From assembly GCF_000745345.1 (NCBI RefSeq), contig NZ_JQNR01000003.1, positions 248,001 to 312,000 of the forward strand: 64,000 nt of DNA. Direction: 5' to 3'. Under the pieces are notes generated by a model that was given only the letters and a program-made list of their open reading frames with translations, ran no database searches and had not been told where the DNA came from. Numbering within the stretch: position 1 is the first letter of the stretch; each line of letters opens with the position of its first letter. This document shows, piece after piece, positions 1 to 64,000 of this stretch. The DNA comes from Actinacidiphila yeochonensis CN732 (lineage in GTDB: Bacteria > Actinomycetota > Actinomycetes > Streptomycetales > Streptomycetaceae). Position numbers and translations under genes: made by a program.

Positions 1-1
1 G

Positions 2-97
2 ATGTTCACCTTCGGCCGCCAGGCCGCCGCGAAGGTGGAGGCCGATGGCGACGACGACGCGGTGGCGAAGCTGTACGGCGCGAAGCTCGGCGTCTGA
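2..97 (+). CDS. 3' end of an unrecognised gene (partial)
   Basis: The last 31 codons of a plus-strand reading frame end at TGA 95-97. The tail is rich in Ala, Asp, Lys and Val and ends LYGAKLGV. Third positions are nearly all G or C, as in the real genes nearby, so this looks like a true C-terminus whose start lies left of the window. There is no recognisable domain in so short a piece, and I assign no function. It converges on the frameshifted MFS gene, whose stop is at 152-154. Confidence 0.45.
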   Translation: MFTFGRQAAAKVEADGDDDAVAKLYGAKLGV

Positions 98-151
98 CGG
101 ACCGCCAGGCGCCCTATCCGCAAGGCGGTTGAGGCGGTCGGCGGCGATGGC

Positions 152-1572
152 TCAGGCCGTGTCGGGGCGGCCGGGCGGCTCATGGGCCCGCTTCGGCCCC
201 TGGCTCGGGACCGGCGGCGTCCCCAGGCGGGCAGCGCGCACCGCCGGGGAGGCCAGGCCCACGACCCCGCCGAACGTGGAAGGCAGGCGGAGCCCACGAA
301 GACGGAGGGCGCCCCCCAGGCGGCGACGGCGGCGCCGAAGAGCGGGTAGGCCAGCGGGGACAGGCCGACCCCCGTCAGGCTCATGACCGCCGTCACCCGG
401 CCGAGGTAGGCGGGGTCGGCGGCGGTCTGGATCAGCGAGTTGGCGAGCCCTCCGCAGAGGCCGCAGACCGCCCCCGCGGTCAGCCCCGCCAGCACGGCGC
501 CCGACAGGCCCGGCAGGAAGGGCAGCACGCCGAGCAGGGCGCCGCTTGAGAAAAGCGTGCCGATCTGCACCGCCCCCGCCCGCTCCATCCGGCCGCGTAC
601 CGTCAGCAGCAGCGCGCCGCACGTGGAGCCGGCGCCGAACGCGGCGACGATCCAGCCGTACCCGGCCGCCCCCCAGCCGCGGGACTGGGAGAGCAGCACC
701 AGGCCGACGTTGAGCGGGCCGTTCATGCCGAGTTCGCTGATCGCGCCGGACAGTACGAGGGCCCCGAGCAGCCGGTGGCGCCGCAGGTAGCGCAGCCCGT
801 CGCACAGCTCCTGCCAGGCGGTGGCCGGCGCAGCGGGCCCATCGGCGGGCCGGGCGGGCGGACGGTCCATGCGGGTGGTGACGAGCAGCGGGACCGAGAT
901 CGCGAACAGGACGCCGGCCGTGCCGAGGGCGGCTCCGGCGCCGCCAAGCCCCATGGCCAGGCCGCCCAGCGGCGGGCCGCCGACCTCGCCCAGCCGCATC
1001 GCCAGGGTCCGCAGCCCCTGGAGGCGGGCGAGTTGGCCGGCGCCGACCAGACGCGGCGGCAGGGCGCCAACGGCCGGCATGAAGAGCGCGTCCACGACGC
1101 CGAAGGCCAGCGCGAGCACCACCAGCAACCGCAGTCCGGTACTGTCCACCGCGACCACCGCAGCGGCGGCCAGCACCAGGACGCAGCGGGTGGCGTCGCT
1201 GCCGATGACGACCCGTCGCGGCCCGAAGCGGTCGGCGACCACTCCCCCGCCGAGCATCAGCACGGCCCGTGGCACCGCCCCCGCCGCCATCACCAGCCCG
1301 ACCTGCGCGGGTCCGACGGTCCGGGCGGCGGCGAAGCCGAGGGCGAGGAAGTAGACCGAGTCGCCGACCAGCGAGGCCGTGTAGGCGGTGAGCCAGCGCA
1401 GAGCGTTCCGGTCCCGGTAGGCGGGCGGCTCGGCGAACCCCCCTCGGGACCAGCGCTCCTGGGGCGGGATCGGCGGGGTTGACGGACCTGCGGCGGCGCG
1501 GTGGGCCGTCGCGCCGAGTACGGAGGGTTTCGTGGGCTCGGTGGGCCTGGGCTCGGTGGGTTCGATGGCCAT
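152..1572 (-). CDS. MFS exporter, apparently frameshifted near its 3' end
   Basis: This is a major facilitator superfamily permease of about 473 aa once corrected, with roughly 12 hydrophobic segments after a Pro/Thr-rich N-terminal tail of about 45 aa. Typical MFS features include a VADRFGPRR-type loop between TM2 and TM3. The start is ATG 1572, preceded by AGGAAGG seven bases upstream. The frame holds through VFVGSAC near 290. It then loses sense and stays open to the left window edge. The adjacent frame continues naturally from about 285 (STFGGVVGLASPAV) to TGA 152-154. One missing base near 280-295 (for example CTTCC for CTTTCC) would restore the gene. It lies 89 bp downstream of the regulator gene and is probably co-transcribed with it. 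The substrate is unknown, perhaps a drug or metabolite. Confidence 0.75.
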
Positions 1573-1661
1573 CGGCCGGCCTTCCTGGCGGGGATCGGCG
1601 GGACGTACGCGACGTGGCCCGGGCCGGGCCGGGCGGCACGGGTCGCGTCGGCGGCATGGGC

Positions 1662-2300
1662 TCAGTCGCGGACGGGGAACCCGTACATCTGGACGGATAC
1701 GTGCTCGCGGCCCTCCGTGTCGCCCGCCGCGACAGCGGCCCTGCCACGCTCGCTCCACCGCTCCATCACCGCGGCCAGTTCGTCGGCGAGCCCTTGCAGC
1801 TCGTCGGAGGTCAGCCGGGGCAGGTACTCGGAGCTGAAGGCCGCGCCGGTCCAGGCGCGTGACCAGGCGGCCTGCTCGTCCAGGTACTGCTCGTACCGCT
1901 CGGACCGGGTGGCGAGCAGTTGCCGGGTGACCTGGGAGAGCACGGCCAGGCTCTCGGGCCGGTCGCCGAAGTCGGTGGTGCGGAAGGAGAAGCCGCGCTC
2001 CGCCGAGAGCCGCCACCAGCGTTCGCGGCCGTCGCGGCCGTGGCCGGGGGCCTCGGCGATGAAACCGTGCGCGGCGAGTCTGCGCAGGTGGTAGCTGACC
2101 AGTGAGACGGCCTCGTCGACCTGGTCGGCCAGGTGGGAAGCCGTGGCCTCGCCTGCGGTGTACAGCGCTCGGTAGAGGCGGATGCGCAACGGGTGGGTGA
2201 AGACCTTCAGGGCGTCCAGCTCGGTGATCCGCTGCTGGGCGGGCCGACCGTCACCGTCGGACGCGTCGGCTTCGGGGCCGGTCTCAGGGGGTTCGCTCAC
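1662..2300 (-). CDS. ArsR-like winged helix-turn-helix transcriptional regulator
   Basis: The 212-aa protein has a winged-helix DNA-binding domain at about residues 28-90 (FTHPLRIRLYRAL, then SLVSYHLRRLAAHGFI, the pattern of ArsR-type regulators with an HTH_20 fold). A longer C-terminal helical region of about 115 aa probably serves dimerisation or ligand sensing; there is no metal-binding Cys cluster. The start is taken as GTG 2300. A TAGCCT -10-like hexamer lies seven bases upstream, so the mRNA may be leaderless. The gene precedes an MFS exporter and diverges from a methyltransferase, with a strong inverted repeat between the starts. This is the usual arrangement of an autoregulated efflux operon. 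The inducer is unknown. Confidence 0.8.
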   Translation of the reverse strand: MSEPPETGPEADASDGDGRPAQQRITELDALKVFTHPLRIRLYRALYTAGEATASHLADQVDEAVSLVSYHLRRLAAHGFIAEAPGHGRDGRERWWRLSAERGFSFRTTDFGDRPESLAVLSQVTRQLLATRSERYEQYLDEQAAWSRAWTGAAFSSEYLPRLTSDELQGLADELAAVMERWSERGRAAVAAGDTEGREHVSVQMYGFPVRD

Positions 2301-2315
2301 CCTTCCGAGGCTAGA

Positions 2316-2362
2316 TAGGAAAGAAACATTGCACAATAAGATGTGCGCAGTTTTCTTTCCTA
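2316..2362. promoter_or_regulatory. Nested inverted repeat in divergent promoter region, probable operator
   Basis: TAGGAAAGAAA (2316-2326) and its exact reverse complement TTTCTTTCCTA (2352-2362) flank a 25-bp spacer. The spacer itself contains a second palindrome, GCACA (2331-2335) and TGTGC (2342-2346). The region is AT-rich against a 75% GC background and lies between the regulator start (2300) and the methyltransferase promoter region. A winged-helix dimer site controlling both directions is the natural inference. Confidence 0.7.
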
Positions 2363-2427
2363 ACAGTCCGCTACCGATCCGGGTACCGTCGCGCCGCCCC
2401 CGGGGCGGACTCGGCAGGATGGCCGGC

Positions 2428-3030
2428 ATGTCCCTCAACGGCACCAGCGCCCACCTCAGCGGGCCGGGCGACCTGCCTCCTCTGGTGGAGCGGGCCGCCC
2501 GGACGGCACTTCACCTGGACTTCGCGTACTCCTGCCGGCCCGAGCAGGGGCGCCTGCTCAGCGTGCTCGCGGCCGGCGCCCGGCGGATCGGCGAGACCGG
2601 CACCGGCTGCGGTGTGGGGCTGGCCTGGCTCGTCTCCGGCATGCGGCCGGACGCCACGGCGGTCAGCGTCGAACGGGACCCGGACCGGGCCGAGGCGGCG
2701 TCGGCTCTCTTCGCCGGCCTCGCGCCGCAGGTCCGGGTGGAGTGCGCGGACTGGACCGTGATCGGCGGCCACGGCCCCTTCGACCTGCTCGTCCTCGACG
2801 GCGGCGGTCAGGGCAAGGACGGCGGCGCACCCGCCGACCCGGTTGCTCTGCTGCGCCCCGGCGGGCTGCTGGTGATCGACGACTTCGCGCCGTCCGGGGG
2901 CGGCACGCCGGCCTTCGGGGGCGGCCCGGACAGCGCACGCCTGCACTGGCTGGACCACCCGCTGCTCCGCACCGTGGAGGTTCCGCTGGCCCCCGACCTC
3001 GCGGTCCTGCTGGCCACCCGCCGGGCCTGA
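2428..3030 (+). CDS. Class I SAM-dependent methyltransferase (O-methyltransferase-like)
   Basis: The 200-aa protein has the Rossmann motif I GTGCGVGLAW at about residues 60-70, an acidic motif II residue in SVERDPDRAEAA, and an LLVLDGGG / LLRPGGLLVIDD block. This matches small O-methyltransferase-type enzymes (family 3 or 24 fold). Start choice: ATG 2428 has AGGA eight bases upstream; ATG 2419 would add three residues but has its purine run directly adjacent. The gene diverges from the ArsR-like regulator and shares the operator region, so the methyl acceptor may be related to the MFS substrate. This is inference; no acceptor can be read from the sequence. Confidence 0.75.
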   Translation: MSLNGTSAHLSGPGDLPPLVERAARTALHLDFAYSCRPEQGRLLSVLAAGARRIGETGTGCGVGLAWLVSGMRPDATAVSVERDPDRAEAASALFAGLAPQVRVECADWTVIGGHGPFDLLVLDGGGQGKDGGAPADPVALLRPGGLLVIDDFAPSGGGTPAFGGGPDSARLHWLDHPLLRTVEVPLAPDLAVLLATRRA

Positions 3031-3037
3031 CGACGGC

Positions 3038-3059
3038 ACGGCGGCGGTTCAGCCGCCGT
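3038..3059. terminator. Hairpin after the methyltransferase gene
   Basis: ACGGCGGC (3038-3045), a six-base loop, then GCCGCCGT (3052-3059) gives a perfect 8-bp stem just 7 bp after the stop codon. There is no clear T-run, as is usual for actinobacterial terminators. Confidence 0.55.
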
Positions 3060-3287
3060 CCCGGGCGGCCTTGCCGGGCCGCGCTGACCACCCGCTGGGC
3101 CCCGGCCCCGTGGACGGTGGACTCGCGCGGGGTGCGCCAGGCGGGCGGGTAGGTGTCAACGCTGTCGGCGTCGTCGATCCGCAACTCCGCGTGCCAGGTC
3201 TCCACGACGGACAGGCCGACGGACGGCTCAGCGGACCGGCCGGCGAGGCCGACGCCCGTTCCCGGACGGCGCCGTGAGCCGGTCAGG
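3060..3287. other. Gap between convergent methyltransferase and hisF; possible gene remnant
   Basis: The gap from 3031 to 3332 has no complete gene. On the minus strand, 3094-3208 reads as about 38 codons with almost every third base G or C (including AELRIDDADSVDTYPPAWR), which resembles coding sequence. That frame runs on into the antisense of the methyltransferase without a sensible end. It may be a decayed gene. Confidence 0.3.
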
Positions 3288-3325
3288 CCTCCGGGGGCGG
3301 GCCGGGCGGCCCGCACCCCCGGAGG
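3288..3325 (-). terminator. Terminator of the his operon
   Basis: CCTCCGGGGG (3288-3297) pairs with CCCCCGGAGG (3316-3325), and the inner CGGGCCG/CGGCCCG arms extend the stem with one bulged base. It begins 7 bp after the hisF stop in the direction of transcription. Confidence 0.65.
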
Positions 3326-3332
3326 GCACCGC

Positions 3333-4088
3333 TCAGCGGACGGGGTGGCCGGCCTCGCGCAGCGCCGACTTGACCTCGCCGATGCGCAGGTCGCCGAAGT
3401 GGAAGACGGACGCGGCCAGCACCGCGTCGGCGCCGGCGTCCACCGCGGGGGCGAAGTCCTCGACGCGCCCCGCGCCGCCGGAGGCGATCACCGGCACGGT
3501 CACGTGCTTGCGGACCGCGGTGATCATCTCGGTGTCGTAGCCGTCCTTGGTGCCGTCGGCGTCCATCGAGTTGAGCAGGATCTCGCCGGCACCCAGTTCG
3601 GCCGCCCGGTGCGCCCACTCCACCGCGTCGATGCCGGTGCCGCGCCGGCCGCCGTGCGTGGTGACCTCGAACGAGCCGGACAGGGTGCGCCGGGCGTCCA
3701 CCGACAGCACCAGCACCTGCCGGCCGAACCGCTCGGCGATCTCCCGGATCAGCTCGGGCCGGTCGATGGCCGCGGTGTTCACGCCGACCTTGTCGGCGCC
3801 GGCCCGCAGCAGCCGGTCCACGTCCTCCGCGCTGCGCACCCCGCCGCCGACGGTCAGCGGGATGAAGACCTGCTCGGCGGTGCGCCGCACCACGTCGTAG
3901 GTGGTCTCGCGGTTGCCGGAGGAGGCGGTGATGTCGAGGAAGGTCAGCTCGTCGGCGCCTTCCGCGTCGTAGAGCTTGGCCAGCTCCACCGGGTCGCCGG
4001 CGTCCCGCAGGTTCTCGAAGTTGACGCCCTTGACCACCCGCCCGGCGTCCACGTCGAGGCAGGGGATGACTCGGACTGCGAGGGTCAT
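3333..4088 (-). CDS. hisF: Imidazole glycerol phosphate synthase, cyclase subunit HisF
   Basis: The 251-aa (beta/alpha)8 barrel uses ammonia from HisH to convert PRFAR into IGP and AICAR. The catalytic aspartates are visible: Asp11 in [13 protein letters not shown], and the second in VLSVDARR near residue 130. Phosphate-binding Gly motifs are present (VGGGVRS and ASGGAG). Full length for the family. ATG 4088 overlaps the TGA of the upstream ridA-like gene (ATGA, 4085-4088), implying translational coupling. It is the last gene of the minus-strand his operon and is followed directly by a hairpin. Confidence 0.98.
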
Positions 4089-4660
4089 GCGGGGGCTCCT
4101 GGCTCTCCTGGCGCTGCGGGATCCGCGGCGTCCGCGGGACCCGCTGGATCTGAGGCGGCTGCGGGCTGGTCTGGCTGGGTGTGCTGGTCCGACTGGTCGG
4201 AGTCCGCGGCGTCGGACGCGGCGGGAGCGGTGTGCACCCGGGCGTCACGGCCGCCCGCGTGGGCCTCGATCTCGACCTCCACCAGCACCCTGGAGTCGGT
4301 GAAGCCGGCCACCACGACCATGGTCAGCGCCGGGCGGACGTGGCCGAGGACCTCGCGGTGGGCCCGGCCGGCCTCGTCGGCGTCCCGGGCGTGGCTGAGG
4401 TACACGCGGGTGCGGACCACGTCCTCCGCGGCCAGCCCGAACGGTTCGAGCGCGGCCACCGCGTCGCGCAGGGCGCCCGCGGTCTGCTCGTAGGGCTCGC
4501 CGGCCCCGGCCACGGCCCCTTCCTCGGGGACCGGCATCCGGCCCGAGACCAGGACCAGGCCGCCGACGGCGACCGCGCCGGCCGAGCCGGTCGCCTCCTC
4601 CCAGGGGGTGCCGGACAGTTCCCGCCGTACCTCGGCTCCGGACGTCATCGCGCCATTCAT
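4085..4660 (-). CDS. RidA family protein within the his operon
   Basis: The 191-aa protein has a RidA/YjgF/UK114 core at about residues 5-140 ([48 protein letters not shown]). A Pro/Ala/Asp/Ser-rich tail of about 45 aa is probably disordered. RidA proteins hydrolyse reactive enamine/imine intermediates released by PLP enzymes. The family's conserved Arg is plausibly the Arg of VRTRVYL. ATG 4660 overlaps the priA stop (ATGA, 4657-4660) and its own stop overlaps the hisF start. This tight coupling suggests a housekeeping role linked to histidine synthesis, but its substrate here is unproved. Confidence 0.88.
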
Positions 4661-5382
4661 CCCCTCACGGCCGCCAGGGCCTCTTCAAGAGTGAAAGCCT
4701 TCGCATAGAGCGCCTTACCGACAATGGCCCCTTCCACACCCTCGGGGACCAGACCGGCGATGGCGCGCAGGTCGTCGAGGCTGGAGACGCCGCCGGAGGC
4801 CACGACGGGCTTGTCGGTGGCGGCGCAGACGTTCTTCAGCAGCTCCAGGTTGGGGCCCTGGAGGGTGCCGTCCTTGGCGATGTCGGTGACCACGTAGCGG
4901 GCGCAGCCCTCGGAGTCCAGCCGGGCCAGCGTCTCGTACAGGTCGCCGCCGTCGCGGGTCCAGCCGCGGCCGCGCAGGGTGGTGCCGCGCACGTCCAAGC
5001 CGACGGCGATGCGGTCGCCGTACTGGCCGATCACCTTCGCCACCCACTCCGGGCTCTCCAGCGCGGCGGTGCCGAGGTTGACGCGGGTGCAGCCGGTGGC
5101 GAGGGCCGCGGCGAGGGTGTCGTCGTCGCGGATGCCGCCGGAGAGCTCGACCTTGATGTCCATGCTGCGCGCCACGCCCGCGATGAGGGTGCGGTTGTCG
5201 CCGGTGCCGAAGGCCGCGTCGAGGTCGACCAGGTGCAGCCACTCGGCTCCCGCCTGCTGCCAGGCCAGGGCGGCGGACAGCGGGTCGCCGTAGGACGTCT
5301 CCGAGCCGGACTCGCCGTGTACGAGGCGGACGGCCTGGCCGTCGCGGACGTCGACGGCGGGGAGGAGTTCGAGCGTGCTCAT
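4657..5382 (-). CDS. priA: Phosphoribosyl isomerase PriA (HisA, probably also TrpF)
   Basis: The 241-aa (beta/alpha)8 isomerase acts on ProFAR in histidine synthesis. In actinomycetes that lack a separate trpF, the same enzyme also isomerises phosphoribosyl anthranilate for tryptophan synthesis. Visible signatures: the catalytic LPAVDVRDG near the N-terminus (Asp11), [19 protein letters not shown], and the second acid in [24 protein letters not shown] and GAIVGKALY bind phosphate. The dual role is inferred from the lineage; no trpF occurs in this window. The start has GAGGA about nine bases upstream. It is preceded by an unusual 296-bp gap after hisH. Confidence 0.95.
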
Positions 5383-5678
5383 CGGGGTGCGTCCTCGGGG
5401 TCGGTGCGGGATCTCAGTCGGTTCGGTCGGTACGGGATGCGGGTGGAGACGTCGGAGCGGCGCGGACCGGGGCCGGGAGGCGGAACCCCCGGCTTGGAGC
5501 CGCGTCCGGACGGCCTGGTGCCGCGACCGGCAGGGTCTGCCCGGTGGCGAGGTGCGCTGGCGCGGGCCCTCGCCAGGTGGCCGGGAAGCCTCGTGGTGGG
5601 CCTACGCGGCTCTTTCGGCCGACGCCGCGAGGGCCCGCGCCAGTTCGGCGAGCGGGGCACACCCTGCCGGGAGAGGCA

Positions 5679-6320
5679 CTAGAGCGTGTCCAGCCAGTTG
5701 GCCAGCAGGACCGCGCCCGCGTCGCCGGACTTCTCGGGATGGAACTGTGTGGCCCACAGTGCCCCGTTCTCCACGGCGGCGACGAACGGCTCGCCGTGGG
5801 TGGTCCAGGCGACCTTCGGGGCGCGGATGGACGCGTTGTGCGTCTCCAGGTCCCAGTCGCCCACCCCGTAGGAGTGGACGAAGTAGAACCGCGCGTCGGC
5901 GTCGAGCGCGGCGAACTGCCTGGAGTCCTCGGGCGCGGCGACGGTGTTCCAGCCCATGTGCGGCACGACGGGGGCCCGCAGCGGGCCGACGGTGCCGGGC
6001 CACTCGTCGAGGCCCTCGGTCTCCACGCCGTGCTCGATGCCGCGGGCGAAGAGCACCTGCATGCCGACGCAGATGCCCATGACCGGGCGCCCGCCGGACA
6101 GCCGGCGCCCGATGATCCAGTCGCCGCGGACCTTGCGGATGCCCTCCATGCAGGCGGCGAAGGCGCCGACGCCGGGCACCAGCAGTCCGTCGGCGGCCAT
6201 CGCCCGGTCGTAGTCGGCGGTGATCTCCACCTCGGCGCCGGCCCGGGCCAGCGCGCGCTCGGCGGAGCGCACGTTGCCGAAGCCGTAGTCGAGGACGACC
6301 ACGCTCTTGCTGCCGCTCAT
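5679..6320 (-). CDS. hisH: Imidazole glycerol phosphate synthase, glutaminase subunit HisH
   Basis: This 213-aa class I glutamine amidotransferase releases ammonia for HisF. The catalytic triad is visible: Cys84 in GICVGMQ, His194 and Glu196 in QFHPEKSG. The N-terminal [13 protein letters not shown] and the oxyanion-strand PGVGAF motif are typical. Full length. Unlike most junctions in this operon, hisH is separated from priA by about 296 bp and from the upstream small membrane gene by 106 bp. Confidence 0.97.
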
Positions 6321-6426
6321 GTCGGTGATCCCTCGGACGGGCCCTCGGTGGGACGGTCGGTGCGGGCCGGCCGGGACGGGCCCGGCGGCGGGGGCGGGGT
6401 GCTGGTCGCAGCGGGACGGGCAGGGG

Positions 6427-6575
6427 TCACAGCGAGAGCAGCCCGGCCGCGAGCGCCATCACCGAGCCGATCGCGATCACCGCGATGATGCTCTTGGACT
6501 GCTCCTGTTTCCAGAAGGAGTACACCCCGCCGGCCAGGAACAGCCCCAGGAGGATGAAGAGGGTGGACCCCTTGT

Positions 6576-6579
<4 letters not shown>
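6427..6579 (-). CDS. Small membrane protein between hisB and hisH
   Basis: The 50-aa protein has two hydrophobic segments (about residues 6-20 and 27-48) separated by a short FWKQEQSKS loop, consistent with a small integral membrane hairpin. The GTG start at 6579 overlaps the hisB stop (GTGA, 6576-6579), so it is translated as part of the his operon. A small protein at this place is recurrent in Streptomyces genomes as I recall them. Function unknown. Confidence 0.8.
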
Positions 6580-10652
<4,073 letters not shown>

Positions 10653-10823
10653 GGCGCGGCGAGCGGAGCTCCGCGAGCTGAGGCACGGCGCGCGGTCCTG
10701 ATCGGGCGGCCGGGGGCGGTGGGGGTCCTGAGCGCAGGGCGTCCCGGGGTGTACCGGGGCGTCCCGAGGACGTACGGAAGGCGGCCGGGGGCCGCGGGGA
10801 GCGGAAGACGAAAGGGCGCGGAG

Positions 10824-11351
10824 ATGGCGCGCAAGGCCAAGGCGGCCGGGGGCGGTACCCCGGCGACGGTGGCGCTGGACCGGGCGGGGGTGGCCTACAG
10901 CGTGCACGCCTACGCGCACGACGCCGCCTCGGACCTGTCCTACGGCCTGGAGGCGGCGGCCGCGCTGGGCGCGGTACTGGGCGTGGACCCGGCCGAGGTG
11001 GAGGGGCGGGTGTTCAAGACGCTGGTGGCCGAGGTCGACGGGGCGCTGACCGTCGCGGTGGTGCCCGTCTCCGGCTCGCTGGACCTGAAGGCGCTGGCCA
11101 CGGCGGCGGGCGGCAAGCGGGCGGCGATGGCCGACCCGGCGGCGGCCGAGCGCACCACCGGCTACGTGCGCGGCGGCATCTCCCCGCTGGGCCAGCGCAA
11201 GGCGCTGCCGACGGTGGTGGACGCCACGGCTCTCGCGCACCCCACGGTCTTCGTCTCGGCCGGCAAGCGCGGCCTTGAGGTGGAACTCGCCCCGGCGGCA
11301 CTGGTCGAGCTGACCCGCGCGGTGACGGCCCCGGTGGGCCGCCCGGCCTGA
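10824..11351 (+). CDS. ybaK: YbaK/EbsC-type Cys-tRNA(Pro) deacylase
   Basis: This 175-aa trans-editing protein hydrolyses mischarged Cys-tRNA(Pro). Family motifs: VFKTLVAEVDGALTVAVVPVSGSLDLKALA with the conserved catalytic Lys in FKTL, RTTGYVRGGISPLGQRKALPTVVD, and the final VFVSAGKRGLEVELAPAAL. Start ATG 10824 has AAAGGG eight bases upstream. Full length. Editing specificity (Cys versus Ala) is inferred from family resemblance. Confidence 0.92.
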   Translation: MARKAKAAGGGTPATVALDRAGVAYSVHAYAHDAASDLSYGLEAAAALGAVLGVDPAEVEGRVFKTLVAEVDGALTVAVVPVSGSLDLKALATAAGGKRAAMADPAAAERTTGYVRGGISPLGQRKALPTVVDATALAHPTVFVSAGKRGLEVELAPAALVELTRAVTAPVGRPA

Positions 11352-11801
11352 CGGGAGGTCCGGCGGGCGACCGGCGGGAGGCGGCTTCGTCCTCCGGCGG
11401 CTGTCTCCGGCCGGCTGTTGTCTCCGGCGGCTGGACGGGGCGGCTGGACGGGGCGGCCGGCGGTGAACCGGCCGCGGGCGTCGGAGGCGCCGTACGCCGG
11501 CTGTGAAGGGGCCGCGCCCGTTCGCCGCGGCCTTCCCGCCCGACCGGCGGGTGGTTCGCAGGGCCCCAGCGGCAACGGCCGGTGCGCTGGCCGGAGTCGG
11601 GGCGCCCGGGGACCGGGGAGCCCACGCCGTCCGCCGCCGGAGCACCGTGCGAACGGGCCGGCGGCTCAGCGGGCCTGCCGGGCCGGCCGCCGGGTGGCAG
11701 CGGCGGCGGGCCGCCGGTCAGTGCGCGTTGGCGGCGCCCGGCCGGGTACGGAGGCGCCCGGCCCCCGCGTCCGGCCCGCCGTCAGTCGCCAGCAGTCGCC
11801 G
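11352..11801. other. 450-bp gap with short tandem repeats
   Basis: The region is non-coding between convergent ybaK and the DUF2567 gene. It contains an exact 13-bp tandem repeat (11429-11441 and 11442-11454, GGCTGGACGGGGC), several TCTCCGGCGGCTG-like copies just upstream, and AGTCGCC repeats near 11785-11812. No clear gene and no single strong terminator. Confidence 0.5.
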
Positions 11802-12686
11802 TCAGTCGCCGTCGGGCGTGCCGCCCGGGCCGCCGTCCTCCGGCTCGCGGGGTCCCTTGGTGAGGTCGGGGGGCGTCGGCCCGGCCTCCGTACCCGACCC
11901 GCCGGGGGCGCTCCCGGTGCCGGGCTGCCCGGTTCCGCCCCGCCCGCCGGAGGCCGGGTCCTGGCCGGCCGCCTGCTCCCCGCCGGGCGGGGTGGTGCCC
12001 TGCTCGGGCCGCCCGTAGGCGCCGGGCGCCCAGCCCTGGGGCTGCCGGCCGTTCTCGACGGCGAGCACACCGCCGCGCTCCTCGTCACGCTCGCCGAACA
12101 CGTACGTCAGCACCGTGTGGACGAGCATCGCCGCGGCCGGCCAGGCGACGATCGCGCTCTTGGCCCGCAGCTGGAGCGGGGCGTCGAAGACCACCTTCGG
12201 ACCGACCTGCTTGGCGTGCTCGACGATGTGCGTGGTCGGTCCGAGCCAGACGCCGATCCGCCAGCCGATCACCGACGCGAGCGCGCCGCCCGCCGCCAGC
12301 CCGAGCACCACGGCCACGCTGCCGCGGCGAAGCCGCCAGAAGACGGCCGCGGCCGAGAGCGCGCCCAGCACCAGCGCGATCAGCACGAAGGTGCCGTCGC
12401 TGCCGATCGCCTCCTCGCCCTCGGTGTCCTTGAGGTAGACCGCCTGGCCGTCGGAGACCAGCGGCACCCGCGGCGACAGCCACAGCCACAGCAGCCCCAG
12501 CGCCACGCCGGCCACCGCGACCAGGACGAACACCAGCAGCCCGCGGAGGATCTCCCGGCGCGCGGAGACCGGTGCGTGCTCCTCCCGCGGGGCCGGGAAG
12601 ATCGTGGCGCCCGCGGCCGGGTACTGCGGCACGTTCGTGGCTCCGGAGTGCGGCGAGGGCTCGGGCGGCGTCAGGGGTGCGGTCAC
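11802..12686 (-). CDS. DUF2567 family membrane protein
   Basis: The 294-aa protein has four predicted membrane segments: about residues 47-70, 98-118, 125-146 and 178-197. A conserved loop between the first two (PRVPLVSDGQAVYLKDTEGEE) is probably outside the membrane. The last 85 residues are a Gly/Pro/Gly-rich disordered tail. The loop and the VFDAPLQLRAKSAIVAWPAAAML stretch agree with the actinobacterial DUF2567 family as I remember it. Function unknown. GTG 12686 start. The downstream end lies in a repeat-rich gap. Confidence 0.75.
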   Translation of the reverse strand: MTAPLTPPEPSPHSGATNVPQYPAAGATIFPAPREEHAPVSARREILRGLLVFVLVAVAGVALGLLWLWLSPRVPLVSDGQAVYLKDTEGEEAIGSDGTFVLIALVLGALSAAAVFWRLRRGSVAVVLGLAAGGALASVIGWRIGVWLGPTTHIVEHAKQVGPKVVFDAPLQLRAKSAIVAWPAAAMLVHTVLTYVFGERDEERGGVLAVENGRQPQGWAPGAYGRPEQGTTPPGGEQAAGQDPASGGRGGTGQPGTGSAPGGSGTEAGPTPPDLTKGPREPEDGGPGGTPDGD

Positions 12687-12910
12687 CCGCCCATCGTGCC
12701 AGGTCTCCCTGTCAGGCGCGGCACCGGCAAGGCCCTACCGGGGGCCTGCGGGCGCGAGACGGCAGCCGGCGCGAACCGGACCGGGATCGGACCAGGTCCG
12801 GACCAGGATCGGACCGGAATCGGAGCGGGATCGGGCCCCGGACAGCGCCCCGGGGCAGGCCCGAGCGGGCCCGGGGTCCCGCCCGGGATCGGGCCCGGAC
12901 GGGGACCCGT

Positions 12911-13999
12911 TCAGCGGCAGGCGGCCCGTCGGTACGCCCAGGTGGCGACGGCGAGTGAGGCCACCCCCACGGCCGCGCAGACCGACAGGTCTCCGACCAC
13001 GGCGGCCCAGTCCGTGCCGCCCCCGTCGAAGGTACGGGCGAACGCCTCGACGCCGTAGGTGGACGGCAGCACGTCCCGGGCCCAGCTGATCGGCGCGGGC
13101 ATGTGGGAGGCCGGGAGGACGCCGAGCAGCAGCGCGGCGGACATGCCGAGCTGGCCCAGCAGGGTGGCGATCTCCTGGCGTGGCGCGAGCAGCCCCATGG
13201 CGGCGCCCAGGCCGGACATGGCCGCGCCGGCCAGCGGCACCACGAGCGCGAGCACCCACAGGTTGGCGACCGAGAGGTGGAACAGCACGCACCCGGTGAC
13301 GGCCGTGACCACCGTGCCGGGCACGGTGAAGGACGCGTAGGCGCCGGCCGCGCCGAGGACGACGGCCGCCGGCGGCACCGGCAGCGTCGCGTAGTGGTCC
13401 AGGCCTCCGGAGGCGCGCAGCTGGCCGAAGTACTGGGAGAGCAGGTTGAGCGCGACGAAGGCGACGACCAGCACGCTGGAGCCGGCCACGACGGCGCGGG
13501 CGGCCTCCCCGTCGCCGGCGTGCACCACACCGCGCAGCATCACCATGATGCCGATCGACTGGAACGTCGCCACGAACAGCAGCGGGATGCGGGCCACCCG
13601 GGCCCGGGAGAGCTGCGCCCGGTAGACGGCGCCGAGGGCGGGCCGCAGGCGGGCGCGGGGTGCGAGGGCCGCCGGACCGGACGGGCTCGCGGGACCGGAC
13701 GGGCCGGACAGGCCGGCCGGGTCCGGGAACGACGGGGCCGGGCCGGGGTGCGCGCCGGCCGCCGGCGCGGTCGGGGCGGCGGCGCCGACGGCGCTCGCGG
13801 TGGTCCCCGCGGTGCTCGCAGTGGTCATGGTGGCTGCTGTGCCCGTCGTCCTCGTGGTGGCCGTGCCGGTCGTCCCGGCCGTGGTCGCGCCCGTCGTGGT
13901 CGTCCCGGCCGTGGTCGCGCCGGCCGTCCGCGCCGGGGATGCCGGCCCCGCCAGCGTACGCGGGGGCCCGCCGGCCGGCACCGGAACGGTGGCGGGCAC
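12911..13999 (-). CDS. ABC-2 type exporter permease
   Basis: The membrane subunit partners the ATPase encoded 64 bp upstream. About six membrane segments lie between residues 135 and 355, including a VARIPLLFVATFQSIGIMV opening helix and SQYFGQLRASGGLDHYATLP. The N-terminal 110 residues are Thr/Ala/Gly/Pro low complexity, encoded by a 30-bp period repeat (13868-13927). An alternative start, ATG 13828, would remove 57 of these residues. Neither start has a good Shine-Dalgarno sequence. Substrate unknown; drug or lipid export is typical of the family. Confidence 0.85.
   Translation of the reverse strand: MPATVPVPAGGPPRTLAGPASPARTAGATTAGTTTTGATTAGTTGTATTRTTGTAATMTTASTAGTTASAVGAAAPTAPAAGAHPGPAPSFPDPAGLSGPSGPASPSGPAALAPRARLRPALGAVYRAQLSRARVARIPLLFVATFQSIGIMVMLRGVVHAGDGEAARAVVAGSSVLVVAFVALNLLSQYFGQLRASGGLDHYATLPVPPAAVVLGAAGAYASFTVPGTVVTAVTGCVLFHLSVANLWVLALVVPLAGAAMSGLGAAMGLLAPRQEIATLLGQLGMSAALLLGVLPASHMPAPISWARDVLPSTYGVEAFARTFDGGGTDWAAVVGDLSVCAAVGVASLAVATWAYRRAACR
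13868..13927. repeat. 30-bp direct repeat in permease N-terminal coding region
   Basis: Two adjacent 30-bp units start GGTCGTCCCGGCCGTGGTCG and are identical over their first 23 bases. They encode the period-10 Thr/Ala/Gly-rich stretch of the permease N-terminus. Copy number is likely variable. Confidence 0.75.
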
Positions 14000-14063
14000 G
14001 AGGGCGGACCGCGGGGCGGGGGCGGACCGCCCTCGGGGGCGCCGCTCCGGCGGAGCGCGCGGG

Positions 14064-15065
14064 TCACACCTTCACCAGGCCCTCGCCGCTGCCGCCGAGT
14101 GCCAGGTAGACGTCCTCCAGGCTGGGCGTCGCCAGCGTGAAGTCGTCCAGCGCGGCGAAGGCCGGGCCGCCGGTGACCTCGGCGACGGCGGCGCGGGCCC
14201 GGTCCTGCGGCAGCCGCAGCGTCCAGCGGCGCCCGGAGACCTCGGCGTCGGGGCGCAGCGCGGCGATGCCCGGCAGGTGGGTCGGCGGCTCGTCGCGCCA
14301 GACCAGGTCCAGCCGCACCTCGTCCGCGACGAGGGCGCGCAGGCCGACGGGGGTGTCGCAGGCGATCACCCGGCCCCGGTCGAGGACGGCGACCCGGTCC
14401 AGCACGGTCTCGGCCTCGATGACGTTGTGGGTGACCAGGATGACGGTGGCGCCCTGTTCGGCCCGGCGGCGGTCGACGGCGGCCCACACCGCGCGGCGGG
14501 CCACCGGGTCCATGCCAGTGGTGGGCTCGTCGAGGATGAGCACCGGTCGCGGGCCGGTCAGCGCGGCGGCGAAGCAGGCGAGGCGGCGCTGGCCGCCGGA
14601 CAGGCGCTTGAGGGGGCGGCCGGCGATGGGGGCCAGGCCCAGCTCGTCGAGGACGTCGTCGCGGGCGGCGCGGGCGGCGGCCCGGTCCAGGCCGCGCAGC
14701 AGGCCGGTGGTCTCGGCGGCGAGGGCGACGGTCAGCTCGTCCAGCGCGGTGGACTCCTGGCCGAGGTAGCCGATGAGCCGGGCGGCCCGCTCCGGGTGGC
14801 GGACGAGGTCGTGGCCGAGCAGCTCGATGGTGCCGGCGTCCGGGCGGAGCAGGCCGGTGAGCTGGCGGACCAGGGTGCTCTTGCCGGCGCCGTTGGGGCC
14901 GAGGATGCCGAAGAGCTCGCCGGCGCGGATATCGAGGTCGATGCCGTCGTTGGCGCGGACCGCCGGGGTGCCGGCGCCGCGTCGGCCGCGGGTGGCGGGG
15001 TAGGCGCGGACGAGGCCGCGGACGCGGCAGGCGGTTGCCGCGCTTCCCTCTCTACCCGTACTCAC
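14064..15065 (-). CDS. ABC exporter ATP-binding protein
   Basis: The 333-aa nucleotide-binding subunit has Walker A GPNGAGKST, Q-loop GYLGQES, signature LSGGQRRLACF, Walker B VLILDEPTTGMDP, and switch His in VILVTHN. The DrrA-like C-terminal region of about 90 aa (LPQDRARAAVAEV to SLEDVYLAL) is typical of ABC-2 exporters. GTG 15065 has CAGGGG just upstream. It pairs with the permease at 12911-13999; the two form one exporter operon. The substrate cannot be read from sequence. Confidence 0.93.
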   Translation of the reverse strand: MSTGREGSAATACRVRGLVRAYPATRGRRGAGTPAVRANDGIDLDIRAGELFGILGPNGAGKSTLVRQLTGLLRPDAGTIELLGHDLVRHPERAARLIGYLGQESTALDELTVALAAETTGLLRGLDRAAARAARDDVLDELGLAPIAGRPLKRLSGGQRRLACFAAALTGPRPVLILDEPTTGMDPVARRAVWAAVDRRRAEQGATVILVTHNVIEAETVLDRVAVLDRGRVIACDTPVGLRALVADEVRLDLVWRDEPPTHLPGIAALRPDAEVSGRRWTLRLPQDRARAAVAEVTGGPAFAALDDFTLATPSLEDVYLALGGSGEGLVKV

Positions 15066-15342
15066 AGCCCCTGAGAGTACCCCTCCTGCCTGGCTCTCCC
15101 CGGCTGGCCCCGCCTGCTCCGGGCACGGCCGGGGGCGGGCCCGCGGGACGGACCGTTCGGGCGGTCCGGCACGGCGGGTTCCGGCGGTTCCGGGCGGGGC
15201 TCCCGGCGGGTTCCGGCGGGGGCGGGCGCGGCCCGGCGACGGGGCCGGCCGGTACGCGGCAGGCCCGGGGCCCGAGCCGACCCGGCCACCGGCCCCGCCA
15301 CGGCCGGACTCCCCCGCGGACTCCCACGGCTTCCGGCCGGGG

Positions 15343-16563
15343 TCAGTCGGCGGAGAGGGCCGAGCTGAACTCCCGCCAGAACCCCGCCCGGATGGCGTAG
15401 CGGTCGTCCTCGTCGATCTGGTCGTCCTTGTGCGCCAGCAGCCCGAAACGGGCGGCGTACCGCAGCAGCTCGCCGTCGATCCGGTGCGGCACCCGCGGGT
15501 AGTGGGCCGACAGCTGCTGGCGCAGGCCGGAGTCGCCGACCCGGGCGATCCAGCGGCGGGCGAAGACCTGTCCCACCTCGAACGGGTCCCCGCTGACGGC
15601 CGTGATGTCGGCCTCGCGGTCGGCCCAGCGCTGCTCGGCCGTGGTGACCTGGGCCAGCGTCGGCAGCCCGCTGACATCGTCCTGGTCGGCGCCGGGCCGG
15701 TCGCTCCACCCCTTGTCGGAGGACCACCGCAGGGTGCTCGGCGCGGGCGGCGGCGAGGGCGGCGGCACCGCGTGGTTGCGGCCGAGGTCGGCCAGGTCCT
15801 TCGGGGTGGGCACCCCCTTGCCGGGGTGCGGTTCGGGCTCGGCGGGCTCCCGCTGCTCCGTGCCGTCGCCGCGGTCGGGCTCGGCCTGGCGGTCGGGCGC
15901 GGCGGGACGGTCGGGCGCGGCCGGGCGGTCGGCCGCGGCCGGTTCGGGCAGCGGGGCGGAGAGGATCGCCGCGATCTCCGGCTTCGGCTCGTGCGGGGCG
16001 CAGGCCCCCGGCAGCTCCCGGGCGCTGATCGCGGCGGTGATCCAGGCCCGGTCCAGCACCCGCCGTTCGTCGGCCTCGGCCACCAGGTCCTCGGACTGGT
16101 TGTAGTCGCCGTCCGCGGCCTGCACGGCCCACAGGTGGACGGCGACGCCGTGCTCCTTGGCCGACATCATCCCGGGCAGCAGGTCGCCGTCCCCGGTGAC
16201 GAGCACGATGTCGGAGCAGGCCCGGTTGCGGGCGAGCTCGGACAGCTCGGCGTGCATGGCCGCGTCGACGCCCTTCTGCGCCCACCTGCCGTCCGTTCGG
16301 GTGAGGGCGCCGAGCCGTACGGTGACCCTCGGCATCACCCGCAGCCGGCGGTGCTCGGGTTGCGGAACCCGGTCGGGGGCTCCGTCGAACCAGTAGATCC
16401 GCAGCAGCGGCTGGCCCGTCTCCCGTTCGGCGCGTTCGCGCAGGCCGGCGACCACGGCGGTGTGGTCGACGATGATGCGGGAGCGGGACGGTTCACCCGC
16501 GAGCAGGCTCGCCGCTGCGCCCAGCAGGTAGCCGGCGTCCACCAGGACGACGCAGCGGTCCAT
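15343..16563 (-). CDS. NYN domain (PIN-like nuclease) protein
   Basis: The 406-aa protein has an N-terminal NYN domain at about residues 1-170. The putative metal-binding acids are in VVLVDAGYLL, KGVDAAMHAELSEL and DIVLVTGDGDLLPGMM. A Pro/Asp-rich linker with DRPAAP repeats (about 195-250) follows, and then a conserved C-terminal domain (FARRWIARVGDSGLRQQL to FWREF) probably related to OST-HTH-type modules. NYN proteins are predicted RNases. Two ATGs are adjacent (16566, 16563) after AAGAGG; 16563 gives the better spacing. A stand-alone gene diverging from the small basic protein. Confidence 0.85.
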   Translation of the reverse strand: MDRCVVLVDAGYLLGAAASLLAGEPSRSRIIVDHTAVVAGLRERAERETGQPLLRIYWFDGAPDRVPQPEHRRLRVMPRVTVRLGALTRTDGRWAQKGVDAAMHAELSELARNRACSDIVLVTGDGDLLPGMMSAKEHGVAVHLWAVQAADGDYNQSEDLVAEADERRVLDRAWITAAISARELPGACAPHEPKPEIAAILSAPLPEPAAADRPAAPDRPAAPDRQAEPDRGDGTEQREPAEPEPHPGKGVPTPKDLADLGRNHAVPPPSPPPAPSTLRWSSDKGWSDRPGADQDDVSGLPTLAQVTTAEQRWADREADITAVSGDPFEVGQVFARRWIARVGDSGLRQQLSAHYPRVPHRIDGELLRYAARFGLLAHKDDQIDEDDRYAIRAGFWREFSSALSAD

Positions 16564-16792
16564 CATGCACCTCTTCCGATCGCCCCCCGGCTCGGACGCC
16601 CCCTGAGTTCCTCCCGAGTGTGCCCGAACGGGCGGGGGTTTATGACTCCGAACGCGATCTTCGGCGTGGCGATCTTTCACGGTCCGGCACTCGGCACTTC
16701 CCCAACTGCCCGAAATGCGCGCTTCGTCCTCCCGTGCAACTCTGATCTCGGCCCCCATCGGCCAACAATCCCCCCACTAGGAAGGCACGATC

Positions 16793-16969
16793 GTGGCTAA
16801 GAACCGCAACCAGAACCGCCAGCAGCAGCGCGACCAGCGCGACCGCCGCTCGGAGTCGGCCGCGGAGGCCCCCGAGCGCGGCTCCGCCGCCACGATCGCC
16901 GAGGAGCGCGTGATGCCGTCCGCGACCCAGCACACGCGCAAGCAGCAGAAGAAGTTCGGCCACAACTGA
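16793..16969 (+). CDS. Small basic hydrophilic protein
   Basis: The 58-aa protein is rich in Arg, Gln, Asn and Lys (VAKNRNQNRQQQRDQRDRR) and ends KQQKKFGHN. GTG 16793 follows GGAAGG with 8-bp spacing, and a strong terminator follows 26 bp after the stop, so the gene is well supported despite its size. Short proteins of this composition with a C-terminal FGHN are common in Streptomyces in my recollection. Possibly RNA- or nucleoid-associated; function unknown. Confidence 0.8.
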   Translation: MAKNRNQNRQQQRDQRDRRSESAAEAPERGSAATIAEERVMPSATQHTRKQQKKFGHN

Positions 16970-16994
16970 TCGCGCCGCGCGCGTGGTTCATGAG

Positions 16995-17024
16995 GCGGGG
17001 GTGCCCCTTCCGGGGCGCCCCCGC
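16995..17024 (+). terminator. Strong terminator hairpin
   Basis: A 13-bp stem (GCGGGGGTGCCCC, 16995-17007, with 17012-17024) contains one G-T pair and closes a TTCC loop. It serves the small basic protein gene and may also stop dnaE transcription from the other strand. Confidence 0.85.
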
Positions 17025-17117
17025 TTCGCGTTCACGGCGACCGCGGCGGGTCGGTGACCGCCTCCGGTGAACCCGGCGCGTCCGGTGAACCCCGGTGCCG
17101 GCAGGCGGCCGACGCCG

Positions 17118-20100
17118 TCAGCTCGCCTGCTGGGAGGCGGTGGCCAGGCAGGCCGGCCCGAGCAGCGCCTTGAGGTCGCCGAAGAGGGACGGGTCGGCGT
17201 TCACGCGGTGCCGGTCCAGCCGCAGCACCGTGGTGGTGCGGGCGCCCTGGAGCCGTACCCGCACCTCGGTGTTGCCCTTGTGGCTCTCCAGGACCTCGCC
17301 GAGCCGGGCCACCAGCGGCGGGGTGACCTTCACCGTCGGGATGGAGATCATCACCGGCGCGTTGGCCCCCATGTCCGAGAGGTCGGGCGCCTGGAGCTCC
17401 ATCGCGACCAGCCGCGGCACGTCCTCCCGCTTGTCCAGCCGGCCCTTGACGAAGACCACCGCGTCCTCGACGAGTTGGGTGGACACCAGCTGGTAGGTGG
17501 CGGGGAAGAACATGCAGTCCACCGAACCCGCCAGGTCCTCGACGGTGGCGATGGCCCAGGCGTTGCCCTGCTTGGTCATCTTGCGCTGGAGGCCGGAGAT
17601 GATGCCGCCGATGGTGACGATGGAGCCGTCGGAGTAGTCGTTGGCGAGCGCCGCGATCGAGGCGTCCGCCTTGTCGTTGAGGATGTGCTCGATACCGAAG
17701 AGCGGGTGGTCGGAGACGTACAGGCCGAGCATCTCGCGCTCCTGGGCGAGCAGGTACGCCTTGTCCCACTCGATGTCGGAGAAGACCACGTCCATCCCGA
17801 ACGCCGGGGTGTCCGCGTCCTCGTCGCCCATGCCGCCGAAGAGGTCGAACTGCCCCTCGGCCTCCTTCCGCTTGACCTGCACCACGTTGTCGATCATCGA
17901 CTCGAAGTGCTCGGTCAGACCGCGCCGGGTGTGGTTCATCGCGTCGAACGCGCCGGCCTTGATCAGCGACTCGACGGTCCGCTTGTTGCAGACCACCACC
18001 TCGACCTTGTCCAGGAAGTCCGGGAAGGAGCCGTAGCGGCCCTTGGAACGACGGCACTTGACCACGGAGTCCACGACGTTGGCGCCGACGTTGCGCACCG
18101 CGGTGAGGCCGAAGACGATCGTGTCGTCGCCGCGCGGGGTGAAGTTGGCGTTGGACTCGTTCACGTCCGGGGGCAGCACCTTGATGCCCATCCGGCGGCA
18201 CTCGTTGAGGTAGAGCGCCATCTTGTCCTTGTCGTCCTTCACGGACGTGAGCAGGCCCGCCATGTACTCGGCCGGGTAGTTGGCCTTGAGGTAGGCGGTC
18301 CAGTAGGAGACCAGGCCGTAGGCGGCGGAGTGGGCCTTGTTGAAGGCGTATCCGGCGAAGGGCACCAGCACGTCCCACACGGCCTGGATGGCCTGGTCGG
18401 AGTAGCCGCGCTCGCGCATGCCGGCCTGGAAGGGGATGAACTCCTTGTCCAGGACCTCCTTCTTCTTCTTGCCCATCGCGCGGCGGAGCAGGTCGGCCTG
18501 GCCCAGCGAGTAGCCGGCGAGCACCTGGGCGGCCTTCTGCACCTGCTCCTGGTACACGATGAGGCCGTAGGTGATGTCCAGGACCTCCCGGAGCGGCTCC
18601 TCCAGCTCCGGGTGGATGGGCGTGATGTCCTGCTGCTTGTTCTTGCGCAGCGCGTAGTTGATGTGGGAGTTCATGCCCATCGGGCCGGGCCGGTACAGCG
18701 CGGAGACGGCGGAGATGTCCTCGAAGTTGTCGGGCTTCATCATCCGCAGCAGCGAGCGCATCGGGCCGCCGTCGAACTGGAAGACGCCGAGGGTGTCGCC
18801 GCGGCTGAGCAGCGCGTAGGTGGCCGGGTCGTCCAGCGGCAGCGACAGCAGGTCGATGTCGATGTCCTTGTTGGCCTTGATGGACTTGACCGCGTCGTCC
18901 ATGATCGTCAGGTTGCGCAGGCCGAGGAAGTCCATCTTCAGCAGGCCGAGCGACTCGCAGCTCGGGTAGTCCCACTGCGTGACGACCGCGCCGTCGTTCT
19001 TCGGCGAGAAGATCGGCACGTGGTCCAGGAGCGACTCCGAGGACATGATCACACCGGCAGCGTGCACGCCCATCTGCCGGACCAGGCCCTCGATGCCGCG
19101 GGCGGAGTCGATCACCTTGGTGACGTCCGGCTCGTTCTCGTACATCGCCCGGACCTCGGCGGCCTCGCTGTACCGGGGGTGGTCCTTGTCGGTGATGCCG
19201 GACAGCGGGATGCCCTTGCCGAGCACGTCGGCGGGCATGGCCTTGGTGACCCGGTCGCCCATGGAGAACGGGTAGCCCAGCACCCGGGCGGAGTCCTTGA
19301 TCGCGGCCTTGGCCTTGATGGTGCCGTAGGTGGCGATCTGGGCGACCTTGTCGGAGCCGTACTTCTCCGTCACGTACCGGATGACCTCGCCGCGCCTGCG
19401 CTCGTCGAAGTCGATGTCGACGTCGGGCATGGAGACGCGCTCGGGGTTGAGGAACCGCTCGAAGATCAGGCCGTGCGGCACCGGGTCGAGGTCGGTGATG
19501 CGCATCGCGTAGGCGACGATGGAGCCGGCCGCGGAGCCTCGGCCGGGGCCGACCGCGATGCCGTTGTCCTTGGCCCACTTGATGAAGTCGGCGACGACGA
19601 GGAAGTAGCCGGGGAACCCCATCTGGATGATGGTGTCCATCTCGTACTCGGCGAGCTTCTGCCGGTCCTCCGGGACGCCGCCGGGGTACCGGAAGGCCAT
19701 GCCGCGGGCGACCTCCTCGCGGAACCAGGTGATCTCGGTGTAGCCCTCCGGCACGTCGAACCTGGGCATCAGGTTCTTCGGCTCGAACATGCCCGAGATG
19801 TCGACCCGGTCGGCGATCAGCAGCTGGGAGTTGCGGCAGCCCTGCTGCCAGGCGTCGGAGGAGTCGATCGCGTACATCTCGGCGGCCGACTTCAGGTAGT
19901 AGCCGGAGCCGTCGAACTTGAACCGGTCCGGGTCCGACATGTTGGAGCCGGTCTGGATGCACAGCAGGGTGTCGTGCGCCGACGCCTCCTGCGCGTACGT
20001 GTAGTGCGAGTCGTTGGTGACGACGAAGGGCGCGTCCAGCTTGCGGGAGATCTCCATCAGGCCGTCGCGGGCACGGCGGTCGATGTCGATGCCGTGGTCC

Positions 20101-20672
20101 ATGATCTCGACGAAGAAGTTCTCCTTGCCGAAGATGTCCTGGTACTCCGAGGCGGCCTTGAGCGCCTCGTCCATCTGCCCCAGGCGGATGCGGGTGGAGA
20201 TCTCGCCGGACGGGCAGCCGGTGGTGCCCATCAGGCCCTCGGCGTACTCGCTGAGCAGCTCGCGGTCCATGCGGGGCTTGCGGAAGTAGCCCTCGAAGGA
20301 GGCGCGGGACTGGGCGCGGAAGAGGTTGTGCAGGCCGGTGTTGTTCCGGGCCCAGATCGTCATGTGGGTGTAGGCGCCGGCGCCGGAGACGTCGTCGTTC
20401 TTCTGGTGCGGGGCACCCCACTTGACCGGCTTGTTGTACCGCCGCGACTCCGGCGCCAGGTACGCCTCGATGCCCATGACGGGGGTCACACCGGCGGCCT
20501 TGGCCTGGTGGAAGAAGTCGTACGAGCCGTGCAGGTTGCCGTGGTCGGTGATCGCCACGTGTGACATGTCCATCTCGTTGCACGCCTTGAACATGTCCTT
20601 CAGCCGTGCCGCTCCGTCCAGCAGCGAGTACTGGGTGTGGACGTGCAGGTGGGCGAACGGCTGGTCGGTCAC
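17118..20672 (-). CDS. dnaE: DNA polymerase III alpha subunit DnaE
   Basis: The 1184-aa replicative polymerase catalytic subunit is of the DnaE1 type. An N-terminal PHP domain (HLHVHTQYSLLDG, ITDHGNLHG, later HYTYA) is followed by the palm with catalytic PDVDIDFDE near residue 417. Fingers, the tandem HhH region near 800-900 (VRNVGANVVDSVV), the beta-clamp-binding region, and a C-terminal OB-fold at about 985-1075 (GSIVTIGGIISGLQRKMTKQGNAWAI) complete it. GTG 20672 has GGAGGTG about ten bases upstream. Essential. It diverges from the membrane protein at 20981. Confidence 0.98.
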   Translation of the reverse strand: MTDQPFAHLHVHTQYSLLDGAARLKDMFKACNEMDMSHVAITDHGNLHGSYDFFHQAKAAGVTPVMGIEAYLAPESRRYNKPVKWGAPHQKNDDVSGAGAYTHMTIWARNNTGLHNLFRAQSRASFEGYFRKPRMDRELLSEYAEGLMGTTGCPSGEISTRIRLGQMDEALKAASEYQDIFGKENFFVEIMDHGIDIDRRARDGLMEISRKLDAPFVVTNDSHYTYAQEASAHDTLLCIQTGSNMSDPDRFKFDGSGYYLKSAAEMYAIDSSDAWQQGCRNSQLLIADRVDISGMFEPKNLMPRFDVPEGYTEITWFREEVARGMAFRYPGGVPEDRQKLAEYEMDTIIQMGFPGYFLVVADFIKWAKDNGIAVGPGRGSAAGSIVAYAMRITDLDPVPHGLIFERFLNPERVSMPDVDIDFDERRRGEVIRYVTEKYGSDKVAQIATYGTIKAKAAIKDSARVLGYPFSMGDRVTKAMPADVLGKGIPLSGITDKDHPRYSEAAEVRAMYENEPDVTKVIDSARGIEGLVRQMGVHAAGVIMSSESLLDHVPIFSPKNDGAVVTQWDYPSCESLGLLKMDFLGLRNLTIMDDAVKSIKANKDIDIDLLSLPLDDPATYALLSRGDTLGVFQFDGGPMRSLLRMMKPDNFEDISAVSALYRPGPMGMNSHINYALRKNKQQDITPIHPELEEPLREVLDITYGLIVYQEQVQKAAQVLAGYSLGQADLLRRAMGKKKKEVLDKEFIPFQAGMRERGYSDQAIQAVWDVLVPFAGYAFNKAHSAAYGLVSYWTAYLKANYPAEYMAGLLTSVKDDKDKMALYLNECRRMGIKVLPPDVNESNANFTPRGDDTIVFGLTAVRNVGANVVDSVVKCRRSKGRYGSFPDFLDKVEVVVCNKRTVESLIKAGAFDAMNHTRRGLTEHFESMIDNVVQVKRKEAEGQFDLFGGMGDEDADTPAFGMDVVFSDIEWDKAYLLAQEREMLGLYVSDHPLFGIEHILNDKADASIAALANDYSDGSIVTIGGIISGLQRKMTKQGNAWAIATVEDLAGSVDCMFFPATYQLVSTQLVEDAVVFVKGRLDKREDVPRLVAMELQAPDLSDMGANAPVMISIPTVKVTPPLVARLGEVLESHKGNTEVRVRLQGARTTTVLRLDRHRVNADPSLFGDLKALLGPACLATASQQAS

Positions 20673-20980
20673 GGGAGCGACACCTCCGGCTTGCTCGGGT
20701 CGAATGGGCGGCGTCGTGAAGTCTACGACCGGGCTCCGACAGCGCGTGACCTGCGCCTGGAGCCTGTGGACGACCCCCGGCGGCGAGGCGGAGCCCCTGC
20801 GGAGCGGTGCGGTGGACCCTCACCGGCACCCGCCGCCCACGGCACCCGCCGACCCGGTCGCCGGAAGCCCGCCGCACGGGCGGGAAGGACACGTGGGAGG
20901 GTTTCGCCGGCCCGCGCCCGCGATATCCCGGCCGGATCTTTAGCCCACTGATACACCCGTTCGTGGCACACTCTGTCCCC
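20673..20980. other. Divergent intergenic region dnaE / membrane protein
   Basis: The 308-bp region carries outward promoters for both genes. On the plus strand a CACACT hexamer ends eight bases before ATG 20981 with no Shine-Dalgarno, so that gene may be leaderless. No other structure stands out. Confidence 0.4.
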
Positions 20981-21694
20981 ATGGAGAGCATGGGTGGAAT
21001 ACGCCCGCGGCTGAGGGCGGTGCGCGCCGCCCTGTTCGCCGCTGTCTGCGTCACGCTCTCCTCCACCTCCCACGTGCTCATGGCGCACCGGCCGCTGCCG
21101 CTGCCGGTGGTGGCCACCGCCCTGGTCGCGGTGTTCGCCGTGGCCTACGCGCTCGGCGGCCGCCGGGAGCGCGGCTTCTGGTCCATCGCCGGGACGCTGG
21201 TGCCCACGGAGCTGGCGGTGGACACCGTCTTCACCTCCGGCCAGCGGTCCTGCTACGGACCGTCCGGCGGTCCGGTCACCGGCTCCTGGCGCTCGCTGCA
21301 CGAGGCCGTGGTCTGCCACGGCGGCCAGGTCGGCGGGCGGCTGCCGGCCCTCTCCACGTCGGACGCGACCCGGCACGTCACCGCGCAGGTGACCCAGGCC
21401 ACCGTCTCCGCCCAGCCGTGGCTGCTGCTCGCCGCCCACGTGGTGGTGGGGCTGCTGGCCTCCTGGTGGCTGCGCCGCGGCGAGGCCGCCCTGCACCGCG
21501 TGCTGCGGGCCGTCGCCGCCGTCGCCTTCCGGCCGCTGCTGCTCGCCGCCGCGGCCGCCCGGGCCGCCCTCGACGGCGTCGCCCGCGGGGTCCGGCCGGC
21601 CACCGCCCACCCGGCGGCGGGCGCCCTGGCCGCGCTGCCGCTGCTGCACTCCGTCGTACGCCGCGGGCCGCCCGCGGGGCTCGCCGCCGCCTGA
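20981..21694 (+). CDS. Membrane protein of unknown function
   Basis: The 237-aa protein has about four to five hydrophobic helices (near residues 15-32, 38-56, 65-80, 148-165, 173-198). A polar loop at about 85-145 contains two cysteines (RSCYG, AVVCHGG) that could form a disulphide outside the membrane. A second ATG at 20990 is possible, with GGAGA just upstream. It precedes the DsbA-like gene on the same strand, so the two may act together in envelope redox chemistry. That is inference; no domain is recognised. Confidence 0.75.
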   Translation: MESMGGIRPRLRAVRAALFAAVCVTLSSTSHVLMAHRPLPLPVVATALVAVFAVAYALGGRRERGFWSIAGTLVPTELAVDTVFTSGQRSCYGPSGGPVTGSWRSLHEAVVCHGGQVGGRLPALSTSDATRHVTAQVTQATVSAQPWLLLAAHVVVGLLASWWLRRGEAALHRVLRAVAAVAFRPLLLAAAAARAALDGVARGVRPATAHPAAGALAALPLLHSVVRRGPPAGLAAA

Positions 21695-21823
21695 CACCCC
21701 TGCCGGCTCGCCGGGCCGCCGCCTCGCGGCGCCCCCCGCCCGGCCGTGCCATGGCGCCGCGGCTCCTCCCCCGCCCCCGCAGACCACGTGCGTGCGCACG
21801 TACCCATCACGGAGACCCACCTC

Positions 21824-22621
21824 ATGAGCAGCAGGAACAGCAAGACCGCCAAGGCGGCCGCCCGCGAGCGGCTGCGCGCCCAGCGCGAGAAGGAGCAGAA
21901 GCGCGCCAAGGTCCGCCGCCAGGTGTTCGTCGGCGTCGGCGTGGTGGTGGTCCTGGCCGCCGCCGCGGGCATAGCGGTGGCCGTCAACAACGCCAACAAG
22001 CCCAGCTACTGGTCGGCCGCGGCCAAGGACAAGCTCGTGGTGCCGGCCCACGCGTCCGGCAAGAACGGCACGACGATCATCGTCGGCGACGCGAAGAACA
22101 AGAACGTCCTCCACGAGTACGAGGACCTGCGCTGCCCGGTCTGCGCCGCGTACGAGCAGGAGTCCGGCGCGGCGGTGCTCAAGGGCGCCCAGGACGGCAA
22201 GTACCAGATCGACTACACCCTCGGCACCTTCCTCGACGACGCCAACCCGGGTGACGGCTCGAAGAAGGCGCTCAGCGCGGCGGGTGCGGCGCTCAACGTC
22301 TCCACGGAGGCGTTCGAGCAGTTCCACACGCTGATCTACTCGAAGAAGTACCACCCGGACGAGAACGTCGACAAGCTCGACGACGTCAGCTACCTGCTCA
22401 AGGTCGCCGACCAGGTGCCCGCGCTGAAGGGGAACACCAAGTTCTCCGACGCGGTGAAGAAGGGCACCTTCGACAAGTGGGCGCTGACCATGTCGAACGC
22501 GTTCAACAGCAGCGGCGTCAACCAGACGCCGACGGTCAAGCTCAACGGCAAGGACCTGAGCGTCGTCAGCGTCCCCTCGGCGACGGTCATGTCCACGATC
22601 GAGGCCGGCCTCACGAAGTAG
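21824..22621 (+). CDS. DsbA-like membrane-anchored thioredoxin
   Basis: The 265-aa protein has a strongly basic cytoplasmic tail (about residues 1-32), one membrane helix (33-52), and an extracytoplasmic DsbA-like thioredoxin fold with active site Cys104-Pro-Val-Cys107 (LRCPVCAAYE). The cis-Pro loop is in NQTPTVKLNGK. These proteins oxidise, isomerise or reduce disulphides of exported proteins. GGAG lies nine bases before ATG 21824. A strong terminator follows the stop codon. Confidence 0.92.
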   Translation: MSSRNSKTAKAAARERLRAQREKEQKRAKVRRQVFVGVGVVVVLAAAAGIAVAVNNANKPSYWSAAAKDKLVVPAHASGKNGTTIIVGDAKNKNVLHEYEDLRCPVCAAYEQESGAAVLKGAQDGKYQIDYTLGTFLDDANPGDGSKKALSAAGAALNVSTEAFEQFHTLIYSKKYHPDENVDKLDDVSYLLKVADQVPALKGNTKFSDAVKKGTFDKWALTMSNAFNSSGVNQTPTVKLNGKDLSVVSVPSATVMSTIEAGLTK

Positions 22622-22630
22622 CGGCGGAAC

Positions 22631-22666
22631 GGCGCGGCCCCTCCCGCTCCTGGGAGGGGCCGCGCC
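22631..22666. terminator. Bidirectional terminator
   Basis: A perfect 15-bp stem (22631-22645 with 22652-22666) closes a six-base loop. It lies between the converging DsbA-like and hydrolase genes, 9-10 bp from each stop. Confidence 0.9.
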
Positions 22667-22676
22667 GTGCCACGGG

Positions 22677-23252
22677 CTACAGCTCCTGGAGGAAGTCCAG
22701 CGCGACCGCCCACGTCCGCTCGGCGGCCTGGGCGTCGTAGTCGGGCAGCTCGGGGTCGGTGTACAGGTGCCCGGCGCCGCGGTAGCGGTGCACCTCGACC
22801 TCGGCGCCGGCCCTGCGCATCCGCAGGTACCAGGCGTTCAGCCAGTCGTCGGGCTCGAAGGGGTCGGGCTCGGCCACGTGCAGCTGGACGGGGATCTCGG
22901 TGGCGGCGTCGTCGGCGATGTCCGACGTGCCGTGGAGCAGCAGCAGGCCGCGGGCCTTCTCGTCGCCCAGGGCCAGGTTCTGGGCGATCGAGCCGCCCAG
23001 CGAGAAGCCGGCGTAGACCAGCCCCGCCTCGGAGTGCGGCGCGGCCGCGGTCACGCCCCGGCGCAGCAGCTCGTCCCGCCCGATCTCCTCGCGGATGGCC
23101 AGGCCCTCCTCGATGGTCTCCGCCGTCCGCCCGTCGTACAGGTCCGGGACGTGCACCTCGTACCCCGCCCCGCGCAGCCGGTCGGCGGCGGAGTGCACGG
23201 CGGGCCGCAGGCCGTAGGCGGAGTGCAGCAGCAGGATTGTCGGAAGAGTCAC
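22677..23252 (-). CDS. Dienelactone hydrolase family alpha/beta hydrolase
   Basis: The 191-aa alpha/beta hydrolase carries the nucleophile elbow GFSLGG (Ser84), a likely acid Asp130 (AEPDPF), and His162 (GAGHLYTD). True dienelactone hydrolases use Cys at the nucleophile position, so this protein is a serine variant and probably an esterase or thioesterase of unknown substrate. GTG 23252 has GAAGG seven bases upstream. Single-gene unit. Confidence 0.85.
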   Translation of the reverse strand: MTLPTILLLHSAYGLRPAVHSAADRLRGAGYEVHVPDLYDGRTAETIEEGLAIREEIGRDELLRRGVTAAAPHSEAGLVYAGFSLGGSIAQNLALGDEKARGLLLLHGTSDIADDAATEIPVQLHVAEPDPFEPDDWLNAWYLRMRRAGAEVEVHRYRGAGHLYTDPELPDYDAQAAERTWAVALDFLQEL

Positions 23253-23575
23253 AGGTGGGCCTTCGGTCGCGGGGCTCGGATTACCCGTCCATGGTGCCAG
23301 GCTGGAAGGCTGGTCCCGCGCAGCGGAAGCGGCGGACCAGCGGCCACGCGGCCAAGGGGTGCCCGGGGAGTCCAGGGAGTTCAGGGACGTCCAGGGAGCG
23401 CCCGCCGGCCGTGCGGGCCCCTCGTCCGCCGTGTGCTCCCCGCCGTGGCGGCAGTGGCAGGCGCGGGCGCCGGCCACGCGTCCCCGGCAGAGGGCGGGGG
23501 TATGCGCGACGAGAGCCCCGGAGCACGACGAGTGCCCGGGGCGTCACCAGGAAGTGGGAAGTGGAAGGAGTCCGC
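23253..23575. other. Divergent intergenic region hydrolase / mscS with triple repeat
   Basis: The 323-bp region has no gene. Three near-identical octamers, TCCAGGGA 23371-23378, TTCAGGGA 23380-23387 and TCCAGGGA 23390-23397, lie 9 and 10 bp apart, about 180 bp before mscS. They could be a protein-binding array or chance. Confidence 0.4.
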
Positions 23576-24787
23576 GTGAGCATGGAGGACGTACTGCGTC
23601 CGGCTGTCGTGATCGGCGGTTCCGTCCTGCTGACGGTCCTCCTCGGCTGGATCGGCGACCGGACGCTGCGCTCGGCCGACGCCCGCCATCCCGAGACACC
23701 GCTCTGGGACCAGCTGCGCCGGTGCCGGCTGCCCGCACAGGTGGTGCTCTGCTCGGCGCTGCTGCGCGGCGCCTACCGGACCGCGCACGTCGAGAACGAG
23801 CACACGGTCGCCCTCGGCCGGCTGCTCACGCTGGTGCTCATCGCCGCGTCCGCGTGGCTGGTGGTGCGGGTGGCCGCCGCGGTCATCGACTCGTCCTACG
23901 CCCGCTACGCCGCGACCTCGCACAGCGTGCCGAAGATCCGCCGGCTGCGCACCCAGCTGACGCTGATCCAGCGGGTGTTCACCGCGATCATCGGGGTGAT
24001 CTCGGTCGCCTCCATGCTCTTCACCTTCCCGGAGATGCGGGCGGTGGGCGCCTCGATGCTGGCCTCGGCCGGCCTGATCGGCATCGTCGCCGGTGTGGCC
24101 GCCCAGGCCACCCTCAGCAACCTCTTCGCGGGGCTCCAGATCGCGTTCGGCGACGTGGTGCGGATCGGCGACACGGTCGTGGTCGACGGCGAGTGGGGCG
24201 AGGTCGAGGAGATCACCCTCACGTACCTGAGCGTGCGCACCTGGGACGAACGGCGGATCACGATGCCGGTGTCGTACTTCACCAGCAAGCCGTTCGAGAA
24301 CTGGTCGCGCGGCGATCCGCGGATGACCGGCACGGTGCTGCTGCACCTCGACCACTCCGCGCCGGTGGACCTGATGCGCAAGCGGCTGCTGGAGATCCTG
24401 GAGCAGAGCAGCGAGTGGGACCACCGGGCGTGGGGCCTGGTGGTGTTCGACTCCACCCCGACCACCATCCAGGTGCGCGCGCTGGCCACCGCCAAGGACT
24501 CCGGGGACATCTTCAACCTGCGCTGCATCGTCCGGGAGCAGCTGATCGACTGGCTGCGCTGCGAGCACCCGTACGCGCTCCCCCGCATCCCCACCGCGCC
24601 GGCGCCCGGCCAGGGCGAGGAACCCGACCGGGTGCCGCAGGCGCCCCCGCAGCGCCAGCACCTCGGCCCCGGGCCCGGCCACCGCGGCCACCACGCGAGC
24701 CACCAGGGGCAGCGCGGCCACCACGCGGGCGGCGGCACGGCGTCCGGCGCGGACGGCCTGACCACCGGGGACCCGGGCGGCCGCTGA
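23576..24787 (+). CDS. MscS family mechanosensitive ion channel
   Basis: The 403-aa protein has N-terminal membrane segments near residues 8-25, 75-105 and 130-160. The pore-lining MscS segment follows (GASMLASAGLIGIVAGVAAQATLSNLFAGLQIAF, about 160-195), then the cytoplasmic beta domain (VRIGDTVVVDGEWGEVEEITL). The C-terminal 65 residues are Gly/His/Gln-rich and disordered. Opening under hypo-osmotic shock is the family role. GTG 23576 has GGAAGGAG at ideal spacing. Confidence 0.93.
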   Translation: MSMEDVLRPAVVIGGSVLLTVLLGWIGDRTLRSADARHPETPLWDQLRRCRLPAQVVLCSALLRGAYRTAHVENEHTVALGRLLTLVLIAASAWLVVRVAAAVIDSSYARYAATSHSVPKIRRLRTQLTLIQRVFTAIIGVISVASMLFTFPEMRAVGASMLASAGLIGIVAGVAAQATLSNLFAGLQIAFGDVVRIGDTVVVDGEWGEVEEITLTYLSVRTWDERRITMPVSYFTSKPFENWSRGDPRMTGTVLLHLDHSAPVDLMRKRLLEILEQSSEWDHRAWGLVVFDSTPTTIQVRALATAKDSGDIFNLRCIVREQLIDWLRCEHPYALPRIPTAPAPGQGEEPDRVPQAPPQRQHLGPGPGHRGHHASHQGQRGHHAGGGTASGADGLTTGDPGGR

Positions 24788-24859
24788 GGCGCGGCCGCTG
24801 ACCGGCTCCCCCGGGGCGGGCCGCTCCGGTGCCCGGGCCCGGGGCTCGCCCGAGGGCGT

Positions 24860-26452
24860 TCACACCTGGCGCAGGGAGCGCAGGTCGAGGTGGCGCAGCA
24901 CGCGGTCGACGATCTCCGGGTCGGCGCCGGGCTCGCTGCGCGCGGACAGGATCTCGTGGCGGGCGGCGGAGAGCATGTCCTCCTGGATGCGGCGCAGTTC
25001 GCTCAGCCGGTGGGAGCGCCGGGCCAGGCTCTGCCGCCGCTCGTCGTCCATGATGTCCGGCGAGATGCGCGCGCCGAGGTCGACCGCCCGCAGGTGCAGC
25101 ATCTCGGCCAGCTCCTCGTCCACCTCCTGCTCGGACTCGATCTCCCGCAGCCGCTGCCGGGCCGCCTTCATCGCCCGCAGCGCGAGGGACCGTTCCTGCG
25201 CGTGCTCGTGGTCGGTGTCGCCGGTCACGCCGAGCCGCAGGACCAGCCAGGGCAGCGTGAGGCCCTGTATCACCAGGGTGACCAGCACCACCACGAAGGC
25301 GATGAAGAGGAGCTCGGAGCGGGCCGGGAAGTCGGCTCCGGAGTCGGTGTGGAGCGGGATCGCCAGCGCCAGCGCCACCGAGGCCACGCCGCGCATCCCG
25401 GCCCACCACATGGTGACGGTCTCCCGCCACGTCATCGGGATGTCCTCGTCGATGTCGCGCAGCCGGTGCAGCCGCCGGGCCACCCACGCGGCCGGCAGCA
25501 GGTAGACCAGCCGCACCCCGACGACCACGGCGACCACCAGCCAGGCGTGCCCCAGCATCGCCCCCCAGTGGCCGCTGCCGACGTCGAAGACGGTGTGCAC
25601 CTCCAGGCCGATCAGGCCGAACGCGACCCCGGTGACGAGGGTGTCGACGATCTCCCAGAAGGTGTTCCCGGCCAGCCGGGCCGTGACGTCGTCGGCCTCG
25701 AAGGCGTGCTCGGCCAGGAACAGCGCCGAGGTGAGCACCGCGAGCACGCCGGAGCCGTGCAGTTCCTCGGCGATGACGTACGAGGCGAACGGCACCAGCA
25801 GCGACAGGCCGACCTGGAGGGTGGCGTCGCCGACCACGCCCATCAGCTTGTTGGCGCCCCAGCCGAGGAGCAGTCCGATGGCCACCGCGACGACGGCGGA
25901 GAGCACGAACTCCAGCAGCGCGTGCGGCACCGAGAAGTGCCCGGAGACGGCGGCGGCGATCGCCACGTGGTAGATGACGATGGCGGTGACGTCGTTGAAG
26001 AGCCCCTCGCCCTCCAGGATGGAGATCATCCGCCGGGGGAGGCCGAGGCTGCCCGCCACGGCGGTGGCGGCGACCGGGTCCGGCGGCGCGACGAGGGCGC
26101 CGAGCGAGAACGCCGCGGCCAGCGTGACGGCGGGTACGACCGTGTGGGCGACGAAGGCCACCGCGATGGTGGTGACGAAGACCAGGGCCACCGCGAGCAG
26201 GAAGATCGGCCGCCAGTTGGCGGCGAACTGCCGCCAGGAGGTGCGCTGGACGGCGGCGTACAGCAGCGGCGGCAGGAGCAGCGGAAGGATCAGGTCCGGG
26301 TCGATCTGGATGTCCGGCACCTGCGGGATGAGCGCGAGGACGGCACCGAAGATCGTCATGAGCACCGGCGCGGGCAGCCCGATCCGGTCGCCCACCGGCA
26401 CCATGACGATGGCGGCCAGCAGCAGCGCGAAGAACAAGGCGAGCTGATCCAC
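24860..26452 (-). CDS. CPA1 family Na+/H+ antiporter
   Basis: The 530-aa protein has about 12 membrane helices over residues 3-415. Transport-site motifs are APPDPVAATAV and EGEGLFNDVTAIV, with GAFGLIGLE and GMRGVASVALALAI, the conserved Arg-containing helix of NhaP-type exchangers. A cytoplasmic helical tail of about 100 aa is charged. Start GTG 26452 begins VDQLALFFALLLAAI; there is no strong Shine-Dalgarno. The role is sodium and pH homeostasis. Convergent with mscS. Confidence 0.92.
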   Translation of the reverse strand: MDQLALFFALLLAAIVMVPVGDRIGLPAPVLMTIFGAVLALIPQVPDIQIDPDLILPLLLPPLLYAAVQRTSWRQFAANWRPIFLLAVALVFVTTIAVAFVAHTVVPAVTLAAAFSLGALVAPPDPVAATAVAGSLGLPRRMISILEGEGLFNDVTAIVIYHVAIAAAVSGHFSVPHALLEFVLSAVVAVAIGLLLGWGANKLMGVVGDATLQVGLSLLVPFASYVIAEELHGSGVLAVLTSALFLAEHAFEADDVTARLAGNTFWEIVDTLVTGVAFGLIGLEVHTVFDVGSGHWGAMLGHAWLVVAVVVGVRLVYLLPAAWVARRLHRLRDIDEDIPMTWRETVTMWWAGMRGVASVALALAIPLHTDSGADFPARSELLFIAFVVVLVTLVIQGLTLPWLVLRLGVTGDTDHEHAQERSLALRAMKAARQRLREIESEQEVDEELAEMLHLRAVDLGARISPDIMDDERRQSLARRSHRLSELRRIQEDMLSAARHEILSARSEPGADPEIVDRVLRHLDLRSLRQV

Positions 26453-26741
26453 AAGCGCCAGGGTGTCAGACCATCCCGGCCGTCCCGGGGATCGCCACGG
26501 CGGGCGGTGCCCCGGCCCCCGCCGGTCCGAACGGGCGGCCGGAGGGCCCCGCGCGGACGGGAACACGGCACGGGGGGCGGAGGCGGGCCGGCAGCAGGGC
26601 GGGCGGGCCGGAGGCGGGCAGGAAGCAGCTCCGCACCCGATCAGTACCGATCACCACAGCCCAGCCCAGCCGGCCCGGACCAGCCCCGATCGGAACCGGG
26701 CCGGAAGGGACCAGGGCCGAGTCGGAGACGGTCGGAACCGG

Positions 26742-27212
26742 TCAGAACCGGTGGGTCATCGCCTGGTGCGGGATACCGACGTCCAGGAACTCCGGGCCGT
26801 GCGCGGTGTAGCCGAGCCGCTCGTAGAAGGGGATCGCGTGGGTCTGGGCCTCCAGGTGGACGCCGCGCAGGCCCCGTCGGCGTGCCTCGTCCTCCAGGGC
26901 GCGCACCAGCCGGCTGCCGGTACCGTTCCGCCGGCCCTCCGGCAGCACGGCCAGCCGGCCGAGGACGGCCAGCTCGGGGTCGCCGCCGTTCTTGGCCGCG
27001 GCGTCGGCGCCGGTCAGCAGCCGCCCGGTGCCCGCGCCCTCGGCCAGGACGTGCACGGCCCGGACGTCCTTCTCGTCGAACTCCAGCTCCGCGGGGACCC
27101 GCTGCTCGACGACGAAGACGCGGTGGCGGATGGCGTGCACCTGCGCCATGCCGGCCTCGTCGGCGGGGTCGACCACGCGCACCGTCGAGGAGGGCGGGAC
27201 GGCGGCGGTCAC
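26742..27212 (-). CDS. GNAT family N-acetyltransferase
   Basis: The 156-aa protein is of ElaA-like character: [13 protein letters not shown] near the N-terminus, then acetyl-CoA-binding [26 protein letters not shown] and the C-terminal [28 protein letters not shown] typical of the group. GTG 27212 overlaps the rluD stop (GTGA, 27209-27212), so it is co-translated with rluD. Acceptor unknown. Confidence 0.93.
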
Positions 27213-28150
27213 CGGCTCTCCTCGCGGACGGCGTCCAGGGCGTGCTGGAGATCGTCCGGGTACTCGCTGGTGAACTCGACCCACTCGCCGTCTCCCGGGT
27301 GCTGGAAGCCGAGGCGGACGGCGTGCAGCCACTGCCGGGTCAGGCCGAGGCGGCGGGCGAGCGTCGGGTCGGCGCCGTAGGTGAGGTCGCCGACGCAGGG
27401 GTGGCGGTGCGCGGACATGTGCACCCGGATCTGGTGGGTGCGGCCGGTCTCCAGCTTGATGTCGAGCAGGCTGGCCGAGCGGAACGCCTCCTCCAGGTCG
27501 TAGTGGGTGACGGAGGGCTTGCCCTCGGCGGTGACCGCCCACTTGTAGTCGTGCTGGGGGTGGCGGCCGATGGGCGCGTCGATGGTGCCGCTGAGCGGGT
27601 CCGGGTGGCCCTGGACCAGGGCGTGGTACCGCTTCTCGACGGTGCGCTCGCGGAACTGCTGCTTGAGCGAGGTGTAGGCGCGCTCCGACTTGGCCACCAC
27701 CATCAGCCCGGAGGTGCCGACGTCCAGCCGGTGGACGATGCCCTGGCGCTCGGCGGCGCCGGAGGTGGACACCCGGTAGCCGGCGGCGGCCAGGCCGCCG
27801 ATCACGGTGGTGCCGGTCCAGCCGGGGCTGGGGTGGGCGGCGACACCGACGGGCTTGACGACGACGACCACGTCGGCGTCGTCGTGGACGATCACCATGC
27901 CCTCGACCGGCTCCGCCACGACCCGCACCGGGGCGGCGGGGGCGGGCATCTCCACTTCGAGCCAGGCGCCGCCGCGCACCCGCTCGGACTTTCCGGCGGC
28001 CGCCCCGTCGATGGAGACCTTCCCGGCGGCGGCCAGTTCCGCGGCTTTGGTCCGCGAGAAACCGAACATGCGGGCGATGGCGGCGTCGACGCGCTCACCT
28101 TCGAGCCCATCGGGAACGGGCAGGGAGCGGACCTCGGGAAGCGTACTCAC
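27209..28150 (-). CDS. rluD: RluD-type 23S rRNA pseudouridine synthase
   Basis: The 313-aa RluA-family enzyme has an N-terminal S4 domain at about residues 15-65 ([25 protein letters not shown]) and the catalytic motif [12 protein letters not shown] with Asp143, then the conserved [12 protein letters not shown] and [10 protein letters not shown]. It probably modifies helix 69 of 23S rRNA; the exact sites cannot be read. GTG 28150. It follows lspA by 55 bp and is coupled to the GNAT gene, a common actinobacterial order. Confidence 0.94.
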
Positions 28151-28205
28151 CCGTCCGAGTATGCCGGACGCCGCGCGCCCGCCGGACCGCGCACCTTCCG
28201 GGAGG

Positions 28206-28808
28206 TCAGTCGCGGTGGCGGCTGCCGTCCGGGTCGATGCCGAGGAAGGTGAGCAGGACGATCAGCACGCCGCCGCAGGTGATCGCGGAGTCCGCGAGGT
28301 TGAAGATGGCGAAGTGCTCGGGGTGGACGAAGTCGACCACGCGGCCCTGGAAGCTCCCGGGCGACCGGAGGACCCGGTCCGTGAGGTTTCCCACGGCCCC
28401 GCCCAGCAGCAGGCCCAGCGCGATGGCCCAGGGCAGGCTGTAGAGCCGCCGGGACAGCCGGGCGATGACGGCGACGACGCCGACGGCGATCAGGGTGAAG
28501 ACGACGGTCATACCGGCGCCCATACCGAAGGCAGCACCGGGGTTCCGGGTCGCGTCCAGGCGCAGGTAGTGGCCGAGGATGTCGATCGGCTGGTGTCCTT
28601 CGAGGCTGTGCACGACCCACAGCTTGGACAGCACGTCCAGCACGTAGGCGAGGGCGGCGAAGCCTATGAGCACGGGGATGCGGCGGCTCCGGGGCGCGGC
28701 GGGCTCCGCCTCCGTACCGGCGGCGTGCTCGTCGGGGCGCCCCTCGGTGGACGCGCTCGCGTCCTCCGCCGGCTCCGGTGTGGTGATGGTGCGCTCCGCT
28801 TCCGTCAC
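28206..28808 (-). CDS. lspA: Lipoprotein signal peptidase LspA
   Basis: This 200-aa membrane aspartyl protease cleaves prolipoprotein signal peptides after lipidation. Four membrane segments lie between about residues 44 and 192. The catalytic aspartates are Asp144 (GNLTDRV) and Asp173 (FNLADSAI), and the conserved TRNPGAAFG motif is present. The N-terminal tail of about 42 aa is acidic and disordered. GTG 28808. First gene of the lspA-rluD-GNAT run. Confidence 0.96.
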
Positions 28809-29044
28809 GTGAGTCCCTCAGCGCTGGTTCCTGGCCTTCCGACGAGGGTACGGCACGCCGCCCCGGGAGAGTCAGGCGAGATGCCCCACTCCCCGGCCGG
28901 CGGCCGACCGCGCGACCGCCGCCCGGGGGCGCGAGGACCCCGGCCCCCGAGCGGCACCGAGCGGCCCCGACGCGGCGCCGCGCCCGGGAGGGCGGACGGC
29001 TGCCGCCCCGGGAACGCGCACCCCGGCCGGCGGAACCCGGGCCG

Positions 29045-29911
29045 CTACCTGCGCTCCTGCTTCTGCTTGTCGTCGATGCACAGCGTCGCCCGGGGGAACG
29101 CCTGCATCCGCGCCTTCCCGATCGGCTTCCCGCACACCTCGCACAACCCGTACGTGCCCTCGTCCAGCCGGCGCAGCGCGTGGTCGGCCTGCTCCAGGGT
29201 CTCCCGGGTGTTCGCCGCGAGCGCGAGCTCCGACTCCCGGGTGATGTTCTTGCTGCCGGTGTCCGCCTCGTCCCCCGCGCCGTCCCCGGAGTCCCGCAGC
29301 AGGCCCGCGACGGCCGCCTCGGAGGAGGCGATCTCCACCCGCAGCCGCTCGACGTCCGTCAGCAGGATGGTGCGGGCCTCCTCGACCTCCTCGGCCGTCC
29401 AGGGGTCCTCCCCCGACAGCACCGCGAGCGTCTCCGGCTCCACGCCGTTCCTCGCCGCGGGCACGGCCGACGCCGGCTCCGGAGCGGCCGTGCCGGCCGC
29501 GGTCTTCTCAGCTCCCACTGTGCGGGCTCCCGTCTTCCTCGCAGCCGCGCGCTTCCCGGCCGGCTTCTCCGCGACGGCCGCTGCGGCCACCGCCCCTGCG
29601 GCCGGTGTCCCGGCCGTGCCCTGCTCCGTGTCCGTCCCGGCCTCCGAGCCCTCCGCGCCCTCCGCGCGCCCGGCGGGCGCGGCCTTCCCGGCGGCCGTCT
29701 TCTTCACGGCGGCCGTCTTCGCAACCGTCTTCACGGCCGTCTTCTTCCTCGCCGCCTTCGTCGCCTTCATCGCCTTCGTCGTCTTCGCCGTCCTCTCCCC
29801 CGTGCCCCCGGCGCCCACCGTCTTCCCCGTGCCCGCCGGACTCCCCGTCGTCGCGGCGGCAGGCGTCCGCTCCGCCGTGGCCTCGTCGGCGGCGGCTCTC
29901 CTCACGACCAT
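29045..29911 (-). CDS. TraR/DksA zinc-finger protein with histone H1-like N-terminus
   Basis: The 288-aa protein has an N-terminal 160 residues rich in Lys, Ala, Thr and Arg with KTA/KKTA repeats, like bacterial H1-type nucleoid proteins. A coiled-coil region (about 175-240) leads to the C-terminal DksA/TraR finger LCEVCGKPIG. The finger reads Cys257-x2-Cys260-x17-Cys278-x2-Asp281, with Asp where the fourth Cys is expected. Start ATG 29911 has AAGGGG about nine bases upstream. It may combine DNA compaction with RNA polymerase binding; role unproved. It sits opposite the ileS leader. Confidence 0.85.
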   Translation of the reverse strand: MVVRRAAADEATAERTPAAATTGSPAGTGKTVGAGGTGERTAKTTKAMKATKAARKKTAVKTVAKTAAVKKTAAGKAAPAGRAEGAEGSEAGTDTEQGTAGTPAAGAVAAAAVAEKPAGKRAAARKTGARTVGAEKTAAGTAAPEPASAVPAARNGVEPETLAVLSGEDPWTAEEVEEARTILLTDVERLRVEIASSEAAVAGLLRDSGDGAGDEADTGSKNITRESELALAANTRETLEQADHALRRLDEGTYGLCEVCGKPIGKARMQAFPRATLCIDDKQKQERR

Positions 29912-30194
29912 GGCCGCGACCCCTTCACCTCGGCGATCCCGTACGCGGATCGTGCCGGAAACGGTAAAACGGACACCGATCCGCGGCAACCGGGGGTGCT
30001 GCCACGGCCGGCCCGTGCCCCCCTCGGCGGGCGACCGGCCTGCATCGGTTGTGCCCAGCCCGGCGTGAGGTATTCCGGACGGGGCCGCGCGCCATGCCCC
30101 CGGGTGCCGGTGACGCCGCCATACGGGTCAGCCCGGCGGCGCCCGGCGGCGCCCGGCGGCGGAAAACCCGGCCGCCGCCACCCGCCCCGCCCCG

Positions 30195-30200
30195 TACACT
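30195..30200 (+). promoter_or_regulatory. -10 element of ileS
   Basis: TACACT lies just before the first T-box stem, so transcription would begin near 30206. A -35 match is not obvious. Confidence 0.5.
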
Positions 30201-30503
30201 GGGCGCAGCGAAAGGCGTGGATGGGACGAGTAGCGCCGCACGCAGCCATGAGCGATCCGGGGACGGTGGAAGCCCGGGGGCGTGCGCGGTGTGAAGATCA
30301 CCCCGGAGCCGTCGGAAGAACACCCGCGGGGAGGACCCGTCGGGCCAGTAGAACCGGCCTCGCAGCCCTAACGAGGGGGCGGTGGGCCCGCGCGGTCAGC
30401 GGGCCGTCCACCGCCAAGGAGGGTGGTACCGCGGGAGCGCTCGCTCTCGTCCCTCCGACGGAAGTACGCGAAAGCGCCGAACGTCCGCCGGAGGAAGACC
30501 CTG
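30201..30503 (+). ncRNA. T-box riboswitch (Ile) in the ileS leader
   Basis: The leader senses uncharged tRNA-Ile. The T-box core AGGGTGGTACCGCG lies at 30420-30433 and would pair with the tRNA acceptor end. GTGAAGATCACC around 30291-30302 carries the specifier ATC (30297-30299), an Ile codon. A long hairpin just before the T-box (GGCGGTGG with CCACCGCC) is stem III. Downstream, CCTCCG (30452-30457) can pair with CGGAGG (30489-30494), which includes the ileS ribosome binding site. The switch therefore most likely acts on translation initiation, as in other actinobacterial ileS T-boxes, rather than by a terminator. Confidence 0.92.
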
Positions 30504-33500
30504 ATGAGCCAGCCAGCCCAGCCCGACCAGCCCGCCCCGCCGCGGTACCGGTCCGTACCCGCGCAGGTGGACCTGCCCACCCTCGACCACGAGGTGCTGG
30601 ACCTGTGGCGGGAGCGCGACACGTTCGGCCGCTCGGTGCGGCAGTCCGAGGGGCGCCCCGAGTGGGTCTTCTACGAGGGCCCGCCCACCGCCAACGGCAT
30701 GCCCGGCGCCCACCACATCGAGGCCCGCGTCTTCAAGGACGTCTTCCCGCGCTTCAAGACCATGCAGGGCCACCACGTGACCCGCAAGGCCGGCTGGGAC
30801 TGCCACGGCCTGCCCGTGGAGCTGGCCGTGGAGAAGGAGCTGGGCTTCACCGGCAAGCAGGACATCGAGCGGTACGGCATCGCCGAGTTCAACGCCCGCT
30901 GCCGCGCCTCCGTCACCCGGCACACCGACGCGTTCACCGAGCTGACCACCCGTATGGGCTACTGGGTGGACCTCGACAACGCCTACCGGACGATGGACCC
31001 GGAGTACGTCGAGTCGGTGTGGTGGTCGCTCAAGCAGATCTTCGACAAGGGCCTGCTGGTGCAGGACTACCGCGTCGCCCCCTGGTGCCCGCGCGACCAG
31101 ACCGGCCTGTCCGACCACGAGCTGGCCCAGGGCTACGAGACGATCGTGGACCCGTCGGTCTACGTCCGCTTCCCGCTCACCTCCGGGCCGCTGGCCGGCG
31201 AGGCGTCGCTGCTGGTGTGGACGACCACGCCGTGGACGCTGGTGTCCAACACGGCGGTCGCCGCCCACCCGGACGTCACCTACGTGGTGGCCACCGACGG
31301 CCGGGAGAAGCTGGTGGTGGCCGAGCCGCTGCTGGCCAAGGCCCTCGGCGCCGCGAACGGTGGTGCCGCGAACGGTGGCGGCGAGGACGGGACGGACGGC
31401 GAGGAGGGCGGCGGCTGGCACGCCACCGGCCAGACCTTCACCGGCCGTGAGATGGAGCGCTGGACCTACAAGCGGCCCTTCGACCTGGTCGAGATCCCCG
31501 ACGCCCACTACGTCGTCAACGCCGGGTACGTCACCACCGAGGACGGCACCGGGCTGGTCCACCAGTCCCCCGCCTTCGGCGAGGACGACCTGCTGACCTG
31601 CCGCGGCTACGGCCTGCCGGTGGTCAACCCGGTCCGCCCGGACGGCACCTTCGAGGAGGACCTGCCGCTGGTCGGCGGCGTCTTCTTCAAGAAGGCCGAC
31701 GAGGCGCTGGTGGCCGAACTGGACGCGGCCGGGCTGCTGTTCCGGCACCTCCCGTACGAGCACAGCTACCCGCACTGCTGGCGCTGCCACACCGCGCTGA
31801 TGTACTACGCCCAGCCGTCCTGGTACATCCGCACCACCGCCGTCAAGGACGAGCTGCTGCGGGAGAACGAGCGCACCACCTGGCACCCCGCGAGCGTCAA
31901 GCACGGCCGCTACGGCGACTGGCTGAACAACAACGTCGACTGGGCCCTGTCCCGGAAGCGCTACTGGGGCACCCCGCTGCCCATCTGGACCTGCGAGGAG
32001 GGCCACCTGACCTGCGTCGGCTCCCTCGCGGAGCTGTCGGAGCTGACGGGTGAGGACCAGTCGGGCCTGGACCCGCACCGCCCGTACGTGGACGACGTGG
32101 TGTTCCCCTGCCGCGAGTGCGGCGGCACGAAGACGCGCGTCCCCGAGGTGATCGACGGATGGTACGACTCCGGCTCGATGCCGTTCGCGCAGTGGGGCTA
32201 CCCGTACCGCAACAAGGAGGTCTTCGAGCGGAGCTACCCGGCTCAGTTCATCTCCGAGGCCATCGACCAGACCCGCGGCTGGTTCTACACGCTGATGGCG
32301 GTCGGCACGCTCGTCTTCGACCGGTCCGCGTACGAGAACGTCGTCTGCCTCGGCCACATCCTCGCCGAGGACGGCCGGAAGATGTCCAAGCACCTGGGCA
32401 ACATCCTTGAGCCGATCCCGCTGATGGACCAGCACGGGGCGGACGCGGTGCGGTGGTTCATGGCCGCCGGCGGCTCCCCGTGGGCGGCCCGCCGGGTGGG
32501 CCACGGCACCATCCAGGAGGTGGTGCGCAAGACGCTGCTCACCTACTGGAACACCGTCGCCTTCCAGGCCCTCTACGCGCGCACCTCCGACTGGGCCCCC
32601 TCGGCCGCCGACCCGGCGCCCGCCGACCGGCCGCTGCTGGACCGCTGGCTGCTCGGCGAACTGAACACGCTGGTGCGCGACACCACCGCGGCGCTGGAGT
32701 CCTACGACACCCAGCGCGCCGGCAAGCTGCTGTCGTCCTTCGTGGACGACCTGTCCAACTGGTACGTGCGGCGCTCCCGCCGGCGCTTCTGGCAGGGCGA
32801 CGCGGCGGCGCTGCGCACCCTGCACGACGTGCTGGAGACCTTCACCCGGCTGATGGCGCCGCTGGTGCCGTTCATCACCGAGCGGGTGTGGCAGGACCTG
32901 GTGGTGCCGGTGGCGCCGGACGCCCCGGACTCGGTGCACCTGGCGCGGTGGCCGGTGGCCGACGAGGCGTGGATCGACCCGGCGCTGTCGGAGCGGATGC
33001 GGCTGGTGCGGCGGCTGGTGGAGCTGGGCCGGGCCACCCGCGCCGAGTCCGGGGTGAAGACCCGGCAGCCGCTGTCGCGGGCGCTGGTCGCCGCCGCGGG
33101 CTTCGAGGAGCTGTCGCCCGAGCTGCGGGCCCAGGTCGCCGAGGAGTTGAACGTCGCCGAGCTGGCCTCGCTCACGGAGGTGGGCGGTTCGCTGGTGGAC
33201 ACCACCGCGAAGGCCAACTTCCGGGCGCTGGGCAAGCGGTTCGGCAAGGGCGTGCAGGCGGTCGCCAAGGCGGTGGCCGCGGCGGACGCCGCCGTGCTCT
33301 CGGCGGAGCTGCGGGAGAAGGGCACCACGTCCGTCACCGTGGACGGGGAGCCGGTCGAGCTGGCGCCGGAGGAGGTCATCGTCACCGAGACCCCCCGCGA
33401 GGGCTGGTCGGTGGCCTCCGACGCGGGCGCGACCGTGGCCCTCGACCTGGAGATCACCCCGGAGCTGCGCCGGGCCGGTGCGGCCCGGGACGTGGTCCGG

Positions 33501-33731
33501 CTGGTCCAGGAGGCCCGCAAGAACTCCGGGTTCGACGTCAGCGACCGGATCGCCGTGCGGTGGAGCGCCACCGACCCGGAGCTGTCCGAGGCGGTCATCG
33601 TGCATGCCGCGCTGATCGCGGAGGAGGTGCTGGCGGTCGACCTCGCGGAGGGCGGCCCGGAGGACGGCTTCGGCCCGGCCTTCACCGACGAGGTGCTCGG
33701 CCTGACCTTCCACCTGCGCAGGACCGTCTGA
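30504..33731 (+). CDS. ileS: Isoleucyl-tRNA synthetase (IleRS2 type)
   Basis: This 1075-aa class I synthetase has its signature in PTANGMPGAHHIE. The HIGH motif reads Gly68-Ala69-His70-His71 instead of HxGH. The second motif is KMSKH (residues 626-630). The CP1 editing domain includes LLVWTTTPWTL and an unusual Gly/Asn/Glu-rich insert (about 281-304). The overall form matches the eukaryote-like IleRS2 clade found in many actinobacteria. ATG 30504 has GGAGG nine bases upstream within the T-box sequestering helix. A strong terminator follows. Confidence 0.97.
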   Translation: MSQPAQPDQPAPPRYRSVPAQVDLPTLDHEVLDLWRERDTFGRSVRQSEGRPEWVFYEGPPTANGMPGAHHIEARVFKDVFPRFKTMQGHHVTRKAGWDCHGLPVELAVEKELGFTGKQDIERYGIAEFNARCRASVTRHTDAFTELTTRMGYWVDLDNAYRTMDPEYVESVWWSLKQIFDKGLLVQDYRVAPWCPRDQTGLSDHELAQGYETIVDPSVYVRFPLTSGPLAGEASLLVWTTTPWTLVSNTAVAAHPDVTYVVATDGREKLVVAEPLLAKALGAANGGAANGGGEDGTDGEEGGGWHATGQTFTGREMERWTYKRPFDLVEIPDAHYVVNAGYVTTEDGTGLVHQSPAFGEDDLLTCRGYGLPVVNPVRPDGTFEEDLPLVGGVFFKKADEALVAELDAAGLLFRHLPYEHSYPHCWRCHTALMYYAQPSWYIRTTAVKDELLRENERTTWHPASVKHGRYGDWLNNNVDWALSRKRYWGTPLPIWTCEEGHLTCVGSLAELSELTGEDQSGLDPHRPYVDDVVFPCRECGGTKTRVPEVIDGWYDSGSMPFAQWGYPYRNKEVFERSYPAQFISEAIDQTRGWFYTLMAVGTLVFDRSAYENVVCLGHILAEDGRKMSKHLGNILEPIPLMDQHGADAVRWFMAAGGSPWAARRVGHGTIQEVVRKTLLTYWNTVAFQALYARTSDWAPSAADPAPADRPLLDRWLLGELNTLVRDTTAALESYDTQRAGKLLSSFVDDLSNWYVRRSRRRFWQGDAAALRTLHDVLETFTRLMAPLVPFITERVWQDLVVPVAPDAPDSVHLARWPVADEAWIDPALSERMRLVRRLVELGRATRAESGVKTRQPLSRALVAAAGFEELSPELRAQVAEELNVAELASLTEVGGSLVDTTAKANFRALGKRFGKGVQAVAKAVAAADAAVLSAELREKGTTSVTVDGEPVELAPEEVIVTETPREGWSVASDAGATVALDLEITPELRRAGAARDVVRLVQEARKNSGFDVSDRIAVRWSATDPELSEAVIVHAALIAEEVLAVDLAEGGPEDGFGPAFTDEVLGLTFHLRRTV

Positions 33732-33743
33732 CCTGACGCACCC

Positions 33744-33781
33744 GGGGCGGGTGGCCGCCGGCTTCGGCGGCCACCCGCCCC
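33744..33781 (+). terminator. ileS terminator
   Basis: A perfect 17-bp stem (33744-33760 with 33765-33781) with a GCTT loop starts 12 bp after the ileS stop. Confidence 0.9.
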
Positions 33782-33910
33782 GCGCTTCTCGCCGCCGCGC
33801 CGGTCCGGGAGCAGCGCGCGGGCGGGCTCGGCGCTCCACGGACCTCGGGCCCCGCCTCCCGCGCCCCGGGGTGAACCTCCGGTCAGCCCGCGGGCGTCAG
33901 GCGGCACAAC

Positions 33911-33944
33911 GAGGCCGGCCCCCGGAACTCCGGGGGCCGGCCTC
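33911..33944 (-). terminator. divIVA terminator
   Basis: A perfect 16-bp inverted repeat (33911-33926 with 33929-33944), in practice about 15 bp with a four-base loop, lies 72 bp downstream of the divIVA stop. It may also back up the ileS terminator. Confidence 0.8.
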
Positions 33945-34016
33945 AGTCGTGCGGGCGGGTGGACGGCGCCGGATGGGGCCGCTTCCGCGTCCTGCCTGGT
34001 TGCCCAGGGCTGGTTC

Positions 34017-35258
34017 CTAGTTGTCGTCCTCGTCGATGAGGAAGCCGCGCATCGGCGTCGGCGCCTGCTGGAGCGGCTGGGGGCCGCCCTGCGGACGGAC
34101 CGGAGCCATCGGCTGGGTCATCGCGGGGGACATCTGCTGCTGGCCGCCGAACGTCGGGCCGGGCGTGTGGCCGCTGCCCATCGAACCACCCTGGCCGGCC
34201 GGGCTGCCCGCGTAGGACGGTCCGGAGGAGCCGTGGCCCATCGCACCGGCGCCGGAGCCGATACCGGCCATGCCGCCCATGGCACCGCTCCCCATCGTCC
34301 CGGCGCCCATGGAGGGGCCGGAGGGCAGGGACGGCGTGGACGCGGAGGCCCGAGTCGGGGCGAGTGAGTCGCTCGCCTGGTTCTCCAGCTGGTCCAGCTG
34401 CGACCGCAGGTACGCCTGCAGCCGGGTGCGGTACTCCCGCTCGAAGCCGCGCAGGTCCTCGACCTTGCGCTCCAGCGTCGCGCGGGCGGACTCCAGGGAG
34501 CCCATCGCGACGCGGTGCTTCTCCTGGGCGTCCCGCTCCAGCGCGTCCGCCTTGGCGCGGGCGTCCCGCTCCAGACCCTCGGCGCGGCTGCGGGCCTCAC
34601 CGACGATCTTGTTGGCCTCGGAACGGGCCTCGGCGATCGCCTGGTCGGCGGTCTGCTGAGCCAGCGACAGGACGCGCGCGGCACTGTCGCCGCCGGGACC
34701 CTGCTGCTGCATGGGGTGGTGGGGCTGCTGTTGCTGCTGCGGCTGCATCTGCTGCTGCATCGGGTGCTGCCCGCCCATACCCATGGGGCCGGGGCCGCCC
34801 TGCTGCATCGGGTGCTGCCCGCCCATACCCATGGGGCCGGGGCCGCCCTGCTGCATCGGGTGCTGACCCATCGGGCCGCCGGGGCCGCCCGGGCCGGGGC
34901 CGTGCTGCCCCTGAGCGCTCGGACCAGCCGGCAGCTGCGGAGCACCGCCAGGCAGCTGGGGCGGGCCCACCTGCTGCTGCGGCATCTGCTGCTGCACCGG
35001 CTGGGGACCCGATATGGCGGCGGGTACCGGACGGTCCTGCTGCTCGGGCTTGCGCATGTTCTGCTGCTGCTGGCTCTGTGCCGCGGCACGGGTCGCAGCG
35101 GCCAACTTGGCCCGCAGATCCTCGTTCTCGCGGTGCAGACGGGTCAGTTCCGCCTCCACCTCGTCGAGGAAGGCGTCGACCTCGTCCTCGTCGTAGCCCT
35201 CTCGGAGGCGGACGGTCGTGAACTGCTTGTTCCGAACGTCCTCGGGAGTCAGCGGCAT
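34017..35258 (-). CDS. divIVA: Polar growth protein DivIVA (Wag31 type)
   Basis: The 413-aa coiled-coil scaffold localises to hyphal tips and directs apical wall growth. The N-terminal DivIVA domain begins [28 protein letters not shown] with a first coiled coil to about residue 60. A long Gln/Pro/Gly/Met-rich linker (about 65-190) contains tandem [16 protein letters not shown] units. A second coiled coil spans about 193-300, and the tail is Gly/Ser/Met-rich, ending in DEDDN. The long PQG linker is typical of Streptomyces. It is the last gene of the division block. Confidence 0.96.
34753..34865. repeat. 48-bp tandem repeat in divIVA
   Basis: Two identical 48-bp units (34753-34800 and 34801-34848) are followed by the first 17 bases of a third copy. 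They encode the 16-residue Gln/Gly/Pro/Met-rich unit of the DivIVA linker. Confidence 0.9.
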
Positions 35259-35304
35259 CTCTTCACCTCAACGTGATCGTCGACATATCGGGAGCCCGCA
35301 CCGT

Positions 35305-35592
35305 TCACATCAAACCCCCGACGACGGAGATCAGGATGTACACGATGATCATCAATACGAAGAAGGACAGGTCGAGCGCCACGCCCCCGAGACGTAGCGG
35401 CGGGATGAAACGCCGCAGAAGCTTAAGTGGCGGATCGGTGACAGTGTAGGTGCCCTCCAGGAGGACCACCATCGCCTTGCCAGGGTGCCACGAACGGGCG
35501 AACTGGAAGACGTAGTCCATCACCAATCGGAAAATCAGCACGAACAGGAACACGTACAGCACGATGTACAGCACCTGGAGTGCGATACCCAT
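35305..35592 (-). CDS. YggT family membrane protein
   Basis: The 95-aa protein has two membrane helices (about residues 3-25 and 72-92) flanking the conserved loop PPLKLLRRFIPPLRLGGVALDLS, the YggT signature. It sits between sepF and divIVA in the division cluster, as in most Gram-positive bacteria, and is thought to assist envelope assembly. ATG 35592 has AGGGAAG upstream. Confidence 0.93.
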   Translation of the reverse strand: MGIALQVLYIVLYVFLFVLIFRLVMDYVFQFARSWHPGKAMVVLLEGTYTVTDPPLKLLRRFIPPLRLGGVALDLSFFVLMIIVYILISVVGGLM

Positions 35593-35762
35593 CGCGCTTC
35601 CCTCTCCCCTGTCCGCCCGCAGCCTGTCGGCCGGGTCCAACTGTCGTGCGGCTGCCCAGTGCCGGCGACGGCAACTGTGTCCGTTTTCGGTCTATTGCGA
35701 TCTTTTACGGTCTGTTTCGTATGACTTGTTAAGCTTGGTCCAGCGTCGAACCAGCCATAAGG

Positions 35763-36386
35763 CTAGCTCTGGTTGAAGAACCCGCCCTCGGCAATCCGGG
35801 CCTTGTCCTCCGCCGTGACATCGACGTTAGCAGGCGAGAGCAGAAAGACCTTCTGTGTCACCCGCTCGATGCTTCCGTGCAGGCCGAACACCAGTCCGGC
35901 GGCGAAGTCCACCAGGCGCTTTGCGTCGGTGTCGTCCATCTCCGTCAGATTCATGATCACCGGCGTGCCCTCGCGGAAGTGTTCCCCGATGGTACGGGCC
36001 TCGTTGTAGGTCCGAGGGTGCAACGTGGTGATGCGGTACGGCTCCCGTTCTGACACGACCTTGGGCATGATCACCGCTGCGTTCTTCTCCGGAATCTGGC
36101 GTTCGGGTGTGATGGATGCCACTGGCGCGATCCGCGGTTCGCGGGGGGCCGGGGCATGGACGAGCCGGGGCGGCTCGTCCTGGGGCGGCTGGAGCCGCCC
36201 GGGCGGGACGTGCTGGGCGAGCGGCCGGCGGGGCTCCACCCGCTCGGGCTCCGGAACGGTCCGGCCAGGGGGCGGCGAGGCCAGCTCGGGCTCGAACTCG
36301 TCGTCGGGGTCGAACCCCGGGCCGTCGTATCCGTCGTCCTCCACGAGGCCGAGGTAGACCGCCATTTTGCGCATCGCGCCGGCCAT
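35763..36386 (-). CDS. sepF: Cell division protein SepF
   Basis: The 207-aa protein has an N-terminal amphipathic membrane-targeting helix ([20 protein letters not shown]), an acidic Pro-rich linker (about 20-110), and a C-terminal SepF domain at about 115-200 ([47 protein letters not shown]). It tethers FtsZ to the membrane, and actinobacteria lack FtsA. ATG 36386 has AGAGGA about nine bases upstream. The upstream gap is AT-rich and probably holds a promoter. Confidence 0.95.
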
Positions 36387-36480
36387 GCTCTGCGTCCTCT
36401 CAGCGGGGTTGCGGTCCACGGCCGCCGCTCCTGGCGGCCGCCACACCATATTTATGCTGTGGTCCGACTTGTTGGTGACG

Positions 36481-37239
36481 TTACCGGAGCCGCGGACGGA
36501 CTCCGAGTACCGCCGTTCCGACGCGTACATGTGTCGCTCCGGCGGCCACGGCGTCCTCAAGGTCCTGGCTCATCCCTGCCGATACCATGGTCGCAGCAGG
36601 ATGTGTCTCGCGCAGGCGGGATGAGATTTCCGTCAACCGATCGAATGCCATTCGCGGTTGACCGGCATACCGCCCGGTCAGAGGGGCTACGGTCATCAGG
36701 CCGTCCATGCGCAGCCCGTCGGCGGCCGCGATGGCGTCGGCCAGCGCGCCGACCCTTTCGGGGGCGACGCCGCCGCGCTCTCCACGGCCCGCGGCTTCGG
36801 CGTCGAAGGCGACTTGGACGAGGCAGCCCAGCGTGCGGCCGGCCGCGGTCGCCGCCGCGGACAGCGCGGTGACCAGCCGGTCCCGGTCGACGGAGTGCAC
36901 GTGGTCGGCGTAACGGACCACGTGGCGGGCCTTGTTCGTCTGCAACTGGCCCACGAAGTGCCAGCTGAGCGGGAGATCGGCGCACGCCTCTGCCTTGGCC
37001 GCGGCCTCCTGGTCGCGGTTCTCGGCGACCTGCCGCACGCCCAGGGCGGCCAGCGCGCGGACGTCCTCGGCCGGGTAGGTCTTGGTCACCACGACCAGGG
37101 TGACCTCCTCGCGGGGGCGGCCCGCCGCCGCGCAGGCGGCGGCGATCCGCTCCTCGACCCTGGCCAGGTTGGCCGCCAGCTCGGCGGCCCGCTCCGGGTC
37201 CGGCGCGGCGCCGGACGGGGCGTGGGAGGGCCCGGTCAC
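36481..37239 (-). CDS. YggS family PLP homeostasis protein
   Basis: The 252-aa single-domain PLP-binding (beta/alpha)8 protein carries the cofactor lysine Lys53 in [13 protein letters not shown], and [12 protein letters not shown] and [25 protein letters not shown], the family signatures. It manages free PLP and amino/keto acid balance; it is not a catalytic racemase. GTG 37239 overlaps the pgeF stop (GTGA, 37236-37239). Position between ftsZ and sepF is conserved. Confidence 0.95.
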
Positions 37240-38039
37240 GCGTCGCCTCCCTCGTCCGCGGGGCCGGCGGCGCCGGCTCCCGGCCCGCCGTCGGGCTCCG
37301 CGTCCGGCCGGGGGTCCAGCCACACGTAGCCGGCCAGCCGGCCGGTGGTCTGCTCACGGCGGTACGAGAAGTGGTCGTGCGACTCCAGCGTGCACACCGT
37401 CGGCGCCTCGGCCACCCGGACGCCGCAGCGCGCGAGTTGCGCCCGCACTCCGGCAGCCACGTCGACCGCCGGGGTGCCCTGCCGGGTCTCCGCGTACGCC
37501 TCGGGCACCACGGCGGCCACCTCGGCCCGCATGGCCTCGGGGACCTCGTAGCACTTGCCGCAGACGGAGGGGCCGATGACGGCGGTGGTCCGCGCCGGGT
37601 CCGCGCCGGCCGCCTCCATCGCGGCCACCGCCGCGGGCACCACGCCCGCGACCAGTCCGGGCCGTCCGGCGTGCGCGGCGGCGGCCACCCCGGCGACGGG
37701 GTCGGCCAGCAGCACCGGCACGCAGTCGGCGGTGAGCACGGCGAGGGTGACGTCCGGACGGCGGGTGACCAGCGCGTCGGCCTTCGGCACCGGGCGGTCG
37801 CCCCAGGGGCCGTCGACCGGGGCCACCTCGCGGCCGTGGACCTGGCGCATCCACACCACCCGGCCGGGGTCGCGGCCGAGTGCGCGGGCGGCGCGCTCGC
37901 GGTTGGCGAGCACGGCGGCGGGATCGTCGCCCACCGCACCGCCGAGGTTGAGACTGGCGTACGGAACGGCGCTCACCCCGCCCCACCGGTCGGTGAAGGC
38001 GAAGTGCGCGCCGTCCAGAGAAGTGCGGTGCCCTATCAC
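37236..38039 (-). CDS. pgeF: PgeF/YlmD, laccase-domain protein
   Basis: The 267-aa protein has zinc ligands His68 (RQVHGREV), Cys106 (TADCVPVLL) and His123 (AAHAGRPGL). The family was first called multicopper polyphenol oxidase; some members act as purine nucleoside phosphorylases, and PgeF limits wrong amino acids at position 1 of the muropeptide. The site beside mur and fts genes supports the peptidoglycan editing role. GTG 38039, 10 bp after ftsZ. Confidence 0.93.
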   Translation of the reverse strand: MIGHRTSLDGAHFAFTDRWGGVSAVPYASLNLGGAVGDDPAAVLANRERAARALGRDPGRVVWMRQVHGREVAPVDGPWGDRPVPKADALVTRRPDVTLAVLTADCVPVLLADPVAGVAAAAHAGRPGLVAGVVPAAVAAMEAAGADPARTTAVIGPSVCGKCYEVPEAMRAEVAAVVPEAYAETRQGTPAVDVAAGVRAQLARCGVRVAEAPTVCTLESHDHFSYRREQTTGRLAGYVWLDPRPDAEPDGGPGAGAAGPADEGGDA

Positions 38040-38049
38040 TGCCGGGCGG

Positions 38050-39306
38050 TCACTTCAGGAAGTCGGGTACGTCGAGCTCTTCGACGGACTCCGGGTAGGG
38101 GCGGGCGGGGGGCACGATCGGCGGCGGGACCTGGGTGCCGCGGTTCTCGGCGGCCGGTTCGGGGTCGCGCTCGACAGGGGCGGCGGGCACGCTGCCGATG
38201 CCGCTGAACGACGGGGTGGGCCGGAGGTTGTCGGAGCCGATCCGCGGCGGGACGGGCGCCGTTCCGGTGCTGGAACCGCTGGTGCCGGAGGAGGGCGCGG
38301 ACTCGTCGCGGGAGGTGTACGAGCCGATCACCTTGTCCCGGCTGCCCCGGGTCGGCGGCTGGCCGCCGTCGAACCCGGCGGCGATCACGGTGACCCGCAC
38401 CTCGTCGCCGAGGGCGTCGTCGATCACCGCGCCGAAGATGATGTTGGCCTCCGGGTGGGCCGCCTCGCTGACCAGCTGGGCGGCTTCGTTGATCTCGAAC
38501 AGGCCGAGGTCGGAGCCGCCGGAGATGGACAGCAGCACACCGCGGGCGCCGTCGATGGACGCCTCCAGGAGCGGCGAGGAGATGGCCATCTCGGCCGCCG
38601 CCACCGCGCGGTCGTCGCCGCGGGCCGAGCCGATGCCCATGAGCGCCGAACCGGCCTCGGACATCACCGACTTCACGTCGGCGAAGTCGAGGTTGATCAG
38701 GCCGGGGGTGGTGATGAGGTCGGTGATGCCCTGGACGCCGGAGAGCAGCACCTGGTCCGCGGAGCGGAAGGCGTCCAGCACGCTCACCTGGCGGTCGGAG
38801 ATCGACAGCAGGCGGTCGTTGGGGATGACGATCAGGGTGTCGACGTTCTCCCGCAGGCCCGCGATGCCGTCCTCCGCCTGGTTGGCGCGGCGGCGGCCCT
38901 CGAAGGTGAACGGGCGGGTGACGACGCCGATGGTCAGAGCGCCCAGCGAGCGGGCGATGTTGGCCACCACGGGGGCGCCGCCGGTGCCGGTGCCACCTCC
39001 CTCGCCGGCGGTGACGAAGACCATGTCGGCGCCCTTGAGCACCTCTTCGATCTCCTCCCGGTGGTCCTCGGCCGCCTTGCGGCCGACTTCCGGGTTGGCG
39101 CCGGCGCCGAGGCCGCGGGTGAGTTCCCGTCCGACGTCGAGCTTGACGTCGGCGTCGCTCATCAGGAGGGCCTGTGCATCGGTGTTGATCGCGATGAACT
39201 CGACGCCCTTGAGCCCGACCTCGATCATCCGGTTGATGGCGTTGACGCCACCGCCGCCGATGCCGACGACCTTGATGACCGCAAGGTAGTTCTGGGGTGC
39301 TGCCAC
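38050..39306 (-). CDS. ftsZ: Cell division GTPase FtsZ
   Basis: This 418-aa tubulin homologue forms the septal ring. It has the N-terminal [16 protein letters not shown], tubulin signature [11 protein letters not shown] near residue 105, T7 loop [11 protein letters not shown], a Ser/Pro/Thr-rich linker (about 318-400), and the C-terminal binding peptide ELDVPDFLK that SepF and other partners recognise. GTG 39306 with AGAGGG upstream. Full length. The 282-bp upstream gap after ftsQ holds its own promoter region. Confidence 0.98.
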
Positions 39307-39372
39307 GTCGAAGCCCTCTCGCCTCGATTACGAATCGTGTGGGACGGTCGGTGGCTCGCCGGTGCCGTTCTG

Positions 39373-39439
39373 AACCCTAACCCTGAGGTTTAGGGTTACC
39401 AGTATGCCTGTCCCAAGTGTTTCTCTTGAGACGAGACAC
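39373..39439 (-). promoter_or_regulatory. ftsZ upstream control region: palindrome and GACAC site
   Basis: AACCCTAA (39373-39380) and TTAGGGTT (39390-39397) form a perfect 8-bp inverted repeat about 70-90 bp before the ftsZ start. The inner bases also nearly match, so the 25-bp element is almost a full palindrome. GACAC at 39435-39439 matches the motif bound by WhiA, which activates ftsZ in sporulating Streptomyces. The assignment is inferred from motif and position only. Confidence 0.5.
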
Positions 39440-39588
39440 TAAGTCGACAAGCGGTGGCGGTTCAACGAACACGCCGAACCTCCCGTTTTTCTTTTCACCC
39501 TATGTGATCACGCCGTGCGTCGCCGCATCGGGGGCCGGTAGCCTTCGACACCCGTGCGGGGACTGGGCTGTCACCCTCCCGTAGAGCG

Positions 39589-40494
39589 TCAACTCGCGGA
39601 CGCGGCAGGGGCGTCAGGGGCACTGACGTCGTAGTGGTCGGCGTCGGGCTGGGCCCGCATCAGCGCCGTCAGGACGACCGCTTTGCGCGTACTCCCGTCC
39701 CGACTCCCCCACACCACCGTGCGGCCGCCGGTGAGTTCGACGGTGATGCCGTCGTAGGAACGCACCAGGATCGCGGTGGCGTGGCCGCGCACACCGGCCG
39801 GCAGCGCGGCGGAGACCTCGATCGCCGCCTGGAGGAGGCGCTTGGTCCCGAACTGGCGGACGCTCGCGTCGAGCGGGTGGTCGAGCCGGATCACGGGGAC
39901 ACCCTTGGGGGTTTGGTCCACGGTGGCGAACCGGACACCGCCGCTGTCGACTTCGGTCCACCGCCGACCGTCGGGCAGCACGGCGGAAGGTGTCCGCTCG
40001 GTGACGTCGAGCCGGACGGTGTGCGGCCAGGAGCGGTCGACGCGGACCGCGCGGAGGCGGGGCAGCGCGGCCAGCAGCCGGCGGCGGACGGCGCCGGTGT
40101 CGACGGACACGAGGGCTCCGCCGAGCGGGACATGAGCCGCTCTGATGATCTGATCATCCGACACGACCTGGTTGCCGTGAACGGTGACGCGGTCGGCACG
40201 CAGCAGCGGCGAGCCCCACACCAGCCAGCTGCCGCCGCCGACGAGGACGGCCGCGGCGAGCAGCAGCACGAGCAGGACGCGGCGGCGGTGCGCGAGGGTG
40301 CGCGGCTCACCGCCCTCGGCGGTGCCGGGCGGGCCGTCGCCCTGCGGGGCGCCGGCCGGGCGCGGCACCGCGTCCCGGGCGGGGGCGGTGCTGTTGCGGC
40401 CGGCGGGGGTGAACCCCCGGGCACTCGGAGCGGGTTCCGCCGCGGGACGGCGTAGGCCGCGCCGGCGCACGGGGGTTCCGTCGGATGCGGTCAC
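39589..40494 (-). CDS. ftsQ: Cell division protein FtsQ
   Basis: The 301-aa bitopic membrane protein has a basic Pro/Gly-rich cytoplasmic tail (about residues 1-70), one membrane helix (about 73-93), a POTRA domain (LRADRVTVHGNQVVSDDQIIRAAHVPLG), and the beta domain (DVTERTPSAVLPDGRRWTEVD). It organises FtsL and partners at the septum. GTG 40494 has GGGAGG six bases upstream; a start at 40626 lacks such a site and adds out-of-family residues. A 364-bp gap separates it from murG. Confidence 0.95.
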   Translation of the reverse strand: MTASDGTPVRRRGLRRPAAEPAPSARGFTPAGRNSTAPARDAVPRPAGAPQGDGPPGTAEGGEPRTLAHRRRVLLVLLLAAAVLVGGGSWLVWGSPLLRADRVTVHGNQVVSDDQIIRAAHVPLGGALVSVDTGAVRRRLLAALPRLRAVRVDRSWPHTVRLDVTERTPSAVLPDGRRWTEVDSGGVRFATVDQTPKGVPVIRLDHPLDASVRQFGTKRLLQAAIEVSAALPAGVRGHATAILVRSYDGITVELTGGRTVVWGSRDGSTRKAVVLTALMRAQPDADHYDVSAPDAPAASAS

Positions 40495-40858
40495 CTCGGG
40501 CCTCCCGCTTCGGTTCTGTGACGGCGGGGTCCATCCTGCCCTGCGGACGCGCCTGCCGCGCGGCACCCCGCCGTTGGACCCGCCCGATGATGTCTCCGGC
40601 GCCCCCTGGGGGCCGCGGACCGGCACCCCTCCCCCGACACCCCGGCTCCCCGGCGGCCGGTCCGCCGGGCCGCCGGAGGGGAGCCGCGACGGAGCCGGCC
40701 GGAGGGTAGGACGGCCGCCGGGCCGGACCGGGCCCGCCCCGGCGGATGCAGCGGAGCGGGCCCGGTCCGGGCGGACTTCACGGGTCGCCCTCCGGCGTCG
40801 GGCCAGGGGCCCGCTCAGGCTCGTGCCCCTCCCGGCAGGGTGAGCCCCGGTCGCGGCC
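40495..40858. other. Gap between murG and ftsQ; the slot of murC in other actinobacteria
   Basis: The 364-bp gap has no gene. In mycobacteria and corynebacteria murC lies between murG and ftsQ; here it is absent, as is normal for Streptomyces. The gap carries the strong hairpin at 40723-40770. Confidence 0.6.
40723..40770 (-). terminator. Hairpin downstream of murG
   Basis: A perfect 15-bp inverted repeat (40723-40737 with 40756-40770) closes an 18-base loop, 89 bp after the murG stop. It may end or attenuate the upstream operon, implying that ftsQ has its own promoter. Confidence 0.6.
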
Positions 40859-41947
40859 CTAGCGCCGGGAGGCCACCGCGTCGTAGACCATGCGCATCAG
40901 CAGCTCGTCGGCGTCCCGGCGGCCGAACTCCGCGGCGGAGCGGGCCATGTCGTACAGCCGGTGCGGGTCGGTGAGCACCGGCAGCACGTTGGACAGCACC
41001 CAGTCCGTCGTCAGCTCCGCGTCGTCGACGAGGAGTCCGCCGCCCGCCTTGACCACCGGCTGCGCGTTGAGGCGCTGTTCGCCGTTGCCGATGGGCAGCG
41101 GCACGTACGCGGCCGGCAGCCCGACGGCGGTGAGCTCGGCGACGGTCATCGCGCCGGCCCGGCACAGCATCATGTCGGCGGCGGCGTAGGCGAGGTCCAT
41201 CCGGTCCAGGTAGGGCACCGGCCGGTAGGGCGGCATCCCGGGCATGTTGTCGGACCGGGGCAGTTCGTTCTTCGGGCCGACCGCGTGCAGGATCTGCACG
41301 CCGGACTGCTGGAGCCGCGGGGCGACCGCGGTGACGACCTCGTTGAGCCGCCGCGCGCCCTGGGAGCCGCCGGAGACCAGCAGCGTGGGCAGGTTCTGGT
41401 CCAGGCCGAAGGCGTGCCGGGCCTCGGGCCGGGCGGCGGCCCGGTCCAGCGTGGCGATGGTGCGGCGCAGCGGGATGCCGATGTACCGCGCGTCGCGCAG
41501 CTTGCTGTCGGGCGTGGAGACGGCCACGGTGTGCGCGTAGCGGGAGCCGATCTTGTTGGCCAGCCCGGGGCGGGCGTTGGCCTCGTGGACGACGATCGGC
41601 ACGCCCAGCCGCTTGGCGGCCAGGTAGCCGGGCAGCGCCACGTAGCCGCCGAAGCCGATCAGGCAGTCCGCCTTGGTGCGCTCCAGCACCTGCTCGGCGG
41701 CCTTGATGGTGCCGCGCAGCCGCCCCGGGACGGTGATGAGTTCGGGGGTGGGCCGCCGGGGCAGCGGGACGGCCGGGATCAGGGCCAGCTCGTAGCCCCG
41801 CTCCGGCACCAGCCGGGTCTCCAGCCCCCGCTCGGTGCCGAGTGCGGTGACCCCCACGGTCGGGTCCTGCCTGCGCAGGGCATCGGCGAGCGCGAGCGCC
41901 GGCTCGATGTGGCCGGCGGTCCCTCCACCGGCGAGTACGACATGCAC
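40859..41947 (-). CDS. murG: MurG, lipid II synthase
   Basis: This 362-aa GT-B glycosyltransferase adds GlcNAc from UDP-GlcNAc to lipid I at the inner membrane face. The N-terminal Gly loop [23 protein letters not shown]-type loop ([15 protein letters not shown]), [13 protein letters not shown], and the third Gly-rich motif [13 protein letters not shown] are all present. UDP-binding [11 protein letters not shown] is intact. GTG 41947 starts 6 bp after the ftsW stop. Full length. Confidence 0.98.
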
Positions 41948-41953
41948 CGAAAT

Positions 41954-43451
41954 TCACCGCTCTCCGGACGGCCGCCGCCTGGCGTACCGTCGCATCGTCC
42001 TTCTCACTGCCCCGGTCAGGGGGGTGTGCCCGCGGGCGGCCAACGCGGCCCGGGCGGCCGGCTCGCTCCTGGCGAAGCAGATCAGCAGCCCGATCGCGTA
42101 CATGGTCGGCAGGAGGGCCGAACCCCCGTAGGAGAACAGCGGGAGCGGGACTCCGGCGATCGGCAGCAGGCCGAGCACCGCACCGATGTTGATCACGGCC
42201 TGGACCGTGACCCAGGTGGTCACACCTCCCGCTGCGAACCTGACGAAGGGGTCCTCCGTGCGTCCGGCAACGCGGATACCCGCGTAGCCTAGTGCCGCGA
42301 AGAGGGCCAGGACGGACAGCGTGCCCGCGAGGCCCAGTTCCTCCCCGGTCACGGCGAAGATGAAGTCGGTGTGCGGTTCGGGCAGTTCGCCCCATTTCTC
42401 CACACTCGCCCCGAGGCCGGTGCCGAACCAGCCGCCGGAGGCCAGCGCGTAGATGCCGTGCACCGCCTGCCAGCACTGGTCGTGCGCGCCGGGCGAGGTC
42501 GCCGCGATGCAGTGCAGCCGGCCCATCCGGTTGGGGCTGGTGGCGACGAAGAGCGCGGCCAGTACCCCGGCCGCGCCCAGCACCGCGGCGAACAGCCGGG
42601 TCGGGGCGCCGGCCAGCCACAGCATGCCGAAGAGCACCGCGGTGAGCACCATGCTCGTGCCCATGTCGCCGCCGAGCATGATCAGGCCGAGCAGCAGCAC
42701 CGCGACCGGCACCAGCGGCACCAGCAGGTGCTTCCACTGGGTGAGCAGCTTCCTGGCGTTCTTGCGGGCCAGCAGGTCGGCACCCCACAGCGCCAGGGCG
42801 AGCTTGCCGAACTCGCTGGGCTGGAGCTGGAAGGGCCCCCCGACGGAGATCCAGTTGGTGTTGCCGTTGACCGTCTGCCCTATCCCCGGCACCTGCACCA
42901 GGACCATCAGGAACACCGCGCCGAGCAGCAGCGGGTAGGCCAGCGCCCGGTGCAGCCGCACCGGCATCCGGGCCGCCGCGAGGAGCAGCACCCCGCCGAT
43001 CGCCACGGCCAGCAGCTGCTTGCGGAAGTAGAACGTGGACGGCAGCCCGTAGCGCAGCGCCTGGATCATCGAGGCGGAGTAGACCATCACCAGGCCGAGC
43101 ACGGTGATGAGCAGGCTGGCGCCGAGGATGACGTAGTAGGCGGTCAGCGGGCGGTCCCAGGCGTCGCGCAGCTGCCACGGCAGCCGGGCCGCGGCGCGCC
43201 GGGCGCTGCCGCGGCCGGCCGGCGCGGCGGGCCGGGTGCCCGGCGCCCGCGCCCCGGCCGGCGCCGGGGGCGCGGCCGGGGGCCGGCGTCGGCGACGGGC
43301 TGGCGGCGGCCGGCCGCGGCGGCGCCCGCCGGGCGGGCGCGGTGCGCGGGGTCGGGCCGCGGCCGGCGCCGGCCGCGGGGGCGCGGCGCCGCGGCGGGCG
43401 GTCGCCGGCGCGGTCCTCACCGCCGGGGGCGGTGGAGCGGTCTGGCGGCAT
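41954..43451 (-). CDS. ftsW: FtsW lipid II polymerase (SEDS), with an apparent indel in its N-terminal tail
   Basis: This 10-TM SEDS protein polymerises septal glycan together with FtsI. The core from about 43190 down is intact: DRPLTAYYVILGASLLITVLG, PGIGQTVNGNTNWISVG, FQLQPSEFGKLAL, and the catalytic loop region GLGASVEKWGELPEPHTDFIFAV. The core frame can only start at GTG 43420, which has no ribosome binding site. ATG 43451 has GGAGGGG at ideal spacing but lies in another frame. One extra base in the Pro/Arg/Ala-rich segment (about 43200-43400) would explain this. Corrected length is about 498 aa. Confidence 0.88.
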
Positions 43452-43508
43452 GCGTCCCCTCCTCGGTGCGCGGGCGCGGGCGCCGCCGCCCGGGGCGGGG
43501 CCGCCGGG

Positions 43509-44999
43509 TCAGCGGTCGCCGCCGGCCGGGCCGGCCGCCTCGCGCCCCCCGCCTGCCGGGGCGGTGCGGGCCAGGACGGCCTCGGCGAACCGGTCGCCGC
43601 GCTCGTTGTAGTTGCTGAACATGTCCATCGACGCGCAGGCCGGGGCGAGGAGCACCGTGTCTCCCGGGCGGGCCAGGTCGCCGGCCGCGGCGACGGCGGC
43701 GGACATCGCCCCAGTGTCGGTCCGGTCGAGCTCCACCACCGGGACCTGCGGGGCGTGTCGCGCCAGCGCTTCGCGGATCAGCGCCCGGTCGGCGCCGAAG
43801 AGTACGGCGGCGCGCAGCCGGGGCGCCGCCCTGGCGGCCAGCTCGTCGAACTCGGCGCCCTTGGCGAGACCGCCGGCCAGCCACACCACGGACTCGTAGG
43901 CGAGCAGCGACGCCTCGGCGGCGTGGGTGTTGGTGGCCTTGGAGTCGTCGATCCAGGTGACGCCGTCCGCGGTGGCCACCTCGGCGATGCGGTGGGCGTC
44001 CGGGCGGAAGGCGCGCAGGCCCTCGCGGACCGCCTCGGGCGGCACCCCGTAGGCGCGGGCGAGCGCGGCGGCGGCCAGCGCGTTGGCGATGTTGTGCGGG
44101 GCCGCCGGGCGCACGTCGGATGCCTCGGCCAGCTCCTGGGCCGTGCCGTAGCGGTCCTCGACGAAGGCGCGGTCGACGAGGATGCCGTCCACGACGCCGA
44201 GTTGGGAGGGCGCGGGGGCGCCGAGGGTGAAGCCGACGGCGCGGCAGCCCTCCTCGACGTCGGCCTCGCGGACCAGCCGCTCCGTCCACGGGTCGGCGGT
44301 GTTGTAGACGCAGGCGACGGTGTTGCCGTTGTAGGCGCGGCCCTTGTCCGCCGCGTACGCCTCCATCGAGCCGTGCCAGTCGAGGTGGTCGGGCGCGAGG
44401 TTCAGGACGGCCGCGGAGTGCGGGCGCAGGGACGGCGCCCAGTGCAGCTGGTAGCTGGAGAGTTCGACGGCGAGGACGTCGTACTCCTGCTCGCCGAGGA
44501 CGACGTCCAGCAGCGAGACGCCGATGTTGCCGACGGCGGCGGTGCGCAGGCCGGCCGCGGTGAGGATGGCGGCGAGCATGCGGGTGGTGGTGGTCTTGCC
44601 GTTGGTGCCGGTGACCGCGAGCCAGGGCGCGGCGCCGGGGCCGCGCAGCCGCCAGGCGAGTTCGACGTCGCCCCACACCTCGGCGCCGGCCGCGGCCGCG
44701 GCCTGGAAGAGGGGGGCGGTCGGCTTCCAGCCGGGGGTGGTGACGACCAGCGTGGTGCCCTCGGGGAGGGTGTCGGCGTCGCCGAGCCGGACGGTGGCGC
44801 CGAGCGCCTCCAGTTCGGCCGCTTCGGTCTGCTGGCGCTCGCCGGCCGGGCCGTTGACGACGGTGACGACGGCGCCGAGGTCCAGCAGGGCCTTGGCTGC
44901 GGGGACCCCGGAGACGCCCAGGCCGGCGACGGTGACGACGGCGCCCTTGAGGTCCGGGAGGCCGGGAGGTACGGAGGGCCCGGTTGCGGGATCGGTCAT
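43509..44999 (-). CDS. murD: UDP-MurNAc-L-Ala:D-Glu ligase MurD
   Basis: This 496-aa ATP-dependent ligase adds D-glutamate to UDP-MurNAc-L-Ala. Domains: Rossmann-like UDP domain ([17 protein letters not shown]), central ATPase with P-loop GTNGKTTTT and [11 protein letters not shown], and the C-terminal ligase domain ([26 protein letters not shown]). ATG 44999 overlaps the mraY stop (ATGA, 44996-44999). Full length. Confidence 0.98.
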
Positions 45000-46060
45000 G
45001 AGGCGGCCACCCACGCGGCGTAGAAGATGCCCAGGCCCACGGCCATGCACATGCCCTGGATGATCCAGAACCGGACCACGATCAGGACCTCGCTCCACCC
45101 CTTGAGTTCGAAGTGGTGCTGGAGCGGTGCCATCCGGAAGACGCGTTTGCCGGTGAGCCGGAAGGAGCCGACCTGGATGATCACCGAGAGGGTGATGAGG
45201 ACGAACAGGCCGCCGAGGACGGCCATCAGCAGCTCGGTGCGGGAGCAGATCGCCAGACCCGCCAGGGCGCCGCCGAGGGCGAGGGAGCCGGTGTCGCCCA
45301 TGAAGATCTTCGCCGGCGAGGTGTTCCACCACAGGAAGCCGAAACAGGCTCCCATGAGGGCCGCGGCCACCACGGCCAGGTCGAGTGGGTCGCGTACCTC
45401 GTAACAGGCGCCGTTGGCGCTGACCGGGGCCCCGCACCACTGGCCGTACTGCCACACGCCGATGACGGTGTAGGCGGCGAAGACCATGACGGAGGCGCCG
45501 GTGGCCAGGCCGTCGAGGCCGTCGGTGAGGTTCACGCCGTTGGACATGGCCAGGATCATGAACAGCGCCCACACCACGAAGATCACCGGGCCGATGGACC
45601 AGCCGAAGTCGGAGGTGAAGGAGAGCTTGGTGGAGGCGGGGGTCTGGTTGCGCGAGTCGTGGAAGTTCAGCGCCAGCACCGCGAAGGCGATGCCGACGAT
45701 GAGCTGCCCGGCCATCTTGGCCTTGGCCCGCAGGCCCAGGCTGCGCTGCTTGACGATCTTGATGTAGTCGTCGAGGAACCCCACCAGGCCCATGCCCACG
45801 GTGAGGAAGAGCACCAACACCCCGGACATGGTGGGCTTCTGGCCGGTGATCAGCTTGGTGGCCGCGTAGGCGATCACGGTGGCGAGGATGAAGGCGATAC
45901 CGCCCATCGTCGGCGTGCCGCGCTTGCTGTGGTGGGCCTTCGGGCCGTCGTCCCGGATCATCTGCCCGTACCCGCGGGCGGCCAGCAGCCGGATCAGCAG
46001 CGGCGTGCCGAGCAGCGAGAGGAACAGGCCGATGACGCCGGAGATGAGGATCTGCTTCAT
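44996..46060 (-). CDS. mraY: MraY, phospho-MurNAc-pentapeptide transferase
   Basis: The 354-aa protein has about ten membrane helices and transfers phospho-MurNAc-pentapeptide to undecaprenyl phosphate, forming lipid I. Active-site loops: [39 protein letters not shown], and the UDP-binding [16 protein letters not shown] 46060 overlaps the murF stop (ATGA, 46057-46060). Confidence 0.98.
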
Positions 46061-47469
46061 CGAGCGGCACCCTCGATCAGCGCCTGCGCCACGGCCTCCA
46101 GGCCCACCGACCTCGATGCCTTCACCAGCACGATGTCTCCCGGCCGCACCTGTGTGCGCAGCAGGTCGACCGCCGCATCCGCGTCGGACACGTGCACCGA
46201 CTCCTCACCCCACGAACCCTCGTTATAGGCGCCCATTTGCAGCCAGGCGGCTTCGGTGCCGCCCACGGCCACGAGCTTGCTGACGTTGAGCCGGACGGCA
46301 AGCCGCCCCACCGCGTCGTGCTCGGCCAGCGACCGCTCGCCGAGTTCGGCCATCGCGCCCAGCACCGCCCACGTACGGCCCCCCCGAGCCTGGACGGAGC
46401 GGCCCATGGCTGCGAGTGTGCGCAGGGCTGCCCTCATGGATTCGGGGTTCGCGTTGTAGGCGTCGTTGACGACCGTCACGCCGTCGGGCCGCTCGGTGAC
46501 CTCCATCCGCCAGTGCGACAGGACGTCCGCTTCGGAGAGCCCGATGGCGATCTCCGAGGTGGACATGCCTAGTTCGCACGCGACAGCGGCCGCGGCGAGC
46601 GCGTTCGACACGTGGTGCTCACCGTACAGGCGCAGGGCCACGTCGGCGCACCCGGAGGGTGTGCGCAGGGTGAAGACCGGCTGTCCGCGGTCGTTCAGCG
46701 TCACGTTCTGCGCGGAGACGTCCGCTTCGGGCGTCTCGCCGAAGGTCACCACCTTTGCCTTGGTGCGGGTGCTCATGGCCCGCACCAGCGGGTCGTCGGC
46801 GTTGAGCACGGCGACGCCGCCCTCCGCCTCGGACGGCAGCGCCTCGACCAGCTCGCCCTTGGCCTGGGCGATCTGCTCCCGGCCGCCGAACTCGCCGATG
46901 TGGGCGCTGCCGACGTTGAGCACCAGGCCGATCCGGGGCGGGGTCAGCCCGGTCAGGTAGCGGATGTGGCCGATGCCGCGGGCGCCCATCTCCAGCACCA
47001 GGTGCCGGGTGTCGGCGTCGGCGCTCAGCGCGGTCAGCGGGAGCCCGATCTCGTTGTTGAGCGAGCCGGGCGTCCACACGGTCGGGCCGGTGCGCCGCAG
47101 CAGCTGGGCGAGCAGGTCCTTGGTGCTGGTCTTGCCCGCGGAGCCGGTGAGGGCCACCACGGTGGCGTCCAGCCGCTCGATGACGTGGGAGGCGAGCCGG
47201 CCCAGGGCGGCCTGGACGTCGTCGACGACGATCGCGGGCACGCCGACGGGCCGGGTGGCGAGGACCGCGACGGCACCGTCGGCGACGGCGCCGGCGGCGA
47301 AGTCGTGCCCGTCCACCCGGGCCCCGGCGATGCAGACGAAGAGCGTGCCGGGCCGCACCTCGCGGGAGTCCCTGACCACCGGCCCGGTCACCTGTACCGC
47401 GCTGTCCGGTATGTCGTGCGTACTCCCGCCGACCGCTGCGGCGACCTCGGCGAGGGTGAGGGGGATCAC
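46057..47469 (-). CDS. murF: MurF, UDP-MurNAc-pentapeptide synthetase
   Basis: This 470-aa ligase adds D-Ala-D-Ala to the tripeptide nucleotide. P-loop [29 protein letters not shown], and the ligase-domain [13 protein letters not shown] are typical. GTG 47469 overlaps the murE stop (GTGA, 47466-47469). Full length. Confidence 0.98.
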
Positions 47470-49118
47470 GGTTGCTTCTGGTCCTTCTCGATAGCGGCGC
47501 GCAGCACCTCGCGGTCGTCGAAGGGGCGTACCTCTCCGGCGATGTCCTGGCCCTGCTCGTGGCCCTTGCCGGCCACCAGGACGATGTCCCCGGGCCCGGC
47601 CAGGGCGACCGCCGCGGCCACCGCCGCGGCCCGGTCCGGTTCGACGATGACCCGGCCGCGCTGCTCCGCGGGCACCGACGCGGCGCCCGCCAGCATGGCG
47701 GTGAGGATCGCCAGCGGGTCCTCGGAGCGCGGGTTGTCGGAGGTGAGGACGGCGGTGTCGGCGAGCCGGGCCAGGGCGGCGCCCATGGGGCCGCGCTTGG
47801 TGGCGTCCCGGTCGCCGCCGCAGCCCAGCACGGCGTGCACCCGGCCGCGGGTGGTGGAGCGCAGGGCGCGCAGCACCGACTCGACGGCGTCCGTCTTGTG
47901 GGCGTAGTCGACCACCGCCAGGTAGGGCTGGCCGGCGTCGACCCGCTCCAGCCGCCCGGGGACGCCGGGGACCGCGGCGACGCCGTCGGCGGCGGCCTGC
48001 GGGTCGATCCCGGCGGTGGCCAGGGCGGCGACGGCGGCCAGCGTGTTGGCCACGTTGAACGGGCCGGGCAGCGGCGCGGTGGCCCGCACCCGCTCGCCCT
48101 TGGGGCCGGCGGCGGTGAAGCGGCTGTCCATCAGCCCGGCCTGGACGTCCTCGGCCCGCCAGTCGGCCTCGGCGCGGCCCTCGGCGGAGTAGGTGACGAT
48201 CGGCACGGTGGCCTCGGCGGCGAGCCGGCGGCCGTAGGCGTCGTCGATGTTGACCACGCCGAGCCGGCTGCGGCGCGGGGTGAACAGCTGCGCCTTGGCC
48301 TGGAAGTAGTCCTCCATGCCGGCGTGGAACTCCATGTGCTCCGGGCTGAGGTTGGTGAAGACGGCGACGTCGAAGACGGTTCCGTCGACCCGGCCGAGCA
48401 CCAGGGCGTGGCTGGAGACCTCCATGACGGCCGCCTCGACGCCGCGCTCGGCCATCACCGCGAAGAGCGCCTGGAGGTCGGTGGCCTCGGGGGTGGTGCG
48501 CTCGCTCTTGGCCCGCTCCAGGCCGACGCGGGTCTCCACGGTGCCGATCAGGCCGGTGTGCCCGGCGCCGCGGTCGGCCCGCAGCCCGCCCTCCACGAGG
48601 TAGGAGGTGGTGGTCTTGCCGGAGGTCCCGGTGACGCCGACCCGCAGCAGTCCGTCGCCGGGCCGGTCGTACACGGCGGCCGCCAGTTCGCCCAGCACCG
48701 CCCGCGGGTCGGCGGCGGTCAGGACGGGCAGCCCGGTGGCCGCGGCCCGGTCGGTGCCGGCCGGGTCGGTGAGGACCGCGACGGCGCCTGCCCGCGCCGC
48801 CTGCGCGGCGAAGTCCGCGCCGTGCACCCGGGCGCCGGGCAGCGCCGCGTACAGGTCGCCGGGCCGCACTGCCCGGGAGTCGTGGGTGATGCCGGTTACC
48901 GCCGGTGCGCCGGGTGGCGGCGCGGCCGCCCCCAGCCGCTCCGCCAGTTCGGCGAGGGGTTTGGGGGTGACATGCGCCGGCCGGGGGGCGCCCGAGGGCT
49001 TGAGGGTGGGGTGATCAGCGTTGAGCACGGCCGTGAGGTTACCGGGCGGGCCCGGGTCCGGGCCAAAACGGGCCGGGCCGGGTCGGCGGGGGTCGGAGGC
49101 TGCCATCGGGGCGCTCAC
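47466..49118 (-). CDS. murE: MurE, diaminopimelate-adding ligase
   Basis: This ligase of about 550 aa adds diaminopimelate (the LL form in Streptomyces walls) to UDP-MurNAc-L-Ala-D-Glu. It has P-loop GTSGKTTTSYL, MEVSSHALVLGRVDG, and DNPRSEDP, the Dap-recognition motif, with VAGKGHEQGQ near the C-terminus. GTG 49118 overlaps the ftsI stop (GTGA, 49115-49118). ATG 49106 is an alternative, and the first 50 residues are poorly conserved in appearance. Confidence 0.97.
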   Translation of the reverse strand: MSAPMAASDPRRPGPARFGPDPGPPGNLTAVLNADHPTLKPSGAPRPAHVTPKPLAELAERLGAAAPPPGAPAVTGITHDSRAVRPGDLYAALPGARVHGADFAAQAARAGAVAVLTDPAGTDRAAATGLPVLTAADPRAVLGELAAAVYDRPGDGLLRVGVTGTSGKTTTSYLVEGGLRADRGAGHTGLIGTVETRVGLERAKSERTTPEATDLQALFAVMAERGVEAAVMEVSSHALVLGRVDGTVFDVAVFTNLSPEHMEFHAGMEDYFQAKAQLFTPRRSRLGVVNIDDAYGRRLAAEATVPIVTYSAEGRAEADWRAEDVQAGLMDSRFTAAGPKGERVRATAPLPGPFNVANTLAAVAALATAGIDPQAAADGVAAVPGVPGRLERVDAGQPYLAVVDYAHKTDAVESVLRALRSTTRGRVHAVLGCGGDRDATKRGPMGAALARLADTAVLTSDNPRSEDPLAILTAMLAGAASVPAEQRGRVIVEPDRAAAVAAAVALAGPGDIVLVAGKGHEQGQDIAGEVRPFDDREVLRAAIEKDQKQP

Positions 49119-51150
49119 CCGTTCTTCCGGCCGCTGGCGGGGGCCGGCGGACCGGCGTCGAAGGTGACCGGCAGGTTGGCCGCGGGCTTGCCGGTGGGGG
49201 GCACGCCGAGCGCCTTGAGGCCGAACTCCATGACCTGTTTGAAGACCGGCCCGCAGATGTCGCCGCCGAAGTAGCTGCCGCGGGTCGGGTTCTGGATGAC
49301 GCAGGAGACGGTCAGCCGCGGCTTGTCGGCGGGCGCGAAGCCGAAGAAGGACGAGGTGTAGCCCTTGTACCGGCCGGTGTCCGGGTCCACCCGGTTGGCC
49401 GTACCGGTCTTGCCGGCCACCTGGTAGCCGGGGATGCGGGCGTTGAGGCCGGTGCCCTGCTCGTCGCCGACGACGGACTCCAGCATGTCCGCCAGGGTGG
49501 TGGCGGTCTTCGTGCTGACCACCCGGGTGCGCTTGGGCGGGTCGGCGGGCACGTACCGCCCGTCGGGGCCGGTGGTGCCGCGCACGATGCTGGGCTCCAC
49601 CCGCACCCCGCCGTTGGCGATGGTGGAGTACACCGACGTGGCCTGGAGGGCGTTGACGGACAGGCCCTGGCCGAAAGGGATGGTGTACTGCTGGGAGGCG
49701 TTCCAGTCCTGCGGCTTGGCGAGGATGCCGGGGGTCTCGCCGGGGAAGCCCACGCCGGTGGGCTGGCCGATGCCGAACTTGCGCAGGTAGCTGTAGAGCA
49801 CCTGGTTGGCCTGCGGCTGGGTGCGGCCGAGCTGGCCGCTGGCCTCGATGGTGCCGATGTTGCTGGACTTGGCGAGCACCCCGTTGAGGGTGAGGTCCCA
49901 GGTGCCGTGGTCGACGTCGTCGTGGAAGATCCGGTCGGCCCGGGGCAGGGTGCCGGGCACGACGACGCGGGTGGTGGGGGTGGCCGTGCCGGTGTCGATG
50001 ATGGCGGCCATGGACATCAGCTTGCTGACGCTGCCGGGCTCGTACGCGTCCTGGACGGCGGCGTTGCCGAGGTCGGCGGCCTCGGCGTGGCTGAGGTCGT
50101 TGGGGTCGTAGCCGGGCGCGTCGGCCATGGCCAGCACCTGGCCGGTCTGCGGGTCCTGGACGATGACGTACCCGCGGTCGGCCTCCGACTTCCGCACCTG
50201 CTGGGTGATGGCGTTCTGGGCGGCCCACTGGATGTCGCGGTCCAGGGTGAGCCGCACGTCGGTGCCGGGGACGGCGGGCTGCTCCTCGGAGCCGGCGGTG
50301 GGCACCTGCCAGCCGTTGGACTGGGCGTAGCGGATCTTGCCGTTCCTGCCGGTCAGCTCCTTGTCGAGCATGGACTCCACGCCGCCGGCGCCCTGGCCCT
50401 GGCTGTTGACGAAGCCGATCACCCCGGCGGCCAGGTCGCCGTCGGGGTAGACCCGCTTGGAGTGCGGGACGCTGTAGACGCCGGCCAGCACGTCGGCGCC
50501 CTGGCCGGCCGCGGCCTTGGCGGCGAAGGAGGACTTCAGGTCCTGGATCTGCTTCCAGGCCTGCGGGGACTGCTGGTGGGCGATGAGCTGGTAGCGGGAG
50601 CGGGGCGTGGCGAGCTGGCGGGCGATGGTGGCGGCGTCGCCGCCCACGATCGGCGCCAGGAGCTGCGCGGCCTGCTGGGGCGCGTCGCGGACCTTGGTCT
50701 GGGCGGCGGTGAACAGGTACGGGTCGGCCGTGATGTCGTAGGCGTCGACGGTGGTGGCCAGGTCGGCGCCGTCGCGGTCGGTGATGGTGCCGCGGTCGGC
50801 GGTGACCTCCTGGGTGACCCAGCGGTTGACGGCGGCCTTGGCCGCGTACGCGGAGGCGTCGACGGCCTGCACCTGGAGCAGCCGCACCACGAACACGGCG
50901 AACACCACGGTGAGGACCGCGCCGACCAGGCGCAGCCGGGGCCGGGGGCGCCGAGCCGCACGGTCCGGGTGCCGCGACCGGGGCGGCGCGGCCGGGGCCG
51001 CGGCGGGCGGCGGGCGGGCGCGCCTGCTGGGGGCGCGCGGGACACGGGGGACGCGGGGGACGCGGCCGGGTTCGGGCCGGCGGGGGCGGGCCGGCTGCCG
51101 TCGGGGGAGCCGGCCGGGGCGGGCCGGCCGCTGTCGTCACGGGGGGTCAC
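49115..51150 (-). CDS. ftsI: FtsI, septal penicillin-binding protein 3, with a one-base frame break near its 5' end
   Basis: This class B PBP is the septal transpeptidase, about 678 aa once corrected. The catalytic SxxK is in EPGSVSKLMS, SSN follows in AKSSNIGTI, and KTGTA near the C-terminus. The uninterrupted frame starts only at GTG 50908, in the middle of the membrane helix. A different frame from GTG 51150 encodes the expected Pro/Arg-rich cytoplasmic tail ending TVRLGAP. Adding one C to the five-base run at 50944-50948 joins them as LGAPRPRLRLVGAVLTVV, the normal sequence. GTG 51150 lies 4 bp after the ftsL stop and has AGGTGA upstream. Confidence 0.92.
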
Positions 51151-51154
51151 ACGC

Positions 51155-51805
51155 TCACCTGGCGGAGGTCGGGGCCGTGGCGGCCGGCGCGGACGGAGTC
51201 GGGGAGGCGGAGGGGAGGGCGGACGTGCCGGACGTGCCGGACATCTCGGACGTGGCGGCGGTGGTGGGCGCGTTCCCGGAGGCCGTCCCGGAGGTCGTCC
51301 CGGAAACCGTCCCCGCCGGGGGCGCCAGGGCGCCGGACGGGGTCGTGGGGTCCGCGGCGGTCGGGGCCGGGCTCGGCGGCGGGGAGGGCGGGGCGGTGGC
51401 GGGCGTCGGGGAGCCGTGCACCGTGCCGTCCGGGCCGAGGAAGGCGGGCACGCCGCCGGGCACCATGCCGAGCTGCTGGGCGCGTTGGGAGAGCTGCCCG
51501 GGCGCCGAGTAGCCGTCGACCTCCTGCTGGAGCTGCTGCTGCTCGTCGGTGTAGCCGGTGGTCCGGTCCTTGAGCTTGTCCAGCTTGAAGGAGTCGCTGT
51601 TGACGGCCGAGTTCAGCAGCAGCAGCGTGATCAGCCCGCCGCCGAGCAGCGCCACCACGAGGACGACGAACGGGGTGCGGGCCGCCGTCGCCGACCGGTC
51701 CGCCGCCTGCCGCCCGCCGAGCAGGCCGAACCCCAGCCCGCCCAGCCCCGACCCGGCTCCGCGCCGGCCTCCCGCGGGCCGCCGAGGCCCTCCGCCCGAG
51801 CTCAC
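51155..51805 (-). CDS. ftsL: FtsL-like septum protein
   Basis: The 216-aa bitopic protein has a basic Gly-rich cytoplasmic tail, one membrane helix (about residues 44-64, [20 protein letters not shown]), and a short coiled coil ([23 protein letters not shown]). A Pro/Ser/Thr/Ala-rich tail of about 95 aa is longer than in most FtsL. GTG 51805 overlaps the rsmH stop (GTGA, 51802-51805). Identity rests mainly on topology and position between rsmH and ftsI. Confidence 0.88.
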
Positions 51806-52800
51806 CGCAGGTCCTCCCGGATACGTTCGGCGCCGCGCAGCCGGGCCGGGGCGGCCCGCCGGTTCTCGGCGATCTCGTCCTCGGTGGGCAGTTCGGCGCC
51901 CCGGGTCAGCAGCCGCAGCCGCGGCTGGTACTGCTCGGGCACCACCGGCAGGCCGGGCGGCGCGGTCTGCGCGGCGCCGGCCCCCAGCACCTGCTTCACC
52001 AGCCGGTCCTCCAGCGAGTGGTAGGACAGCACGGCGATCCGGCCGCCCACCGCGAGGGCCGCGACCGCCGCGGGCACGGCCCGTTCCAGCACCGCCAGCT
52101 CGCCGTTGACCTCGATCCGCAGCGCCTGGAAGGTCCGCTTGGCGGGGTTGCCGCCGGTGCGCTTGGCGGCCTGCGGCAGCGCCTCCCGGATCAGCTCCAC
52201 CAGGCGGGCGCTGTTGGTGAAGGGCTCCCGCTGCCGCTCGCGGACCACCGCCTCGACGATCTTGCGGGCGAACTTCTCCTCACCGTAGGCGCGCAGCACC
52301 CGGACGAGGTCGCCGGGCGGGTACGTGTTGAGCACCTCGGCGGCGCTGATCCCGGTGGTCTGGTCCATCCGCATGTCCAGCGGGGCGTCGTGGGCGTAGG
52401 CGAAGCCGCGGTCGGCCTCGTCGAGCTGCATGGACGACACGCCGAGGTCGAAGAGCACGCCCTGGACGCTGGGCACGCCCAGCCGCTCCAGCACCTGCGG
52501 CATCTCGTCGTAGACGGCGTGCACGAGGGTGGCCCGGTCGCCGAAGGGCGTCAGGCGCTCACCGGCCAGCTTCAGGGCGGCCGGGTCCCGGTCCAGGCCG
52601 ATCAGCCGGCAGGCGGGGAAGGTGCGCAGCAGCGCCTCGCTGTGGCCGCCGAGCCCGAGGGTGGCGTCCACGACCACGGGGGCGGCCTGCGGTGGGGCGT
52701 CCCCCGTCGGGGTGAGGGCGGGCGCCAGCAGGTCGAGGCAGCGGCGCAGCATCACGGGGACGTGCCGCGGGGGCGGGGACGGGTCGGTCATGGTGCCCAT
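51802..52800 (-). CDS. rsmH: RsmH (MraW), 16S rRNA m4C1402 methyltransferase
   Basis: This 332-aa enzyme methylates N4 of C1402 in 16S rRNA. The family opener is HVPVML; the SAM motif is [14 protein letters not shown]. Also present: [43 protein letters not shown], and [16 protein letters not shown] 52800 is used, and ATG 52791 is an alternative three codons in. A gap of 674 bp separates it from mraZ. Confidence 0.97.
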
Positions 52801-53474
52801 TCCGGACGGTTCTCGGTCACTTCTCAGGACGGTGGTCGGTCGGTCGTGGTTGCGGTGGTGCTCGCGGTGCTGCGTGTCGGCCCCTCGGTTCGCGTCGGTA
52901 CGGCGCCCGACGGGCCGGTCGGCGCCCGCCGGCCCGCGCGGGTGTTCCGCGTACGGCCGCCCGCGGCCCGCCTGCGGCCTGCTTGCGTTCTTGCTGCGTG
53001 CATCGGTCGTGCTCGGTGGCCGTCCTCGGTGGTCGTCGGTCGTCCTCGGTGGTCGTCGGATCGTGCTCGGTGGCTGTCGATGCGCTCCGGGTGCGTTCCG
53101 ACGGTGGTGCGGACGTGCTCCGGGTCCGGCGTCCGTGTGCTGGTCCCAGTGTCGGGGGTGCCGTCCCGGATTCCCCCACCGGGCGGCGCTACGGCCGCTG
53201 GTGTCGCCGCGTCGCCGCGATCACGGCGCGGCCGCCTGCCCGGCGGCGGGGCCGCCGCCACGGGCGGGACGCGGGGCCTGGTCCCCGCCCGCTCGGGGAG
53301 AGCGCCCCTCTGGCACCGGGGAAGTGGGGCCAGCGGGAGGCCGGAGCGGGAGGAGGCCGGGTCGCGCGTCCCGCGCCCGCGTCCTCCCCCGGACGGCGTA
53401 GCGCGGGGGGACTCGGGGCGTGGGGTGCGACGGACGCCCGCGGGTGCCGCGGGGCACGGCAGGACGCGCCGGGC
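52801..53474. repeat. 674-bp mraZ-rsmH gap with tandem repeats
   Basis: No convincing gene on either strand. A 20-bp unit, CGTCCTCGGTGGTCGTCGGT, occurs at 53021-53040 and again with one change at 53041-53060. Shorter TCGTGCTCGGTGG copies flank it (53008-53020 and 53062-53074). The gap may hold a second promoter for rsmH onward or a long leader. Confidence 0.55.
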
Positions 53475-53915
53475 TCACGGTATGCCGGTCGGCACCTCCT
53501 CGGACAGGGCCGAAAAGGTGTCCTCCTGGGCCGCGAGGTAGCGCTCCCAGGCGTCCGCCGCCCAGATCTCCACGCGGGTGCCGGCACCGATCACCGCGAG
53601 GTCGCGGACCAGTCCGGCGTACTCGCGCAGCGGCTGCGGGACGGTGACCCGGCCCTGGCGGTCGGGCACCTCGTCGTGGGCCCCGGCGAAGAGCACCCGG
53701 GTGTAGTCGCGGGCGGCCTTGGAGCTCAGCGGGGCGGCGGCGAGCTGCTCGGTGGCGGCCCGGAACCCCTCCACCGGCCAGACGCACAGGCAGCGTTCGT
53801 GCCCGCGGGCCATGACCAGGCCGCCGGCCAGCGGCTCCCGGAAGCGGGCCGGCAGCACCAGGCGGTTCTTGTCGTCCAGTCGCGGGGTGTGCGTGCCGAG
53901 GAATCCCAGGTTCAC
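53475..53915 (-). CDS. mraZ: MraZ, dcw cluster transcriptional regulator
   Basis: This 146-aa protein has two SpoVT/AbrB-like MraZ repeats, [23 protein letters not shown] at the N-terminus and [20 protein letters not shown] near residue 80. It binds repeats upstream of its own gene and controls the division cluster. GTG 53915 has GGAGG with 6-bp spacing. First gene of the cluster, divergent from the carbonic anhydrase. Confidence 0.95.
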
Positions 53916-53924
53916 GGCACACCT

Positions 53925-53977
53925 CCACCAGACGGCACCACTTCGCGCCACTTTACTCCACCATGTTCCACCGTCAA
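53925..53977 (-). promoter_or_regulatory. mraZ promoter with four GTGG repeats at 10-bp spacing (MraZ box)
   Basis: On the minus strand GTGG occurs at 53968-53971, 53958-53961, 53948-53951 and 53938-53941, exactly 10 bp apart, and again at 53925-53928. A promoter overlaps them: -35 TTGACG (53972-53977), 16-bp spacer, -10 TAAAGT (53950-53955). Binding of MraZ to the repeats would cover the promoter, which fits autorepression. Confidence 0.8.
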
Positions 53978-54034
53978 CGGCCGTCCGGCTCGGGCGCGGC
54001 GCCGTCCGGGCCGCCGCTCGGATACCGTCGGAAC

Positions 54035-54610
54035 ATGTCGATATCTGCTGGACCCGCCGGGCCTGCCGAGAGCACCGCCGGGGCCCCCACCGCACCGTCC
54101 GTCACCGCCACCACCGCGTCCGTCACCGACGACCTGGTGGAGTCGAACGCCCGTTACGCCGCCGATTTCAGCGACCCGGGCATGGGCGCGGCGCCCGTGC
54201 GCCAGGTGGCCGTCGTGGCGTGCATGGACGCGCGGCTCGACCTGCACAAGGCGCTGGGACTGCGGCTCGGCGACTGCCACACCATCCGCAACGCGGGCGG
54301 CGTCGTCACCGACGACACCATCCGCTCGCTGGCGATCAGCCAGCGCGCGCTGGGCACCCGCTCGGTCGTGCTGATCCACCACACCAACTGCGGCATGCAG
54401 ACCATCACCGAGGAGTTCCGCTCCGAACTGGAGCGGGAGGTGGGGCAGCGGCCGACGTGGGCGGTGGAGTCGTTCACCGACATCGACCAGGACGTACGGC
54501 AGTCGATGGCACGGGTGCGGACCTCGCCGTTCCTGCCGCACACGGACGACGTGCGCGGCTTCGTCTTCGACGTGCACACCGGCCTGCTCCGCGAAATCAC
54601 GGACAAGTAA
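54035..54610 (+). CDS. Beta-class carbonic anhydrase
   Basis: The 191-aa protein belongs to the short beta-class, similar in form to mycobacterial Rv1284. Zinc ligands are Cys63 (ACMDARLD), His116 and Cys119 (IHHTNCGM), with the Asp65-Arg67 catalytic dyad. It interconverts CO2 and bicarbonate. The first 30 residues are Ala/Thr/Ser-rich. ATG 54035 follows a TACCGT hexamer by six bases with no Shine-Dalgarno, so it may be leaderless. Divergent from mraZ. Confidence 0.93.
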
Positions 54611-54770
54611 CGGCGGGGAGTGACGCGGCCCTCCCCGTAAGGGAAGAATGCACCCTGCGGCACGACCCGCCGGTGGCGGACGTTGCCCGTTTGGGGAGGG
54701 CCCGGTCAAGGGATGACCGCGCCCCTGAGGGACCCTCCGCGGTCCCTAGGAACAGGCCGAGGAGCACTTG

Positions 54771-55834
54771 GTGACGACCTTTGACGCACGACCGAGCCTG
54801 AGCGATCTGACCGCGACCGCGGGCCGCGTGCGCCGCAGCGTGGAGAACGTGATCGAGGGCAAGCCGGAGGTCGTGCGGATCGCGCTGACCGTCCTGCTGG
54901 CGGAGGGCCACCTGCTGATCGAGGACGTGCCCGGTGTGGGCAAGACGATGCTGTCCAAGGCTCTGGCGCGGTCGATCGACTGCACCGTGCGGCGCATCCA
55001 GTTCACACCTGACCTGCTGCCGTCGGACATCACCGGGGTGAGCGTCTTCGACCAGCAGCAGCGGGACTTCGAGTTCAAGCCCGGGGCGGTCTTCGCGCAG
55101 ATCGTGGTGGGCGACGAGATCAACCGGGCGTCGCCCAAGACCCAGTCCGCGCTGCTGGAGTCGATGGAGGAGCGGCAGGTCACCGTCGACGGCACCACGT
55201 ACGAACTGCCCGACCCGTTCATGGTCATCGCCACCCAGAACCCGGTGGAGATGGAGGGCACCTACCCGCTGCCGGAGGCGCAGCGGGACCGCTTCACCGC
55301 CCGCGTCTCGGTGGGCTACCCCAGCCCCGAGGCCGAGTTGAAGATGCTGGACGTGCACGGCGGCACCTCGCCGCTGGACGACCTGCAGCCGGTCGCGCAC
55401 GCGCACGACATCGTCAAGCTGATCGAGGCGGTGCGCCAGGTGCACGTCTCCGAACCGGTGCGGCGCTACGCGGTGGCCGTGGTGGGCGCCACCCGCAACC
55501 ACCCCGACCTGCGGCTGGGCGCCTCACCGCGGGCCACCCTGCACCTGGTGCGGACCGCCCGCGCCTCCGCGGCCCTGGACGGCCGGGACTACGTGCTCCC
55601 CGACGACGTGCAGTCGCTGGCCTCCGCGGTGCTCGCCCACCGGCTGCTGCCGACCGCGCAGGCCCAGCTCAACCGGCGTACCCCCGAACAGGTGATCGCC
55701 GAGATCCTGCAGCGGGTACCGCTGCCGGACCCGTCGTCAGGCGCGGGCGGCGGGAACGGCGCCGCCCCGGCGCCGGCTGGCCGCAGCGGCCGGGCGGCGC
55801 GCCGCAGGCCATGCCGGACGCGCGGGGCCGTTGA
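54771..55834 (+). CDS. MoxR family AAA+ ATPase, with an apparent frame break in its tail
   Basis: AAA_3 ATPase: Walker A LIEDVPGVGKTML near residue 50, Walker B VVGDEINRASPK, sensor ATQNPVE, lid DRFTARVSVGYP. MoxR proteins act as chaperones with DUF58 partners. GTG 54771 has AGGAG six bases upstream. The frame is normal to GNGAAPAP near 55772, then becomes Arg-rich and runs on to 56096 inside the next gene. Adding one base near 55776 gives the natural tail WPQRPGGAPQAMPDARGR ending at TGA 55832-55834, which overlaps the next ATG as TGATG. Corrected length is about 354 aa. Confidence 0.9.
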
Positions 55835-57490
55835 TGCCCGCGCCCGGCCGGCCCGCGCCGGTCCCGCCTCCGCAACCCGGCCGGCCGCCGGCCGCGGCGC
55901 CCCGCCGCCGGGCCGGCCCCGGGGTACGGCCCCGCCAACCCGCCGGCGTACGGCCCCGGGTACCTGTCCGGGGCCGGCCAGGCCCCGCCGCCGGTGGCCG
56001 GGCCGGGCGCCCGGGCCGACGCCGAGGCCGAGGCCGACGCCGGCTCCGGCGGGGAGCGGCAGGGCTCGGGCTTCCGCCGCGCGCTGGGCGGCCTGACCAC
56101 CCGCGGCCGGTCCTTCGTGGCCGCCGGGCTGGCCGCCGCAGCCTGCTCCTACGTCCTGGGCCAGCCCGACCTGCTGCGGGTCGGGCTGCTGCTGGCGGTG
56201 CTGCCACTGGTGTCCGTGGCCGTCCTCTACCGCACCCGCTACCGGGTGGCGGGCAGCCGCCGGCTGGCTCCGTCGCGGGTGCCGGCCATGTCCGAGGCCC
56301 GCGTCCACCTGAGGGTGGACAACGTCTCCCGGATGCAGACCGGCCTGCTCATGCTCCAGGACCGCGTCCCGTACGTGCTCGGGCCGCGGCCGCGCTTCGT
56401 GCTGGACCGGGTGGAGCCGGGCGGCCACCGCGAGGTGTCCTACCGGGTCCGCTCGGACCTGCGCGGCCGCTATCCGCTGGGCCCGCTCCAACTGCGGCTG
56501 ACCGACCCGTTCGGCATGGTCGAGCTCACCCGCTCGTTCAGCGCCTACGACACCCTCACCGTCGTGCCCCGGGTGGAGCCGCTGCCGCCGGTGCGGCTGA
56601 ACGGCGAGTCCTCCGGCTACGGCGAGGGGCGCACCCGGGCGCTGGCGCTGGCCGGTGACGACGACATGATCCCGCGCGGCTACCGGCACGGCGACGACCT
56701 GCGGCGGGTGCACTGGCGCTCCACCGCGAAGTACGGCGAGCTGATGGTGCGCCGCGAGGAGCAGCCGCACCGGGCCCGCTGCACGGTCGTCCTCGACACC
56801 CGGCGGGACGCCTACTTCGGCGCCGGCCCGGACTCCGCCTTCGAGTGGGCGGTCTCCGGGGCGGCCTCCGTCTCCGCGCACATGCTGGAGCGCGGCTACG
56901 CGGTGCGGCTGCTCACCGACACCGGCAGCGGCGTGCCGGGCCCGGACGGCGGGGCCGGCATCGGCGACGCCGGCGACCTGGCCGGGCTGCTGCTGGACAC
57001 CCTCGCGGTGGTCGACCACTCCGAGGGCGAGTCGCTGGCGGCCGCCTGGGAGGCGCTGCGCTCGGCCAACGAGAGCCTGCTGGTGGGGTTCTTCGGCGAC
57101 GTCTACCGGGAGCAGGCGGCGGTCATCGCCCGGATGCGGCAGCGGGCCGGCAGCGCGGTCGCGTTCGTCATGGACAGCGACCACTGGCTGGCCCGGGAGA
57201 TCGGGGTGCGGCCGGGCGCGAAGGCAGCCGAGGAGGAGGGCGAGGACGCCGACAGCACGGGCAACGCGATGCGGCTGCTGCGCGAGTCCGGCTGGACGGT
57301 GGTGGAGGTCCACCCCGGTGACCGGCTGCCGGAACTGTGGCAGCGGGCGGACCGCCACCTCGGCGGCGACGGCGCCGGACCGGCCGGCCGGGCGGGAAAG
57401 CCGGGTCAGCCGTGGCAGCCGGCGCAGGGGCGGGGGCAGGCCGTGGCGGACGCACGGCGGGCAGGGCGCGGAGCGGGGGCGGCGGGATGA
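55834..57490 (+). CDS. DUF58 domain protein, MoxR partner, with an apparent frame break near its start
   Basis: The membrane-anchored DUF58 protein is about 551 aa corrected. A disordered Pro/Gly-rich N-terminus precedes two membrane segments (RSFVAAGLAAAACSYVLG and RVGLLLAVLPLVSVAVL). The DUF58 signature is RGYRHGDDLRRVHWRSTAKYGELMVRREE, in a VWA-like fold. ATG 55834 overlaps the moxR stop. Its frame must drop one base in the C4G4 run at 55917-55924 to give GYGPANPPAYGPGYL and join the main frame; otherwise the first usable start is GTG 55994, which still keeps all domains. Confidence 0.88.
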
Positions 57491-59874
57491 GCGGGCAGGC
57501 GCGGTTGACGGTGTGCGCGGCGGTGGCCGCGATGATGGCGGCGTTCTCGCTGCTGCCGCTGACCAGTGACAGCAAGTGGTACTTCCAGGCGCTGCTGATC
57601 GTGTGTCTGCAGGCCGCTGTCGGCGCCGTGGCGCGGCGGCTGCCGCTGGCCCGGCCGCTGACGGTGCTGGCGCAGGCGGTGGTGTCGCTGGTCGTGGTCA
57701 CCATGATCTTCGCCTCGGGCCAGGCCCTGGGCGGGATACTGCCGGGCCCGCTGGCCGTGGAGCACCTGAACCAGGTGCTCCAGGACGGCCTGACGGACGT
57801 CTCGAACTTCTCCATCCCCGCCCCCGTCACCCCCGGCATCCGCATCCTGCTGGTGGGCGGGGTGGTGCTGATCGCGCTCGCGGTCGACGCCATAGCGGTG
57901 ACGTACAACAGCGCGGCCCCGGCCGGGCTGCCGCTGCTGGCGCTGTACTCCGTGGCGGCCGGGCTGGCCGACGGCGGCAACGCCGACTGGCTGTACTTCC
58001 TGGTCGCGGCCGCCGGGTACATGGTGCTGCTGCTCGCCGAGGGCCGCGACCGGCTCTCGCGCTGGGGGCGGGTCTTCACCAGCGGCGCGCCCGGCTCCGG
58101 CCGGACCGCCTCGCGGGCGCCGCGCGGCGCCCGCGGCATCGGCGTGGTGGCGCTGGGCATCGCCCTGGTGGTGCCGGCCGCGCTGCCCTCGTTCAGCAGC
58201 GGCCTGGTGGACACCAGCGGGCACGGCGGCGGCATCGGCGGCCAGAGCGGGGGCGGCGCGGTCAACCTCGTCGCGGCCCTCCAGGACAACCTGAACCAGC
58301 CCGAGGACCACGAGGTCCTGCGCTACACCACCAACGCCTCGGACCCGTCCGGGATGTACCTGCGCATCGCCGCGCTGGACAGGTTCGACGGCAAGGCGTG
58401 GTCGCCGTCGAACCTGCCGACCGAGCCGGTGCCGGCGCTCCTGCCGCATCCGCAGGGCATGGCCGACTCCGTGGCCTACCGCTCGGTGAGCACGCAGGTG
58501 CAGGTGGACGCCGACTACGTCCAGGGGATACTGCCGGTGCCCTTCCCCGCGATGTCGGTGCAGGCGCCGGGCGCCTGGGTGTTCCAGCCCGAGGGCCGGA
58601 TGATCATCGGCCAGCACGGCCAGACCGCCGCCAGCGAGCGCTACACGGTCACCAGCATGGACGTGCGGCCGACGGCGGCCCAGCTCGCGGCGGCGCCCCG
58701 GGCCACCGGGGAGATCGCCCAGAAGTACACGCAGGTGCCCGGCTCGCTGCCGAAGATCGTCAAGCAGACCGCGCTCCAGGTGACGGCGAACGCCACCACC
58801 GACTACCAGCGGGCGGTGGACCTCCAGGCGTACTTCACCTCCGGCCAGTTCGTGTACAACACGCAGGCCAAGGCCGGCACCGGGGTGGACGCCATCGCGC
58901 GCTTCCTGAAGACGAAGGAGGGCTTCTGCGTCCACTTCGCCTTCACCATGGCCGCCATGGCCCGCACCCTGGGCATCCCGGCGCGGGTGGCGATCGGCTT
59001 CACCCCGGGCGAGGCCAGCGGCACCAACACCATGACGGTGGGCCTGAAGGACGCGCACGCCTGGCCGGAGCTGTACTTCGAGGGCATCGGCTGGACCCGG
59101 TTCGAGCCGACGCCCTACCGCGGCTCGGCCCCCTCGTACACGCAGTCGCAGACCCCCTCGGCCACGGGGGACCGCCCGGAGGCCGCCCCGCACAGCACGC
59201 AGGCGACCCCGACGGCCACCCCCACCCCCACCGACAGCTGCGCCCCCGAGCACGGCACTCCGGCCCCGCAGTGCGAGGCGGCGGCCGCGACCGGCGGCAC
59301 CGGTTCGGGTGGCGGGGGCGTCGGGCACGCCCCGCGGGACGCGCTGATCGCGCTGGCCGCGCTGCTGGTCCTGCTGCTGCCCGCCGTGCCCGCCCTGTGG
59401 CGGTCCCGGCTGCGCCGCAGACGGCTGGCCGCAGGACGCGGCGGGCCGGAGGCGGCGGCGCTGGCCGCCTGGCAGGAGCTGCTGGACAGCGGCTGGGACC
59501 ACGGCGTGCCGCCCGACGACTCGGAGACCCCGCGCCGGGCGGTGGCCCGCCTGGTGCGCGACGGCGGCCTGGAGGGGCCGGCGGCGCTGGCCGCGGAGTC
59601 GGTCGCCTCGGCCGTGGAGCAGAGCCTCTACGCGGCCCGGCCGCGCCCGGCCGACGGGCTCGCGGACGAGGTGCGGAAGGCCCGGGCGGGGCTGCGCGCC
59701 GCGGCGAGGCGCCGCACCCGGGTACGGGCGGTGGTGCTGCCGCGGACCTCGGTGCGGCTGGTGTGGGCGCTGTCGGCGCGGTGGCACGCGGGCACACGGC
59801 GGCTCCGCGACGTCTCCACCCGCGCGGCGGCGCCGGTTCGGCAGCGGCTGCGGCCCCGCCGCACTCCCGCGTAG
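57487..59874 (+). CDS. TgpA-like membrane transglutaminase
   Basis: The 795-aa protein has about six N-terminal membrane helices (residues 5-235), a large extracytoplasmic region with a transglutaminase-like core, and a final membrane helix (about 617-637) plus a DUF4129-like cytoplasmic tail. Catalytic residues: Cys481 (KEGFCVHFA), His524 (DAHAWPELYF), and Glu540 in FEPTP at the third position. ATG 57487 overlaps the DUF58 stop (ATGA, 57487-57490). The moxR-DUF58-transglutaminase trio is conserved; the substrate is unknown. Confidence 0.93.
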   Translation: MSGQARLTVCAAVAAMMAAFSLLPLTSDSKWYFQALLIVCLQAAVGAVARRLPLARPLTVLAQAVVSLVVVTMIFASGQALGGILPGPLAVEHLNQVLQDGLTDVSNFSIPAPVTPGIRILLVGGVVLIALAVDAIAVTYNSAAPAGLPLLALYSVAAGLADGGNADWLYFLVAAAGYMVLLLAEGRDRLSRWGRVFTSGAPGSGRTASRAPRGARGIGVVALGIALVVPAALPSFSSGLVDTSGHGGGIGGQSGGGAVNLVAALQDNLNQPEDHEVLRYTTNASDPSGMYLRIAALDRFDGKAWSPSNLPTEPVPALLPHPQGMADSVAYRSVSTQVQVDADYVQGILPVPFPAMSVQAPGAWVFQPEGRMIIGQHGQTAASERYTVTSMDVRPTAAQLAAAPRATGEIAQKYTQVPGSLPKIVKQTALQVTANATTDYQRAVDLQAYFTSGQFVYNTQAKAGTGVDAIARFLKTKEGFCVHFAFTMAAMARTLGIPARVAIGFTPGEASGTNTMTVGLKDAHAWPELYFEGIGWTRFEPTPYRGSAPSYTQSQTPSATGDRPEAAPHSTQATPTATPTPTDSCAPEHGTPAPQCEAAAATGGTGSGGGGVGHAPRDALIALAALLVLLLPAVPALWRSRLRRRRLAAGRGGPEAAALAAWQELLDSGWDHGVPPDDSETPRRAVARLVRDGGLEGPAALAAESVASAVEQSLYAARPRPADGLADEVRKARAGLRAAARRRTRVRAVVLPRTSVRLVWALSARWHAGTRRLRDVSTRAAAPVRQRLRPRRTPA

Positions 59875-59914
59875 GGCGACGGTCAGGGGCCGCCGGTCCG
59901 CCTTCCGGCCCGCT

Positions 59915-59952
59915 CCCCGGGGGCTGTCCTGGTTCCAGGGCAGCCCCCGGGG
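59915..59952 (+). terminator. Terminator of the moxR operon
   Basis: An 18-bp stem with one G-T pair (59915-59932 with 59935-59952) starts 40 bp after the transglutaminase stop. Confidence 0.8.
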
Positions 59953-59967
59953 CTGTTTCGGGGCCCC

Positions 59968-60018
59968 GGGCCGTCGAGTGCCGCGCCCCGGGGCGCGGGG
60001 CGCGGCACTCGACGGCCC
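59968..60018. repeat. 22-bp perfect inverted repeat
   Basis: Arms 59968-59989 and 59997-60018 are exact reverse complements around a 7-base loop. It follows a good terminator by 15 bp, so it is either a second, bidirectional terminator for the DUF3040 gene or an extragenic palindrome. The rest of 60019-60308 shows no gene. Confidence 0.8.
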
Positions 60019-60308
60019 CTCGGCGACGGGGCCCCTGAGCGGGCCCACCAGGCCCGAGGGCGGACGGGCGGGCCTTCGGCGCCACCCCGGACGGGCCCGG
60101 GGGCTGGGGCACGTCTGGGGCACGTCTGGAGGCCCCTGAGGGCGCTCCCGGCCGTGCCCGGGCCCGTTCGAGGCGAGGCGGCCGGGAGGCCGAGGGTCCG
60201 AGGAGCCGGGCCGGGCCCTTGCGGGTGCGAGGAGCCAGGCCGGGCATGCCGACGCCCCGGGGGCCGTCCTGGCCCGCCGGGGCGGTCGCGATCGAAAGGG
60301 GCGCGGCC

Positions 60309-60728
60309 CTACTGGCCCTGTTCGTCCCGGCGGCGCTGCCAGCGCTCCTCGATGCGGTCCATCATCGCGCGGCGCGGCTGCTGGCGCCGGCGCGCGCCGA
60401 ACCTCCTACCCATGTGCCCGGGCACCGCCGGCGGTGCCTGCTGCTGCTCCAGCGGACGCACCGCCCGCCGCCAACTGGTCACGGCGAGGACGGCGCAGAC
60501 GAGCATCACCAGGAAGCCGACCACGCCCAGCCACGCCTGCTCGACGACCATGGCACCCAGGAGCAGCCCGATCCCGCACACGAAACCGAGGACGGCGAGG
60601 TACACGCGCCGACGTGTGAACGTGCGCAGCCCGTTTCCCTCCAGCGCGGACGCGAATTTGGGATCTTCGGCGTAGAGCGCGCGCTCCATCTGCTCGAGCA
60701 TGCGCTGCTCATGCTCCGAGAGCGGCAC
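60309..60728 (-). CDS. DUF3040 family small membrane protein
   Basis: The 139-aa protein opens with the family motif PLSEHEQRMLEQMERALYAEDPKFASAL, has two membrane helices (about residues 42-62 and 66-86), and an Arg/Gln-rich cytoplasmic tail. DUF3040 is actinobacterial; the Streptomyces genomes I know have several, and no function is established. GTG 60728 has AGGAGG at 5-6 bp. Confidence 0.93.
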   Translation of the reverse strand: MPLSEHEQRMLEQMERALYAEDPKFASALEGNGLRTFTRRRVYLAVLGFVCGIGLLLGAMVVEQAWLGVVGFLVMLVCAVLAVTSWRRAVRPLEQQQAPPAVPGHMGRRFGARRRQQPRRAMMDRIEERWQRRRDEQGQ

Positions 60729-61105
60729 GGAGACCTCCTACTCGTCGGCCGCGCGGGGTCGCGGCCGGTCCGTCCTTTTCAGGATAGGCGGGAAACGCCT
60801 CCGTGAAACCCGCCCCAGTGCGCCAATCCGACGGGGCTGTCCTTCCCCGCCAGGCGTTACGTCATGCCAGCATACGGTCAGGAACAGCGCCGTGGGCGGC
60901 CTGTGGCGCAGTCCCGCCGCGAGGCGTCGCGGCGAGCCCGTGGGACGCGCCGCGGCAGCGGGCCCGTGACGCCCCGGCGGGCCCCGGCGAGGGGCGCGGG
61001 ACCGTCGCGGAGTCCGGCCTCCGGCGCGCCGGCGCGGGCGGCCGCACCGCCCGGCCGTCGGCCGATCCGGCCCTTCTGCCCCTCCGCCCGGTGAGCCCTT
61101 CGGCC
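60729..61105. other. Intergenic region upstream of DUF3040
   Basis: The gap 60729-61201 contains no gene I can support. It must hold the DUF3040 promoter near 60780-60850 (the least GC-rich part), and beyond it only G/C-rich sequence up to the hairpin at 61106. Confidence 0.4.
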
Positions 61106-61156
61106 CCTTCGGCGCGGCCCCGCCGCGCCCGGAGGTCCGAGGGGCCGCGCCGAAGG
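61106..61156 (-). terminator. Terminator of the methyltransferase gene
   Basis: A 16-bp perfect inverted repeat (61106-61121 with 61141-61156) with a 19-base loop lies 46 bp past the methyltransferase stop. Confidence 0.7.
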
Positions 61157-61201
61157 CACCGGCTGCGGCGGACGGGCACCAGCCGTACGGGCCCGGGAGG
61201 A

Positions 61202-61972
61202 TCAGCCGCGCTCGGCGAGCACGTGGAGCTGCGTCGCGACCGAGTGGAACCCGGGTTCCTGGGCCGCCGCCAGCTCCAGCTTGAGCAGTGCCTCCGCCGC
61301 GCCGGGCTCGGTGTCCACCAGGACGCCCGGCACGAGGTCGGCGAAGATCCGCACGCCGTGCACGGAGACGGTGCGCAGGCCGGCCGTCTCCAGCAGCGCG
61401 CTGAGCTGGTCGGCGGTGAACCGGCGCGGCAGGGAGTCCTCCTCGCCGTACCGCCCGTCCGGATCACCGAGCACCCGCTTGGCCTCCGCGAAGTGCCCGG
61501 CCAGCGCGCGGGCCAGCACCGCGCCGCCGCGCCCGGCGGCCAGCAGGCTCAGTGTGCCCTCGGAGCGCAGCGCCCCGACCACGTTGCGGACGCCTTCGCC
61601 AGGGTCGTCGACGTACTCCAGCACGCCGTGGCACAGCACCATGTCGTACCCGGCGACCGGGACCAGCCCGAGCAGGCCGTGGGTGTCGCCCTGGACGGCG
61701 GTGACGCGGTCGGTGACGCCGGCCTCGGCGGCGCGGCGCTCCAGTGCGAACAGGGCGTCGGGGCTCGGGTCCACGACGGTGACGCGGTGTCCCAGCCGGG
61801 CCACGGGCACGGCGAAGTTCCCGGTGCCGCCGCCGGTGTCGAGCACGTCGAGCTCCGGACGCCCCAGCCGCGCGGCGCGGCGCTCCAGGGCGTCCCGCAG
61901 GACCTCCCACACCACGGCGGTCCGCAGACTGGCGCGCGGGCGGATCGGCTCCACCCCTCCTTGACGGGACAT
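61202..61972 (-). CDS. Class I SAM-dependent methyltransferase
   Basis: The 256-aa protein has motif I VLDTGGGTGNFAVPVARLGH at about residues 43-62 and motif II VVDPSPDALFAL, followed by DMVLCHGVLEYVDD (motif IV, Methyltransf_11/25 type). A CmoA/CmoM-like overall pattern is seen, including RGGAVLARALAGHFAEA, but I cannot assign the substrate; tRNA modification is possible. ATG 61972 has GAGGAG upstream, and TAGAGT at 62015-62020 is a possible -10. Confidence 0.85.
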   Translation of the reverse strand: MSRQGGVEPIRPRASLRTAVVWEVLRDALERRAARLGRPELDVLDTGGGTGNFAVPVARLGHRVTVVDPSPDALFALERRAAEAGVTDRVTAVQGDTHGLLGLVPVAGYDMVLCHGVLEYVDDPGEGVRNVVGALRSEGTLSLLAAGRGGAVLARALAGHFAEAKRVLGDPDGRYGEEDSLPRRFTADQLSALLETAGLRTVSVHGVRIFADLVPGVLVDTEPGAAEALLKLELAAAQEPGFHSVATQLHVLAERG

Positions 61973-62078
61973 GGCGGGCGGCTCTCCTCGCGTGCAGGTG
62001 GGACGGGCGGTCCCACTCTAGTGCGGTGATCGTCGCGAAGGGTTCGGTGGTGGAGGTGTCCCCGGCCTGTCGTGACGC

Positions 62079-62140
62079 GTTCGGCGGTGTGCCGCCGAAC
62101 GGTCCGGAACCGTTCGGCACGGTCCGGAACCGTTCGGCAC
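62079..62140 (-). terminator. Hairpin and 20-bp tandem repeat after the HEPN gene
   Basis: GTTCGGCGG (62079-62087) pairs with CCGCCGAAC (62092-62100). Next to it a 20-bp unit, GGTCCGGAACCGTTCGGCAC, is repeated exactly at 62101-62120 and 62121-62140, each copy containing a small palindrome. Together they probably terminate the HEPN gene. Confidence 0.6.
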
Positions 62141-62213
62141 CGTCCTGTCGGGGGTCGACGGGGTCCGCGGGGGGCGACCGGGCAGGCCGGGGCAGGCCCG
62201 TGACCCGCCGGGC

Positions 62214-62738
62214 TCAGCCGGGCTCCGCGCCTGGGGCCGGGTGCAGCAGGAGCAGGTCCTCCACGAGCCGCAGGAACGTCCGGGCGTCCCGTACCAGGTC
62301 GTCGGCCTCGCGGGCGGTGGCCGCGCCGGGTATGCCGGCCTCGGCCCGCGCCCTGCGGTCGGCTCCCGCGGCGAAGAGCGCGGCCCACTCGGCGAGTTCG
62401 GGCGCCGCCTCGGGAAGTACCGACCAGGCGCTGCGGATTCGCCGGCGCCGCCCGGCGGTCTCCTCGGGCCGCCCCCGGACGGCGAGCACTGCGGCGGCGG
62501 TGCGCAGGGCGGCGAGGTGGGCGGCGGCGAACCGCTCGTGCGGCGCGGCCGACCGGGCGGCCTCCCGCAGCCCTTCGTGGGCCTGGGCCAGCAGGTCGAG
62601 AGCGGCGGGCGAGGCCGCGGCGCGGCGCGGCACCGGGTGGACGTCGGCCCCGGCGCCCGCGGCGGGAACAGCACGGGCGGCTCGACGGGCAGTTGGGCGG
62701 GCAGCTGAGCGGGCAGTCGAGCGGGCGGGTACTGCCAT
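62214..62738 (-). CDS. SAV_6107-type HEPN domain protein
   Basis: This 174-aa all-helical protein resembles the SAV_6107 HEPN family: ALDLLAQAHEGLREAARSAAPHERFAAAHLAALRTAAAVLA, then RSAWSVLPEAAPELAEWAALFAAG, and a final ADDLVRDARTFLRLVEDLLL. The Arg/Ala-rich first 35 residues are low complexity. The canonical HEPN RNase motif (Rx4-6H) is not obvious beyond APHERF, so nuclease activity is unproved. ATG 62738 has GGAG six bases upstream. Confidence 0.85.
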   Translation of the reverse strand: MAVPARSTARSAARPTARRAARAVPAAGAGADVHPVPRRAAASPAALDLLAQAHEGLREAARSAAPHERFAAAHLAALRTAAAVLAVRGRPEETAGRRRRIRSAWSVLPEAAPELAEWAALFAAGADRRARAEAGIPGAATAREADDLVRDARTFLRLVEDLLLLHPAPGAEPG

Positions 62739-63138
62739 GACGGGCTCCCTTCTCCGTTTCTCCGTTTTCTCCGTTTTCGCCGTGTCTCTTCGTGCCTTCG
62801 TGTGGATCTGCGTATCCGTGCGTCTCCCGGCATCCCCCGGTGCCTCCCGGGTGCCTCCGGGGTGCTCCGTACCGTTTCGGGCCGTTCTCCGTACAGTGCC
62901 CATCTTCGGTGCCACCACTGACAATCCGGTCCGTCCGGCCCCCAACCGTCCGTTCAGCGGCCGCCGCGGCCCCTCCGCGCGGCGGACGGCCCGGTCCGGA
63001 TCGGATCTTGCAGAGCCGTCCCAGCCCCTCGCGCACGGCTGTGACCTGCCGGAAACGCCCGTGTTACCCGCACCATCCGTGCCGCGCGGGCCGGTTGCGC
63101 GTTCGGCGGCGACAGCGGCGGCGGGCAGAATCGGGACC
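62739..63138. other. Divergent intergenic region HEPN / TetR
   Basis: The 400-bp region shows no gene. On the minus strand three AAACGGAG octamers (plus-strand CTCCGTTT at 62752, 62760 and 62769) precede the HEPN ribosome binding site in a purine-rich leader. On the plus strand CAGAAT lies seven bases before the TetR ATG. Confidence 0.5.
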
Positions 63139-63753
63139 ATGACCACCCCACGTCGCCAGGCCACCCGCCGGAAGCTCTTCGACGCGGCCGTCGGGCTCAT
63201 CGCCGAGCAGGGCTTCTCCGCCACCACGGTCGACGAGATCGCGGAGCGCGCGGGGGTCGCCAAGGGAACCGTCTACTACAACTTCGCCAGCAAGAACGAC
63301 CTGTTCGAGGAGCTGCTGCGGTACGGCGTCGGTCTGTTGGCGGAGTCGCTCCGGCGGGCGGCCGTCGGCGTCGGGGAGCACGGTGGCAGCCGGGTGGACG
63401 CGCTGGACGCGATGATCCGGGCGGGGCTGGACTTCATCGTGGCCAACCCGTCCTTCACCCAGCTGTACGTGGCCGAGCTCTGGCGGACCAACCGGGCCTG
63501 GCAGGACACGCTGATGGTGGCCCGCCAGGACGCCGTGGCGGTGGTGGAGAAGGTGCTGGGCGAGGCCGTGGCGGCGGGCGAGGTGAGCGACGACATCGAC
63601 GTACCGCTGACCGCGTCCGCGCTGTTCGGGATGGTGCTCGTGGCGGCGCTGGACTGGCAGGCGTTCCAGCCGGAGCGCGGCGTCGAGGAGGTGCACGCGG
63701 CGCTGTCGCTCCTGCTCCAGGGCCGGGTCGGGGGCGCCATCGCCCGCCGCTGA
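63139..63753 (+). CDS. TetR family transcriptional regulator
   Basis: The 204-aa protein has a TetR N-terminal HTH at about residues 8-55: RRKLFDAAVGLIAEQGFSATTVDEIAERAGVAKGTVYYNF. The helical C-terminal ligand domain includes FIVANPSFTQLYVAELWRTNRAWQ, a TetR_C_11-like pattern. ATG 63139 is probably leaderless (CAGAAT seven bases upstream). It probably controls the gene that begins beyond the right edge. Confidence 0.93.
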   Translation: MTTPRRQATRRKLFDAAVGLIAEQGFSATTVDEIAERAGVAKGTVYYNFASKNDLFEELLRYGVGLLAESLRRAAVGVGEHGGSRVDALDAMIRAGLDFIVANPSFTQLYVAELWRTNRAWQDTLMVARQDAVAVVEKVLGEAVAAGEVSDDIDVPLTASALFGMVLVAALDWQAFQPERGVEEVHAALSLLLQGRVGGAIARR

Positions 63754-63796
63754 CCGGCCGCCGCGTCCGACCGGCCGTCGCCGCGGCGCGGCCGTC

Positions 63797-63844
63797 GCAC
63801 GGAGCAGCGGGCGCGGCGGCGCACGGAGCAGCGGGCGCGGCGGC
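63797..63844. repeat. 24-bp tandem repeat downstream of tetR
   Basis: Two exact copies of a 24-bp unit beginning GCACGGAGCAGCGGGCGCGG (63797-63820 and 63821-63844), then a partial third. Non-coding. Confidence 0.8.
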
Positions 63845-63974
63845 GCACCGGGCCCGCGCCGCGTACGGGCGGACGCGCACCCGGGTTTCCGCCGCCCCGT
63901 GCCGGCGGTCCCCGGGTGCCCGTCCTTCCTGGGCCCACTCTTCCGGTCGGCCGCCCGCCGGCCCATCCGCCGCC

Positions 63975-63998
63975 GTACTCAATCCGCCGGCTGAGTAC
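63975..63998. promoter_or_regulatory. Inverted repeat at the window edge, possible TetR operator
   Basis: GTACTCA (63975-63981) and TGAGTAC (63992-63998) are perfect reverse complements 10 bp apart. It is an AT-richer palindrome of TetR-site size, 222 bp after the tetR stop, probably in front of the next gene. Confidence 0.5.
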
Positions 63999-64000
63999 TC

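Follow-up and report, generated by a model that had tools for sequence, protein, structure and literature searches.

A conserved GTGG array interleaved with the mraZ promoter of Actinacidiphila yeochonensis as a probable MraZ operator

Described MraZ binding sites

The sites bound by MraZ in Mollicutes are repeats of the form (AAAGTGKN3)3, according to the accessible sections of two studies (PMC5282649; PMC8475190). The same sections report that the MraZ of M. gallisepticum bound the HsdC site, where the GTG elements are spaced 1 nt differently, with a strength close to that seen for its own site (PMC5282649), suggesting that the 10-bp register is not absolute, and that overexpression of the protein was accompanied by more FtsZ (PMC8475190), which counts against strict repression. 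The title of PDB entry 9sz7 describes MraZ in complex with a 4 box promoter from Mycoplasma genitalium.

In Escherichia coli K-12 the MraZ protein is annotated as a repressor and three copies of GTGGG, 10 bp apart, start 44, 34, and 24 nt before the ATG of mraZ. In the available text of PMC7761207 these boxes are placed downstream of the -10, so that the actinomycete layout described below differs in position. The same text reports a mobility shift by the MraZ of Burkholderia cenocepacia with a 250-bp fragment containing four 7-nt repeats with 3-nt spacers, spotted by eye, and it cites the MraZ of another actinomycete, Corynebacterium glutamicum, as a regulator (Maeda et al. 2016). A search for publications on an MraZ box array of Streptomycetaceae, or on its decay after loss of mraZ, found none, which is a weak negative given the small share of the subscription literature covered.

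The GTGG array and its promoter

The window, i.e., the whole stretch of 64,000 nucleotides that was analyzed, carries upstream of mraZ, on the minus strand, four GTGG boxes (53938-53971) that follow one another at a step of exactly 10 bp and lie within a predicted TTGACG-16-TAAAGT promoter. The features of the locus are the following:

53972..53977, minus strand: -35 hexamer TTGACG, abutting box 1
53968..53971, minus strand: candidate MraZ box 1, GTGG
53958..53961, minus strand: candidate MraZ box 2, GTGG followed by AG
53950..53955, minus strand: -10 hexamer TAAAGT, 16-nt spacer from the -35
53948..53951, minus strand: candidate MraZ box 3, GTGG, its GT common to the -10 hexamer
53938..53941, minus strand: candidate MraZ box 4, GTGG, adjoining the expected transcription start
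53925..53928, minus strand: a fifth GTGG, 13 bp past box 4, overlapping the Shine-Dalgarno sequence and 3 bp off register
53921..53926, minus strand: Shine-Dalgarno sequence GGAGGT
53913..53915, minus strand: GTG start codon of mraZ
53475..53915, minus strand: mraZ, 146 aa, GTG start, proposed box-binding regulator
51802..52800, minus strand: rsmH (mraW), following gene in the dcw cluster (TIGR00006, 297.4 bits vs a cut-off of 154.3)
51155..51805, minus strand: ftsL, dcw cluster (NF053549, 94.1 bits vs a cut-off of 55)
53963-54610, plus strand: divergent carbonic-anhydrase-like gene (its highest-scoring NCBIfam model gives 27.3 bits, far under the cut-off of 221)

The four boxes and their 10-bp spacing had been reported in a sequence-only reading of this DNA, and its coordinates are exact. 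Its further claim that the boxes overlap both promoter hexamers holds for box 3, two bases of which belong to the -10 as well, and has to be relaxed for box 1, which merely abuts the -35. The TTGACG-16-TAAAGT pair was the only sigma70-like pair detected in 53850-54100 (mean of 0 in shuffles), and the transcription start expected beside box 4, near 53943, was placed solely from the position of the -10.

Considering the composition of the window, both strands and its whole length, 2.4e-4 matches to the four-box pattern were expected vs one observed, and when the step was varied between 6 and 19 bp, the window had no GTGG quadruple at any value but 10. Three boxes at the same step are matched 15 times in the host genome vs 23 for a reversed control pattern; the bare three-box pattern is thus no rarity in this genome, and the case for the array rests on its position and its conservation.

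The fifth GTGG was rejected as a fifth box. At the Shine-Dalgarno sequence, GTGGAGG occurs in just 2 of 35 members of the genus (the window and one other), the site reads TGCGGGAGG in 23 of the 35, and the in-register position 10 bp beyond box 4 has CTGG in the window instead of GTGG. The significance that the sequence-only reading attached to this element is therefore unsupported, and it is judged a coincidence that would have no part in the operator.

The mraZ gene and its neighbors

The assignment of the gene as mraZ, made earlier from the sequence, was borne out by a profile search, in which its product scored 110.9 bits against TIGR00242 (above the curated cut-off of 98.35), and by the predicted fold. 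PF02381 is matched in the host genome at the mraZ locus only, as two half-domains in one frame, and the predicted structure of the monomer (pLDDT 90.4) matched five MraZ entries of the PDB with Z scores of 19-22, among them 1n0e (Z 21.8), 9qlg (Z 21.3), 9r4j (Z 19.0), and 9sz7 (Z 20.2, with an rmsd of 1.5 over 137 residues). Two sets of residues, one per half, are invariant among 28 aligned sequences: D10, K12, and R14, and Q83, G84, and R85 (numbering counted from protein residue 5).

The longest open reading frame of the divergent carbonic-anhydrase-like gene begins inside the putative operator, 54036 being a likelier start. A search of 74 loci of the family, each around mraZ or rsmH (L002 duplicates L001), gave matches to its protein at 68.

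Conservation of the array upstream of mraZ

PF02381 was matched in 35/35 genomes of the genus, in 52 of the 121 genomes sampled from the family (47 accepted and five weak single matches rejected), and in 63/69 class and 59/60 phylum genomes. The 47 accepted family genomes comprise 28 of the same genus and 19 from nine other genera; the 63 class loci include two from one genome (G160), and the phylum sample consists of the 27 new loci returned out of the 59 genomes with a match.

Conservation of the repeats in relatives had been named beforehand as a point on which the MraZ assignment could fail, and at least three exact GTGG boxes at 10 bp were found upstream of mraZ in 35/35 genus loci, in 19/19 loci from the other genera of the family, in 48/63 class loci, and in 15/27 phylum loci. 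At least two were present in 59/63 class and 21/27 phylum loci, and an array was missing in two loci of each of these samples. Runs of three were absent from the shuffles (20 mononucleotide shuffles per sample, keeping single-base composition). The distances between GTGG pairs upstream of mraZ showed sharp peaks at 10, 20, and 30 bp in the four samples, with 100, 52, 160, and 41 pairs at 10 bp in the genus, the rest of the family, the class, and the phylum, respectively, where the shuffles gave 1.08, 0.47, 1.47, and 0.28 pairs per distance. Based on these counts of sequence matches, the array upstream of mraZ is beyond chance.

Two or more boxes at 10 bp are present in 72 of 80 named loci, and 34 of the 80 show a run of four, with examples in Streptantibioticus, Wenjunlia, Streptosporangium, Nonomuraea, Actinomadura, and Frankia; two exact boxes at this step are absent in 8/80, and in 2/80 the upstream DNA is shorter than 200 nt. 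One locus from a different genus of the family (L060) has an in-register array of five exact boxes, with the additional box just 5' of the -35.

Over 398 class and phylum units the consensus of the box is approximately RGTGGNG, the G at the last place having a frequency of 0.77. The second base is T in 0.87 of these boxes, a value inflated because boxes were located by their likeness to GTGG, and GGGG accounts for 24/398; for the individual boxes of the set of four surrounding the -10, the frequency of this T is 0.70, 0.96, 1.00, and 0.79.

Four exact boxes were matched 50 times in the 35 genus genomes vs 78 for the reversed control. The mraZ site, and no other place, recurred in 30 of the 35, the other five having ATGG as one box, and the remaining 20 four-box rows, from 11 genomes, were mostly tandem or low-complexity repeats. 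Since the reversed control is commoner, a genome-wide MraZ regulon drawn from the bare four-box pattern was rejected. Tandem 10-bp repeats were observed at G000:C4:707045-707088 (GTGGAATCCC; L037-L039), near the start of a gene judged PfpI/DJ-1-like from its translation, and at G000:C4:1168305-1168338 (GTGGAATCAC; L040, L041); their consensus is unlike that of the mraZ boxes, with C ahead of GTGG and A at the second base past it.

On the reverse strand after the mraZ stop, two CCAC at 10 bp were seen in 8/31 genus loci (L006, L012, L016, L019, L020, L022, L024, and L027, with two or three GTGG). When pairs of boxes were scored with a box matrix, the 9-bp control step reached a higher mean than the 10-bp step (9.38 vs 5.76), so that a reverse-strand array is unsupported and these boxes possibly arose by chance in C-rich DNA.

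Phase of the boxes relative to the -35 and -10

In 61/61 class arrays exactly one box is fused to TANN[GA]T, with two bases common to the box and the -10, compared with 1/201 GTGG that lie in these upstream regions but belong to no array. The same fusion was found in 35/35 genus, 19/19 family, 19/25 phylum, and 64/72 named arrays. Wherever TTGAC is in reach, the spacer between -35 and -10 is 16 in 31/31 genus, 19/19 family, and 37/38 class cases; in seven phylum cases it ranges from 17 to 19, meaning that the lock to the -35 fails in the phylum sample. Between the last box and the conserved protein start, class loci have anywhere from 5 to 237 nt; the array thus tracks the promoter and not the gene start. 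This phase lock onto the -35 and -10 would represent a new detail of a known type of operator.

Genomes lacking mraZ

About 74 genomes of the family sample were judged to lack mraZ; 25 of them were examined and 24 yielded an rsmH locus (L061-L084). Five of the genomes counted as mraZ-less by judgement (G059, G081, G093, G100, and G105) have weak PF02381 matches and were rejected as mraZ carriers. These matches were taken as spurious: each is a single match that extends over only about 40 of 72 positions, within a frame of 318 to 1229 aa. Upstream of rsmH, a promoter of the same type was located in 19 of the 24 loci and was not located in the other five; three of the 19 promoters (L061, L066, and L075) come from genomes with these weak matches. 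In 16 of the 19 a match to the carbonic-anhydrase-like protein lies farther upstream.

Box 1 reads GTGG in 54/54 family promoters with mraZ vs 0/19 without it. For box 3 the corresponding counts are 54/54 and 2/19, with GTGA in 14/19 of the mraZ-less promoters. Box 4 is GTGG in 42/54 and ATGG in 12/54 promoters with mraZ, and GTGG in 2/19 without it. Box 2 is GTGG in 54/54 with the gene vs 17/19 without it; it formed part of the locating pattern, and 15 of the 17 promoters located by TTGAC alone keep it. The -35 is TTGAC in 50/54 and TTGCC in 4/54 promoters with mraZ, and TTGAC in 17/19 mraZ-less promoters. The persistence of box 2 indicates that not all bases of the boxes are kept by MraZ alone, and its outlasting of MraZ appears to be a new detail.

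In a tree of rsmH, whose bootstrap is unsettled and which has several long end branches, six mraZ-less genomes (g9) nest in a clade of 25 mraZ-bearing genomes, and the starred branches require at least two changes in the presence of mraZ. A single mraZ-less clade was rejected on this one gene (AU p 0.013; quick tree of 52 rows, outgroups left out). The simplest reading of the sequences is that mraZ was lost at least twice and that boxes 1, 3, and 4 then decayed, the -35 and -10 being retained. The GTGA form of box 3 together with a retained box 2 was seen in mraZ-less genomes of the g9 branch as well as in those of g3/g4/g11.

An autoregulatory MraZ operator

Altogether, this evidence suggests that the array is very probably an autoregulatory MraZ operator acting by occlusion, i.e., by negative autoregulation, in which the fifth GTGG would be uninvolved. 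On sequence grounds the array belongs to a known regulatory system, that of the MraZ operators: it is positioned ahead of mraZ at the head of the dcw cluster, contains at least three direct repeats with a GTG core (four GTGG), has the 10-bp step of the E. coli yardstick, overlaps a promoter or transcription start (here a predicted promoter), and co-occurs with mraZ as regards boxes 1, 3, and 4, box 2 persisting. The earlier assignment of the array to MraZ was strengthened by its conservation in relatives and by the decay of three of the four boxes in genomes without mraZ.

The array begins at the 3' edge of the -35 and extends as far as the expected transcription start. It can be hypothesized that adjacent subunits of one MraZ ring would each occupy one box on the same face of the DNA, and that the filled boxes would bar sigma and RNA polymerase from the -10 and -35. 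With its promoter blocked, MraZ would hold in check its own level and the downstream division genes; the sign of this control is taken from the annotation of E. coli MraZ and from the position of the site.

The array would provide an exactly placed candidate operator at a main control point of the cell-wall and division genes in filamentous actinomycetes, and the genomes without MraZ, in which the promoter is retained but few boxes are left, offer a natural control. These genomes also raise the question of who controls dcw in mraZ-less lineages.

Alternative explanations

An extension of the operator reading, which is rather doubtful, proposes that in Actinomycetes the site is a composite promoter/operator in which the -10 and a box share bases, and that in mraZ-less Streptomycetaceae a second factor took over part of it. 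It draws on the persistence of GTGGA[CG]TA[AG]AGTGACG and box 2 in the mraZ-less promoters and on a G to A change of box 3 that recurs in mraZ-less genomes from two distinct rsmH branches. The stretch GTGGAGTAAAGTGACGCGA of the mraZ-less lineages may be a target of such a replacement factor.

A G-quadruplex is defined by four tracts of at least three G, and the minus strand of 53938-53971 contains no GGG, two-tetrad forms lying outside the definition used. It is very unlikely that the G-rich repeats form such a structure in the mraZ promoter and are not a protein site, even though the accessible text of PMC11796246 (2025) describes a G4 motif upstream of mraZ in Staphylococcus aureus and reports that motifs able to form a G4 are conserved in the mraZ promoters of several bacteria. 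A quadruplex requires neither a T nor a register, whereas the boxes mostly keep the T at their second base, the step stays at 10 bp in the four samples, and the loss of boxes accompanies the loss of mraZ. Judged from the sequences, the absence of GGG, the mostly kept T, the 10-bp step, and the co-occurrence with MraZ point to a protein site, and a simpler reading can be offered for the conserved G-tracts of mraZ promoters that were published as G-quadruplexes.

The repeats could also be the site of another regulator that uses the promoter. In Dietzia, MtrA was assayed by EMSA on the mraZ promoter and is described as a direct regulator (PMC9602371, accessible sections), and by analogy MtrA may act on the mraZ promoter of the window too, which would leave the array unexplained. 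The fact that box 2 and the adjoining conserved stretch outlast MraZ suggests that another factor may read part of the region; however, boxes 1, 3, and 4 are mostly gone where mraZ is gone and E. coli carries the same box at mraZ, and that such a regulator accounts for the array is highly improbable.

That the periodic GTGG are a functionless by-product of promoter and GC composition is scarcely credible: both box patterns are indeed outnumbered by their reversed controls, as given above, but the peaks at 10, 20, and 30 bp upstream of mraZ, the lack of triples in the shuffles, the recurrence of the mraZ site, as of no other place, in 30 of the 35 genus genomes, and the identity of boxes 1 to 3 in 54/54 promoters (box 2 being part of the locating pattern) argue against it.

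Comparison with known systems

The proposed MraZ operator shares with that of Mycoplasma genitalium and M. gallisepticum (AAAGTG[T/G]; PDB 9r4j and 9sz7) direct repeats with a GTG core, the 10-bp step, and the location upstream of mraZ, and, as far as the titles of these PDB entries indicate, the mycoplasma operator is bound by an MraZ of like fold and a four-box complex has been solved. The site of the window differs from the Mollicutes sites in a box of approximately RGTGGNG and in a GC-rich genome; its own array is located over the -35 and -10. The operator of E. coli K-12 has the same GTGGG at a 10-bp step upstream of mraZ, in three copies, and differs, according to the published sections consulted, in that its boxes lie downstream of the -10, while those of the window interleave with the -35 and -10. 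With PmraBc of B. cenocepacia, as described in the accessible text, the array shares four repeats and the 10-bp step, those repeats lying within an MraZ-bound fragment and not having been footprinted; that site is located downstream of the -10, over the start site, whereas the array of the window reaches the -35.
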